From Candidatus Fermentibacterota bacterium (lineage in GTDB: Bacteria > JAFGKV01), in NCBI GenBank assembly GCA_016928395.1, contig JAFGKV010000138.1:1-49460 (forward strand): 49,460 nt of DNA, read 5' to 3'. Below, one piece after another: positions 1 through 49,460 of the stretch (its first letter is position 1; each line of letters begins with the position of its first letter). The position numbers were made by a program, and so were the translations under genes. The notes beneath the pieces were generated by a model. It did no database searches and was not told the DNA's origin. It saw only the letters and a list, made by a program, of their open reading frames with translations.

Positions 1-164
1 CGCGATGAGAACCTCCGCAAGACAGATGGGTTACGAACTCCAGCCCATCAAGGTTGCCGCATGAAGTGAAGTTACAGCTTAGTGGGGCCCCTGAATGCGG
101 AGGCTTCCAGAGGCCCCGCTGAAGACTACATGCTCCACCGCATAGCCGCGGGTCGTCTACCCGG
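1..164. other. Non-coding end of window with possible terminator
   Basis: No convincing gene is seen between the window edge and the 3' end of the secretin gene. The only structure found is the imperfect hairpin at 81-120, annotated separately. A gene ending left of position 1 cannot be excluded. Confidence 0.5.
81..120 (-). terminator. Candidate terminator hairpin after secretin gene
   Basis: Positions 81-93 pair with 108-120 to give a GC-rich stem of about 13 bp with a G-T wobble, one mismatch and a 14-nt loop. It lies about 45 nt past the secretin stop on the minus strand. There is no clear T-tract, so the role as terminator is inferred from position and structure. Confidence 0.35.
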
Positions 165-1766
165 CTACCCGCCGACTTCCGCCTGAGCAAGGGTAGGGGT
201 CAGCAGGATGACCAACTCCGCCCGCTTGACCTCTTCCACCTGGTGGCGAAAGAGCGCACCGAGCACGGGGATGCTGCGCAGCAGTGGCACTCCGCTGGAG
301 ACCAGATTCGTGGTTTCCCTGATGAGGCCGCCGATGACGATGCTGCGGCCGAAGGGAACGGTTGCCCAGAGACGGGCATTGGTTGTTTCCACGATGGGGT
401 ACCTCGTATCGGCTGCCTCCACATACCCGGTGATGGAGCTGAGTTCAGGCCTGATCTCCAGGCTGACCGTGCCGTCGCCGTGGGCCTTCGGCTTCACCCA
501 GACACTCAACCCCACGGGCAAGTAGGTGACCCGCTGATAGCGGCTCACCGCCCCGCTGTTGTCCTCGCGGGTATCCACCGTGACATAGGGAACCTTGCTC
601 CCCACCATCAGCTCGGCCTCCCGGCCCGAGTGGGTCAGGAGCGTCGGGCGCGAGATCAGCTCGACTCTGCCGAATACCTCCAGCAGGCTGAATAGCACGG
701 TGTAGTCATCATCGGCGATATCGCCGACCTCAATGCTCAGGCGTGGCCCGGAGGACTCCATGGGAAAAGACCCGCGGAGGACCAAGCCATCCACCTTGTC
801 GGCGATGGCCTGCCAGTCAATGCCGGTGGAGACCTCCCTGGAGACTGACACCTGCAGTATCTTGGCATCGACCCGGATCGTGGTGCGGGCGGAGTCTACC
901 TGTGCCAGAATACTCCGCACCTGGTCGATCCCTCCGGGCGAGTCCTCCACGAGCAGGCCCGATGCACCCACGGTTGTCACGGTTCGCCCCGGCTGCATGG
1001 CCCGAAGCCGCTCCACCAACGCACCCAGGGAATCCGTCTCGGCGTGAGCCAGCGTGAGATACGCGGGGCTGTGAGTGGGAGCCGAATCCAGGGAATCGAT
1101 GAATGCCCGCACCCGCTGCAGCCGCCAGGGTTGGTCCCGAATGATCACCCGGGCACGCCAGGCATCGGCAAAGGCCGTGCCCGAGGGCCCCAAGAGCTCA
1201 CGAACCCGGCGGGCCGCCTCCTCGGCGGCGATCCACCGCACGTCGGCCGTGAGGGTCTCATGCGGCCGGTCGGCCGATACGACTACGGCCCGCATGGCCT
1301 CGATGACAGAAGGCCTATCATGGGCTATGATGCTGTTTCCTTCTGGCTCCACCACTATCCTGCCGCCGGGTGACGAGAGAGGACCGAGACTGGTGGCGAG
1401 TTCCGCGGCGCCGATCTCTCGCACGGTGAAGACCTCGGTCCGCATCTCTGCGGCGAACTTCAGCCCGGTTATGCGTTCATATTCATCCCTCGTAACGAAC
1501 CGGTACATCCCCCCGGCACGATAGACGGCCCACCCCCCGGCTGCAGCCAGAGCTTCCAGCGCATCGACGACCTCGGCATCGCTGACGAACAGGGTGACCT
1601 TACCCTTGACGCCAGGCCCGATGACCACATCCAGCTGGGCCTGGGCACAGAGGCCCTGTACGACATCCACAATCTCGGTGTCGCGCGCATCGACGCTGAC
1701 CTTGGCGGAGGAGACCCCGAAAAACAGGGCCAGAACACACGTTACGTAGAGCCTACAATTCCACAC
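165..1766 (-). CDS. Type II secretion/type IV pilus secretin (GspD/PilQ-like)
   Basis: This protein would form the outer-membrane multimeric channel of a type II secretion or related type IV filament system. A signal peptide covers residues 1-21 (ends SSA). An STN/N0-like module follows (about 22-70), then three short N1-like KH repeats (about 110-165, 170-228, 233-292), and the secretin beta domain (about 295-525). The diagnostic sequence VPLLRSIPVLGALF is at 493-506, followed by ELVILLTPTL. At 533 residues it is shorter than many GspD proteins. The start is GTG at 1766, chosen because GAGGTG lies about 5 nt upstream; it overlaps the preceding gene by 14 bp. The preceding genes resemble GspC, GspM, GspL and GspK, which favours type II secretion over pilus. 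No pilotin or ATPase gene is visible. Confidence 0.92.
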   Translation of the reverse strand: MWNCRLYVTCVLALFFGVSSAKVSVDARDTEIVDVVQGLCAQAQLDVVIGPGVKGKVTLFVSDAEVVDALEALAAAGGWAVYRAGGMYRFVTRDEYERITGLKFAAEMRTEVFTVREIGAAELATSLGPLSSPGGRIVVEPEGNSIIAHDRPSVIEAMRAVVVSADRPHETLTADVRWIAAEEAARRVRELLGPSGTAFADAWRARVIIRDQPWRLQRVRAFIDSLDSAPTHSPAYLTLAHAETDSLGALVERLRAMQPGRTVTTVGASGLLVEDSPGGIDQVRSILAQVDSARTTIRVDAKILQVSVSREVSTGIDWQAIADKVDGLVLRGSFPMESSGPRLSIEVGDIADDDYTVLFSLLEVFGRVELISRPTLLTHSGREAELMVGSKVPYVTVDTREDNSGAVSRYQRVTYLPVGLSVWVKPKAHGDGTVSLEIRPELSSITGYVEAADTRYPIVETTNARLWATVPFGRSIVIGGLIRETTNLVSSGVPLLRSIPVLGALFRHQVEEVKRAELVILLTPTLAQAEVGG

Positions 1767-2115
1767 GAATCACCTCGGTGTCCAACCGCACAATCACCAC
1801 GCGCCTCCCTATGGAATCCACCACCGCGCCCCTGATGGTGTCACCTACGGCCACCGTGAAGGTCGACTCCCCCACTGCCACTGTGGCCCGCGGGCGGGGA
1901 CCCAGCAGCGTCGAGAGTAGCGCAAATGGCGCTGATGCCGCCCTGTCGAGCCCAAACAACCCGGACAGCGGCTCCGGTTCGTCGAAGATACTGTGACGTT
2001 CCACCCGCGCCACCTCATTCGATACGTCAGGCTTCGGCGAAGAGGGACGAACGAAACGACCTGCAGACACAAGAAGAAGAACGGCCGCCAGCAGAAAGCC
2101 AAGATCCCGCGCCAT
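1753..2115 (-). CDS. GspC/PilP-like inner-membrane clamp protein
   Basis: This small protein (120 residues from the ATG at 2115) has one N-terminal membrane segment (about 5-20), a Pro/Glu-containing linker, and a C-terminal beta-rich domain with the pattern VGDTIRGAVVDSIGRRVVIV. That pattern resembles the homology region of GspC/PilP proteins, which connect the inner-membrane platform to the secretin. The frame is open to an ATG at 2187, so the start is uncertain. No candidate start has a good ribosome-binding site; 2115 is preferred because it puts the membrane segment at the N-terminus. It overlaps the secretin gene by 14 bp. Assignment rests on topology, size and position between GspM-like and GspD-like genes. 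Confidence 0.6.
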   Translation of the reverse strand: MARDLGFLLAAVLLLVSAGRFVRPSSPKPDVSNEVARVERHSIFDEPEPLSGLFGLDRAASAPFALLSTLLGPRPRATVAVGESTFTVAVGDTIRGAVVDSIGRRVVIVRLDTEVIRVEL

Positions 2116-2187
2116 GCACAGCGGCATGAAACGATACGTCCCCCAGGGCAGCCTCATCCACGAATCCACTGTGGTGGTTGGGATCAT

Positions 2188-2325
2188 AGGGATCGTTCAG
2201 CGGCGTTGTCGCGAAAGACGACATCGGCGGGACGGTCCAACCTGACCACCCATAGACCCCAGGCAACCGGCAAGGGCCATTGCCCTGCGGCGGCTGAGCC
2301 TCTCTCGTCTGCACCGCGCTGCCCG
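2188..2325 (-). other. Unexplained spacer inside secretion cluster
   Basis: This 138-nt stretch between the GspM-like stop and the earliest possible GspC-like start is the longest spacer in an otherwise overlapping block. A minus-strand frame opens at GTG 2314 and runs to 2027 into the GspC-like gene (95 codons). It shows no recognisable domain and its N-terminal half has no clear ribosome-binding site. A small GGCAA/TTGCC hairpin is present. I could not decide between leader, small gene and decay. Confidence 0.3.
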
Positions 2326-2745
2326 TCAGCTCCCATCAACTCTCTCCATCACCACCGTCACCTCCAGCTCACGCCCAACCCTCGTGAGAGAGAGTGAACT
2401 CAGCAGAGCGCCGCGGGCCCGGCCAAGTTCGGACAACCGCGTCCACACCTCGCCCCCACTCCCGCGCTGAGACAGGACGAACCGGCCGTTGTCCATCGAC
2501 ACTGCAGCCCCCAAGAGAGCCGCGGATCTGGCTACTTCCTCCAGAGACAGATCCCCGCCATTGGATATGGCGTCAGGGTCTCGCACAAGAATGAGCCGTG
2601 CCCTCTGCGCCGCAAGATCTGCCCGCATGGAGTGCAATCGCCGCGCATCCCGTTCCATAGTCCGCCACGAATCCGCCACAACGACGAGTGCCACGAGGCC
2701 CGCCGCCAGGGCTAATGCGCGCTCCCGCCGTCTCAATGGGCGCAT
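2326..2745 (-). CDS. GspM-like assembly platform protein
   Basis: The protein has 139 residues from the ATG at 2745. A basic N-terminus (MRPLRRRERALALAAG) leads into one membrane helix (about 10-26), then a periplasmic segment that looks helical and a C-terminal alpha/beta part. This is the layout of GspM, a bitopic protein that pairs with GspL in the inner-membrane platform of type II secretion. The start was chosen because the basic cap and helix then sit at the N-terminus; a GGAG lies 11 nt upstream. It overlaps the GspL-like gene by 13 bp. Sequence similarity in GspM is low in general, so the call depends on topology and gene order. Confidence 0.62.
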   Translation of the reverse strand: MRPLRRRERALALAAGLVALVVVADSWRTMERDARRLHSMRADLAAQRARLILVRDPDAISNGGDLSLEEVARSAALLGAAVSMDNGRFVLSQRGSGGEVWTRLSELGRARGALLSSLSLTRVGRELEVTVVMERVDGS

Positions 2746-3743
2746 GAAAGGGGAATCTCCATGCGGAAAGCCACGGCACGGCCCTCGTCCCACACGGCAA
2801 GGCCTTGAAGGTCCGCACCGAGCGATCGGCGAAGGGTCTCGACAGCCTCTCTGCTCTCTCCGTGGCCGGTCAGAGTGACCGTTCTGGCGTCTTGGAGCAT
2901 CCTGCTCAGAGTGATTTCCGAGGCGCAGGACGACGCTTGAACAAGGAATCGTGCGCCTTCGGCCACGGAGCAGCCTCGGGATTCTGCACGATACAACGCG
3001 GTGGTTGCCTCAGCGGCCTGCCGCTCTACCGCGGCGGTCTCGCGGTGAATCCAGTGCCAGCGCGCCCCGCCCCATGCCAATACCGAGACAGCCAGCACCA
3101 CGGCAGCCATTGATGGCCTCAGCCTCGATCCCGGGCGAGCGGATGACCATCCCTCTGGTACCCGCGACAAGGCAAACGCCGCCCCACCTCGCAGAGAGGG
3201 TACGATACCGGTGGGCTCTCCTTCCCCTGAGAGCGATGCGTCTCTCCATGGCCCCCACCCGCCCTTCTCCAGTGTGACACCTCCCGCCGGCCACGTAAGC
3301 ATGGCGCCCTTGGCCTGTCTGGGGGCTCCCTGGATCGCGGCGACCCACACCGGAAACACCACCGTCTCGCCGAACCCTGCCGCGTGAGCCGACTGGATGA
3401 TCTGGCGCACCTGTCCGCGGGGAGAGGCGATAGCCTCGCGCACCTGCGCGGTGCCATCCCTGGCATTGCGTTCCCAGACTACCAGTTCGACTCCTGACGG
3501 CAACGCCCTATCCGCTGCAGAACCCCTCTCTCCGGAGCGAACGATGAGACGATCCCTGTCCAGCCCCACGGCCAGAACCTTATCCGGCGACGCCACGGGT
3601 TGAAGCCCGGACAGAAGATCGGAAACAGTCTCCCCCGGCACGGTGGTCTCGTTTGCCATCCGCCAACCCAGGCTGTCTCTTCTGATGGTAAGAACCCGCC
3701 ATCCCTCACCCTGTCTGACTGCAGACAAGACCTTACGACGCAT
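2733..3743 (-). CDS. GspL-like actin-fold platform protein
   Basis: The 336-residue protein has a long N-terminal cytoplasmic part (1-208), one membrane helix (about 210-229), and a periplasmic C-terminal domain (about 235-336). The final domain contains a VTLTGHGES segment typical of the ferredoxin-like fold of GspL. GspL recruits the GspE ATPase and binds GspM. The actin-like part is degenerate: only short stretches such as KVLAVGLDRDRLIV can be aligned by eye. ATG at 3743 overlaps the GspK-like gene by 11 bp. A PilM-PilN fusion would look similar, but the adjacent GspK-like gene favours GspL. Confidence 0.62.
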   Translation of the reverse strand: MRRKVLSAVRQGEGWRVLTIRRDSLGWRMANETTVPGETVSDLLSGLQPVASPDKVLAVGLDRDRLIVRSGERGSAADRALPSGVELVVWERNARDGTAQVREAIASPRGQVRQIIQSAHAAGFGETVVFPVWVAAIQGAPRQAKGAMLTWPAGGVTLEKGGWGPWRDASLSGEGEPTGIVPSLRGGAAFALSRVPEGWSSARPGSRLRPSMAAVVLAVSVLAWGGARWHWIHRETAAVERQAAEATTALYRAESRGCSVAEGARFLVQASSCASEITLSRMLQDARTVTLTGHGESREAVETLRRSLGADLQGLAVWDEGRAVAFRMEIPLSCAH

Positions 3744-4488
3744 CGCTGATCATCTGAGCGGCAATCAAAGCGATGCCGCCTCGGGAAGGTTCACGCCGGA
3801 GGATGATCTCGCAGCAGCCGGCCTGAGACATGCCGTGCGTCGAAGACTCGCCCCCTCCCCTGCGCCGGTTTTCCCGGTGAGTCGGCCGAGTTTCGCAGTA
3901 CTCGACCCGGAAGACCTCGCTGCGCATGGCCAGAAGCCCCTGATCCGAAAGAAGGGTCAGTCTCTGCAAATCGATACCGGTGAGGCCCGGCGCCGAGGAG
4001 AGATCCCGCACCTCTCGTATGCCCTCATCTGTTCGCACCCGCAATGCCCGGGCCGCTTCGGGCGAGAATCCCGCCACTACCCAGGCCTCCTCGCAGGCGG
4101 TCAGCACGTTCATCCAGCGCGCACCCACTCCACCATCCGGCGGTCCCCTCCCGCGATTCCCGGGGAACAACCCTGGATTCGGATGCCGTTCCAGATCGGT
4201 GATCCGTAACGATGCGCCCTCAGGCCAGATTCCCCCATACCCTATACCTTTGGGCAGCGTGGCAACCGCCCATCCATCTCCTGGATGATCCACGGCTCTG
4301 TCGGAATCCTGCTGCAGAAGCATGGCGGCGTATTCCGCGGCAGATCGCGCGGCCAAATCCGCGGCGGCATGCCGCTCATACCGTCGCACCATGAGCAACG
4401 ACATGCGGGCACTGACAGCGGCGTCCATCAAAACGACGATCATGAGCGATGCAAGCCAGAGCACGACAACACCCATCATGACAGCCAC
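3733..4488 (-). CDS. GspK-like minor pseudopilin
   Basis: GspK is the large tip pseudopilin that caps the pseudopilus with GspI and GspJ. This 251-residue protein has an N-terminal hydrophobic helix, then ITDLERHPNPG around 95-105, which matches the conserved ITDE-x-N-x-N segment of GspK, and a helical middle domain. The leader before the helix is only about six residues (MAVMMG) and lacks the usual basic residues. The mature helix lacks Glu5, as is normal in GspK. Start is GTG at 4488; an in-frame stop lies three codons upstream, so it cannot be longer. It overlaps the upstream pseudopilin by 13 bp. Confidence 0.72.
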   Translation of the reverse strand: MAVMMGVVVLWLASLMIVVLMDAAVSARMSLLMVRRYERHAAADLAARSAAEYAAMLLQQDSDRAVDHPGDGWAVATLPKGIGYGGIWPEGASLRITDLERHPNPGLFPGNRGRGPPDGGVGARWMNVLTACEEAWVVAGFSPEAARALRVRTDEGIREVRDLSSAPGLTGIDLQRLTLLSDQGLLAMRSEVFRVEYCETRPTHRENRRRGGGESSTHGMSQAGCCEIILRREPSRGGIALIAAQMISDAS

Positions 4489-4853
4489 CGCTTGCTACCC
4501 GGCACGCCGCACACCACGCATTGCGTGGAGTCAGGGGAAAATCGCATCACCATCAAGGCCTCGTCCGAACCGTGCACCTGCCATGACTCAACGCCGCTGT
4601 CAGCATGGCTACGCCCTTGCTGCAGGTCCAAGGCACCGAGAGATCGCCCTGCGCCTCGCCACCGGCACATTCCGGAGACACCCCGTATCTGCCGGCTCAA
4701 GACCGAGGCACGGGCCGTGATGGCCGAGGCCGCCCGTCGCGAGGACGACACCGTCTGCACAATGGCCAGCGTCGCGGTAGACAATATGGCCAAAGCCAGT
4801 AGCACCTCCAGGAGGGCAGTGCCCTTGGCGGAAGTGGCCGTTGTGGGTCTCAC
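4476..4853 (-). CDS. Pseudopilin with class III signal (GspI/GspJ-like)
   Basis: A short leader ending in AKG is followed by TALLEVLLALAIL, which fits prepilin peptidase cleavage after Gly with Glu at mature position 5 and a hydrophobic helix. The remainder (about 80 residues) is a small globular domain containing two close Cys (CVVC) near the C-terminus. The start is taken as GTG at 4853, which gives a leader of about 11 residues and 125 residues in total; the frame is open further upstream to 4961, but that would overlap the previous gene and bury the prepilin leader. The stop of the upstream gene (4861) lies 7 nt before this GTG. Gene order suggests GspJ or GspI. Confidence 0.72.
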   Translation of the reverse strand: MRPTTATSAKGTALLEVLLALAILSTATLAIVQTVSSSRRAASAITARASVLSRQIRGVSGMCRWRGAGRSLGALDLQQGRSHADSGVESWQVHGSDEALMVMRFSPDSTQCVVCGVPGSKRWLS

Positions 4854-4860
4854 CCCGCTG

Positions 4861-5211
4861 CTACCCGGCGCCGCGCCATACCGCGCGGGAGAATACTGCC
4901 ACCGTATCCCGGGGAGCACGTTCGCCGCGGGAGAAGGCCCTGACGCGCAGCATGCCTGCACTGACCGAATCAGATATCGCGAACGCGCGCGAGGGAGCCG
5001 CGACGTGGAGCGTGTCCCCGGTGACGCCGGGGTTCACACACGCGGTCTCCAGCGCGCAACGGCACGCGAGCACCGTGGCCCATCGGCGTTCCGCCGCCCG
5101 CTGAGTTCGCACCGCGTTGGATAGAAGCTGCCCGCACGCCACGACCGCGAGAGCCCACAGCGTCACTGCCGCCATCACGTCAAGGAGGGCGAACCCGCCA
5201 CCCCGCCTCAC
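4861..5211 (-). CDS. Pseudopilin with Asp at position 5
   Basis: The protein (116 residues) begins MRRGGG and then FALLDVMAAVTLWALAVVA, a prepilin-type leader and helix. Mature position 5 is Asp rather than the near-invariant Glu. A small C-terminal domain of about 80 residues follows, with two Cys around residues 50-58. Start is GTG at 5211, preceded by a GA-rich stretch. The GTG lies in a GTGA overlap with the stop of an upstream open frame that I do not consider a gene. It is probably one of the minor pseudopilins (GspH, GspI or GspJ). Confidence 0.7.
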   Translation of the reverse strand: MRRGGGFALLDVMAAVTLWALAVVACGQLLSNAVRTQRAAERRWATVLACRCALETACVNPGVTGDTLHVAAPSRAFAISDSVSAGMLRVRAFSRGERAPRDTVAVFSRAVWRGAG

Positions 5212-5328
5212 CCCTCACGCCCTTCCCATAGAAACCTGCGCCGGATGCCCGGGTACGGAGAACCGGCACCGACTCCACATGGAGCATCCCACAGACGTTG
5301 TGCACAAGCCATGGCGGCCAAGGGTTCG

Positions 5329-6039
5329 CTAAAGCCTGGGTCGCTGTGAGATACGACGGAGCTCGTCGATCTTGTCCGCCGCAGCCAGGAGTTGATCTCG
5401 TGTCCTTGGGCCGATACCGGAATCGTTGGCCGCAGCGTTGCAGATATGCCGCACGCTGTCGCCAACCTCAGTCATGAGCTGCACCTCGCGACGGGCCACA
5501 CTGCGCAGCTCTTCCATCGATCGGCGCATGCCTCGCTGCACCACGTGAAGTTCCCCGAACGGACCCATGGGAGTATCCAGTCGGAGGTCACCGTCGACAA
5601 TTCCCTCCAGCCGGCGGACTATGCCCTGCTCAGCCATAGTGATCCGGCGAGACCACAGCAACCCGAATATCCCTGCGAAGACCAGAGCTGCCACAATGCT
5701 CGTCACATACGGTACCGGATTCGCCAACGCCGCCGCCGCCGCAGTCAGATGCCTGCTTGCTCCACTGCTGGACGATGCCAGATCCATGCCCACCGCCCGG
5801 GCCAACGACGCCCGTTGTTGCGCGGGAAGCTGTTCATTTGCGGAGACATCGATGAGCTTGTGCAACGATTCACTTGCCTGCACGCTGAGTCGCGCGCCCT
5901 CCGTAAGATGGCGCACCCCAGGCCCCACGCTCAGCCAGCACCAGACCGTCACTGCGGCCATGGTCGCGCCCATGACACACAGCAACAGCGTCAGGGCAAA
6001 CCTGACCTGGGAGACGGAATCAATCATCAGTCTTGCCAT
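5329..6039 (-). CDS. Two-TM protein with HAMP-like linker
   Basis: The 236-residue protein (from ATG 6039) has a membrane helix at about 13-36, a periplasmic helical domain of about 70 residues, a second helix at about 109-129, and a cytoplasmic part that starts like a HAMP domain (RRLEGIVDGDLRLDTPMGPFGEL) and continues as a helical coil. This is the front half of a chemoreceptor or sensor kinase, but no kinase, cyclase or methyl-accepting signalling domain follows. It may regulate or anchor the secretion machinery encoded directly downstream; that is inference from position. An alternative start is ATG 6027. It overlaps the esterase-fold gene by 20 bp. Confidence 0.6.
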   Translation of the reverse strand: MARLMIDSVSQVRFALTLLLCVMGATMAAVTVWCWLSVGPGVRHLTEGARLSVQASESLHKLIDVSANEQLPAQQRASLARAVGMDLASSSSGASRHLTAAAAALANPVPYVTSIVAALVFAGIFGLLWSRRITMAEQGIVRRLEGIVDGDLRLDTPMGPFGELHVVQRGMRRSMEELRSVARREVQLMTEVGDSVRHICNAAANDSGIGPRTRDQLLAAADKIDELRRISQRPRL

Positions 6040-7189
6040 ACTCCACCCCGTTCTCTCTCGTGACGTCATCAGCCGCCGCAAATAGAAACCTCAGCGCAGA
6101 CGCGATAGTTGTGCCCCCGCCCGGGCTGTTCGACCCCGGGACGGGCGACTCCTCGTAGACAAGATCCGAACCCTGCACCCATCCGTGCGTCACCAGAGCA
6201 CTGCATGCCGCGGCAACGGAAGGTGTCAACACGGAGTCCACCAGGGTCTCCCCCGTCGAAAGGTAGAAGCGAGCGCGCGGTCGAGCCTGCGCCATGCTGG
6301 TATCGCCAATGGTCCTAAGGACCTTGTCGTCTCCCCAGATCATGAAAGGCGACATGCAGGCCGCATGCCCGAGGACATCCGGATGCCACCACGCGCCCAG
6401 AAACGAGATCAAACCTCCCAGCGCACATCCCATGGTTGCGGTGTGCTCCCGCTCGGGCATGGTGGGGAACAACGAGTCAACCCGGGGTTTCAGTTCGTGG
6501 AGGAGAAAACGCACATAGGCCTCCCCCAAGGTCGTATCGGCAAACTCGAAAGCCCTGTGGGGCGACGCCCCTACCGCCACGATGATGAGTGGCGGTAGAA
6601 TCCCGGCATGGTGCAGGCTGTCGGCTATTTCGTCCAGCCTCCACTCGGAGCCGGTAGAGGAGTGCCGGGCGTCAAACGCATCCTGGCCGTCGTGCACATA
6701 AAGCACGGGATAGCGCTCAGAGGGATCATTGCCCCGGGAGGACGGAAGAAGTACCCAGACATCTCTCGGTACCGGCAGCAGGAGGGAGGCGACCTTCCCC
6801 AGATGCACGACCTCAGCCCTCACAGGGGCTGTCCCCGGCCACTCATCCTCCCATCCATCGACTTTGACAGAGAGCAACGTGTCGCCAAGCGCCTCACACC
6901 AGGCCTCGGGGAAACGAACCCCTTCGACCACGGCTTCCTTTGCCCAATCCCCACGAATCACGATAAATGAGAACGGCACCTCCTTGGCGGTGCGCACCGA
7001 GCCTTCCCACTCACGCGGCCCAACGCGGGTCAGGGCCAGTGCCCGCCCGTCATCCCACCCGCCCAGGCTTGGGATGCTGCCTACGACGCACACAGGCATA
7101 CCGTCTGGCACGGCCGCATCCACGCGGAACGTGACGGTCACGCTGTCCAGCGCTCCGACGACGGCCAAGGCCAGCATGGGGACAATCAT
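6020..7189 (-). CDS. Esterase-fold protein lacking catalytic Ser and His
   Basis: Residues 1-14 form a hydrophobic signal-like start. Residues about 16-110 resemble a CBM20/CBM48-type beta-sandwich (VCVVGSIPSLGGWDDG is typical of starch-binding modules). Residues about 120-372 match the putative esterase family PF00756 (Fes, IroE, antigen 85), with RYPVLYVHDGQDAFD and ISFLGAWWHPDVLGHAACMSP. Where the family has G-x-S-x-G-G, this protein has GCALGG at 254-259, so the nucleophile position is Ala256. The C-terminal catalytic His region reads SNSPGGG with no His. It is therefore probably not a Ser hydrolase and may be a carbohydrate-binding pseudoenzyme. The start ATG 7189 has GGGAG 5 nt upstream. 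Confidence 0.72.
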   Translation of the reverse strand: MIVPMLALAVVGALDSVTVTFRVDAAVPDGMPVCVVGSIPSLGGWDDGRALALTRVGPREWEGSVRTAKEVPFSFIVIRGDWAKEAVVEGVRFPEAWCEALGDTLLSVKVDGWEDEWPGTAPVRAEVVHLGKVASLLLPVPRDVWVLLPSSRGNDPSERYPVLYVHDGQDAFDARHSSTGSEWRLDEIADSLHHAGILPPLIIVAVGASPHRAFEFADTTLGEAYVRFLLHELKPRVDSLFPTMPEREHTATMGCALGGLISFLGAWWHPDVLGHAACMSPFMIWGDDKVLRTIGDTSMAQARPRARFYLSTGETLVDSVLTPSVAAACSALVTHGWVQGSDLVYEESPVPGSNSPGGGTTIASALRFLFAAADDVTRENGVEYGKTDD

Positions 7190-7223
7190 GAGCACTCCCG
7201 CTGACCCCCCAGAGTCCCCGCCT

Positions 7224-8366
7224 TCATCGCCACCACCTTCGCAGCCCCTCAGCAAGCACCTCGCCCAGCACATCCAGGGAGTATCTCTCCTCGATCCGGG
7301 ATCGTGCGGCCCTGCCCACCGACTCCCGCATCTTCTCATCAACCGCCAGCGCTATAAGGTGCTCGGCGAGGGTTGCGTCGTCTCCTGCGACGAAACCGCT
7401 TGTCCCATGCTCCACTATGTGCGCTGCTTCACCACCCATGACGACCACCGCCAATCCGGCGGCCATGTATTCGAAAAGCTTAGTCGGGCTCTTCCCCTTG
7501 TGCCACGAATCGTCGTGGGCGCAAGGCAACACGCCTATGTCGGCCCGCGCCAGTTCGCCGGGCATGGCATCCGGCGGAATCCAACCCGGGAAATCCACAT
7601 GATCCAGAAGCCCCATCGACTCTGCGCTGCGGTGGACTTCCTCCATGTAGGCTCCGCCGCCGATGATGCGAACACGCACGTCGGGTCGGGCGAGAATCAC
7701 CGCCGGAAGTGCCCGCAACAGGAGGAGCACATTGTCGCGGATCATCTTCCCCCAGACGACGCCGTTCCACAGAATGACGACCCCGGGGTGAGGGGTGGCG
7801 CGGGGCTGGAATCGCGCGGCGTCCACCCCGGTCGGCACGTAGACGACTCGATCGGTGAACTCGGAGAGCCGCTCCACCAAAAACCGGCTGGCGCCCACCG
7901 CGAAGATCGCACGTTGCGCAACACGGCAGAGAATCCTCTCGGGATTTTCGGAGCCGAACAACGATCTGGTCAGACGGGGATCCTTGAACCCACAGAAGAG
8001 GGGAACGCCGTATGGATCGGTCCCCACCTCCCAATCGTCGTAGTCGAGCACATAGGGCGCCCCGGTCAGGCGATGCACCAGCAACGCGGCCAGAGCATGG
8101 TAGTGGATCTTCTGCACGTACAGAAGCGCCTGAGGCCGAAGCAGTAGACGAAGGGCGGCGACGAGGATAAGCCAAAGCCGATGTGGATCAGACAGGCCGT
8201 ACATTGCCGCCTCCGGCACCCGCGGTGCAAGACGGTCGTGGAGCGAGAACACCTGCGTGCGGTAGCCGTGCGCAGCCAGCACCTCCGCGAATCGGTAGCA
8301 CCGCACCCGCGTGTGCGGATACTCAAAGCCGCTCAGCCCGATGAATCGAACGGTTCCGCGACTCAC
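7224..8366 (-). CDS. Family 4 glycosyltransferase
   Basis: This cytoplasmic GT-B enzyme (380 residues) would transfer a sugar from a nucleotide-sugar donor. The N-terminal Rossmann domain opens with VRFIGLSGFEYPHTRVRCYR. The C-terminal donor domain contains ILWNGVVWGKMIRDNVLLLL and the GT4 E-x7-E region SPTKLFEYMAAGLAVVVMGG followed by HIVEHG. GTG at 8366 forms a GTGA overlap with the stop of the upstream glycosyltransferase gene, a sign of coupling. It belongs to a run of five glycosyltransferases, so it probably builds a surface glycan or glycoprotein glycan. Donor and acceptor cannot be read from sequence. Confidence 0.85.
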   Translation of the reverse strand: MSRGTVRFIGLSGFEYPHTRVRCYRFAEVLAAHGYRTQVFSLHDRLAPRVPEAAMYGLSDPHRLWLILVAALRLLLRPQALLYVQKIHYHALAALLVHRLTGAPYVLDYDDWEVGTDPYGVPLFCGFKDPRLTRSLFGSENPERILCRVAQRAIFAVGASRFLVERLSEFTDRVVYVPTGVDAARFQPRATPHPGVVILWNGVVWGKMIRDNVLLLLRALPAVILARPDVRVRIIGGGAYMEEVHRSAESMGLLDHVDFPGWIPPDAMPGELARADIGVLPCAHDDSWHKGKSPTKLFEYMAAGLAVVVMGGEAAHIVEHGTSGFVAGDDATLAEHLIALAVDEKMRESVGRAARSRIEERYSLDVLGEVLAEGLRRWWR

Positions 8367-9556
8367 GCCGGCCGTTGGAGGGCCCTTCGGTAGGCCTGTT
8401 CAAGGTTGGCGGCCACGGCCCCCCATCCGTGCAGCCGTTCAGCGCGTTCTCTCGCCCGAAGGCCGAGTTCCTCCCTGCGAAAAGGATCCTCGAGCAGATC
8501 GCAGATGGCGTCGCTGAGCGCAGGGATGTCACCTGCAGGCACCAGAACCCCCACCTGATCTATCATCTTCTGCACTTCGCCCACCGCGCTGGCAACGATC
8601 GCCTTTCCCGCGGCCAAATACTCCACCACCTTGAGCGGGCTCTTGGCTCGCGTCGCCTCATTGTCGTCAAAGCACGCCACCGCCACATCCGCCGCCGCCA
8701 CATACTCAGGAACCTCGGCGTACGGGACGGCACCGGTGAACACCACGTTTTGGACTATGTGCAGGGTGGATGCCAATTCCTCAAGCTCCGGAAGACGCCA
8801 GCCTGCGCCAACGACCACCAGCCTTGCGTCCGGATGCCTAGTTAAGATCAGCTTTCCTGCCTGAAGAAACTGCCCGACGTACTGGGTCGCGTGGAGTTGG
8901 CCGAGGTAGAGCACGACGGGGCCCGCCCCGTCCAGTCTCGCCCGGATCCGCTCCCCGGAGACTGCGGGGTTGAAGGCCACTAGATCCGCACCCACCGGCG
9001 CGCGAAAAATCCGGTCCTTGGGCACGCCGGCCTTCAAGGCCAACGCCTCCAAGAGACCGCTGGCCACGGAAACCGTGTCTACCAGCCCGGGCAGCCGCTC
9101 TTCCATCCATCGAAGCCAGCCAGGCGCCTTCCCGCCGGTCTCGATGTCCTGGATCTTGTACTCCCAGTCATCCCAGTCGTAGTGGATGGGCAGCCTATTG
9201 AGGTACGCGGCCCACAGCGCCGGTATGGCTGCATGGGGCATGCACTTCTGCACATGCACCACGTCGCAGGCCCGCGCCATTTTCGCCAGATGCGCAGTAT
9301 TGCGGACCAGCGCGCTCACGTTTCTGCCCAGCTCCACCAACTCTACTCCAGGCAAACCACTGCCTCTCTGGCGGCGGGTCGCCCCCAAACGATGGTAGGC
9401 CAGAATCACCCTGTGACCCTGACGAGCCAACTCCTCAGCGAGAAAGCGAATGCGCACCGTCCACGGCTCCTGGGGTGAGTAGAGATCGTGGGGGTGCACC
9501 ATCAGAATGCTGAGGCGCGGAGCATTTTCGCCCGATGCCCCAGTGCGTCTTTCCAC
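8363..9556 (-). CDS. Family 4 glycosyltransferase
   Basis: The 397-residue protein has a GT-B layout. The N-terminal domain starts LSILMVHPHDLYSPQEPWTV, and the C-terminal donor domain has VVLYLGQLHATQYVGQFLQA followed by the E-x7-E region SPLKVVEYLAAGKAIVASAV. GTG at 9556 is chosen because AAGGAG lies 7 nt upstream, which is far better than the ATG at 9502. This gives a 55-bp overlap with the upstream gene. Its sequence is similar in plan to the next glycosyltransferase downstream but clearly different. Confidence 0.86.
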   Translation of the reverse strand: MERRTGASGENAPRLSILMVHPHDLYSPQEPWTVRIRFLAEELARQGHRVILAYHRLGATRRQRGSGLPGVELVELGRNVSALVRNTAHLAKMARACDVVHVQKCMPHAAIPALWAAYLNRLPIHYDWDDWEYKIQDIETGGKAPGWLRWMEERLPGLVDTVSVASGLLEALALKAGVPKDRIFRAPVGADLVAFNPAVSGERIRARLDGAGPVVLYLGQLHATQYVGQFLQAGKLILTRHPDARLVVVGAGWRLPELEELASTLHIVQNVVFTGAVPYAEVPEYVAAADVAVACFDDNEATRAKSPLKVVEYLAAGKAIVASAVGEVQKMIDQVGVLVPAGDIPALSDAICDLLEDPFRREELGLRARERAERLHGWGAVAANLEQAYRRALQRPA

Positions 9557-11106
9557 TTCCTCACTCCTTGTGCAGCCAGATGCTCAATGCCAACCATGGT
9601 GAATCCCATCAGCAATGCCCAACGGGAGAGACCGCGGCGGGGTCTGACCCGCTCAGCGCGCACCTCATCGGGTCCTTGCATTAGAACCTGAAGCGAACGG
9701 TAGAGCCGGTATGGCACGGAGCGCCGGACCCGAGCCAACCGGTCTTCCGCGGCCGACAAGCTGGTGGACAAACCGTGCACCTTCTCTTCGGCTTCGGAGA
9801 GCCGCTCCTCAGCGGCTTGCAGACGCCGGTTCGCGTCAATCAGCCACCCATCACGATCGCGCACATCCTTGCGCAAGTGCTCGAGTTCAGCTTCGGCATT
9901 GCCCAAGCCTTTGTACACTTTCACCAACTCCCCGACCATTCGCTGTTCCAATGAGAGTGTCTTCGGTCGAATCGCCGGTGCAGCGCAGAAATCGTACAAG
10001 GGCACGGGATGATCCTCCCACGTATCAACCAGCGCCGTTGCCCGTGCACTCTGAGCCTCCCACTCATCCATCGCGGCAACCGCCGCCAGCACCGCTGCCC
10101 GCACCGCATCCCCGTTCGTAGGGTCCACCTCCCACCCTGCGCCGGCTGCGGTGATGACCGGAGCCAGTTCGAGGTAGTTGCTCAGAAGCGTCGGAAGTCC
10201 TCGCCAGAGATAGTGGTACACCCGGGTAGGCGCGGCCAGGAAACGCTCAATGTTGGGAAGAGACAGATCGACGCCCACATGGGCGGTGGCGAGCAGATCA
10301 TTGAGCTGGTCCCATCGGAGAAGGTCACGGTGGACAACGCGGGGATGTTGAAGAAGCTCCTTGGGCCATGCCGGGGCTTCCCCGGGAAAGACCCCCTGTT
10401 TCCACTGGGGATGAGGCCCACCCACGATCGTGAGCCTGCCGCGGCCCACCTCATCCAGGGCGGCCAGTAGTCTCATAAGCGCCGGGGTGGGATTCTGCCA
10501 CGGCCAGAAGATGCCGGCAGCCACGAAGTGAGGCTCTCCCTCCGGTCGAACTCGCGCCACCTTCGCCCCGGGCGGCATGGTCAGAGGTGCGACATGCACC
10601 GGCGCCCGATCCGGTTGTACACCCGCCTGGAGGAGCCACGGCAGAAAATAGGCCAATTGGCGTTGGCTTCCGCACAGGAAGAAGTCTCCCAGGAACAATG
10701 CCCGCATCTTTCGCGCGACGAGGCTCTCCCAATGCACCGATGAGTAGTAGAGATTCTCCAGTAGAAGGGGACCATACAGGTCGATGATCAAAGGGACATT
10801 CAGACCATCCAGCATGCTGGCCAGAGGCCACTGGATGGTCAAGACCACGTCGGGGGCAGTATCACGCACGACGGCCATGAGCTCCCCGGGCAGGTGGCTG
10901 ATCTCCATGGCGATCGGTGGCGCCTTGGGCATGTCGTGTAGATTCGCCCTGGGTACCGAGATCAGCACCTCGTGCCCCCTAGAGACGAGGCCCTCTGCCA
11001 GCCCCCAACACCGCACACCGCCTCCGGCAGTCGGATTGCCCCACGTCGGTGGTATATCCTGACAGAACACCAGGATTCGTCGGTGCGACACCGGGACCTC
11101 GCTCAT
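9502..11106 (-). CDS. Glycosyltransferase with C-terminal coiled coil
   Basis: Residues 1-360 resemble a GT-B (GT4-like) enzyme: RILVFCQDIPPTWGNPTAGG at the N-terminus, a donor-domain start at HFVAAGIFWPWQNPTP, and RVYHYLWRGLPTLLSNYLEL in place of the canonical E-x7-E. Residues about 385-455 are rich in Glu, Leu, Arg and Ala and read as a coiled coil. A basic tail follows (RRSVPYRLYRSL at about 461-472), then an amphipathic or membrane-peripheral C-terminus. The coiled coil suggests it assembles with partner enzymes. ATG at 11106 forms an ATGA overlap with the upstream gene. Confidence 0.72.
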   Translation of the reverse strand: MSEVPVSHRRILVFCQDIPPTWGNPTAGGGVRCWGLAEGLVSRGHEVLISVPRANLHDMPKAPPIAMEISHLPGELMAVVRDTAPDVVLTIQWPLASMLDGLNVPLIIDLYGPLLLENLYYSSVHWESLVARKMRALFLGDFFLCGSQRQLAYFLPWLLQAGVQPDRAPVHVAPLTMPPGAKVARVRPEGEPHFVAAGIFWPWQNPTPALMRLLAALDEVGRGRLTIVGGPHPQWKQGVFPGEAPAWPKELLQHPRVVHRDLLRWDQLNDLLATAHVGVDLSLPNIERFLAAPTRVYHYLWRGLPTLLSNYLELAPVITAAGAGWEVDPTNGDAVRAAVLAAVAAMDEWEAQSARATALVDTWEDHPVPLYDFCAAPAIRPKTLSLEQRMVGELVKVYKGLGNAEAELEHLRKDVRDRDGWLIDANRRLQAAEERLSEAEEKVHGLSTSLSAAEDRLARVRRSVPYRLYRSLQVLMQGPDEVRAERVRPRRGLSRWALLMGFTMVGIEHLAAQGVRKWKDALGHRAKMLRASAF

Positions 11107-12494
11107 CGTGCGCGAAGCTGACGCAGCCGGTGATACATCCTGAAGGCGGTGGTGCGCTGGATGCGAAGCAGCTCCGCGCGATCCTCTTCGAGCCCGGGGA
11201 TATCAGCCAGTATCGCCATCCGCCGCTGAAGCTCCGTGGCCGAGCCGGTTCCTCCCTGGCGCCTGGCGGCATTGTCCGGAGCGAATTCGGGAGAATCGAC
11301 CCACGCCACGAGGCGCTTGGTCGTTGCAGAGAACGAGAACTTCTCCAGCGCGAATTCCTGCGCCCTCAACCCCATCGAACGCATCCTATCCCGGTTGCGG
11401 ACAGCCCACACCAGAGCGCCCGCCAGAGCCTTGTGATCATGACAGCCAATGACGATTCCGAGCCCATGGCGTTCGATGATGCGGCTGATTTCGCTACCAT
11501 AGGTCGTGATGAGAGGCATGCCGTAGCGCATCATCGCATTGAGGCGATTCCTGGCTCCAAACTCGGTTTCGTAACAGAGGCTGTCCACATTGAGGCCTAT
11601 ATGCGCTTCGCGCATGACGCGGTCAACACGATCGGAATCGAGCCATCCCAGGAGATGGAAACGATCACGATATGCGCTGGCCTCCACTAGACCCCTGAAC
11701 CGGCGATAGGTAACGGGGTCGTGGGCGCCCAGTTCCCCTCCGGTGGACGCGAAATACAACTCAGGCACCCGATCCATCGCCAGTTCAAGACCATCCACGA
11801 GAGTGAGGGGATCGGCCCACGTGTTGAAGCCGCCCGACCAGAGCGCCCAGAGGACATTGTCCGGAACCTCGAGACCCTCCAGAGGGGAGACGACATCCCA
11901 CGGCTCTGGCGGTGGCTCAACGCCATTGGGAATATGATAAACGAACTCGTAACCGAAGGTGGGCCCGCACAGCCGGCCCACGGCGCCCAGCTCTCCTACC
12001 AGCGCGCAACGCTGGGGTGCGCTCACCGCGCTGAGAATGTCGGCTCTCATGAGAATGGGCGTCAGCTGCATCCACATCCTGAAGGGATCGTCGCCCTCTC
12101 CTACGATCCTGTGTCGGGCCTGGGCTTCACCCATGCTGTAGCCGTTGAGGTCTGCCCAGATGGGAACTGAGACGTCGGTTCTGCACGCCACCGAGGCAGC
12201 CTCCATATTCACGCCGACCACGCATGTCGGATCAGCGTCGGCAATAGCGCGGCGCATGGCAGGAATGTCGTGGAAGGAATCTGCATCCACCCGCGTGACG
12301 CTGAGAGATGGAAACTCAGGCTGGGCGTCATCGGCGTCATACGCTTCGAACATCATCTTGGCCATCAAGACGACGCGATGACCCGCATCCAGGAGGGGTT
12401 GAGTGAACTGCCATGTGCGGGTCCCCAGCCCAAAATGCTTCGTACGTCGCTCCCAGGGGAGAGGGGCCATCCCGAGGACTACAACCGTCGCCAC
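11103..12494 (-). CDS. Family 4-like glycosyltransferase
   Basis: The 463-residue GT-B protein opens VATVVVLGMAPLPWERRT and has a donor domain with WALWSGGFNTWADPLTLVDG, a HLLGWLDSDRVD segment, and GARNRLNAMMRYGMPLITTYGSE near the nucleotide site. The C-terminus ends RTTAFRMYHRLRQLRAR, similar to the tail of the neighbouring glycosyltransferase. GTG at 12494 is chosen for its GGAAGG 5 nt upstream; the open frame extends to 12560 but lacks a better start. It overlaps the upstream gene by 16 bp. Confidence 0.78.
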   Translation of the reverse strand: MATVVVLGMAPLPWERRTKHFGLGTRTWQFTQPLLDAGHRVVLMAKMMFEAYDADDAQPEFPSLSVTRVDADSFHDIPAMRRAIADADPTCVVGVNMEAASVACRTDVSVPIWADLNGYSMGEAQARHRIVGEGDDPFRMWMQLTPILMRADILSAVSAPQRCALVGELGAVGRLCGPTFGYEFVYHIPNGVEPPPEPWDVVSPLEGLEVPDNVLWALWSGGFNTWADPLTLVDGLELAMDRVPELYFASTGGELGAHDPVTYRRFRGLVEASAYRDRFHLLGWLDSDRVDRVMREAHIGLNVDSLCYETEFGARNRLNAMMRYGMPLITTYGSEISRIIERHGLGIVIGCHDHKALAGALVWAVRNRDRMRSMGLRAQEFALEKFSFSATTKRLVAWVDSPEFAPDNAARRQGGTGSATELQRRMAILADIPGLEEDRAELLRIQRTTAFRMYHRLRQLRAR

Positions 12495-14188
12495 CGGATC
12501 CTTCCTTTCACCAACCGCGTGGCAGCGGCCCAGGGCAGACGCCACCACCAGCCTCGCCATCCACGACGCAATCCCGCCATCTCCACATCTTCATGACTCC
12601 TTCCGGCGCGAAAGGCCCGTTCCGCCTTGAGGAACGGCTTCAGATCCCTCCACGTCAGATGGGACGCGACGAACCGCAACCTCCCGTGATGATACGCGGA
12701 GTAGAAATCACGACTCCCCGCGCCCAGGGTAGTGGATTCGGCGTGCCGCCCCGCCGCCCATGGCCAGTAGAGAACACGAAACCCCTGGGCCCGAGCCCAC
12801 ACACAGAAATCCGTCTCTTCATAATAGGCTGGCCAGTAGCTCTCGTCCAGACCGTCACGCATCTGAAGGGCCCGGCGCTTCACCGCCATGAGAGCGCCGG
12901 TCACGTAGTCGACGTCCCGTTGTTCAACTGGCGCAGAGGCCTCGCCACGGCCAAGGTGACGAGTGCAGTAGTTGGGAAGTATCTCTCCTCCTGCGTGCTG
13001 AATGAAGCGTCCGCGCTCGTCCCATAGCGTCGCTCCGACGACGACGGCGTCTTCATCCTCCAGGCATGCCTGCACCAGCTCCCGCAAGGCATCCGGGAAG
13101 ACAAGGACGTCGGGGTTGATTGACACGATCACTTCACCCCTGGCCAGCCGCCAACCGATGTTGAACGCGGCGGCGAAACCCAAATTCCGCCCTGTGCGCG
13201 CGACCATTGCTCCTGCGGCGTGCGCTCGCCGCGCGCTCTCATCACGCGATCCATTGTCCACCACGATGATCTCCGGCACACCATCGACGCTGGCTGCGAC
13301 GGCGCGGATGCACTCCTCCACGCGGTCTCCATGGTTGTAGGTAACCACCACCACGGTAACCGCCGGCCTGTCCGGGAGTTCGAAATCACTTCCGGGTGTG
13401 GACCTGAGAAAGGCCTCGTACAGAGGATCCATGCCGGGATTCCCTTCCGCCGTTGCCGTCCTTGGCAAAGGGTGGGCGCCCCGGGTGGCCACATAGATAT
13501 CCCGGTAGGCCGGTTCCGCCGAGTCGGCCTCGGCATAGACGTCATTGTAGGCAGTATTGAACCGCCTCAGCGCGAGTTCGGCCTGCTCCGTGGTCTCCAG
13601 GTATCTGTTCATCAGCATGGCAGGAGTCCACCGCGGGAGGTAGCCGTTGGGAAACCGGGCGAATCGCGCCCCGCAAGCCCTGAGGAGGCATTCAACCTCG
13701 GCCCGGTCCGGGACGCCGAAGGCGAAATGATCAGCAAGCCAGGGATGGGCTTTCCCATGGAGCATTCGGTAGTACTGGTCCACACAGCTCTCGGCGGCAT
13801 GGACGTCGGCGTCACCGCGGGGTACACCGAGAAACACCCAGTGCCGGGATACCCGGAACAACTCCTCCGCGAATGCCATCCGCGCGGCAGCGGGGGTATG
13901 CTCCAGTACATCGGAATTCACCACCGCATCAAACCGCGCATCCGCGAAAGGAAGGCCTACGCCATCGGCGCAGACATACCACCCCGCCCCATCCCGCGGA
14001 AGGTCCGCCACAACCACCCGGTAATCAGGGAGGAAAAACCGCAGCTCGCAGGGATGGCCACCGACATCAAGCACCCGGCCTCCGGGCGCCACGGTCTTCT
14101 CGACGAGCCGAGCCAGAGCCGCGAGACGCTGGTACCGGTCAAACTGGATGCCACGGAGTCTTGAGTTCGATGATGACAAGACTGTCAC
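12479..14188 (-). CDS. Methyltransferase-GT2 glycosyltransferase fusion
   Basis: Residues about 30-210 form a class I SAM methyltransferase: GRVLDVGGHPCEL is motif I (glycines around 43-44), and DAVVNSDVLEHTP is typical of Methyltransf_11. Residues about 275-490 form a GT2 (rhamnosyltransferase-like) domain with TVVVVTYNHGDRVEECI, IIVVDNGSRDES, NLGFAAAFNIGWRLARGEV and the INPD metal-binding position, then ESYWPAYYEETDFCVWARAQG. Together it could add and methylate a sugar, or cap a glycan chain. GTG at 14188 begins 1 nt after the ROK kinase stop and has AAGGG upstream. Substrates are unknown. Confidence 0.82.
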   Translation of the reverse strand: MTVLSSSNSRLRGIQFDRYQRLAALARLVEKTVAPGGRVLDVGGHPCELRFFLPDYRVVVADLPRDGAGWYVCADGVGLPFADARFDAVVNSDVLEHTPAAARMAFAEELFRVSRHWVFLGVPRGDADVHAAESCVDQYYRMLHGKAHPWLADHFAFGVPDRAEVECLLRACGARFARFPNGYLPRWTPAMLMNRYLETTEQAELALRRFNTAYNDVYAEADSAEPAYRDIYVATRGAHPLPRTATAEGNPGMDPLYEAFLRSTPGSDFELPDRPAVTVVVVTYNHGDRVEECIRAVAASVDGVPEIIVVDNGSRDESARRAHAAGAMVARTGRNLGFAAAFNIGWRLARGEVIVSINPDVLVFPDALRELVQACLEDEDAVVVGATLWDERGRFIQHAGGEILPNYCTRHLGRGEASAPVEQRDVDYVTGALMAVKRRALQMRDGLDESYWPAYYEETDFCVWARAQGFRVLYWPWAAGRHAESTTLGAGSRDFYSAYHHGRLRFVASHLTWRDLKPFLKAERAFRAGRSHEDVEMAGLRRGWRGWWWRLPWAAATRLVKGRIRWRRL

Positions 14189-14189
14189 C

Positions 14190-15164
14190 CTATGCCCTTT
14201 CGGGAGAATTCGGCGCCCCAACACACGCACGGAGAGAAAGCAGCCCCGCACCGATTACTCCCGCGCCCGTTCCCAACTCGGCCCGACGAATCCTCACGGT
14301 CGTGGCGACCAGATCAAGACAGCATCCTCGAATCCTGGGCTCCAGAAAACGCAGCAGGGCATCCCCCGCCTCCATGATGCCTCCACCCAGCACCAGGCAT
14401 TCCGGGTGCAGAAGGGTCAAGGCACACCCCATGCCCTGGGCAAGCCAGCCCGCCCATTCTTCCACCGCCAAACATGCGTCGGCATCGCCGCCCAGCCAGC
14501 GCTGCAGCACTGCCCGGGCATCAACGAGTCGGCCGCTCCTCTCGAAAAAGAGGCGGCTCAATGCGGGCCCCGACGCGTATTGCTCAAGACATCCGGCGCC
14601 GCCGCAGGGACAAAGCCTTCCCTGCGGGACGATCCTCATGTGACCGATTTCGCCGGATGCTCCCCCGCCCCGATACACCTCTCCCCCGAGGACGATACCC
14701 CCTCCAATGCCGGTGCCGACGGTGACGCCCAGCACTGAATCAAAGCCGCGCCCGGCACCTACCATTGCCTCCGCCAAGGCCATGGCATTGGCGTCGTTGT
14801 CACCCGCCCCGGGCAGGCCGATAAGCTCCTCGACACGGGCAATAATGGGCATGCCGCGCAGTCCGGGCATATTGGGGAGAGCGCCGGTCAGGGTTCTTGA
14901 CACGGGATCGATGGTTCCGGGACATGCTATGCCGATCGCGCACGGCGTGACACCACGATGATCCGCCTCAGCCTGCAACCCAGCGACGGCCATCGCGAGC
15001 TGCCCCATCATCGCCGTGGCTCCATCGGACGACCTGCTGGGTAGTGTGTGAAGTGATAGAAGCGTGCCGTCGCCGGAGACCAAGCCATGCTTGAGCAGCG
15101 TTCCGCCCACGTCCACGCCCATGGCCCATTGGTGGGCTAGATCGCCCGTAGGAACTCCTTCCAT
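14190..15164 (-). CDS. ROK family sugar kinase
   Basis: ROK kinases phosphorylate hexoses such as glucose, N-acetylmannosamine or N-acetylglucosamine. The protein has the phosphate-binding start GVDVGGT, the sugar-binding GDNDANAMALAE, the second ATP motif VLGVTVGTGIGGGIVLGG, and the ROK zinc motif CPCGGAGCLEQYASG. No DNA-binding domain is present, so it is an enzyme and not a repressor. Taken from ATG 15164 it has 324 residues; ATG 15122, just before GVDVGGT, is possible. It overlaps the TPR gene by 28 bp. It could supply a phosphorylated sugar for the adjacent glycosyltransferases. Confidence 0.88.
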   Translation of the reverse strand: MEGVPTGDLAHQWAMGVDVGGTLLKHGLVSGDGTLLSLHTLPSRSSDGATAMMGQLAMAVAGLQAEADHRGVTPCAIGIACPGTIDPVSRTLTGALPNMPGLRGMPIIARVEELIGLPGAGDNDANAMALAEAMVGAGRGFDSVLGVTVGTGIGGGIVLGGEVYRGGGASGEIGHMRIVPQGRLCPCGGAGCLEQYASGPALSRLFFERSGRLVDARAVLQRWLGGDADACLAVEEWAGWLAQGMGCALTLLHPECLVLGGGIMEAGDALLRFLEPRIRGCCLDLVATTVRIRRAELGTGAGVIGAGLLSLRACVGAPNSPERA

Positions 15165-16141
15165 CGGATGACTGCCAAGGCGGGATTGAGTCGTTCGCAT
15201 GCGGCAACGAATTCCCTCCTCGACTCGTGCCATCGTCCCAGAGCCACGCCGGCGCGCCCCGCACAGTACCGCGGCAGGTATGAAGTCCCATCCAGGGCAG
15301 CAGCCTGTGCTAGATCAGCCATGCTCCCGTCCGCGTCGCCGCGGAGAAGGGTGCAGACACCACGGAACAACGCAACCTGGAAGTGATTGAGGCCGCGGCG
15401 AGGCGGACGGCCCTCGATGAAGGCGCGATAGTGAGGTATCATGCCTGCCCACGCCTCCGCCTTGTCCCAGCGGTCAGCGCACATGGCCGCGGCGATCATG
15501 GTGGTCGCCCGTTTCCCGGCGCCGGGCGCGCCGGCCCACGTGCATACTTCCTGGAATGCGTCATCAGATAGGCCCCTGGCCAGGAGACGCCACACGGAAC
15601 GCTCGGGTCCCGACTTAAAGAACCATGGAGGAGGGACGCGATAACCCGGCCATCCGATGCCCACCTCATCCATGACATCCCGGATCACCGGCTTTGGCAG
15701 GGTTGCTCGCCGCGTCTCCACGAGATGGAGGGCGCGGCCCTTCAGGTCGGCATTGGCACCCTGGAGAATCCTTACCATCGTCTCGGGCGGGGGCTTCCCC
15801 TGCCACACTCCGGCCAGAAGCTCGATCCCCTGGGCCAAGGCGTTACGGCGCTGCAGGTTCGCCTGCCGTGCTTCCTCCTGTGCCTCCGGAAACCGCCGTG
15901 CGTCAAACAGAATCAACGCGGCAAAGGACCGCGGGACCGCGCTGTGTGGGCGGCGCTCGGCCACAGTGTGCAGAAACCCAAGGGCCTCGTCAACCCGGCC
16001 CGCCTCAGCGGCGGCTCGCGCATGCCAGAGGCGTGCCTTCCAGTCGGACGGATGCCGGCTCGCGTAGGCAGCCAGAAGACTCGCCGCTTCGTCATGATCG
16101 CCACGATCCAAGGCGTGGAAGCCCCTTCGGAATTCGCTCAT
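15137..16141 (-). CDS. TPR-repeat protein
   Basis: The protein has 334 residues with no signal peptide. The first 100 residues show TPR-like helical hairpins (AASLLAAYASRHPSDWKARL, AAAEAGRVDEALGFLH), and the last 80 residues show more (LLRGDADGSMADLAQAAALD). The middle has Trp-rich helices without a clear family. TPR proteins are scaffolds, so it may organise the glycosyltransferases or the platform encoded nearby; that is inference. ATG at 16141 is 9 nt after the PNPase stop. Confidence 0.68.
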   Translation of the reverse strand: MSEFRRGFHALDRGDHDEAASLLAAYASRHPSDWKARLWHARAAAEAGRVDEALGFLHTVAERRPHSAVPRSFAALILFDARRFPEAQEEARQANLQRRNALAQGIELLAGVWQGKPPPETMVRILQGANADLKGRALHLVETRRATLPKPVIRDVMDEVGIGWPGYRVPPPWFFKSGPERSVWRLLARGLSDDAFQEVCTWAGAPGAGKRATTMIAAAMCADRWDKAEAWAGMIPHYRAFIEGRPPRRGLNHFQVALFRGVCTLLRGDADGSMADLAQAAALDGTSYLPRYCAGRAGVALGRWHESRREFVAACERLNPALAVIRWKEFLRAI

Positions 16142-16150
16142 CACGCGCCG

Positions 16151-18217
16151 CTATCCGCCCTGACCCGATTCGCCCGTGTCGCCGGGTGGGACCAACTCGA
16201 TCCTGCCTCGGCGGTCAACACCCACAACTCGCACTGTCACACGCGCCCCTGCCGAAGGCGAGGCATTCTCATACCCCGCAGGAAGAAAACCCTCGACTGA
16301 TCCGAACAGCCTTACGTAGCACCCGTACTCAGTCACGGTGGCCACCGTGCCCTGGTACACGCGGTCGACCTCAGCGAGACCGGTGAGGTCCCGGATTCGG
16401 CTGAGAGCCTGTGCGAGATCCGCCTCGCCCTCGGCCCATACGCGAACCGTGCCGTCGCGTCCCGCCTCAATCCGCGTTCCGGTGGCCGCCTGAAGCTCCT
16501 GAATAGTCTTGCCCGAAGGCCCGATGAGTTCTCGTATCCGGTTCGGGCGAATCCTGATGACCTCCACCCTCGGCACATGACCACCCAGCCTCGTCCGCGG
16601 TCTGTCGCACACTGCCCCCATGGCATCTAGAATCTGCAGCCGTGCCTGCCGTGCCTGGCGCAGTGCGCCAGCCAGAATCGCGGTCGGCACCGCGCCCAGC
16701 TTGTTGTCCAGTTGCACGGCGGTGATGCCCGTGCGGGTGCCTGCCACCTTGAAGTCCATATCGCCGGCATGATCCTCATCACCCGTGATATCGGTAAGCA
16801 CCGCATGGGACTCCCCCTCCATTACCAACCCCATGGCCACCCCGGCCACCCCTGCCGCAATGGGAACACCGGCATCCATGAGCGCCAAGGACCCGCCGCA
16901 GACGCTGGCCATGGAGGAGGATCCATTGCTCTGGGTGATCTCCGACTCGACCCTGATGGTGAATGGAAACGCGGATGCCTCAGGCACCGCCGGCTCCAGA
17001 GCCGCTCGAACAAGGCTGCCATGCCCCAGTTCGCGGCGCCCTGGCCCCCTCGAAGGCCTGACCTCTCCTACCGAATACGGTGGGAAGTTGTAGTGAACCA
17101 GGAACCGCCGCCGCACCGACCCGTCCAGCGTCTCGATCTCCTGCCCCTCCCGGCTCGTACCCAACGTGCATGTCACCACCGCCTGGGTCTCTCCCCGGGT
17201 GAACACTGCGGATCCGTGGGCTCGCGGAAGCCACCCGGTCTCTGCCGAAATGGTGCGGATCTCGTTAAGGCGTCGGCCGTCCAGACGCCTGCCCCGCAGA
17301 GCCTCCGCCCTGAGCTGCCGCCGCATCGCCGTCTGGGCGGCCTGGGCAAGCACCTCAGGAGAAGCCAGGCCCTCCAAGGCGACCAGGGCCTGGGCCTGGG
17401 CGCTCTGCTGGAGAGACTGCCGCTGACGCTTCGACGAGACGCCGGTGATGGCCGCAAAATGAGGGATAAGATGCTCTTCCATTGCGCGAACCAGGTCCTC
17501 GTGGGCTGACCCCAGTCGGTATGACCTGGTCTCCACGGCGGCCACCTCCCCCAACTGCTCCAAAGCGGCAAGCAGCGGATCGGCCGCTTCCCAGGCACAG
17601 TCTAGAGCTTCCAGAAGCCGCTCCTCGGGCTCTTGATCTATCCGGCCTTCGGCCATGACCAGCCCCTGCCGGGTGAATGACGCCACCAGATTGAGTGAAG
17701 CTTTGGCTTGCTCCGCAGCGGTGGGCGCCGCGACGAGCCTCTCCCCAATCCTCACCATCCGGACAGCCGCCACCGGGCCGTCCCAGGGAAGATCCGAACA
17801 GAGAAGGGCCGCACCGGCGGCATTGATCCCCAGCACGCCGGGATCGATATCCGGCTCGTGGCTCATCAAGGTAATGCTTACCTGGGTGTCACCCCTGAAT
17901 CCGGCAGGGAACAATGGTCTGATGCTCCTGTCGATGAGGCGCGAAATCAGTGTCTCGCCTTCGGTAGATCTGGACTCACGGCGCAGATACCCGCCGGGAA
18001 TTCGACCCGCGGAAGCCATCTTCTCGCGATACTCCACCGTAAGCGGGAAGAAACCATGGTCTTCCGAGACATCCTGCGACGCTACCACCGCCGCCACCAC
18101 CATGGAATCACCCTGTCGGGCCACCACGGCGCCGTCTGCCAGTTGGGCGATACACCCCGTTTCAAGAGCGAGTGTTGTGCCGCCCACCGCAGCCTTCACC
18201 CGGTGGGCCTTATGCAT
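16151..18217 (-). CDS. pnp: Polynucleotide phosphorylase
   Basis: PNPase degrades RNA 3' to 5' with phosphate and is a core part of RNA turnover. The 688-residue protein has two RNase PH domains (about 5-215 and 305-535), with the phosphate-binding SNGSSSMASVCGGS and the metal-binding GDEDHAGDMDFKV (about 479-491). A KH domain follows (about 550-605, GPSGK in place of the common GKGGK), then a C-terminal S1 domain (about 620-678). The start is ATG 18217, overlapping the upstream gene by 8 bp. PNPase is normally next to rpsO; here it is embedded between a cysteine hydrolase and a TPR protein. Confidence 0.96.
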   Translation of the reverse strand: MHKAHRVKAAVGGTTLALETGCIAQLADGAVVARQGDSMVVAAVVASQDVSEDHGFFPLTVEYREKMASAGRIPGGYLRRESRSTEGETLISRLIDRSIRPLFPAGFRGDTQVSITLMSHEPDIDPGVLGINAAGAALLCSDLPWDGPVAAVRMVRIGERLVAAPTAAEQAKASLNLVASFTRQGLVMAEGRIDQEPEERLLEALDCAWEAADPLLAALEQLGEVAAVETRSYRLGSAHEDLVRAMEEHLIPHFAAITGVSSKRQRQSLQQSAQAQALVALEGLASPEVLAQAAQTAMRRQLRAEALRGRRLDGRRLNEIRTISAETGWLPRAHGSAVFTRGETQAVVTCTLGTSREGQEIETLDGSVRRRFLVHYNFPPYSVGEVRPSRGPGRRELGHGSLVRAALEPAVPEASAFPFTIRVESEITQSNGSSSMASVCGGSLALMDAGVPIAAGVAGVAMGLVMEGESHAVLTDITGDEDHAGDMDFKVAGTRTGITAVQLDNKLGAVPTAILAGALRQARQARLQILDAMGAVCDRPRTRLGGHVPRVEVIRIRPNRIRELIGPSGKTIQELQAATGTRIEAGRDGTVRVWAEGEADLAQALSRIRDLTGLAEVDRVYQGTVATVTEYGCYVRLFGSVEGFLPAGYENASPSAGARVTVRVVGVDRRGRIELVPPGDTGESGQGG

Positions 18218-18863
18218 GCCCGACGCTGCTCTCCCGCCTCCGCCACGCATACCGTTCCGCGGCCTGAGTGGTTTGCCACAGATGCTCTGGCGCCGTGTTG
18301 CTCAGGTGGATGTGATTGGGGGTCAACCGGATGCCGACTTCGTCGAAGCAATGGCGAACAAAGCTGGAGCAGTAGAGAGCTGTTGCTTCCTGGAATGGAT
18401 TGGCGCGCCATACTCGCGCGGCCACGATCTGCCACCATGTCCCCACGAGCTGCATGATGGGGTAGGCAACCTGCTGCCCGTACACGAATTGCAGGGCGGC
18501 TGCCTGGAGAGCAGAGACCCTGTCCTCCGCGCCGGAGATCTCCAGAACGGCGGCGTGTTCCACGGCATCCACCGACCACTTGCGAAGCCTGCTCTCTTGC
18601 GCGCCATTGCGGAATTGTGGTCGGTCAAAATCAGGCTCCAGATCACTCTCGAAGATGTAGATCTCTCCGTCAGCCCGCTCCTCGCCCATGAGAAACACGT
18701 GGGACCACCGGGACGGCGTGCCGTCCAGAGTAATTCGGCTCTGCGCATCCCGAATGGCGGTACCTACCGCGTCGGTGGTGCCCACGAATCCGATGCGCCC
18801 TGGCCGGTGATGCCGAGTGAAGAACTCAAACAGCTCGGGACAGAGTTCCGCCTTGGAAATCAT
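18210..18863 (-). CDS. YiiX-like permuted papain-fold hydrolase
   Basis: The 217-residue protein matches the permuted NlpC/P60 (YiiX/YebB) pattern: SHV with His55 near the N-terminus, IFES with Glu72, and LYCSSFVRHCFDE with Cys165 near the C-terminus, in the order His-Glu-Cys. Such enzymes cleave amide or ester bonds in lipids or peptides. No signal peptide is visible, so it may act in the cytoplasm. ATG at 18863 forms an ATGA overlap with pepD, which suggests coupled translation with a peptidase. The natural substrate is unknown. Confidence 0.65.
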   Translation of the reverse strand: MISKAELCPELFEFFTRHHRPGRIGFVGTTDAVGTAIRDAQSRITLDGTPSRWSHVFLMGEERADGEIYIFESDLEPDFDRPQFRNGAQESRLRKWSVDAVEHAAVLEISGAEDRVSALQAAALQFVYGQQVAYPIMQLVGTWWQIVAARVWRANPFQEATALYCSSFVRHCFDEVGIRLTPNHIHLSNTAPEHLWQTTQAAERYAWRRRESSVGHA

Positions 18864-20299
18864 AGGGAAAGCCTGGCCAGAAGGGCCACGAGAAAAGCAA
18901 AGGAACGTTGTACTGACCCGATGTGCACCCGCTCATCGGGAGAGTGGGGATTGACAATGGTCGGACCAATGGAGATTGCATCCAATCCCGGAAGCTTCTG
19001 CGAGAGAATGCCGCACTCAAGCCCCGCGTGCACCGTGGCGATGACCGGGGTCTTCCCATGGACCCTGGCGAACGTCTCCGACGCGGCGGACAGAAGGGGG
19101 GAATCTGCCGCCCGAGGCCATGGAGGGTACTCGTTGGTCCTGGTTGGCTCAAGCCCGATGAGTCTCGTCAAGGCCTCAACCCTCGCCGCTGCATGCTCAA
19201 GGGCATGGGGCACGGAGCTTCTCAAGGAGACAAGGACCCGGAGATTACCGCGTAGAGCTTCCACAACCGCCAGATTGGCGGATGTTTCCACCATGTTGCC
19301 AAGGTCAGGATCCACTGCCCAGACGCCATGGGGAAAGCCGGCTACGAACTGTAGCAGGCGATGCGTCGAGGCGGAGGAGAAGACGAGGGTTCCTCTGTCG
19401 GCGGGCTCAATTCGAACGGCTATGCCATCGTCGCGACTTTGCAGCGCCTTGCGCCACCACGCGGTCCGCCCATCCGCCCAGGCGTCCAGATCCGCCCTGT
19501 CGCGCACAAGGACGACGGCGTGGGCATCGCGGGGAATGGCATTCGATTTCGTACCGCCCACCAACTCGGCCACCAGCAATTCGGGATGCGTGCCCGCGAG
19601 ATCGATAAGGCTGGCAGCAAGCAGACTTACCGCATTGCCGCGGCCCGTGTGGATGTCGATGCCCGAGTGGCCACCGCGCAGCCCCTCCATCACGACCCGC
19701 ACGGGAATTCCGTCGAGCATCATGTCCGGAAGACAGGCAATGTCGCGCTGCGCCGTGATCTCGACGCCACCGGCGCATCCAACCAGAATCTCATTCTCAT
19801 CTTCGGCATCGAGGTTGATAAGACTGCGGCCGTGCACGAAATCATCGGAAAGGGCGGCTGCGCCCTTGAGCCCGACCTCCTCCTCCACGGTGGCTAGCAA
19901 CTCCAGAGGGGGATGTCGCAGCGAGGTGCTCTCCAGTATGGCCAAAGCCATGGCCAGACCAATCCCATTGTCTGCCCCCAAGGTTGTCCCCTGGGCGCGA
20001 ACCCAGTCTCCGTCAGTCAACGGCACGATGGGATCCGTGCCAAAATCATGGCCATGGCGTGGAAGCTTCTCGCACACCATGTCAAGGTGCGCCTGAAGGA
20101 CTATCGGCGGGGCCGATACTCCCTCAGAGGCCTGCTTCCTCACGACCACATTGCCACATGCGTCTCGCCTTGATTCCAGGCCCAGCTCGCGCGCCGTCTC
20201 CACGACAAAATCGCCGACACGCGACTCATTGCCTGAGCAACGAGGAATCCGCGACAGTGATTCGAAGTGCTCCCACACGCTGGAGGGCTGTAGGTTCAT
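18860..20299 (-). CDS. pepD: Aminoacyl-histidine dipeptidase (M20C)
   Basis: PepD is a zinc metallopeptidase of the M20 family that cleaves Xaa-His and other dipeptides in the cytoplasm. The 479-residue length is typical. Zinc and catalytic residues are in place: QAHLDMV (His71, Asp73), LGADNGIG (Asp110), VEEEVGLKG (Glu139-141), NLDAED (Asp164), and NPHSPDERV near the C-terminus. The bacterial PepD lid domain with GLRGGHSGIDIH is also present. ATG at 20299 overlaps the nucleotidase stop by 4 bp (ATGA). Confidence 0.94.
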   Translation of the reverse strand: MNLQPSSVWEHFESLSRIPRCSGNESRVGDFVVETARELGLESRRDACGNVVVRKQASEGVSAPPIVLQAHLDMVCEKLPRHGHDFGTDPIVPLTDGDWVRAQGTTLGADNGIGLAMALAILESTSLRHPPLELLATVEEEVGLKGAAALSDDFVHGRSLINLDAEDENEILVGCAGGVEITAQRDIACLPDMMLDGIPVRVVMEGLRGGHSGIDIHTGRGNAVSLLAASLIDLAGTHPELLVAELVGGTKSNAIPRDAHAVVLVRDRADLDAWADGRTAWWRKALQSRDDGIAVRIEPADRGTLVFSSASTHRLLQFVAGFPHGVWAVDPDLGNMVETSANLAVVEALRGNLRVLVSLRSSVPHALEHAAARVEALTRLIGLEPTRTNEYPPWPRAADSPLLSAASETFARVHGKTPVIATVHAGLECGILSQKLPGLDAISIGPTIVNPHSPDERVHIGSVQRSFAFLVALLARLSL

Positions 20300-21837
20300 G
20301 ATTTCTCTCCTCTCCTGGCCTCGACTCCATCGAGCACCAAGCGTCCCTCCACAACGGATCCCAAGCTGGCCTTTGCCCGGACCGCTCGCTCCACGGCGGA
20401 GCTCAGAAGAATCGAATGGTCGTACACGTCACTGGGTACCATGCCAAGGTATCGTTGGGAATGAGCTGATGCCACGAAGTCGACCGTGGCGCACTTGTAG
20501 ATCGAATCCGGCTTGATGGGCATGCCGGCCAGGGCCGTCTCCATGATGGTGTCGGTTCCCACCACTGTGGCGCGACATGAGCACCCAGAGACCTGCAGAA
20601 TGCCGTGGGACTCGGCGATGGCCGCCTCGACGTTGTGGCGGAGGATCACGTCCAGCTCGCGGCCTGTGCAGGAGAACGTCACGACAGTGTTTGCAAACGG
20701 TACGACTTCGCGGATCTGCCGGATCGTGAGTGGTCCGGGGAGCACATCGGAGCGGAAGGTGCCGGAGTTGACGAATGCTACGTCGGCATCCGCGTACCAG
20801 CGGAGCGCATCCGCCACCCAGTTGCCCAAAGCGCTTTCCCGGTGATACGAACGACCCATACGGGTGGCTATCTCGCCCACCGTGTCGCCGTACGCGGCCT
20901 CCAGGGAGGCATCGAGGGAGTCAGCCAACCAGGCCAGCGATCCCGGAACAGAGGGTGCCGAAACGGTGTCATCCAGCAGGATAAGCCGGTTTTCATAGTT
21001 CACCGCGCGATCCTCGCGCACCTCGAGATCGAGGCGACCCAGGTAGCGCAGTTTGGTTCCGGCTTGCACGATGATGACTCCATTGTGCTCTTCCGGCGTC
21101 TCCAGCCGGTCATGGCTGTGACCGCCCACGATCACGTCGACCACTGGGCCAAGACGTCTCGCCAGATACCGGTCAACTTCCAGGCCGCAGTGAGAAAGCA
21201 CCACCAGGAGATCTGTCCGGGGATCCAGAAACCGTGCCAAGGAATCGCTCACCACCCCGGGCTGCAGCACCTCGAACCGTGCCGACGTCGCTCGAGACAC
21301 CAGCTGCTCAAGCCTGTTGGTTACCACGCCGATAACCCCGACGCGGAGGCCTCCCCGTCGGAACACGACCCAGCCCGCGCCGGTCAGCGGTGTGCCCGTA
21401 TCGTTGAGGACATTGGCGGCCAGCACCGGGAAGCTCGCCAGCGAGAGCGCTCGAGACAGATTGTCTGCACCGAAGTCGAGATCGTGATTCCCAAGGCTCA
21501 TGGCATCATACCCCAGCGCGTTCATGAACCGAATCATGTGACCCCCCTGCACGCCACGGTAGACCAGGTCCCCCGCCGGGCCACCCGAAAGCAGATCTCC
21601 TCCATCGAGAAGCAGCCAGTGCTTCACGCCCTTCCGTTCCCTCTCAAACTGCCGCCTAAGGGAGACGAAGCCTCCCACCAAAGGCTCGCCGTCGACCCAC
21701 ACCGCCGGGGATGGTCCGTAGGTCGCATGGATGTCATTGGTGTAGAACAGTGTGATCCCTCGCTCCCGAGGGCCACACCCCACCCACAGCATCGCCGCCA
21801 GAATTGGCCACCGTGTGGCCTGGGCGGCTCGTATCAT
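20296..21837 (-). CDS. UshA-type 5'-nucleotidase, putative lipoprotein
   Basis: This metallophosphoesterase would hydrolyse extracytoplasmic nucleotides, cyclic phosphates or UDP-sugars. The N-terminus has a basic start, a hydrophobic stretch and WVGC with Cys21, a slightly unusual lipobox. Metal motifs are all present: FYTNDIHA, LLDGGDLLSG, LGNHDLDFG, LSHCG and GGHSHD. A 5'-nucleotidase C-terminal domain follows (GNWVADALRWYADADVAF, NSGTFRSD). ATG 21837 has GAGG 6 nt upstream; a TTG at 21849 with GGAGG 5 nt upstream is an equally possible start. It is the first gene of the long minus-strand run. Confidence 0.88.
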   Translation of the reverse strand: MIRAAQATRWPILAAMLWVGCGPRERGITLFYTNDIHATYGPSPAVWVDGEPLVGGFVSLRRQFERERKGVKHWLLLDGGDLLSGGPAGDLVYRGVQGGHMIRFMNALGYDAMSLGNHDLDFGADNLSRALSLASFPVLAANVLNDTGTPLTGAGWVVFRRGGLRVGVIGVVTNRLEQLVSRATSARFEVLQPGVVSDSLARFLDPRTDLLVVLSHCGLEVDRYLARRLGPVVDVIVGGHSHDRLETPEEHNGVIIVQAGTKLRYLGRLDLEVREDRAVNYENRLILLDDTVSAPSVPGSLAWLADSLDASLEAAYGDTVGEIATRMGRSYHRESALGNWVADALRWYADADVAFVNSGTFRSDVLPGPLTIRQIREVVPFANTVVTFSCTGRELDVILRHNVEAAIAESHGILQVSGCSCRATVVGTDTIMETALAGMPIKPDSIYKCATVDFVASAHSQRYLGMVPSDVYDHSILLSSAVERAVRAKASLGSVVEGRLVLDGVEARRGEKS

Positions 21838-21885
21838 GATGCGCCTCAACCGCGCCTCCAGCAGGTGTGGGAGAGCTGAATGGGA

Positions 21886-21904
21886 ATGCCGTGAAGTACG
21901 GCAT
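21886..21904. promoter_or_regulatory. Inverted repeat in nucleotidase leader
   Basis: ATGCCGT at 21886-21892 and ACGGCAT at 21898-21904 form a perfect 7-bp inverted repeat with a 5-nt loop. It is about 40-50 nt upstream of the nucleotidase start on the minus strand. It could be an operator or a leader hairpin. Confidence 0.3.
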
Positions 21905-22167
21905 GGTCGCCGCTAACTTAGACCCATGGAAGTACGGGAGCAACTCGCAAGGGCGAATACCAATGCGCCGACGGCAGATGTCGAGGCATCAAGAAGCCTT
22001 GCGGTCTGTGCCGATGGGCGGAACGCTCGTGGGCTTGCCCCATCCGCACTACCGCACTATCCTCAGCCCCACCCGCTCATCTGACCCGTGGATGTCGATG
22101 GACCAAAGAGGCATCCATGCCGTGAGGTCGAGGAACTCCCGGTCAACGCATTACGACGTCGGCAGGC

Positions 22168-22190
22168 GGCGGTGAACACCAGACACCGCC
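22168..22190. promoter_or_regulatory. Inverted repeat in P-loop gene leader
   Basis: GGCGGTG at 22168-22174 pairs perfectly with CACCGCC at 22184-22190 across a 9-nt loop. It lies 80 nt upstream of the P-loop start. Function unknown. Confidence 0.28.
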
Positions 22191-22270
22191 TTGAGCGGGA
22201 ATCCGGCATGCCCATTCCCTACATCGGGTGTCTTCCCCGAAAGACTCCGAAACACGGACGGAGGTACGAC

Positions 22271-23254
22271 ATGGCTGAGAAGATACTACAGACTGTTTTG
22301 CTGCTGGCATTGCCTGCATCCGGCAAATCGGAGGTCCGTCGCTACCTTGAGTTCCTCTCTCCGGAGAGGCGCGCCGCGGAGTTGCACCTCGGTGAGGATG
22401 TCCAGCTCGACGATTTTCCCTATGTCCATTTGATGCGGCGAATCGACAACGTTCTGGCCTCCCAGGGCTTCTCCAGGCTCTTCTTCAAGGCCGACGACCG
22501 GCCCTTTCTCGACCCTCGCGATTGGGGCACTCTCATCAACCTGCTCAACGACGACTATGCCGCCATCCTTGCGCCTCTGGAGCCCACTCCGCCATCTGCC
22601 GCCGCCGTGATTTGCCACCGCATAGATGCGGCCGCACTGCCCGTGGGTATTCCCGCACGGATTGAGGGCTTGGATCCGACGATTCGAGAGATGCTGCTGT
22701 GCGCCATCGAAGATGAATGCCAGGAGGTGCTGGGACACCGCCAGGCCCGGCACACCGGAGGGCTTCTTGGCAAAACACTGATCATCGAATTCGCCCGGGG
22801 AGGCCCCCAAGGCTCGACGATGCCCCTCCCGGCACCCTTCGGCTATCGTTACTCATTGTCCTTGTTGTCGGAAGCGATTCTCCGGCACGCGGTCGTCCTC
22901 TATGTCTGGGTCACGCCCGAAGAATCGCGCCGCAAGAACCGCGAGAGGACCGACCCCGACAATCCCGGATCCATCCTCCACCATGGCGTACCCACGGAAG
23001 TGATGCTCCAGGACTACGGGTGCGATGACATAGAATGGCTCGAGCAAAACGCCCAGCGTCCCGGCACGGTCACCGTAGATGCCGGAGGCAGGGTCTTCCA
23101 TCTCCCGATAGCCTGCCTGGACAACCGAAGCGACATGACCTCCTTCCTCCGGCAGGATCCCGGCACCTGGAAGCAGGAGGACATCGAGAGAGTCCATCAG
23201 GGCCTTAGACAGGCTCTTGATCTACTGGCATCCCGGCACGAATCAGGGGCATGA
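22271..23254 (+). CDS. Uncharacterised P-loop NTPase
   Basis: The 327-residue protein starts with a hydrophobic strand running into a Walker A motif, LALPASGKSEV (Lys19, Ser20), in the style of nucleoside-kinase-like NTPases that phosphorylate small molecules or RNA ends. Later segments include TLIIEFARGG (a plausible Walker B strand) and ILRHAVVLYVWVTPEESRRKNRER, which resembles a kinase lid with several Arg. I do not recognise the family. The start is ATG 22271, selected because GGAGG is 6 nt upstream; the frame is open further upstream to 22088. It is a stand-alone gene between the nucleotidase run and infA. No DNA- or RNA-binding domain is visible. Confidence 0.75.
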   Translation: MAEKILQTVLLLALPASGKSEVRRYLEFLSPERRAAELHLGEDVQLDDFPYVHLMRRIDNVLASQGFSRLFFKADDRPFLDPRDWGTLINLLNDDYAAILAPLEPTPPSAAAVICHRIDAAALPVGIPARIEGLDPTIREMLLCAIEDECQEVLGHRQARHTGGLLGKTLIIEFARGGPQGSTMPLPAPFGYRYSLSLLSEAILRHAVVLYVWVTPEESRRKNRERTDPDNPGSILHHGVPTEVMLQDYGCDDIEWLEQNAQRPGTVTVDAGGRVFHLPIACLDNRSDMTSFLRQDPGTWKQEDIERVHQGLRQALDLLASRHESGA

Positions 23255-23276
23255 GGTCACGACTGCACCTGGATCC

Positions 23277-23305
23277 TTGACTGGGGGTACCGGGATCCTG
23301 CTAAT
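23277..23305 (+). promoter_or_regulatory. Candidate promoter for infA
   Basis: TTGACT at 23277-23282 is followed after 17 bp by GCTAAT at 23300-23305 (4 of 6 match to TATAAT, within an AT-rich patch). It ends about 50 nt before the infA start. The pattern fits a housekeeping sigma promoter. Confidence 0.45.
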
Positions 23306-23358
23306 TAATCGGTTCGTCGTCTCAGTAAGGTCCCTCGTGATACAGGAGTGTGAACTCT

Positions 23359-23649
23359 ATGCAAAAAAGGCGTAGATCGCCGATACCAGCGAAACGAAAG
23401 CACGACAGAACTGATGAACAGGAGAAGCGCCCTGCCAAACAGGGGGCCCTCGAAGTGCAGGGAACCGTGACGGAACCCCTTCCCAATGCGATGTTCCGTG
23501 TGACCCTCGAAAACGGCCACATCGTTCTCGCTCATGTCTCCGGCAAGATGCGCAAGCACTTCATTCGCATCCTCCCGGGCGACAAGGTGACTGTAGAGCT
23601 CTCGCCGTACGATCTGTCTCGGGGCAGAATCACCTACCGCTTCAAGTAG
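23359..23649 (+). CDS. infA: Translation initiation factor IF-1 with N-terminal extension
   Basis: IF-1 binds the 30S A site during initiation. Residues about 30-96 are a highly conserved IF-1 S1/OB domain ([50 protein letters not shown]). Ahead of it lies a Lys/Arg-rich extension roughly 24 residues longer than the usual IF-1 N-terminus ([17 protein letters not shown] and on). The start is ATG 23359, with AGGAG 10 nt upstream; a GTG at 23350 is too close to it. No in-frame start near the canonical N-terminus exists, so the extension is real unless a non-standard start is used. Confidence 0.93.
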
Positions 23650-23664
23650 CCCCGCTGACGGGGC
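23649..23664 (+). terminator. Terminator after infA
   Basis: GCCCCG at 23649-23654 and CGGGGC at 23659-23664 form a perfect 6-bp stem with a CTGA loop, followed by a T-containing run (GGTTCTCCTT). It overlaps the last base of the infA stop and lies between convergent genes. Confidence 0.6.
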
Positions 23665-23680
23665 GGTTCTCCTTGCCAGA

Positions 23681-24724
23681 CTATGCGGAACGTCGTGTGA
23701 TCTCGTTGAGCAACAGCCGTGCCTGCGAGGCAATGACGGGGTCGCGTGACCGGCCGACCGCGCGCAGGCAGGTGGTCACGGCATGTCTTCGCACATCGCG
23801 GGAAGCATGCCACTCCCGGACAACTCCCAACGCGATGGCGGGATGCTCCTTGGAGAGGCGGTAGAGCCGGCGCAGGGCCACGCCACGCACGGCGCCAACT
23901 GAATCATTGAGTAGGGACCGGAGAATCGTCAGTGCTTCGAAGGGTGCGCTTACTTGCCAGTGGGTGAGACCGCGCGCCACCTCCATCCGCGACAGGTGGT
24001 GCGACCGATCAGCCGCGAGACTCTTCAGCATGGGAATCGCCGCCTCCGGATCCCGCATCCCATGACGACTGAGCACGCGAGCAGCAGCGGCACGCACCAG
24101 GGGAGACGCGTCAGTCGCGAGCCGCATCGCTGCGGGCAGAAGCACCTCCATTGGCGGTTCCACCAGCGACCCCATCCACAGAAGCGCGGTCTCCCGCACG
24201 TCAGCGACCTGGCTCTGGAACCACCCTTCGACTCCGTGGAAAATACCGTTTCCCCCACTGGCAAGGCACGCATCCAAGACGAAGAACACCTCCCGCTGGA
24301 CCCACCCGTGGGGCGTCTCCGCAGCAACCTCCAGAGCCCGTGAGACCCTGATCGGCACGCGGGTGGCCGCGGCCCCCAAAGCCCTTATGCGGCTGACCTC
24401 CACCCACGGTTCCGATTCCCGCCTCAGGCTCATGCGTTCCGTCGGCGAGACGAGCAGATCTGCAGGGCATCTCCCCAGTGCGTCATAGGCTTCCGCGCGC
24501 ACATCATCACTGGCGCTGAACGCCAGTTCTTCCAGTACTCGGACTGCGCCTGGTTCGCGGTGGGCGATTCCACCCATCAGCCTGGCCACGAATCGCTGTC
24601 TGAGCACAGAGAGCCCCTCAAGGCAATGATGAACAGCACACGACTCGCCCGCCTCCGCCAGAGCGCACAGGCGCAAAGCCGTGTGATGTAGTGCGCATAG
24701 TCCGGCCACGTCGACATCCTCCAT
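23681..24724 (-). CDS. HEAT-repeat protein
   Basis: This 347-residue soluble protein is made of helical repeats: VRVLEELAFSASDDVRAEAY, VREVFFVLDACLAS-like helices, MRLATDASPLVRAAAARVLS, LRSLLNDSVGAVRGVALRRL and EWHASRDVRRHAVTTCLRAV. The recurring DxxVRxxAxxxL pattern is typical of HEAT repeats as in phycobilisome-lyase-like and AlkD-like proteins. No enzymatic motif is visible. ATG 24724 follows GGAGA closely; the frame is open to TTG 24733. It is divergent from the barrel gene and convergent with infA, so it is probably monocistronic. Its partner is unknown. Confidence 0.75.
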   Translation of the reverse strand: MEDVDVAGLCALHHTALRLCALAEAGESCAVHHCLEGLSVLRQRFVARLMGGIAHREPGAVRVLEELAFSASDDVRAEAYDALGRCPADLLVSPTERMSLRRESEPWVEVSRIRALGAAATRVPIRVSRALEVAAETPHGWVQREVFFVLDACLASGGNGIFHGVEGWFQSQVADVRETALLWMGSLVEPPMEVLLPAAMRLATDASPLVRAAAARVLSRHGMRDPEAAIPMLKSLAADRSHHLSRMEVARGLTHWQVSAPFEALTILRSLLNDSVGAVRGVALRRLYRLSKEHPAIALGVVREWHASRDVRRHAVTTCLRAVGRSRDPVIASQARLLLNEITRRSA

Positions 24725-24756
24725 GGTCTCCAAGTAGGTGAGGGCGCCCCGTTGCG

Positions 24757-24777
24757 CAAGCCGGCTCTCCCGGCTTG
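24757..24777. promoter_or_regulatory. 8-bp palindrome overlapping -35 box
   Basis: CAAGCCGG at 24757-24764 and CCGGCTTG at 24770-24777 form a perfect 8-bp inverted repeat with a 5-nt spacer. Its right arm covers the first bases of the TTGACG -35 element of the barrel gene, and it sits about 35 bp from the HEAT gene start. This placement fits an operator for a dimeric regulator. Confidence 0.45.
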
Positions 24778-24803
24778 ACGGCAGTACCCAATCGAGGTAT
24801 CGT
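24775..24803 (+). promoter_or_regulatory. Promoter of FadL/PorV-like gene
   Basis: TTGACG at 24775-24780 and TATCGT at 24798-24803 are separated by exactly 17 bp, a good housekeeping-type promoter. The predicted start of transcription is around 24810, giving a leader of about 67 nt before the GTG at 24877. Confidence 0.6.
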
Positions 24804-24876
24804 TTTGGTCTCCGTGGCGTTCCTCGTCTGTGGTCGGTCCCGTGCTGCCACGCATCACTCTCAACAGGAGGTCCCA

Positions 24877-26142
24877 GTGATCAGATTCATGACATGCTGC
24901 CTGATCTTCAGCGCGACCGGAGCCTTCGCGTATCAAGCATCCCTCACCGGCAGCGGCGCCAGAGCCATGGGCATGGGAGGCGCCTTCATCGCAGTTGCCG
25001 ACGATGCCACAGCCATAAGCTGGAATCCGGCAGGGTTGACCCGATTGGATACTCCCGAAGTGGGTGCAGCCGTGACCTTCGGTTCGGGAGGATGGGATCT
25101 CAGCCTGGGTGACACGTACGGGGATGTACTCATGTCTGATATCGACATGGACAGCAAGCTGACCCTCAACTTCGCCAGCGGAGTCTATCCTCTGAACCTT
25201 GGCACACGTCACGCGGTCGGAGCGTTAGCCTACCGCCGGTACTGGGACTTCACCCAGAAGACGACGCAGACCTTCACCTATTTCGAGGAGATCCCGGTCG
25301 ACGTCGACGGGGATGGATACGTAGACGGGTATACCGATCAGGTGAAGTACGTGGACGATGTCTCGGGGGCGGTTGCCGCATTGACGCCCGCCTTTGCGGT
25401 GCAATTGAGTCCCCGGTTCTCCATCGGAGCCACTGCCAGCATCATGACGGGCGGCCGCGACGCGACTACTGAGGAGTCGTTCACCTACTACGACTACTAC
25501 TATGGATTCCAAGATTCATATCAGGACGAATCGACCGCCAGCAATGGGTATTCTGGCTTCACCGGGGAGTTGGGCGTCTTGGCCGATCTCTCGTCGCAAA
25601 TCCGAGTGGGGGCCGTTGCATCGCTTCCCTGGACTCTCAAGATCAAGGACCAGGAAATCGATGGTCGTGCGGTAGGTGATGATGTGGAACAGAGACTCCC
25701 GGCCTTCTTCGGGGCCGGCCTGGCCGTGAAACCGATGCCAAATACCACGCTAGCATTCGACATCCGTCACCATGCCTGGTCCAAGGTCGAGCTCGACGGT
25801 CAGGAGGTTGATTGGCCTGACGCCACGGTGCTCCGGGGAGGAGTTGAGTATCTCCTGATCGGCCAGAGCGCGGTACTACCGCTGCGGGCTGGCTACTTCG
25901 TTGAACCCCTCCCGGAGAGAGAGGTGGAGGGAGTTGACTCAGCCTACAACCCGGTCTATGGCGACCAGCTGAAGAACAAGGCGTTCACTGTAGGGGTTGG
26001 GCTCGTCATGGGTAGCATCACGCTGGATGCATGCTTCGCACGAACCACCTTGAAGTTTGACGACGCATACGGCACAAACACCATAACCGACAACGCCTTC
26101 ACGCTGTCGACTGTGGTGCACCTGGGCCAGGGATCCCATTAG
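24877..26142 (+). CDS. FadL/PorV-like outer-membrane beta-barrel
   Basis: The protein has a signal peptide (about residues 1-18, ending AFA) followed by the family hallmark SGARAMGMGGAFIAVADD and ATAISWNPAGL. The rest is strands of alternating residues typical of a barrel (OMPP1/FadL/TodX, including PorV and UPF0164-type proteins). Length is 421 residues. A loop around 140-155 reads DVDGDGYVDGYTD, similar to a calcium loop. FadL members move hydrophobic compounds; PorV is a shuttle of the type IX system. GTG 24877 was chosen because AGGAGG lies 5 nt upstream. Confidence 0.85.
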   Translation: MIRFMTCCLIFSATGAFAYQASLTGSGARAMGMGGAFIAVADDATAISWNPAGLTRLDTPEVGAAVTFGSGGWDLSLGDTYGDVLMSDIDMDSKLTLNFASGVYPLNLGTRHAVGALAYRRYWDFTQKTTQTFTYFEEIPVDVDGDGYVDGYTDQVKYVDDVSGAVAALTPAFAVQLSPRFSIGATASIMTGGRDATTEESFTYYDYYYGFQDSYQDESTASNGYSGFTGELGVLADLSSQIRVGAVASLPWTLKIKDQEIDGRAVGDDVEQRLPAFFGAGLAVKPMPNTTLAFDIRHHAWSKVELDGQEVDWPDATVLRGGVEYLLIGQSAVLPLRAGYFVEPLPEREVEGVDSAYNPVYGDQLKNKAFTVGVGLVMGSITLDACFARTTLKFDDAYGTNTITDNAFTLSTVVHLGQGSH

Positions 26143-26161
26143 CATTTTCTAGTCAAACGCC

Positions 26162-26202
26162 AACGCCACGAGGGGCGCGCAACCTGCGCCCCTCGTGGCG
26201 TT
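26162..26202. terminator. 17-bp perfect hairpin, bidirectional terminator
   Basis: Positions 26162-26178 pair perfectly with 26186-26202 (17 bp, GC-rich) over a 7-nt loop. It lies 20 nt after the barrel stop, between convergent genes. No strong T-tract follows on either strand, but the stem is flanked by AA and TT. Confidence 0.65.
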
Positions 26203-26319
26203 TGAGCGGCAACACACCTGCGATCGAGCAGGCTGTTCTTGGCGAAACGGCGCATGCGACCGGCCCTGGAAATCGACGTGCAGGTAGGCCGCAAAGACAA
26301 CGTCGCGCTGGCGTACGGT

Positions 26320-26347
26320 ATCGGCCGAGGCAAATGCCCCGGCCGAT
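26320..26347 (-). terminator. Terminator-like hairpin after Pro-rich gene
   Basis: Positions 26320-26331 pair with 26336-26347 (12 bp, one wobble) over an AAAT loop, 8 nt past the stop of the minus-strand gene. There is no T-tract. Together with the 17-bp hairpin it insulates the convergent genes. Confidence 0.5.
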
Positions 26348-26354
26348 GAGGCTT

Positions 26355-26876
26355 CTAACTGAATTGACCGAGCAGGCCCTTGAGTTTCTCCTGGAGAGTC
26401 TCAAGCTCCTTGGTCTTGCCGGAGTACTTCTCGCGAGCGGCCATGATTTCGTTTCGGATCTGAACCAACTCCACGCCCAGAGTCTGGATTCTCTGGAACA
26501 TCTCGGGAAGCTGGTCGTCCTTGGCGGGCTGGTCCCCTTCGGGTTTAGGCTCGGAGGGCTTTAGCTCGACAGGCTTCTCGTCCACAGGCTTCTCCTCTGT
26601 CTTGGGAGCGTTCTCCGTCGCGGGTTGTGGTATCGGAGGCGGCTCCACGGCCTTCATGTCTGGCTTGCTTCCTGGGGCACCCGGAGGCATACCCTCCGGC
26701 GCCGGGGGCTTTGGCTGCTCGGGCTCCTTCTTGGCTGGAGGCTCTTCAGGAATCAGATCCCCCAGCAGTCTTTCGGCCATGGCAGCCTCCTTGGCGAGCA
26801 ATTCCTGAGGAGCAATCGGCGTCTTTCCCGCCTGAGTGCCGTTCTCCTCATCCGAGCGCTTCCTGGTCCTGAACAT
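26355..26876 (-). CDS. Pro/Glu/Lys-rich protein with C-terminal coiled coil
   Basis: The 173-residue protein is hydrophilic. It begins MFRTRKRSDEENG, then has a short helical segment (LLAKEAAMAERLLGDLIPEE), a long Pro/Lys/Glu linker with irregular EKPV/EPKP repeats (about 48-122), and a predicted coiled coil at the C-terminus (about 125-173, QRIQTLGVELVQIRNEI and on). There are no Cys and no membrane segment. I do not recognise a family; it could be a scaffold or linker protein. The start is ATG 26876 with AGGGGG 4 nt upstream. Confidence 0.7.
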   Translation of the reverse strand: MFRTRKRSDEENGTQAGKTPIAPQELLAKEAAMAERLLGDLIPEEPPAKKEPEQPKPPAPEGMPPGAPGSKPDMKAVEPPPIPQPATENAPKTEEKPVDEKPVELKPSEPKPEGDQPAKDDQLPEMFQRIQTLGVELVQIRNEIMAAREKYSGKTKELETLQEKLKGLLGQFS

Positions 26877-27499
26877 TGTTCCCCCTTGCTTCGGGCAACA
26901 CTTGGGGACTGGGTCGAGCAGGCTTCGCGCGCAGTAATAGCCTGCGAAAAAGAGAATAAGGGCAGAACGTACCTCTTCGTCAATACCCACGACACGCTCA
27001 CCTTGGTTCCTCGCCACCGGCATTCGACTGCGGGATCGACAACCGGATGAGACATTCCAGTCGCCACTTGACGGGTAAGGTCTCGTAGTCGCGCCTCACT
27101 CTCCTTGTGTGAGAGTACCCGAATCCGGTGGCTGCGCTCCTTCTTCATCCCATGGCAATCGCTATCGCACGCGAATCCCCGGAGAATAGCCGTGCAATAG
27201 CAATGGCGATCCCTGCCTCCGCTCCTCGGCCGACAAGGGACGGTCGCCCCTGCGGTGGGAGTGAACTGCCGGCTCCATAGTGACAGGATTCTGTGCCGGC
27301 CCACGGACTTGAGGGCGACTGACCACCCGATGTTCTTGGCGGCATCGTCGACCCCGGAAGACCTGACGCCCCCCAGCCTTCGGAGACCCGACTGACCCCT
27401 CAGCCCTGCAACCTCACCGCAATAGCGACCTGGCTTCCCGTGGCTCGAGCTGCTACATTGTGCGTGAACCTATAGCTCTCGTCTGCAAGGAGAATAGTC
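26877..27499. other. 623-bp intergenic region with strong hairpin
   Basis: This gap between divergent genes is the largest in the window. It holds the hairpin at 27155-27207 and a smaller ACTCTC/GAGAGT stem near 27104. Minus-strand open frames in it lack a ribosome-binding site and recognisable domains. A TATAGC at 27471-27476 could be a -10 for the CBS gene, but no -35 is seen. Confidence 0.5.
27155..27207 (-). ncRNA. Candidate structured RNA or long leader hairpin
   Basis: Positions 27155-27171 and 27191-27207 form a long stem. On the minus strand the imperfections in the main part become G-U pairs, whereas on the plus strand they are C-A mismatches. This bias suggests that the RNA is made from the minus strand. 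It lies about 280 nt upstream of the Pro-rich gene, so it may be part of its leader or a small RNA. No known RNA family was recognised. Confidence 0.3.
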
Positions 27500-28441
27500 G
27501 TGCTGCCGAATCCCAGGCTGTCACAAATCATGGACGGCAACCCCCCGGTGGTCGATCGCCATGAGCGTCTCAGCGCAGTACTCAGGCTCTTCCAGGAGCG
27601 CCATGTCCGTCATGTGCCGGTATGCGACGGAAGGCGGCTCATCGGGCTATTGAGCGATCGGGAACTCCGTCGCTATTCGCTGTCGGCCGTCTTCCAGGAC
27701 AGGCCAAACGTCAACGCCGTGTTTCTTGATCAAGTGGTTCGGTTAGACGATGTCTGCCGAAATGACTATGTTGCCCTTTCGCCCAGCGCCACGCTTCTCG
27801 ATGCCCTGGAGGCCATGGAGTCCACGAAACACTACTGCGTCCCCGTGGTCGACGATATCTACAACCTCTTGGGAGTCGTGACGGTCCGAGATACGCTGAC
27901 CTACGTCGCCGATGTTCCCCGCAGCCGTGACCAGTTTGGCAGGCCCCAGAAGACCGCAATCGCTCGGAAGAGAATCTCAGTGAGCGACGTCATGACCCAG
28001 GAACCCACGACTATCGACGTGTCCGCAAGCCTGTCCGACGCCCTCGCCCTCATGGAAAAGGGAGGGTTTCGACACCTTCCCGTGATGACCAACGGGAATC
28101 CGGTGGGCCTTCTGTCGCAATACGACATCCTTCGGTTCACCTACTCCGCAACCTTCGGCGTGAGCCAAGACGAGCAGCGGCAGTTTCTCGATGATTTTGT
28201 GGATATCGAAGGGGTGATGTCGCCAGGCATACCCCACATCTCGCCATCCGCACAGATAGCGGAAGCGGCACAGCGGCTTCTTGACGAACCCACCGGCGCC
28301 CTGCTGATCCTCACGAACGGTGGGAGACGGCTTGCGGGGATTCTCACCGAACGTGATTTCGTCATGCTCCTGCGCAGGGAGCTGCACGACTACTGGACTC
28401 CCGAACACACGCCGCAGTTACACGCACACCACGGCGCCTGA
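27500..28441 (+). CDS. Protein with four CBS domains
   Basis: The 313-residue protein contains four CBS motifs, two Bateman modules, at roughly 8-62, 85-137, 165-215 and 236-290. Each shows the typical pattern, for example VRHVPVCDGRRLIGLLSDRE, HYCVPVVDDIYNLLGVVTVRD, RHLPVMTNGNPVGLLSQYD and GALLILTNGGRRLAGILTERD. CBS pairs bind adenine nucleotides, and the protein has no fused effector domain, so it may sense energy state for a partner. The start is GTG 27500 with AAGGAG 7 nt upstream. Confidence 0.88.
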   Translation: MLPNPRLSQIMDGNPPVVDRHERLSAVLRLFQERHVRHVPVCDGRRLIGLLSDRELRRYSLSAVFQDRPNVNAVFLDQVVRLDDVCRNDYVALSPSATLLDALEAMESTKHYCVPVVDDIYNLLGVVTVRDTLTYVADVPRSRDQFGRPQKTAIARKRISVSDVMTQEPTTIDVSASLSDALALMEKGGFRHLPVMTNGNPVGLLSQYDILRFTYSATFGVSQDEQRQFLDDFVDIEGVMSPGIPHISPSAQIAEAAQRLLDEPTGALLILTNGGRRLAGILTERDFVMLLRRELHDYWTPEHTPQLHAHHGA

Positions 28442-28520
28442 TTCTGGACTTTCCTTCCCGCCTCTGCTGTTTTCTCGTTGCGTCGTCCGGACGCATCCTG
28501 TCGGTAGCCTTCGGCCCAGT

Positions 28521-28554
28521 CGACGGGGCGAGGCTTTGCCCTACGCCCGCGTCG
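28521..28554 (-). terminator. Candidate terminator after beta-helix/VCBS gene
   Basis: CGACGGGGCG at 28521-28530 pairs with 28544-28554 with one bulge and a 13-nt loop. It lies 15 nt past the minus-strand stop at 28569, between convergent genes. There is no T-tract. A second short hairpin (6-bp stem) is at 28479-28495. Confidence 0.4.
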
Positions 28555-28568
28555 TTCTGGGGGCACAG

Positions 28569-31500
28569 CTACCGAAGAAGAGTCATGCGCCTCGTCGCGG
28601 TCACACCGTCAGCCTCCGCCCGGCACACGTAGATTCCGGAGGGCAGGAACCGACCCGACTCGTCCGCGCCGTCCCATTCATGAACGATACTCTCCGACTG
28701 CGCGAACTCCTCGCCCCGTAGCTGTCGAACCCGCCTACCCTGGAGGTCGAAGACTCCCAGGGACAGGAGACACGGCCCGTGCACCGACACCAGAATGGTG
28801 GTACGGCTGTGGAATGGATTCGGTCTATTCTGGCCCAACCTGACCGCGTCAGGCCGGGGCTGACACTGCCCGGATACGGCAGATTCCGCCACCTCCAGAT
28901 GCCGGTTGACCGGCAGGTTTGTGAATACCTCCATGCCGCCCCGGGGCCAGCAGATGACCAGAGAGTCCACCGTGCCGGCTTCACCCAAGCCGAAGTGGAC
29001 CGCCATCTGATTCTGGCCGCATGCGCCGGTCTGGCTGGATATCTCCCGGAATTGCCACACAGACTGGCCGCCGATGTTCGCCTTGACCCGTACCGTGGCG
29101 CCTATGGCAGAGGAGTTGGCCCTCGTACCCCGGCATTGAACGGTCAGCCAGTTGTTCTTCGTGCCGGTATTGCGAAACAGAGAGGTAGTCTCCGTGCGGC
29201 CGAAGCAGCGAGCAACCGCCAGATCCAGATGGCCGTCGCGGTCGAAGTCGCCCCAGGCTGCCCCATAGCCCCATCCGCGATGCGCCGCTACCGGCCCCGT
29301 CATGACCCGGGCAAAGCTGCCGTCGCCATTGTTCAGGTAGAGGAAGTCAGCCAGGTCTTCGCCTGGATCCTGGCTGAAACCATTGGCCACGAAGAGATCC
29401 AGATCGCCGTCATTGTCAAAGTCGCCCCAGGCGCTGCCGATGGAGTAGCCGCGGTCATTGACGACGCTCCCCGACATGACCCGGGCGAAGGTGCCGTCGC
29501 CGTTATTCTTGAAGAGGAAGTTGTTCTGGTCACCCCAGTTGGCCACGAAGAGATCCAGGTCGCCGTCATTGTCGAAATCACCCCAAGAACTGCCGAATGA
29601 CCGCCCGCGGGTGGTGACCACCGGCCCGTCGGGGATCATCGTGAATGAACCGTCGCCGTCATTGCGGTACAGGGAGTTGTACTCATTGGCCTCATTGGCC
29701 ACGAAGAGGTCCAGGTCGCCGTCGCCGTCATAATCGGCCCAACTGACGCTGCGGGAGTGGAAGAGGTCGGTCACGATGGCGCCTTCGGTGATCGTGGTGA
29801 AAGCGCCACCGCTTCCCCGGTACAGGAAGTTGCATTCCGCTTCATCCGGTCCCGAGTTGGCAACAAAGACGTCCAGCAGGGCATCGTTGTCATAGTCTGC
29901 CCATCCGCAGGTCTCTGAGTGCCCGCCATCGGTAGCGACCGGACCAGCGGAGATCCGCGAGAACGAACCATCGCCGTTGTTGGAATAGAGGAGGTTGTTC
30001 TGACCGTACCAATTCACCACCAAGGCATCAAGATCGCCGTCATTGTCGAAGTCGGCCCAAGAGGAACCCACGGAGCTGGACCCGTCATTTACAATGGGAT
30101 CGCCACTCACCGATGAGAACGCCCCGCCTCCTTCATTGCGATAGAGCCTGTTGTTCTGACCGCCCTGGGGGCCGTTGGTGATGAAGAGATCCAGAAGGCC
30201 ATCGGTGTCAAAATCGATCCAATTGACGCTGCGGGAATCACCCTGGTCGTCTGCCAGGATGCCGGACGCGCCCTCGGCGAACTGCTCGATGCGTAACGCG
30301 ATTTCCAGCGGATTGGGCGTTGCCGGGTCATTATGATAGAGTGACAGCGTACCGAACATGGGACCGGCTTGCGTGGGAGCCCAGACACTCAGCACGGTCT
30401 GGGAATCGAACGCCGGGATAGTCGCTGGGATGGATGAAATGACGGTGATCACCTCGCCCACATCGTCGCTTATCTCAGCTCTCTCTATGACTACCGCTCC
30501 GCTGCCCGTCGATTGGACAGGGATACTCAGGGTATCCCTGGAGCCAGGCTCGACAAACGAGAACCGAAACTCCGAGGCAGGCAGCGAGATTCTGGGCCTG
30601 CTGAACGAAGCCAGCAGCGGCCAAAGACGTCCGCCGTAGGCGCCCATGTCGCGACGAAGACCTCCCATGGCGGGATAGCGGGCCATTCCGGGAGAAGACG
30701 GATCCTCGGGATCAGGAATCGAAGCGGGATCGCCGGTATCCACGCAGGGGGAGGAATAGGTGAGGTAGAGATTCATCGTATCGAAGAGCGGGTGGGCATC
30801 CACGTTGCCCATACCCTCCCATCCTCCCTGGACGTCGCAGTAGGTCAGATCGGCCGAGCCTCCTGAGAGGCTGATCTGGTGACCGGATGCACCGGAGGTA
30901 TTGCCCCAGAGGATATTGTGACTCCCCGTGATGGCCGTGGCCCACACCCGGATGCCCCCGCCTTCCAGCGCCGAAATGTTGCCCGTGATGGTATTGCCCT
31001 CGACCATGGTAGGCCCCACCTCGTACAGCCAAATGCCCGAACCGCCGTAATCCTCGCCGCCTTCATTGTCACAGATGACGTTGCCGACTATGCTCCCGGT
31101 ACAGAAGTTCATCACAATGCCGGCGCCGTACCGTCCCCGGTTTCCCGCGATGACGTTCCCGGTGATCAGCGGATTCGCGTCGCCGCACCGGATGCCGCCT
31201 CCGCCGGCGCTTACCAGCCCCGTATCGTCCGTAGCCTCATTGTCCACGATGAGATTGTGGCGAATCACCGGGGAGGCCAGCTCCACCAGAATACCGCCGC
31301 CCTCGCGGTAATCCTGGCTAAGGTGGGTATCCCTCCACACGGTGCCGGTACCCCCGGTGAGCGTGAAGCCCTCCAGCACCGCCGTCGAATCCTCGCCCGA
31401 GACGATGAGCACGCAGCTTGCCGTGTCGGGATGCGCGGGATTCGACCCGTCGATGATCGTCTGCATGATATGATCGGGATTACCATCAACGATGAAGTGG

Positions 31501-31694
31501 CTGGCCAACACGAGGTTGCGGCCGCGGAAATTGATGTTCTCCCGATAAACACCCGGTGCGACGAGAACCGTATCGCCGTGGGTCGACGCGTTGATGGCGG
31601 CCTGAATCGTCGTGAAGTCAGCAGGGACATATCTGGTCGTCGCATCGGCGCAGATGGCAAAGGATGCGGCAAGGAACAGAGCGATGAGGCGCAT
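28569..31694 (-). CDS. Secreted beta-helix/VCBS/ASPIC protein with sorting domain
   Basis: The 1041-residue protein has a signal peptide (about 1-18), a right-handed parallel beta-helix (about 20-330; TIQAAINASTHGDTVLVAPG is typical of pectate-lyase-like surface proteins), an Ig-like choice-of-anchor module (about 370-475), and seven VCBS/FG-GAP repeats (about 480-860) with the calcium loops DFDNDGDLD. An ASPIC/UnbV domain (about 870-945) and a C-terminal sorting domain (QNRPNPFHSRTTI, then VFDLQGRRVR and LPSGIYVCR) follow. It is probably displayed on the cell surface. The start is ATG 31694 with GGAGGA 4-5 nt upstream, 27 nt after the sigma factor stop. Confidence 0.85.
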   Translation of the reverse strand: MRLIALFLAASFAICADATTRYVPADFTTIQAAINASTHGDTVLVAPGVYRENINFRGRNLVLASHFIVDGNPDHIMQTIIDGSNPAHPDTASCVLIVSGEDSTAVLEGFTLTGGTGTVWRDTHLSQDYREGGGILVELASPVIRHNLIVDNEATDDTGLVSAGGGGIRCGDANPLITGNVIAGNRGRYGAGIVMNFCTGSIVGNVICDNEGGEDYGGSGIWLYEVGPTMVEGNTITGNISALEGGGIRVWATAITGSHNILWGNTSGASGHQISLSGGSADLTYCDVQGGWEGMGNVDAHPLFDTMNLYLTYSSPCVDTGDPASIPDPEDPSSPGMARYPAMGGLRRDMGAYGGRLWPLLASFSRPRISLPASEFRFSFVEPGSRDTLSIPVQSTGSGAVVIERAEISDDVGEVITVISSIPATIPAFDSQTVLSVWAPTQAGPMFGTLSLYHNDPATPNPLEIALRIEQFAEGASGILADDQGDSRSVNWIDFDTDGLLDLFITNGPQGGQNNRLYRNEGGGAFSSVSGDPIVNDGSSSVGSSWADFDNDGDLDALVVNWYGQNNLLYSNNGDGSFSRISAGPVATDGGHSETCGWADYDNDALLDVFVANSGPDEAECNFLYRGSGGAFTTITEGAIVTDLFHSRSVSWADYDGDGDLDLFVANEANEYNSLYRNDGDGSFTMIPDGPVVTTRGRSFGSSWGDFDNDGDLDLFVANWGDQNNFLFKNNGDGTFARVMSGSVVNDRGYSIGSAWGDFDNDGDLDLFVANGFSQDPGEDLADFLYLNNGDGSFARVMTGPVAAHRGWGYGAAWGDFDRDGHLDLAVARCFGRTETTSLFRNTGTKNNWLTVQCRGTRANSSAIGATVRVKANIGGQSVWQFREISSQTGACGQNQMAVHFGLGEAGTVDSLVICWPRGGMEVFTNLPVNRHLEVAESAVSGQCQPRPDAVRLGQNRPNPFHSRTTILVSVHGPCLLSLGVFDLQGRRVRQLRGEEFAQSESIVHEWDGADESGRFLPSGIYVCRAEADGVTATRRMTLLR
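29222..30262 (-). repeat. VCBS coding repeats, period about 155-170 bp
   Basis: Seven degenerate direct repeats run through the gene. Each encodes a (A/S)W(A/G)DFDNDGDLD calcium loop followed by LYRN and GDGSF. Conserved cores lie near 29225, 29397, 29550, 29708, 29872, 30028 and 30189. They encode the blades of a beta-propeller and mark internal duplication. Confidence 0.8.
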
Positions 31695-31721
31695 GGTCTC
31701 CTCCAAAGGCGGTGTGGGATA

Positions 31722-32606
31722 TCAGTTGTAGGATAGGACCCGCTGGAAAGGGATCTGGTCGATGGTATCGCGCAGGATCCGGACGAAATCGGGGGAACGG
31801 TAGAACGGTTGATCTCTGATGAATTCCTCGCTTCTGGCCAAGGCCTCATCGTCCATGACCTCGAGTTCATGACGGGCCATCTCCTTGATCCGAGCCGTGT
31901 CGCCGGAAGCGAACAGCAGTCGGCCAGGCGAAATATGACCTGCCAGAATCAGTGCCTGAGCCTTCCGGGCACAATGGCACGGATTCTCAGGACGAATCAG
32001 CCCGCACTTCTCATCCATGAATTGCGAGATCTTCCTGCGGCCCCGGCTCAACTTCTGCCGGAAATTCTCGCTGCTGATGCTCATGATCGCCGATCCCGTG
32101 CCGGCGTCGGCGCCCAGCATGGCGCCAAGAATGAACGCCAACCGGTGGCTTCTATCCAGACACAGGATCATGCCCATCATGCACGAGAGTCTCACTTCCT
32201 CCACGATGAGGCCAGCGTCGACGGGTAGGCCCTCTGGATCGGGCGGATCCATGTCCGGGGTCGCGTCGATGCTTGCTCCATAAGCCGCGAACGAAGAGAA
32301 CACCCGCTCCGACCGGCGTCTGCGCATGTTGGCCACATGATTGGATAGTATGCGATAGAGCCATGTCCGGAAACTGCTCTCCCCCCGGAATGAAACCAGC
32401 CGAGTCAGCATCTTGATGAGGATCTCCTGCGTGACGTCCTCTGCATCCTCGGGGAGCCAGACCATCCGCAACGCGACGTTGTCGATCCAGCTCTGATGCC
32501 TGTGGATCAACTCCTCCAGCGCCTGCCTGTCTCCGCCCACAGCCTTGGAGACCAGCGCTCGATCCTCGCCATCTCTGGTGTGCAGATTCACCAGTGAATC
32601 GTCCAT
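31722..32606 (-). CDS. ECF-type sigma-70 factor with Cys-rich C-terminal tail
   Basis: The 294-residue protein has sigma region 2 (about 25-95: EDAEDVTQEILIKMLTRL, SSFRTWLYRILSNHVANMRR) and region 4 (about 140-195: CMMGMILCLDRSHRLAFILG, ISSENFRQKLSRGRRK). Region 4 is followed by CGLIRPENPCHCARK (Cys201, 210 and 212) and a C-terminal domain of about 80 residues. Together with Cys142 and Cys149 these could form a zinc site. No anti-sigma gene is adjacent. The start ATG 32606 has GGAGGAG 4 nt upstream. The beta-helix/VCBS gene lies 27 nt downstream, so the two are likely cotranscribed. Confidence 0.88.
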   Translation of the reverse strand: MDDSLVNLHTRDGEDRALVSKAVGGDRQALEELIHRHQSWIDNVALRMVWLPEDAEDVTQEILIKMLTRLVSFRGESSFRTWLYRILSNHVANMRRRRSERVFSSFAAYGASIDATPDMDPPDPEGLPVDAGLIVEEVRLSCMMGMILCLDRSHRLAFILGAMLGADAGTGSAIMSISSENFRQKLSRGRRKISQFMDEKCGLIRPENPCHCARKAQALILAGHISPGRLLFASGDTARIKEMARHELEVMDDEALARSEEFIRDQPFYRSPDFVRILRDTIDQIPFQRVLSYN

Positions 32607-33050
32607 GGTTCTCCTCCCTCCCACGTCGCTCCTCCCTTTGGACACCGAAACCGCCCGAGTGTGACAGGGGGCATAGATTCTCTCAATGGGCATTCTCCGG
32701 CGGAATCTATGTGCGACCAGGACGAGGCGCGATCTGGGACGGCTGGCCCTGGAGCGAGCCGAGACCACACGCAGTGCCGATCCCTGTGGGAGCAACCTGG
32801 TTTCAGTGCCCGCAGCCGCACACCTGATGTCCATTACCGGACTGCAAAGACGAACGCGGTACCTCGAGTCTCCGTGTACGCCAGTAGGGACCCCCGGCAC
32901 GGAAGTTGCCGGTATGGTATCTATTCGGTCTCTCCTGGGATCGGCCATCCCTTCTCGGTGGCCGTACAGAGGTGCCCGATCGCCGTGCTCCCGTCGACAC
33001 CTTCGCGGCCCGGTTACTGAACTGGTCCATGCAACCATCTGGAGGCCTCA
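32607..33050. other. Divergent intergenic region, about 440 bp
   Basis: This gap separates the sigma factor from the divergent FG-GAP/PKD/LamG gene. It holds the 9-bp inverted repeat at 32672-32711. A GGAAGTT element near 32898 followed by CGGTCTC is faintly ECF-promoter-like, but the spacing (18) is poor. No small gene was found. Confidence 0.5.
32672..32711. promoter_or_regulatory. 9-bp inverted repeat in sigma factor leader
   Basis: CATAGATTC at 32672-32680 and GAATCTATG at 32703-32711 are perfect inverted copies separated by 22 nt. They lie 66-105 nt upstream of the sigma factor start. The centre-to-centre spacing of 31 nt is about three helical turns, compatible with a looping or tandem-dimer operator, or with a leader hairpin. 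Confidence 0.45.
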
Positions 33051-35711
33051 ATGGAACGCGCCTGTCGACTAGAACCCTGTCGCTATTGCCCGTCCCCACT
33101 CAAGCCCTTGCTGATGGGCATGCTAATCCTCGCCTTGGCAGGTCCGGCTTTCGCTACCCATGTCGCCATGTCGCCGGATCCGGTGTGGCAGGTGACCGGG
33201 ACGATCCCCACCGGGGTCGGCTGGGCTGACTTCGATGCAAACGGCTGGCTGGATCTGGTAATCACCCATGGGCTCGATGTGATTGCCAGCCCCGATGCTG
33301 TGTACTTCAACACGGACGGAATCCTCTCCTTCACACCGGGATGGATCTCCGAAGCCTCACTGCCTTCGGCCAATGTGTTCCTCGGTGATCTAGACAATGA
33401 TGGAGATCCCGACCTTGCGGTCTCGAGTTTGGGGATCACGTCTCAGGGCCTGCCCCCGGTGCCCCATACAATCTATTTCAACAATGGCGGGCTCCCACCA
33501 AATCCTGACTGGGTCTCGCTGCCCGGCAATGCCTTTTCGTGCGCCGGCGGTGATGTAGACGGTGACGGCGATATCGACATCGCGTTCGGCCAGGGTGATT
33601 TCGCCACCAATCACTTCCAGAAGACTGTGCTCTACCTCAATGAGAATGGTGACTTCGGCCAGTCGCCGACCTGGGAGACCGCCGATCTGCTCCACAGCGC
33701 GGAAGTCGCCTTCGCGGATGTCGACCGTGACGGCGACCTCGATCTGGCGCTGGGAGGACGCAATTCGTTCGGCCTGGCAATCTTCTTCAATGACCAGGGC
33801 ATTCTGGAAACCACGCCCTCCTGGCAAACCAGCGCGGTCATCACGGGCCGTCAGATGGCCTTCGGCGACGTGAACGGCGATGGATTCCTTGACCTTGCCG
33901 TGGCCGGCGGCGCCCAGAGCTTCTTCCTGTTCAGGAATATCAACGGCACCCTGGAGACCACGCCTTCCTGGTCGGCCGTTGCGGGCGGTGAGCCGTCGGC
34001 CGTTGCCTGGGCCGATGTTGATGGTGATGGGGATCTCGACCTGGCTGCCGGCGGATGGTACCCTCCCATGGGGATCTTCGAGAATGTGAACGGAACCCTT
34101 TCCTCCACGTTCGTCTGGTCCTACAACTGCGGCGTACAGCAGTTCGCCTGGGGTGACTTCGATGGTGATTACCTGGTCGACACGGTGTCGACGATCACGG
34201 CCGATGGGGCGTCGGGGCTCTTCTACCTCGACCATCGGCCCATTCACCGTCTAAACTGGGTGGCCCTGAACGGCCTCCCGCTTCCGCTCGACCAGTTCTG
34301 CCATGACCCTGTGGAGGGGTGGCTTTCTCTGGGAATGGTCCCCCAGGCCGGTGATACACTCACAGTCTCCTACAGCCACTCCAAGGATCTGGATCTTGCA
34401 GTCACCGACGCCAGTCAGACCCGCATCTTCAGTAATCTCAAGCCAGTACCACCCTTCGTAGTCCCCGACTTCGAGGCAGCGCCGTGTACAGGTCACGCCC
34501 CCTTGGCGGTGCAGTTCACCGATCTCACCTACGCCGAACCCGCCATCGTCGCGTGGTCATGGGATCTCAACGGTGACGGGATCACCGACTCACAGGTACA
34601 ACATCCGGCCTGGATCTATGACTCGCCGGGATCGTTCACAGTCACACTGGAGGCATCCAATGGGCTGACTGCCGCCATCATCGAGAAGGAAGCCTGCGTC
34701 AACGTGTTCTCTGGCGAGAGCGCCGTGGCGTTCGACGGCAACTCGGGCAACGTCCGCTGTCCAGCCTCCCCCAGCATGGCCATCAGCGACGCAGTGACCG
34801 CTGAGGCGTGGATCAAACCTCAAGGCTGGGGAGAAGTGCCCACGACCGGATTCGGCCGAATCATCGACAAGACCAACTTCGCCCTCTACCTGCACGGGGA
34901 AGGCAGTGCGTACAATCAACACAGCATGGTGTTCCTTCTGCGCAACACGAACGGCCCTCCGGTGGTACTCACCACACCCCCGGGAAGCATTCAGTTGGAT
35001 GCCTGGCAGCATGTCGCGGCGACCTACACCGCCGCCACGAGCGAGGCCGCCGTCTATCTGGACGGGATGCGCCAGGACCTGAATCAGGTCAACACACCTG
35101 CCGGGCCCATAAAGGACAATCTGGGAATCGATCTTCTGATAGGCACCAATCCGGCATCCCTGAACACATTCGACGGGGCCATCGACGAGGTGAGGCTCTG
35201 GAACGTGGCGAGGACAGCGCAGGAGATTGCTGCCGATCGTCTCCACGGGCTCACCGGTGGTCAACCCGAGCTAGTGGGCTACTGGCGTTTCAATGAAGGC
35301 AATGGCGTGTATGCCTTGGATGGATCGGCCAATGGCAATAACGGGGTCATCAGCGATGGGCGCTGGGTGCTGGGTGCACTCGACCCTTCAGCCGCCATAC
35401 CGCCCGGCCAGGGCGCCTCGGCCATTCCTCAGAGGCTCACACTCAGCCTGGGATGGCCGAATCCGTTCGCCGTGCACACGACCGTGCTATGTGACCTGTC
35501 CACCGATGCAACCGTGACGGCTGCCGTGTACGACATGAATGGCCGGCTCGTGCGAAGCCTGTGCCGGTGCGAATGGCCCGCGGGACCACACAGCATCGTG
35601 TGGGACGGCACGGACGATGCGGGCTCGGCCGTGGCATCCGGCGTCTATTTCTGCGGTGTGACCGCAGGTGCCGAAGCGGCTCGGCGCGTCGCTCTCGTGT
35701 GTGTGCGCTGA
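33051..35711 (+). CDS. Secreted FG-GAP/PKD/LamG protein with sorting domain
   Basis: The 886-residue protein has a signal peptide (about 1-35, ending AFA). A propeller of FG-GAP/VCBS repeats follows (about 45-470; loops such as DLDNDGDPD, DVDGDGDID, DVDRDGDLD). Next are a PKD domain (about 485-570, APLAVQFTDLTY and WSWDLNGDGI), a LamG/concanavalin-like domain (about 575-780, ending IDEVRLWNVARTAQEI and GYWRFNEG), and a C-terminal sorting domain (LGWPNPFAVHTTVL, VYDMNGRLVR, VASGVYFC). Such modules bind glycans or proteins at the surface. ATG 33051 has GGAGG 5 nt upstream. It is divergent from the sigma factor gene. Confidence 0.86.
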   Translation: MERACRLEPCRYCPSPLKPLLMGMLILALAGPAFATHVAMSPDPVWQVTGTIPTGVGWADFDANGWLDLVITHGLDVIASPDAVYFNTDGILSFTPGWISEASLPSANVFLGDLDNDGDPDLAVSSLGITSQGLPPVPHTIYFNNGGLPPNPDWVSLPGNAFSCAGGDVDGDGDIDIAFGQGDFATNHFQKTVLYLNENGDFGQSPTWETADLLHSAEVAFADVDRDGDLDLALGGRNSFGLAIFFNDQGILETTPSWQTSAVITGRQMAFGDVNGDGFLDLAVAGGAQSFFLFRNINGTLETTPSWSAVAGGEPSAVAWADVDGDGDLDLAAGGWYPPMGIFENVNGTLSSTFVWSYNCGVQQFAWGDFDGDYLVDTVSTITADGASGLFYLDHRPIHRLNWVALNGLPLPLDQFCHDPVEGWLSLGMVPQAGDTLTVSYSHSKDLDLAVTDASQTRIFSNLKPVPPFVVPDFEAAPCTGHAPLAVQFTDLTYAEPAIVAWSWDLNGDGITDSQVQHPAWIYDSPGSFTVTLEASNGLTAAIIEKEACVNVFSGESAVAFDGNSGNVRCPASPSMAISDAVTAEAWIKPQGWGEVPTTGFGRIIDKTNFALYLHGEGSAYNQHSMVFLLRNTNGPPVVLTTPPGSIQLDAWQHVAATYTAATSEAAVYLDGMRQDLNQVNTPAGPIKDNLGIDLLIGTNPASLNTFDGAIDEVRLWNVARTAQEIAADRLHGLTGGQPELVGYWRFNEGNGVYALDGSANGNNGVISDGRWVLGALDPSAAIPPGQGASAIPQRLTLSLGWPNPFAVHTTVLCDLSTDATVTAAVYDMNGRLVRSLCRCEWPAGPHSIVWDGTDDAGSAVASGVYFCGVTAGAEAARRVALVCVR

Positions 35712-36233
35712 GCCCATCTTCGACACTATGGACTTCAAGGTTCAATCCGTACAACGAGTCCCAGCGCTTCAAATTGAGCGTGGCACACCATTTCGTCACC
35801 CCCTCATTCCCCAGGCTTCCCTGCCAACCGTATCGCCGGTGGCATCGCCTCCCCCACTGCCTGAAATACCTTCCCGCTCCATCCCTTGGCGGCACCCAGT
35901 GTCATGAATCGCTTCCCGTCCCCCGCATCCACCCACCTCCATCCGTTCCTGAAGCTCCCTCATCACAATCAATGACCGAAAGCCGCGGAATACATGAACC
36001 CGGATAGCCTCCGCGTATCGAAGCGGCGGAGTACTGGGACCACGGGCGCTCGAGCGAGCCCTGGTGTGGCATGACGGGTCGCCCCCCTGCGCATGTGAAC
36101 CGTTCTGCGGCGGTTCCGGCCGAGACGATCACCGGGTCGAGAAATCGGGGACGAAGAAGTGAACAAGCCCGAGGTTGCCAGTTGATAGTCGACAGCCTTT
36201 CCCGGGGCGGGAGATCCGCGACGCGATGTCGTC
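35712..36233. other. 522-bp region between convergent genes
   Basis: This stretch between two secreted-protein genes has no convincing gene. Weak inverted repeats occur at 36009-36031 (CTCCGC/GCGGAG) and 36097-36116 (GAACCG/CGGTTC, 8-nt loop); either could take part in termination. No strong T-tract is seen. Confidence 0.5.
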
Positions 36234-39200
36234 CTACTGCAGCCGCACCACCATGCTCTCGGAAGTGCCTGCCCCGGTGACGAATCTGCCGAGGTACACT
36301 CCGCTGGGCAGGTTCTCGGGAACGACACCCAGAGAGTGGTTACCCCTCGACAGGGTCCCGAACCCATGGCACAGGACAATCCGGCCCGACAGGTCATAGA
36401 TCTCAAGGCGAACTGCAGACTCTTGGGGCACGCTCAGCAGCCACGAAAGCCTCTCGTCGCTGGGATTGGGCCACGGGCCCTCGACGCGTAACGCCTCCAC
36501 CAGCGGCGCAGACCCATCGCCGGCTGCCACCAGCACCGGCTCGACATCGTCGAGACAGAAAAACCCCGATGATCCCGAGCCGTCACACGACCAGGCGAAC
36601 ACAATGTTGCCGCCCTCGGTCTCTATCGTGAAGGGCAGGACTAGTTCGGTGTAGTTGCTCTGGTCGCCCGTAAGCGTCAATTGGGCCAGCGTCTCTTCGC
36701 CTCTTTTCGCGCTGACTTGCACAGTATCCTGTCCCAGAGACCAACAGGCCTGGAACCGGAGCCTGACCTGGGATCCGCATACGAAGGACATCGGCGGCAT
36801 GGTGGCCATGCTGCCCGAGACTGCCGGATCCAGCACCAGAAGCCCCCGCCCGGTGGCCGGCGGATAGACTCCGTCCGCAGTCGCCCAGCGCCAGGCACCC
36901 GAGAGATTCCAGTAGACCGGCGGGAGTTCGAAACCCTCACCCACCGGCCCAGAGGTGAACCACGACCAGATCTCGTCGTTCCATGCCTCTCCGTCGCCCA
37001 AAGCCTCGGCGCGGAAAAGAACCTTGAACCGTGCGCCGGCAGGAGGAACCGGCACGATGGGAAACTCCACAACTCCCGACTCCTCGGGGTCAGCCAGCAT
37101 CGTGGTGGTATAGACCTCGTCGCCGTCCTCCTCGGTGACCTCCACTGTGACCGGCACCAGACCCACGTTCTCCGCGCCGTTGTCGCACAGCGTTACCATG
37201 CCCCGCACCGTGGTTCCCTCAGGACCGCTGTCCAACGGCAATATCATAGCCCGAAGCGCCGCGTCTCTCACCGGCTGTTGTTCGGAGATGTTGAGCAGAC
37301 CCGGCACGGCGGGCAGGCGCTGCAGAAGCCCGCTGGGCCACGCCACGGTGATCACGGGATTGGCGCCCACTGGCCCCAATGGCAGCGTCGCCACCGGCGG
37401 TCCTTGCCCAAGACCGCACCCCTCGCCCACGATCCGCCCCAGCGACGAGACATCGCCGCTGAGCGTGACCCCGGCGAGAAGCCCGTCGCGGGAGCTGCTC
37501 GACCCCTGGAGTGTGACACGTACGGACTGCGGACTCTCACTCAGGTTGAGTAGCAGTTGATCGCCGCCTGCGCGGCCAACGTAGATGTCCTCGTCACCAT
37601 CATTGTCGATATCCGCCCAGGTAACCACCCAGCCCTGGTTCGTGATTGTCGCGCTCTCGGTGGCGTCACCGAATGTGCTCCCGAGGTTCCGGTAGAGCGC
37701 GTTTCGCTGCACATTGCACACGTACAGATCCAGCAGCCCATCACCGTCGAAGTCGCCCCAGGCCGCTGAGGATGAGCTTCTCAGGTCCTCGAGACCGGAA
37801 TCGACGACTCTGACGAAACCTCTGCCTCGGATGTTTCGGTAGAGCGTGTTGGGCTCGCCGCCGTTAAAGGATGGCCCGATATTGGTCACATAAAGATCAG
37901 GCCACCCGTCATTGTCATAGTCGCCCCACCCACACCCCGTGGAAACCAGCGCATCATCACCGAGACCCAGTTCCAGGGCGCAATCCGTGAAGGTCCCATC
38001 ACCGTTGTTCACGTAGAGGGCATTGGGCGCCCCGCCATATCCCGCGCCGCAGTTAGCCACACACAGATCCAGGTCTCCGTCCCGGTCGAAGTCTGCAAAC
38101 GCGGCGGCGTATGCGCTCACCGTACCGGCGACGCCGGCTGCGGACGAGACCTCCGTGAAGGTGCCGTCGCCATTGTTATGGAAGAGTTGCCACGGCTGTT
38201 CCTGGTGAGCGATGAAGAAATCCAGCCAGCCGTCATTGTCATAGTCGCCCCACACTGGGGTGAAGTTCTTCTGAGCGGTTGACGCAATCCCGGCCTGGGC
38301 GCTCACATCGGTGAAGACCCCTGCGCCGTTGTTCTTGAACAACGCAAGCCCCGCCATCGTGCCATGGAGTAGATCGGGAACGCCATCATTGTCATAGTCG
38401 CCCCACGAGGCGCCCTGCCCTTTGCCAGTCATCGGGAGATTCGACTGAGCAATGACGTTCACCAGGGTGTCGCCGTCATTACGGTACAGGGCGTGGTCAA
38501 AACTCCAGGCCGCACGGTAGAAATCCAGGTCGCCATCGTCGTCCATATCTGCGAAGGCAACGGTATGGGCCTTGCTCGTAGTTGCCAAGCCCCAGTCAGA
38601 CGCCGCGTTTGCGAAGAGCTGCACCGCCATGGGGATGGAGAAAGGCAGTTCTTCGCTGTGGCCCCCGTCGGCATACAGGGTCAAGACGAACTGCACATGG
38701 TACCCGACTTCGGCATCGGCATCCACGGTGACCGCCACTCCCTGCAAGGCCACGGCCACCGAATCAGTCTCGATGGCGCCGAAGTTGACGGCGGAGCTGT
38801 CGACATGAACGTGAGGATCGTCGGTGCTGAGATACCCCGTCACGATTGAGGCGGGCGCCCAGAAATTCCTGACACGGAAGTTCAGCGCCGCTGCTTCGCC
38901 CGGTCCGAGAAGGCCGTCACCATTGCCGCTGGCCGAATCCTCCACCACGACTTCGATGAGACGCAGTGTCGGGTGCGGTGATTCGACAAGAGCCCGATAG
39001 CCATTGACCCGGCCCGAACCCAGCGTACCGCGATACTGGGGATTGATGATATCGATGGGATCGGCAGTGCCGGTCAGCCGGTAATACAGTTCGGTATTGG
39101 AAAGCTCCGGGTAGCGGCTCAGCACCAGACCGGCAACACCAGCCACATAGGGGCATGATGCCGAGGTGCCTGCGAAATCCGTAATGAAGGCGTCGTCAAA

Positions 39201-40352
39201 CGCCGTGGTCCAAATGCCGACTCCCGGCGCCGCGATGCCGACCCAGAGGCCGAAATTGGAGAAATCTGCCCTGATGTCGCCCCACTGTGTGGCGGCTACC
39301 GAGAGCACTTCCTGATATGCCGATGGCGTCTGCCAGTTATCAGAGTTGTCATTGCCGGCCGATGCCACAAGGAAAACGCCGGCGGCATGAGCGTATTGAA
39401 CCGCTTCGTGAAGTGCTTCACAGTCAGGGTTTCTCCAGCTCATGGACAGGATGTCAACGCCATTATCGGCCGCGTAGTAGAACGACTCGACTATGTCGGA
39501 AGTGATGCCCCCCGAACCCTCAGTTGCGGAGTAGAGAATCTTGAGCGGCATGATGGCGCAATGCCAGGCAGTGCCCGCCACCATGAGGCCATTATCGCTC
39601 ACCGCGGCGGCGATGCCTGCCGTATTGGTACCGTGGCCGCCGAAATCCATGGGATCGGGGTCAGGAGGAAAACCGTCTTCGCCAGGCTCAGGATACTCAC
39701 CGGTGATGAAGTCCCACCCGATGACGTCGTCTACATAGCCATTGCCGTCGGCGTCGGCACCGTCCAGATCGCCGCCCTCGCCCGCGGGATAGTTGTCGAA
39801 GCGACCGTTGCCATTGGCGTCTTCAGCGGCATTGATGTAGATATTCGCAGCGAGGTCGGGATGATCCCAATCGCACCCGGTATCGCTGATAGCAATCACG
39901 ACGTTCCGCGAGCCAGTCTCGACATCCCACGCTTCTGGCATGGCCATGAGTGCCATGGCATACTGCTCGGGCAAAAATGGATCGTCCGGAGTCGCCGTCA
40001 ACGTGGCGTAGTAATCAGGATGGGCGTAGATCACTCCCTGGCATGCTTGCAGCCCCCCGCACACATCCTGCGGATCAATTGCGGCACCATACCGAACAGC
40101 AATGAGGCCGTCTGAGCCAAAGCCTCTGCGCAACGAGGCATTGATACCGTCGCCACGGGGGCGTGCGATTCGGCGGATTGTACCCACCTGCAACTCGTCG
40201 ATCAGCCTGTCCAGGGGTTCAATCCCTGTTCCGGCGCCGGATACGAGATGAGCGGCAATGGAGGGATCCACCTTGGCGATGAACCTGCCGGGGGCGTACT
40301 CGGCGGCATTGAGTGTACCGGTAAGAAGTAACAGGAAGATGAAGCGACTCAT
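36234..40352 (-). CDS. Secreted subtilisin-like protease with VCBS, ASPIC and sorting domains
   Basis: The 1372-residue protein has a signal peptide (about 1-17), an inhibitor-like propeptide region, and an S8 protease domain with Asp157 (AISDTGCDWDHPD), His240 (GGHGTNTAGIAA), the oxyanion Asn334 (ASAGNDN) and Ser397 (GTSASCPYVAG). A DANGNGRFD and ADGNGYVDD insert resembles a calcium site. VCBS repeats follow (about 600-930), then an ASPIC/UnbV domain, a CARDB- or MAM-like module with paired Cys, and a C-terminal sorting domain (GPWPNPSDERLSW, IYDLSGRI, LPSGVYLGRF). The start ATG 40352 has GAAGGAG 5 nt upstream. All three catalytic residues are intact. Confidence 0.9.
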   Translation of the reverse strand: MSRFIFLLLLTGTLNAAEYAPGRFIAKVDPSIAAHLVSGAGTGIEPLDRLIDELQVGTIRRIARPRGDGINASLRRGFGSDGLIAVRYGAAIDPQDVCGGLQACQGVIYAHPDYYATLTATPDDPFLPEQYAMALMAMPEAWDVETGSRNVVIAISDTGCDWDHPDLAANIYINAAEDANGNGRFDNYPAGEGGDLDGADADGNGYVDDVIGWDFITGEYPEPGEDGFPPDPDPMDFGGHGTNTAGIAAAVSDNGLMVAGTAWHCAIMPLKILYSATEGSGGITSDIVESFYYAADNGVDILSMSWRNPDCEALHEAVQYAHAAGVFLVASAGNDNSDNWQTPSAYQEVLSVAATQWGDIRADFSNFGLWVGIAAPGVGIWTTAFDDAFITDFAGTSASCPYVAGVAGLVLSRYPELSNTELYYRLTGTADPIDIINPQYRGTLGSGRVNGYRALVESPHPTLRLIEVVVEDSASGNGDGLLGPGEAAALNFRVRNFWAPASIVTGYLSTDDPHVHVDSSAVNFGAIETDSVAVALQGVAVTVDADAEVGYHVQFVLTLYADGGHSEELPFSIPMAVQLFANAASDWGLATTSKAHTVAFADMDDDGDLDFYRAAWSFDHALYRNDGDTLVNVIAQSNLPMTGKGQGASWGDYDNDGVPDLLHGTMAGLALFKNNGAGVFTDVSAQAGIASTAQKNFTPVWGDYDNDGWLDFFIAHQEQPWQLFHNNGDGTFTEVSSAAGVAGTVSAYAAAFADFDRDGDLDLCVANCGAGYGGAPNALYVNNGDGTFTDCALELGLGDDALVSTGCGWGDYDNDGWPDLYVTNIGPSFNGGEPNTLYRNIRGRGFVRVVDSGLEDLRSSSSAAWGDFDGDGLLDLYVCNVQRNALYRNLGSTFGDATESATITNQGWVVTWADIDNDGDEDIYVGRAGGDQLLLNLSESPQSVRVTLQGSSSSRDGLLAGVTLSGDVSSLGRIVGEGCGLGQGPPVATLPLGPVGANPVITVAWPSGLLQRLPAVPGLLNISEQQPVRDAALRAMILPLDSGPEGTTVRGMVTLCDNGAENVGLVPVTVEVTEEDGDEVYTTTMLADPEESGVVEFPIVPVPPAGARFKVLFRAEALGDGEAWNDEIWSWFTSGPVGEGFELPPVYWNLSGAWRWATADGVYPPATGRGLLVLDPAVSGSMATMPPMSFVCGSQVRLRFQACWSLGQDTVQVSAKRGEETLAQLTLTGDQSNYTELVLPFTIETEGGNIVFAWSCDGSGSSGFFCLDDVEPVLVAAGDGSAPLVEALRVEGPWPNPSDERLSWLLSVPQESAVRLEIYDLSGRIVLCHGFGTLSRGNHSLGVVPENLPSGVYLGRFVTGAGTSESMVVRLQ
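37580..38560 (-). repeat. VCBS coding repeats in protease gene
   Basis: Degenerate direct repeats encode successive (F/W)(A/G)D(F/Y)D(N/R)DG(D/W)(L/P)D loops followed by LYRN or LFHNNGDGTF. The period is about 160-190 bp and roughly seven copies are seen. They correspond to beta-propeller blades, as in the gene at 28569-31694. Confidence 0.7.
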
Positions 40353-40395
40353 AACGACTCCTTCGGTGAAGCTCACGCGTGAGACCCTGCGCGCG

Positions 40396-41463
40396 CTATT
40401 CCTCATCAAGACACCATGACACCCACCGGCCATAGCGGCCCAAGGCAGTCACCGCCCAAATCAAGGCCAGCATCCCGGCCAGCATCGCCGCGGGGCCGGG
40501 GCGTTGGATGAACTCGATGCCGGGAAGATCTCTGGGAAAAGGAATCATCGCCAGCAGCAGGTAGACCCCCAGGCCAAATCCGACGAGTACGACCAACGAT
40601 ACCAGGCAGGCCATGTACCGTGAGGGACTACGGCGAATGAGCGAAAAAAGAACGGTCGGATCCAGGCTCATGAAGGGACTCCCGGTTCGAAACAGAACCG
40701 CGATGATAAGAGGCATGAGAGCGATCAGACCGGCAAGAGCCACCAACAGCGCGATGGACAAAATGCCCGAATACGACGCCGACGGCTGGGCCTCGCCCGA
40801 GGGAGCAGGCTCGCCGCTGGGAACGAGCACCACGTAGAGCAGCACGACGAGTAGCCCTGGCGAGATCATGAGTTTCATCAGCCGACCCGCGATGAGGCCG
40901 GGTCCTCCTCCCAGGCTCCACGGGGCGGGCGGCCGAGGCCGTTCATGCTCCGCCGCCAAATACAGGGCCCACAGGTAAGGTATAAAGAACAACAATGCCA
41001 CAGGCCAAGCCACGAAGTTGAACACGCCCCACGCCAGGAGCCATACCGCCCCGAGCCCTGCAAAGGGATAGACCAGAATCGAGAAAAGCTGGTGATCCGT
41101 AGGTGGGGGCTCAGGCATCGGAGGAGGAGGAGGGGGCTTGCGGATCGAGCCTGAGCGCCGAGTCGACCCGGGGGCCGGCGCAGCGGCAGCAGAGGGGGCA
41201 TCCTCTTCGACGTCCGTGCACATGCCGCCGCAGTGAGCGCAGAATCGCACAAGCTCTCCACTCATGAGCCGATCGGGGGCGCATTCCTCGCACAGAAGCT
41301 TGCCACACGCTGTGCACAGAAACGGAGCGATCGTGCCTGGGTGGTAGTGGCACTGCTTGGAACCGGGCGGGAGTGTGGGACCGACGGCGGGAGGTGGCTC
41401 GGCCGCGGGGATGAGCCGAACGCTCTGCTGTTCCCAGTCTTCCGAGCCACTGTCTAGAATCAT
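40396..41463 (-). CDS. Zinc-ribbon/B-box multi-TM protein
   Basis: The 355-residue protein has a cytoplasmic N-terminal zinc finger of the B-box/ribbon type (CHYHPGTIAPFLCTACGKLL then CEECAPD and CAHCGG, at least six Cys and two His). A Pro-rich linker (about 95-125) is followed by about six membrane helices (two between about 125 and 175, then helices near 205, 245, 300 and 335). I do not recognise a named family; similar B-box membrane proteins are often called uncharacterised. The start is ATG 41463, with GAGGTGG close upstream. It ends 43 nt before the protease start on the same strand, suggesting an operon. Confidence 0.75.
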   Translation of the reverse strand: MILDSGSEDWEQQSVRLIPAAEPPPAVGPTLPPGSKQCHYHPGTIAPFLCTACGKLLCEECAPDRLMSGELVRFCAHCGGMCTDVEEDAPSAAAAPAPGSTRRSGSIRKPPPPPPMPEPPPTDHQLFSILVYPFAGLGAVWLLAWGVFNFVAWPVALLFFIPYLWALYLAAEHERPRPPAPWSLGGGPGLIAGRLMKLMISPGLLVVLLYVVLVPSGEPAPSGEAQPSASYSGILSIALLVALAGLIALMPLIIAVLFRTGSPFMSLDPTVLFSLIRRSPSRYMACLVSLVVLVGFGLGVYLLLAMIPFPRDLPGIEFIQRPGPAAMLAGMLALIWAVTALGRYGRWVSWCLDEE

Positions 41464-41588
41464 GACACCCACCTCTTGCCTCGTGCAGTCTTCCGGAACC
41501 GGCATGAGTCATTGAAGCGACGGCAATGTACACTATGGAGTCCCTCCGCACACCCCGGATGTGAGCGGGCCTGCGCCGCACTTCGTCT

Positions 41589-41616
41589 TTGACAGGTTCC
41601 TCCCTCCTGCCATATT
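41589..41616 (+). promoter_or_regulatory. Promoter of radical SAM gene
   Basis: A perfect TTGACA at 41589-41594 is followed after 16 bp by CATATT at 41611-41616 (17 bp gives ATATTC). The transcript would start near 41623, about 100 nt before the GTG at 41727. Confidence 0.6.
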
Positions 41617-41726
41617 CGATGAGCCATGTGCGGTCTCACCGCGACTTCGCCGCGCGCCATCGCCTGTCGCCCTGTCGTGATGATCTGGCGCCGGCGGAGA
41701 GCAGATGGTTTGAACCGGAGGTATTC

Positions 41727-43193
41727 GTGGGCACGTTCAAAGTTGCATATGTTCATCCGGCCCCCCACGGTCGGGCTGAACGCTCCCGTGTACCCCTGGA
41801 TGCATTCCAGAACCAGCCTGCCGGGCTTACCTGCGCGTTGAACAACCTGGTTCGCAGCGGGACAGAGTTGGTGGGTATCAATGAAGCCATCGAACTGCGA
41901 CTTGATCCGTCGTTTGCCCTTCAGGACTGGCTGAAACGGCAGGCGCCGGATCTCGTGCTCGTGGAGCTGCATTGGTACGTGCATACCCATGGTGCGCGCC
42001 GCGCGGCGCGCATGGCCAAGACTGCGCTTCCCCGCGTTCCGGTGGTCATGGGAGGTCTCACTGCCACCGCCTTCTCCGCCGAAATCCTCCTGCGGTGGCC
42101 CGTGGTGGACATGGTCCTAGCCGGTGAGGTGGATGCCCCGCTCAGTATGCTAGTGCAGCAGATCCGCTCAGGAAGCCCTCTCGACGCGGTGCCCAACCTC
42201 TGGCGGCGTCACGGGGAGTCAACCATCCCTCCGGAACGTGCGTGGTGTGCTGAAACCCTTGACGGGCTTGACCATGTGGACATGGGATGGCTGGAACACT
42301 TGGAGGATTTCGAGCGCTCAGATCTCCCCTACCGCAACCGTTGGCTGCTCACCGGCCGAGGCTGTCCTCACTCATGTTTCTTTTGCGGGGGATCCCGTCC
42401 GGGCCTGGCCCGCTTGTTCGGACGAGAACGTGTTCTTGTTCGCCCTCCAGACCATGTGGCAGCCGACATCGTCCGGCTGGCGCGGACCGGCGTGGAGGCT
42501 GTACACCTGACCCATGACCTCTTCAGCGTGGACGATCAGTATTGGAGATCCTTGTTCGACGTGGTCCGCAGTTCAGGCGTGACGGTTGGGTTGGCGAATG
42601 AATCGTGGGGGCCAGTACCAGGCGATGATCTCCTTGAGGCGTGGGCTGCCACCTTCGACGTAGCACGCTCATACATCGCCCTCTCCCCTACGTCGGCCTG
42701 GTCAGGCCTGGCTGCCTTGGCGTCGAAAAGGACCGTCCTAAACGAGTTGTTCCATGCATTGGACACCATGGCCTCGCTCCGATTTCCGTTGCACGTCTTC
42801 TTTCTCTTGAACATCCCAGGCGAAACGCCCCGGACGTTCGAACGAACCATTGACCTGGCCTCGGCGATCCTGCAGCGCTATCCAGGCGAGTTGCTTCGGC
42901 TTGAAGCCCAACCTGCGTCGGTGGATCCCGGGAGCCCGGCAGCGATGGGTCTGACCAAGCGGTTCAGGTTCCAGCCGCCGACTCTCGACGACTACCTTGC
43001 AGTCTCCAGCGGTGAGTACGTGATGTCCCTGAACTGGCCTTTGGAGGAGTCGAATGTCGATCCCGGAGAGCCGTTGGGAGTCATGCCGGCCAAGCCGCGG
43101 GAGATCATGGCCCTCGCAAGCCGCTGCCCGTCTTTTGCCGATCGATGGCGCGACCTTCTACGGGTGGCTCAACGGGACAAACCCGCCGGATGA
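41727..43193 (+). CDS. B12-binding radical SAM protein
   Basis: The 488-residue protein has an N-terminal cobalamin-binding-like Rossmann domain (about 15-160, VPVVMGGLTATAFSAEILL and DMVLAGEVDAPL). A radical SAM barrel follows, with CPHSCFFC (Cys213, 217, 220) as the 4Fe-4S site. Related proteins methylate inert carbons or carry out ring rearrangements in lipids, cofactors and natural products. No biosynthetic partner is adjacent, so the substrate cannot be inferred. GTG 41727 has GGAGG 5 nt upstream; the frame is open further upstream but overlaps the promoter. Its 3' end overlaps the convergent rRNA methyltransferase gene by 36 bp. Confidence 0.85.
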   Translation: MGTFKVAYVHPAPHGRAERSRVPLDAFQNQPAGLTCALNNLVRSGTELVGINEAIELRLDPSFALQDWLKRQAPDLVLVELHWYVHTHGARRAARMAKTALPRVPVVMGGLTATAFSAEILLRWPVVDMVLAGEVDAPLSMLVQQIRSGSPLDAVPNLWRRHGESTIPPERAWCAETLDGLDHVDMGWLEHLEDFERSDLPYRNRWLLTGRGCPHSCFFCGGSRPGLARLFGRERVLVRPPDHVAADIVRLARTGVEAVHLTHDLFSVDDQYWRSLFDVVRSSGVTVGLANESWGPVPGDDLLEAWAATFDVARSYIALSPTSAWSGLAALASKRTVLNELFHALDTMASLRFPLHVFFLLNIPGETPRTFERTIDLASAILQRYPGELLRLEAQPASVDPGSPAAMGLTKRFRFQPPTLDDYLAVSSGEYVMSLNWPLEESNVDPGEPLGVMPAKPREIMALASRCPSFADRWRDLLRVAQRDKPAG

Positions 43194-45401
43194 CTTCGCA
43201 TCCGAACGAAAATCACGACCTCGTGCTTCCGCGCGGAATAGCTGTGCACCGCCAACCCCCTCACCTGGCGAAATTGACCGTCGAATAGACCAGGCACGAA
43301 TGCGGGGGCGCCGGGCAAAGTCGGGCGGGGTGGTCTCTCTGGTGATCTCGCGAGCGCTCAGAGGAAGAATGGAAGCCTCAACCAGCTCAAACACCTTCAG
43401 GTTTGTGGTGAACAGGATTTCGCCGCCCGGGGCTAGCAGATGGGCGCAATGGACGAGCAACGTGTGGTAATCCCGTTGCACATCAAAGTCGTGACGCATG
43501 GCCTTTGACCTAGAGAATGATGGCGGGGCCAGAAGGATGAGCCCGTATCGCTGAGGCCCCGCATGCTGGACCCAGCGCACGACATCGCTGCGCACAAATC
43601 GGTGGTTCTGCTGCCCTAACCCGTTGAGGGAGAAATTCCTCCTGCCCCACGCCAGATAGACATTGGATAGATCAACACTGGTGGTCGAGCGGGCACGTCC
43701 GGCTGCTGCGGCCACCGATGCGGTGCAGGTGTAGGCGAACAGGTTCAGGAAGTCGCGACCGTGGGCCATGGAGCGGATTCGCCGCCTGAGAATCCTATCG
43801 TCCAGGAAGAGACCGGTATCCAGGTAATCCGTCAGGTTCACCTCATACCGCAGGCCATCTTCCCACACAAGGTGAGGGCGTCTCTGATCCCCGCGCCTGT
43901 TGGACTGCTCCCCCGCCGCCCGCCGCTTCCGTACCCTCAAGACTATGTCCGCCGGATCGACACGCAGCACCTCGGCAACCACCAGCATGGCATCCTGTAC
44001 GCGCCGCTGAGCCAGCTGCGCCGGCACCCTGCGCGGTGGCGCATTTTCCTCGACGCGGACCGCTCCGTCATACAGGTCGACGGCCAGATTGTACTCCGGC
44101 AAATCACTGTCGTAGAGCCGGTAGCACGTGACACCTTCCTCCCGTGCCCATGCATCCCGTTCCAGAGCATTCGCCCGGAGTTTTCGCCTGAACGCATTCG
44201 ATTCCTCGCTGGGTTTTCGCCAGTAAGGCCTTTCCGCAACTGCCGGCGACGATGCGATGGGTATCCGGAGAAGCCGGCACTCAATAGGCCCATTGTACAT
44301 AACGTGCCGGGAGGCCGCTCGAAGCCCGATACGCTTTGCCAGGATGCTGTTGCCACAGAACACCCACGCGGTCCACCCCAGAAAACGCCGCCGCAGTACA
44401 TCACCAAGCAGTTCGTACAGCGGCCCAAGCTCTTCGGGTTCACCCATGCGTTCGCCATACGGAGGATTGGTCACGATGATGCCCGCGTCGGCCCACGGAG
44501 GCTCGACATCCCGCAGGTCGCACACGGCCAGACGAACACTGCCTGCCAGCCCGGCACGCTGGAGATTACCCCTGGCGCACGCAATGGCTGATGCGGAGAC
44601 ATCCGAACCTGCAATCCTGATCTGCCTGTGGCCCGCGGCGGCTCGCCTGTCCCGCGCTTCCGTGCAGAGCCGATTCCAGAGCGTGTAATCATGGCCCCTC
44701 CAGCCACCAGCGCGTACCGTGTCGCGTTGAAGGCCCGGCGCGACGTCGAGGGCCATCCACGCGGCCTCCATGGGGATGGTGCCCGAGCCGCATAGCGGGT
44801 CGAGGAGCGGCTCCGTGGAGAAATTCGTGTGCCATCCGGCCATGCGGAGAATCGCGGCCGCACGGTGTTCCTTCAGCGGCGCCTCGGCGAAACGCCGGCC
44901 GATGCCTCTCCGATGAAGCCCTCTACCCCCGACATCAACGCTCACCGTCACGGAAGTATCGGCCACATGCACACTGATGCGGACATCGGGATTCACCTTG
45001 TCGACATTGGGCCGGGCGCCGGTATCGGCACGGATCCGGTCCACCAGTGCATCCTTTGTCTTCAGGGCCATGAACCGCGGAGATCCAATGGTCGAATGCC
45101 CTCCCGCCACGTCCACCGCCACCGTGTGGCGCGAGTTCAGGTGACTCGTCCAATCGACGGCGTACACACCCTCATAGAGCGCCTGGGCATGCTCGGCCTT
45201 GAAGGAGGTCAGCGGAAAAAGGATCCGGCTTGAGACCCGGGACCACAGGCAGGCCCGGTACGCATGCTCGAGAGTGAGGCCGAAGGCGACACCTCCCCGG
45301 AACTCCTCCACCACGGGCAGACCCAGTTCTCTGAGTTCCTGCCCGAGGATCCCCTCGGTGCCGCGGGAAGCGGCGGCGAAGTATGCCGTGCGCTGGATCA
45401 C
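43158..45401 (-). CDS. rlmL: RlmKL-type 23S rRNA methyltransferase
   Basis: In E. coli RlmKL makes m2G2445 (RlmL part) and m7G2069 (RlmK part). The 747-residue protein has a THUMP-containing N-terminal region (about 45-160), an RlmL domain with LLDPLCGSGTIPMEA (about 199-213) and NPPYGER (312-318), and an RlmK domain (about 430-710). In RlmK, motif I reads YTCTAS (family YTGSAS) and motif IV reads APPSFS with Ala625 (family DPPTFS). The last 38 residues extend past the usual C-terminus. GTG 45401 is chosen because it begins the conserved core just beyond the deiminase stop. The two substitutions make the RlmK activity doubtful. Confidence 0.86.
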   Translation of the reverse strand: MIQRTAYFAAASRGTEGILGQELRELGLPVVEEFRGGVAFGLTLEHAYRACLWSRVSSRILFPLTSFKAEHAQALYEGVYAVDWTSHLNSRHTVAVDVAGGHSTIGSPRFMALKTKDALVDRIRADTGARPNVDKVNPDVRISVHVADTSVTVSVDVGGRGLHRRGIGRRFAEAPLKEHRAAAILRMAGWHTNFSTEPLLDPLCGSGTIPMEAAWMALDVAPGLQRDTVRAGGWRGHDYTLWNRLCTEARDRRAAAGHRQIRIAGSDVSASAIACARGNLQRAGLAGSVRLAVCDLRDVEPPWADAGIIVTNPPYGERMGEPEELGPLYELLGDVLRRRFLGWTAWVFCGNSILAKRIGLRAASRHVMYNGPIECRLLRIPIASSPAVAERPYWRKPSEESNAFRRKLRANALERDAWAREEGVTCYRLYDSDLPEYNLAVDLYDGAVRVEENAPPRRVPAQLAQRRVQDAMLVVAEVLRVDPADIVLRVRKRRAAGEQSNRRGDQRRPHLVWEDGLRYEVNLTDYLDTGLFLDDRILRRRIRSMAHGRDFLNLFAYTCTASVAAAAGRARSTTSVDLSNVYLAWGRRNFSLNGLGQQNHRFVRSDVVRWVQHAGPQRYGLILLAPPSFSRSKAMRHDFDVQRDYHTLLVHCAHLLAPGGEILFTTNLKVFELVEASILPLSAREITRETTPPDFARRPRIRAWSIRRSISPGEGVGGAQLFRAEARGRDFRSDAKSSGGFVPLSHP

Positions 45402-45418
45402 GGGCCCGGGTCCAGGGC

Positions 45419-47062
45419 TCAGGGCGCCACAGCGGTCACGCGGTAGAACCTGGGCGCCTCGGGCACGGGAGCCACCCAGGTCGTCGCGTTCAACACGCCG
45501 CTTTCGTCCACCGCGAAACCGTGGTAGGCGTCGCTGGAGGAATAGACCAGATAGCCCGTCGCGCCGGCCACGGGCACCCATGAGAGCACGATTCCCGCCT
45601 CCTGGAACGTTACATTGACATCGTCCAGAGACGGTGCCACGGTGAACCGGAAGAACCCCTCGGGAACGGTCCGCGGCAGAGTCTCGCGGCGGCCCGAGGA
45701 ATCCGCCGCGGCCATGAAGTAGTCTATCGTGGATCCTATGGGCCGGCCCGGGATGGCCGCGACAAACGAGTCCGGCCCCGCTGCCGACATAAGCGGAATC
45801 CACGACCAGGGCCCCTCGTCGACCCGCCAGTAGACCTTGAGTGAATCCGGTATGAGCCCTTCCTCACTGCGGTCGTCGATCATGGCGGTGAGGGGGTAGT
45901 CGGGGGCCTCAAAGATTTCTTCCCCCAGGGGCCTGTGCCAGATCCTCAACATGTGACGATCGAAGATGCCCATGGTGCGGCAGTGGAGGGCATCGTAGTA
46001 GTACCATGCGCTCCAGGGAAAGCCGATGACCTCGTAGCCGGGCATGGCGCCCCGATAGGTCTCCAGGGCCTGGGCGTCTGAAGAGATGCCAAACAGCGGG
46101 ACCAGCACCTTGCGATTCAGGATGAGAGAGTTTGTGTAGGCGGCCGTGGAGTTCCCGGAGTAGGACGCACAGAACACCCGGACTATCCGATACGGCCTCC
46201 CGTAGGGAGACACCAAAGCCGCAAGCTCATCCACCACCTCCTCAATGCAGGTATACTCAGGGTGCCATGATGGCAGCTCCTTGACGAGTATGGTCTCCTC
46301 ATCCAGCAGCTTGGCCCAACAATCGACGTGCTGCAGACCGTTGATGTCGGGGTTGGACACGAAATGGTAGGTAAAAACGCCGAGGTAGTTCGAGGCCAGG
46401 GCTCGAAACTGGACTTCGGTCCACCATATGGCGTTCTCATCCAGCATCTGCTGGGTGGAGAAGGCGGTGCCATGCCCGTCCACCATGACATTGCCTCCGG
46501 TCAGAAAGGCAGGCAGCTCGAAATTCCCGCATCCGAACACTCCGGCGAGTACGGCATTGACCCCATCATCCTCCTCGTACCCCCTCATCCCCTGCCGAGG
46601 GGATTCCTGGAAGTCCCCACAGCCCCGGGTCAGATTATTGCACCCGGGTACCCAGGGATAGCCCGTGAACACAGGATCGACGATGCCCCACTCCCCCGCC
46701 CCATCGAATACCGAATGGGGCCCCCAATCTCTCGTCCAGTGGGAATAGGTATTCGCGTAAATGAAGCGACAATGGTCCAGATTCACGCCCCACGAACCGA
46801 AGGTGGCCCGGGCCTGATTCTCCTGGCTCTCTGTCTCGACGAGGACATACAGGCTGTCGTCACTGGCCAGCTCGACGGCGAGAGTGGAAGGTATGCCCAG
46901 AGGCCAGCGGATGAGTGTGCCCACTGCGGGTTCCCACTCCGCGCACATCCGGGCGGGGGCCACCGGTTGCGCCTCGGCGAAACAGGACACAAGCAGTATC
47001 AGCCCGGCACACTGAAGAGGAGGTGGCCGACGCCATCGCCGAAACAAGGATGAGTCGACCAC
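45419..47062 (-). CDS. Secreted peptidylarginine/agmatine deiminase-like enzyme
   Basis: The 547-residue protein has a signal peptide (about 1-32, ending AEA) and a guanidino-group-modifying domain of the Porphyromonas PAD type. Key residues are present: WTRDWGPH (Asp112), the substrate loop LTGGNVMVDGHG, HVDCW (His245, Asp247) and ALHCRTMG (Cys361). These line up with Asp130, His236, Asp238 and Cys351 of P. gingivalis PPAD. Residues about 370-547 form one or two Ig/Fn3-like modules. It may citrullinate extracellular peptides or hydrolyse agmatine-like compounds. GTG 47062 is preferred because AGGAGG lies 5 nt upstream. Confidence 0.85.
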   Translation of the reverse strand: MVDSSLFRRWRRPPPLQCAGLILLVSCFAEAQPVAPARMCAEWEPAVGTLIRWPLGIPSTLAVELASDDSLYVLVETESQENQARATFGSWGVNLDHCRFIYANTYSHWTRDWGPHSVFDGAGEWGIVDPVFTGYPWVPGCNNLTRGCGDFQESPRQGMRGYEEDDGVNAVLAGVFGCGNFELPAFLTGGNVMVDGHGTAFSTQQMLDENAIWWTEVQFRALASNYLGVFTYHFVSNPDINGLQHVDCWAKLLDEETILVKELPSWHPEYTCIEEVVDELAALVSPYGRPYRIVRVFCASYSGNSTAAYTNSLILNRKVLVPLFGISSDAQALETYRGAMPGYEVIGFPWSAWYYYDALHCRTMGIFDRHMLRIWHRPLGEEIFEAPDYPLTAMIDDRSEEGLIPDSLKVYWRVDEGPWSWIPLMSAAGPDSFVAAIPGRPIGSTIDYFMAAADSSGRRETLPRTVPEGFFRFTVAPSLDDVNVTFQEAGIVLSWVPVAGATGYLVYSSSDAYHGFAVDESGVLNATTWVAPVPEAPRFYRVTAVAP

Positions 47063-47169
47063 GCACACCTCCTATGGTCCCGGATGGGAGGGTAAGCTCG
47101 CACATGCGACGATACCAAGCGGCACTGCAATGTACGGCCATTACCATCGAAGGCAATGGTTGACGGCGA

Positions 47170-47181
47170 TGACGATCGTCA
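47170..47181. promoter_or_regulatory. 12-bp perfect palindrome upstream of HMG-CoA lyase gene
   Basis: TGACGATCGTCA is a perfect palindrome, located 8 bp upstream of a TTGACG -35-like element at 47190-47195. It is a plausible operator for a dimeric regulator, lying in the divergent gap with the deiminase gene. Confidence 0.35.
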
Positions 47182-47189
47182 CGAAGCGC

Positions 47190-47217
47190 TTGACGCAACG
47201 GCCTCCGCGTGTAGCCT
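47190..47217 (+). promoter_or_regulatory. Weak candidate promoter for lyase/CoA-transferase pair
   Basis: TTGACG at 47190-47195 followed after 16 bp by TAGCCT at 47212-47217. The -10 is poor (3 of 6). It lies about 37 nt before the ATG at 47254. Confidence 0.3.
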
Positions 47218-47253
47218 ACAAACCTCCACCCGATTTCCCAAGTGAGGAGCAAA

Positions 47254-48171
47254 ATGCCAGAGATCGTCATTCACGAAGTAGGCATGCGCGACGGACTTCA
47301 GATGGAGTCCGGCACCGTACCGTTTGAGACAAAGGTCTCCTGGATTGAGAAACTCATCAAGGCCGGAATCGATATCATCCAAATCGGCTCCTTCGTGCAT
47401 CCAGTCAAGGTGCCCCAAATGGCCGACACGGACAGACTGTTCTCCTATTTCGCGAGTCCCGGGCGCAAACCCGCGAGCGTGGTCCTTTCGGGGCTCGTGT
47501 TGAATGAGAAGGGACTGGAGCGCGGCGAGGCGTGTGGCGTTGAGATGTACTGTATGGGAGTATCCGCCTCAGAAACCCACAGCATGAAGAACACGGGCAT
47601 GTCTTCGGCGGAAGCAACCGACCGCATCATCGCCATGGCGCAGAAGGCCGTGGCCGCGGGCAAGAAGGTGCAGGTTTCCGTGCAGTCCGCCTTCGGATGC
47701 GGATTCGAGGGTCCCATACCGCCCGAGAGAGTGCTGAATATCGTGCAACGCTATCTCGCCGCTGGCCTTCGCACCATCTCCCTGGCCGACACCGCGGGGC
47801 ATGCCAATCCCGACGGAGTGAGATCCCTGTTCAAGAAGATCGTCATGTTCGACCCCGGCGTCGAACTCGCCTGTCATTTCCACAATACCTACGGGCTGGG
47901 CCTGGCCAACTGCCATGTGGCACTGCAGAGCGGGGTTCGCTCGCTGGAGTCTGCGTTCGGAGGATTGGGCGGATGCCCGTTCACCAAGCAACCCTCGGGA
48001 AACGTGTGCACCGAAGACCTTGTCCACTACCTGCAGCGCTCGGGGCAGCGTCCCGACATCGATCTGGCTGACCTCATCGCCTTGGCAAGAGAAGCCGCAG
48101 TCTTCCTGAAGCGAGACCTGCCCGGATACGTCTACAAGGTCGGCCCTCTGAAGGCGGCCGCACCCGTATGA
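47254..48171 (+). CDS. HMG-CoA lyase-like protein
   Basis: HMG-CoA lyase and relatives cleave 3-hydroxy-3-methylglutaryl-CoA or similar (for example citramalyl-CoA) into acetyl-CoA and a ketone or ketoacid. The 305-residue TIM-barrel protein has VGMRDGLQ (Arg12, Asp13), CHFHNTYGLG (His208, His210) and GGLGGCPF with the catalytic Cys241. All metal and catalytic residues of the family are present. The start is ATG 47254 with AGGAG 4 nt upstream. It lies 10 nt before a class III CoA-transferase, suggesting that a free dicarboxylic acid is activated and then cleaved. Confidence 0.88.
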   Translation: MPEIVIHEVGMRDGLQMESGTVPFETKVSWIEKLIKAGIDIIQIGSFVHPVKVPQMADTDRLFSYFASPGRKPASVVLSGLVLNEKGLERGEACGVEMYCMGVSASETHSMKNTGMSSAEATDRIIAMAQKAVAAGKKVQVSVQSAFGCGFEGPIPPERVLNIVQRYLAAGLRTISLADTAGHANPDGVRSLFKKIVMFDPGVELACHFHNTYGLGLANCHVALQSGVRSLESAFGGLGGCPFTKQPSGNVCTEDLVHYLQRSGQRPDIDLADLIALAREAAVFLKRDLPGYVYKVGPLKAAAPV

Positions 48172-48181
48172 AGGAGTTCCC

Positions 48182-49378
48182 ATGAAGAAGATCCTGGATG
48201 GAATCCGCGTTCTCGACCTCACCAACGTGCTGTCCGGCCCCTTTTCCACCGCACACCTGGCACTCTTGGGTGCCGAGGTAATAAAGATCGAGAATCCCAA
48301 AGACGGCGACCTGGCGCGGAAGCTGGGCAATGTACCCGCCCTGAACAAGCAACTCATGGGCACGAGCTTCCTGGCCCAGAACGCCAACAAGAAATCCGTC
48401 ACACTGGATCTGAAGTCCGCCGAAGGTAAGGAGGTGTTCCGCAAGCTGGTGGCGACCGCCGATGTCGTGGTCGAGAACTTCCGTCCCGGTGTCATGGAAC
48501 GCTTGGGCTTTGGATACCAGGCCCTCTCAACCAGCAATCCCCGTATCATCTACTGCGCCATTTCGGGCTTCGGCCAGACCGGCCCTGATGCATTCAAACC
48601 CGCATACGATCAGATCATACAGGGCCTGTCTGGGGTCATGGCCGTCAATGGTGACGAGCGTCTCAACCCGCTACGGTGCGGTTTCCCTGTGTGCGATACC
48701 GTGGGTGGCCTGAACGCTGCCTTCGCCATCATGGCGGCTCTCTATCATCGAGAGCACACGGGCGAGGGCCAGATGATCGACATCGCACTTCTGGATTCCA
48801 TCATGCCTCTTATGGGATGGGTGGCGGCCAATCTACTGATCGGTCACCAGCAGCCGGTACTCATGGGCAATGACAATTTCACCGCCGCGCCCTCGGGCAC
48901 CTTCGCCACGGAGGACGGCTGCGTGAATATCGCGGCCAATCAGCAAGTGCAGTGGGAGAATCTGGCCAAGGCTCTTGACGTTCCCGAACTCATCGAGGAT
49001 CCACGCTTCAAGGAGCGCGATACTCGCAAGGCCAACCGGAAGCTCCTTACCCCGCTCCTAGAGGAGAAGCTTACCGAGAAGCCCACGGCCCACTGGGTCA
49101 AGGTCTTGAACGAGATAGGCGTCCCCACCGGGGCGGTCATAGGTTTAGAGGAGGCCCTGATGCAGGAGCAGATCAGACACCGCGGGACGCTGCAGACCCT
49201 TCAGGTCGACGGAATCGGCGAACTGCCGTTCTTCTCGCTCTCGGCCAAGTTCTCCAGGACCCCGGGCCGGCTGGAGGTTGCTCCACCGCGGTTATCGGAG
49301 CACACCGCCGCACTACTCGGGTCATTGGGCTACTCCGAAGGTGATATCGCCGCGCTCAAAGAGAAGGCGGTGATCTAG
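48182..49378 (+). CDS. Class III CoA-transferase (CaiB/BaiF family)
   Basis: The 398-residue protein opens LDGIRVLDLTNVLSGPFST, then LGAEVIKIENP and VVENFRPGVMERLGFGY, all typical of family III CoA-transferases. The catalytic Asp172 lies in FPVCDTVGG, aligned with Asp169 of formyl-CoA transferase. Members move CoA between carboxylic acids, including HMG/succinate (SUGCT), citramalate and itaconate. The adjacent HMG-CoA lyase-like gene makes a branched C5/C6 dicarboxylate likely. ATG 48182 has AAGGAG 5 nt upstream, and a 10-nt gap follows the lyase stop. Confidence 0.9.
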   Translation: MKKILDGIRVLDLTNVLSGPFSTAHLALLGAEVIKIENPKDGDLARKLGNVPALNKQLMGTSFLAQNANKKSVTLDLKSAEGKEVFRKLVATADVVVENFRPGVMERLGFGYQALSTSNPRIIYCAISGFGQTGPDAFKPAYDQIIQGLSGVMAVNGDERLNPLRCGFPVCDTVGGLNAAFAIMAALYHREHTGEGQMIDIALLDSIMPLMGWVAANLLIGHQQPVLMGNDNFTAAPSGTFATEDGCVNIAANQQVQWENLAKALDVPELIEDPRFKERDTRKANRKLLTPLLEEKLTEKPTAHWVKVLNEIGVPTGAVIGLEEALMQEQIRHRGTLQTLQVDGIGELPFFSLSAKFSRTPGRLEVAPPRLSEHTAALLGSLGYSEGDIAALKEKAVI

Positions 49379-49460
49379 CCTGAGTTTCCGGGTTAGCTGA
49401 TTCTCGATTACCAATAGGGGACGGAAGGCATTGGGCTGCAGGGGGTTTGTGTTTCTGATC
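49379..49460. other. Non-coding end of window
   Basis: No gene or clear hairpin is visible in the last 82 bases after the CoA-transferase stop. A following gene may begin outside the window. Confidence 0.4.

Follow-up and report, generated by a model that had tools for sequence, protein, structure and literature searches.

ECF sigma factors of the ECF41 group (SigJ, Ecf41Bli, Ecf41Rsp) function without an anti-sigma factor, carry a regulatory C-terminal extension and have a single adjacent target gene, in either order (PMC3426412). Their promoters read TGTCACA-n16-CGTC, and a small molecule is suspected to play a part in their control (PMC3426412). CorE, CorE2 and OrbS, whose responses are to Cu, Cd/Zn and Fe(II), carry cysteine clusters at the same place as the sigma factor described here (PMC3107203, PMC8999054, PMC9023288).

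We analysed a window of 49,460 nucleotides from a Candidatus Fermentibacterota bacterium; it is contig C178 of a 4.79 Mb genome in 343 contigs, from a phylum represented by only three genomes in our collection. An ECF sigma factor gene lies on the minus strand (31722..32606). The 294-aa product has sigma2 at about residues 12-100, sigma4 at about 131-200 and a C-terminal cysteine tail at 201-294. That the protein is of the ECF type, as originally predicted, was borne out by a Sigma70_r2 match (PF04542, E 2.6e-14), by a sequence search of solved structures that returned sigma factor chains, and by a predicted model (mean pLDDT 87) with a sigma2+sigma4 fold and the sigma4 helix set. The protein has sigma2 and sigma4 only, without sigma1.1 or sigma3, the composition of ECF (group 4) sigma-70 factors, and the DAED motif of sigma2, whose loss marks the phosphorylation-activated EcfP/ECF43 type, is intact at residues 54-57. 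The start had been set about 430 bp too early: the 438-aa reading frame (31722-33038) is a mechanical extension back to the previous stop. We place the start at ATG 32606 because homologues align from about residue 1 of the 294-aa protein onwards, a ribosome-binding site (GGGAGGAG) lies immediately 5' of this ATG, and a conserved promoter ends 31 nt upstream of it.

We searched 386 genomes from across the domain with a family profile built from five homologues. Family members were found in 11 of these, all at E values of 2.4e-75 or better; the next match (9.8e-34) was a generic ECF sigma factor. Members were also present in 9/95 genomes of the phylum of genome G087 and in 24/195 genomes of that of G030, and on plasmids of Leptospira, Runella and Enterococcus, where they are annotated merely as 'RNA polymerase sigma factor'. 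A pattern scan of genome contigs added one relative, from a metagenome-assembled genome (MAG L020), and viral contigs yielded generic sigma matches only. In the phylum of G030, two reading frames (L093, L095) continue from the sigma factor without a stop into a cysteine-rich or SnoaL-like second protein; these are either real fusions or frameshifts in draft contigs.

Thirty nucleotides beyond the stop codon of the sigma gene begins the gene for a secreted partner of 1040 aa (28569..31691, minus strand), with a signal peptide, a beta-helix, FG-GAP/VCBS repeats, ASPIC/UnbV and a FlgD-like C-terminal domain. The original prediction was right that the sigma gene lies directly upstream of a VCBS/beta-helix gene on the same strand, although the gap to the ATG is 30 nt and not 27. 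It depended on orthologues being linked to such genes, and linkage was found: at eight loci, which represent at least three phyla, the sigma factor and a beta-helix gene are adjacent on the same strand, a recurrence that exceeds chance. The sigma gene comes first in the window genome (G000), G002, G060 and MAG L020; in G032, G179, G314 and G386 the order is reversed, and the sigma gene either overlaps the beta-helix gene slightly or follows it after a few bases. Within the 386 genomes, the beta-helix subfamily occurs in nine, three of them without the sigma factor, and the six that have both genes have them adjacent in every case (6/6). G001, of the window's genus, has neither gene and no promoter, in a genome only 82% complete. 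Since the eight linked sigma factors form one supported clade (98/96) that contains both gene orders, the link arose a single time, persisted and underwent one rearrangement. Our search of the open-access literature found no description of an ECF sigma factor paired with a beta-helix protein.

Only the beta-helix part of the partner (residues 1-365; 30597..31691, minus strand) is conserved in all eight linked loci. Among the partners scanned, those of G000 and G002 alone carry the FG-GAP/VCBS propeller; that of G060 has a dockerin, and most have T9SS- or FlgD-like C-terminal sorting-type domains, some of them weak matches, while the L020 partner had no Pfam match. The proposal that the locus switches surface propellers was therefore not upheld, and we rejected FG-GAP propellers as the regulated feature because they are absent from most partners. 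Downstream of the G060 sigma gene, on the same strand, two tandem beta-helix genes are followed by a VCBS/FG-GAP gene (L055, 1768-9480); these genes possibly form a longer operon with the sigma factor.

Inspection by eye of the upstream regions revealed a shared promoter motif. In the window, a -35 element TGTCACA (32660..32666, minus strand) and a -10 element GTCCAA (32638..32643, minus strand) are separated by a 16-bp spacer, with the -10 element 31 nt before the sigma ATG, and both elements are conserved across loci. TGTCACA-N16-GTCYAA precedes the first gene, whichever of the two that is, in 8/8 linked operons, always with a spacer of 16; the match is exact in seven, and that of G386 is one mismatch off. 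Dinucleotide shuffles gave an exact site in 0/2000 for any locus. Judged from its sequence, the layout is that of an ECF promoter. This promoter and the conserved pairing are our main result, and neither was part of the original prediction.

The site is close to unique in these genomes. An exact match occurs once per genome in G000, G002, G032, G179 and G314, always at the linked operon, and in G000 (4.8 Mb) it is still the single site when one mismatch is allowed. G060 has two exact sites; the second, from which the next gene on that strand is about 1 kb away, is probably due to chance. One-mismatch matches were overall no more frequent than those of a reversed-pattern control, a search that found no larger regulon; with the promoter unique in the genome, there is therefore no visible regulon. 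Unlinked beta-helix paralogues in three related genomes carry a version of the site 30-40 nt before the ATG (CGTCACA-N16-GTCTAA in G314, TGTCACA-N17-GTCCAA in G032 and TGTCACG-N17-GTCTAA in G179), and the beta-helix genes of three genomes that lack the sigma factor have no such site.

Family members with no beta-helix link also have the site upstream, including those of G087, G178, others of the phylum of G087, and Enterococcus raffinosus, in which an exact TGTCACA-N16-GTCTAA lies 46 nt upstream of the sigma gene (L121). Near versions occur with a 17-bp spacer in part of the phylum of G030 and, in G275 and on the plasmids of Leptospira and Runella, before the gene that precedes the sigma gene. 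Of the more distant members, about half lack a promoter of this kind within 300 nt. From this association we infer that the window sigma factor reads TGTCACA-N16-GTCYAA. The ECF41 promoter TGTCACA-n16-CGTC (PMC3426412) is nearly the same as the site here, which raises the question of whether another sigma factor, such as an ECF41-like one with the same -35, reads the promoter and the window sigma factor acts elsewhere. We consider this very improbable: seven linked genomes were searched and contained no ECF41 sigma factor above the TIGR02957 cut-off, and the promoter site tracks the family of the window sigma factor across phyla.

The absence of an anti-sigma gene next to the sigma gene, as first noted, was confirmed at the locus. 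Fusion to a membrane anti-sigma factor, with a zinc-finger anti-sigma domain and transmembrane helices as in the ECF48/52/53 types, finds no counterpart in the protein either: there is no anti-sigma Pfam match, and residues 201-294, read by eye, contain no long hydrophobic stretch. A conventional arrangement, in which an anti-sigma factor encoded elsewhere holds the sigma factor and several targets exist, the beta-helix gene among them, is formally possible because none is adjacent, and the genome has many other ECF sigma genes (19 matches). We regard it as improbable, as across many phyla the family retains a single local cargo gene but no common anti-sigma factor, and the promoter is unique in the genome, with no regulon to be seen. 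The cargo itself varies: in other lineages, MFS transporters, a CMD protein, a SnoaL protein, a polyketide-cyclase-like protein, an alpha/beta hydrolase, ydhR and DUF2461 are encoded beside the sigma factor. In several genomes of the phylum of G087 (L056, L083-L089) an MFS transporter gene directly follows the sigma gene, and the same promoter lies upstream of the sigma gene in most of these loci. The Enterococcus raffinosus plasmid carries a Bacillota member of the family (L121, 2992-3858) whose end is overlapped by a DUF2461 gene; this member is a relative well suited to laboratory work.

This arrangement resembles that of ECF41 in several respects. Like ECF41, the window sigma factor has no anti-sigma gene next to it, has a C-terminal extension and has one adjacent putative target in either order; a TGTCACA -35 and a 16-bp spacer precede the first gene, with essentially a single target per genome. 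The diverse cargo of its family in other lineages is also reminiscent of ECF41. Unlike ECF41, its tail is a cysteine-cluster extension rather than a SnoaL domain, for which there was no Pfam match; the -10 element is GTCYAA rather than CGTC; and the cargo is a secreted beta-helix protein rather than a COE enzyme. By domain, the window sigma factor is not an ECF41 member. In G030, a family member and an ECF41-like sigma gene of the SnoaL type are arranged divergently (L058, 9466-11387).

The sigma factor contains exactly five cysteines, C142, C149, C201, C210 and C212, and the C-x8-C-x-C motif of the original prediction is present directly after sigma4. The C-terminal extension (residues 201-294; 31725..32006, minus strand) opens with C201-x8-C210-x-C212. 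We aligned 38 family members that are 25-54% identical to the window sigma factor: C201, C210 and C212 were invariant, as was C142 in the first helix of sigma4 (codon 32181..32183, minus strand). By contrast, C149 (codon 32160..32162, minus strand) is kept in near relatives only, being invariant in an alignment of 13 and replaced in distant members among the 38. Ligation by all five cysteines had accordingly been overstated, and a four-cysteine site is the natural reading of the sequence motif. Because it is invariant in 38 members, the tail motif is a trait of the family and not a feature of the window locus alone.

As in CorE and CorE2 (formerly ECF44, now ECF238), the cysteine cluster directly follows sigma4, there is no anti-sigma factor, and there is cysteine on the sigma2-sigma4 side too. 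The details differ: CorE has C-X4-C-X2-C-X-C and a CXC in the linker, whereas the window sigma factor has C201-x8-C210-x-C212, no CXC in its linker and, in the first helix of sigma4, C142 as the one invariant cysteine, and it does not have the CorE2 variant of the pattern either; moreover, the targets of CorE are metal-handling genes, rather than the gene of a secreted beta-helix protein. OrbS (ECF243) also has a cysteine cluster that begins at the end of region 4.2, where it serves as an on-board anti-sigma device (PMC9023288). The short tail of OrbS bears C-X2-C-X3-C-X5-C, its activity is inhibited by Fe(II), and its targets are siderophore genes (PMC9023288); this cysteine spacing is absent from the end of region 4.2 of the window sigma factor. 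The plasmid-borne sigma factors of Leptospira, Runella and Enterococcus, members of the same family, all have the tail motif of the window sigma factor, and the Enterococcus one also has the same promoter. Their neighbours are ydhR-like, DUF2461 and hypothetical proteins, with no beta-helix partner.

Structural comparison was carried out on the predicted model. Residues 201 and 210 are joined by a beta-bridge, consistent with a knuckle-like loop in the model, and the 80 residues beyond the cysteine cluster are less conserved and modelled as helical. The best structural matches, over residues 12-201, were the ECF sigma factors SigW and CnrH, both in their anti-sigma-held states (SigW, Z 17.7, 1.8 A over 153 residues; CnrH, Z 16.1, 2.2 A), and the model as a whole failed to superpose on RNA-polymerase-bound sigma factors (about 27 A). 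A control model without the tail had an equally closed sigma2-sigma4 shape (Z 18.5), and we therefore rejected the closed model as support for inhibition by the tail. The closed shape says nothing about the tail, so the argument for a sensor function comes from conservation and analogy. The earlier suggestion that the tail does the controlling draws on conservation only, through the four cysteines invariant in 38 members. From conservation and by analogy, the cysteine tail is plausible as a controller of the sigma factor, and we infer metal or redox sensing.

The invariant cysteines may, however, be purely structural. The same two-gene module could use the cluster as a zinc site that does no more than stabilise the sigma4 tail, with control lying in the first activation of the operon by another regulator or in the binding of a small molecule or protein by the remainder of the tail. 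Such a site would likewise be expected to have four near-invariant ligands and a knuckle-like loop, the remaining 80-residue tail is helical if less conserved, and the cargo elsewhere is diverse (MFS, CMD, SnoaL, hydrolase), as in ECF41 with its suspected small molecule (PMC3426412). Set against this, cysteine clusters at the same position sense metals in CorE, CorE2 and OrbS (PMC8999054, PMC9023288), and we hold a purely structural role to be rather unlikely, if by no means negligible.

The reading that we favour, and think probable, is a self-contained, autoregulated two-gene module with a tail that, like those of CorE and OrbS, probably acts as a sensor. That the module is self-contained, as originally proposed, is strongly supported by the pairing in eight loci and by the promoter unique to the position before the operon. 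Unaccompanied by an anti-sigma factor, the ECF sigma factor would recognise one type of promoter, TGTCACA-N16-GTCYAA, before its own operon, and would therefore make more of itself and of its beta-helix cargo. Its own C-terminal extension would probably set its activity. There, C201, C210 and C212 closely follow the helix that reads the -35; together with C142 they could coordinate a metal ion or make up a redox pair, and this site could fix sigma4 in a permissive or a non-permissive state. A ligand could activate the sigma factor, like that of CorE, or inactivate it, like that of OrbS. Because the sole genomic promoter of the predicted type precedes the operon, the sigma factor and its partner have the look of a portable on/off unit, self-contained and dedicated to a single surface protein. 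We put forward only tentatively a more specific version, possible although on balance doubtful: a one-protein sensor-switch, in which a Cys4 site directly reads cytoplasmic metal or redox state and turns on the sigma factor and one secreted beta-helix surface protein through the sole genomic promoter. Sigma factor, tail and promoter would then be a chassis that serves a different single cargo gene from one phylum to another.

For an ECF family that is widespread and uncharacterised, the promoter, the target and the sensor site are thus all predicted at once. The ECF41 way of working, with one sigma factor, one local target and no anti-sigma factor, would be used by a second family with a different tail as its putative sensor, and a beta-helix surface protein of poorly known phyla is tied to a specific candidate control element. 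For synthetic biology, the locus points to a candidate orthogonal sigma-promoter pair whose site occurs once in the genome.

On its other side the sigma gene is divergent, as first described, from an FG-GAP/PKD/LamG gene (33051-35711, plus strand), which starts 444 nt away. This gene has no counterpart beside the sigma factor in the related loci and no TGTCACA promoter before it. Also near the locus, on the minus strand (36234-40433), the window encodes another large secreted protein, an S8 subtilase fused to FG-GAP repeats.
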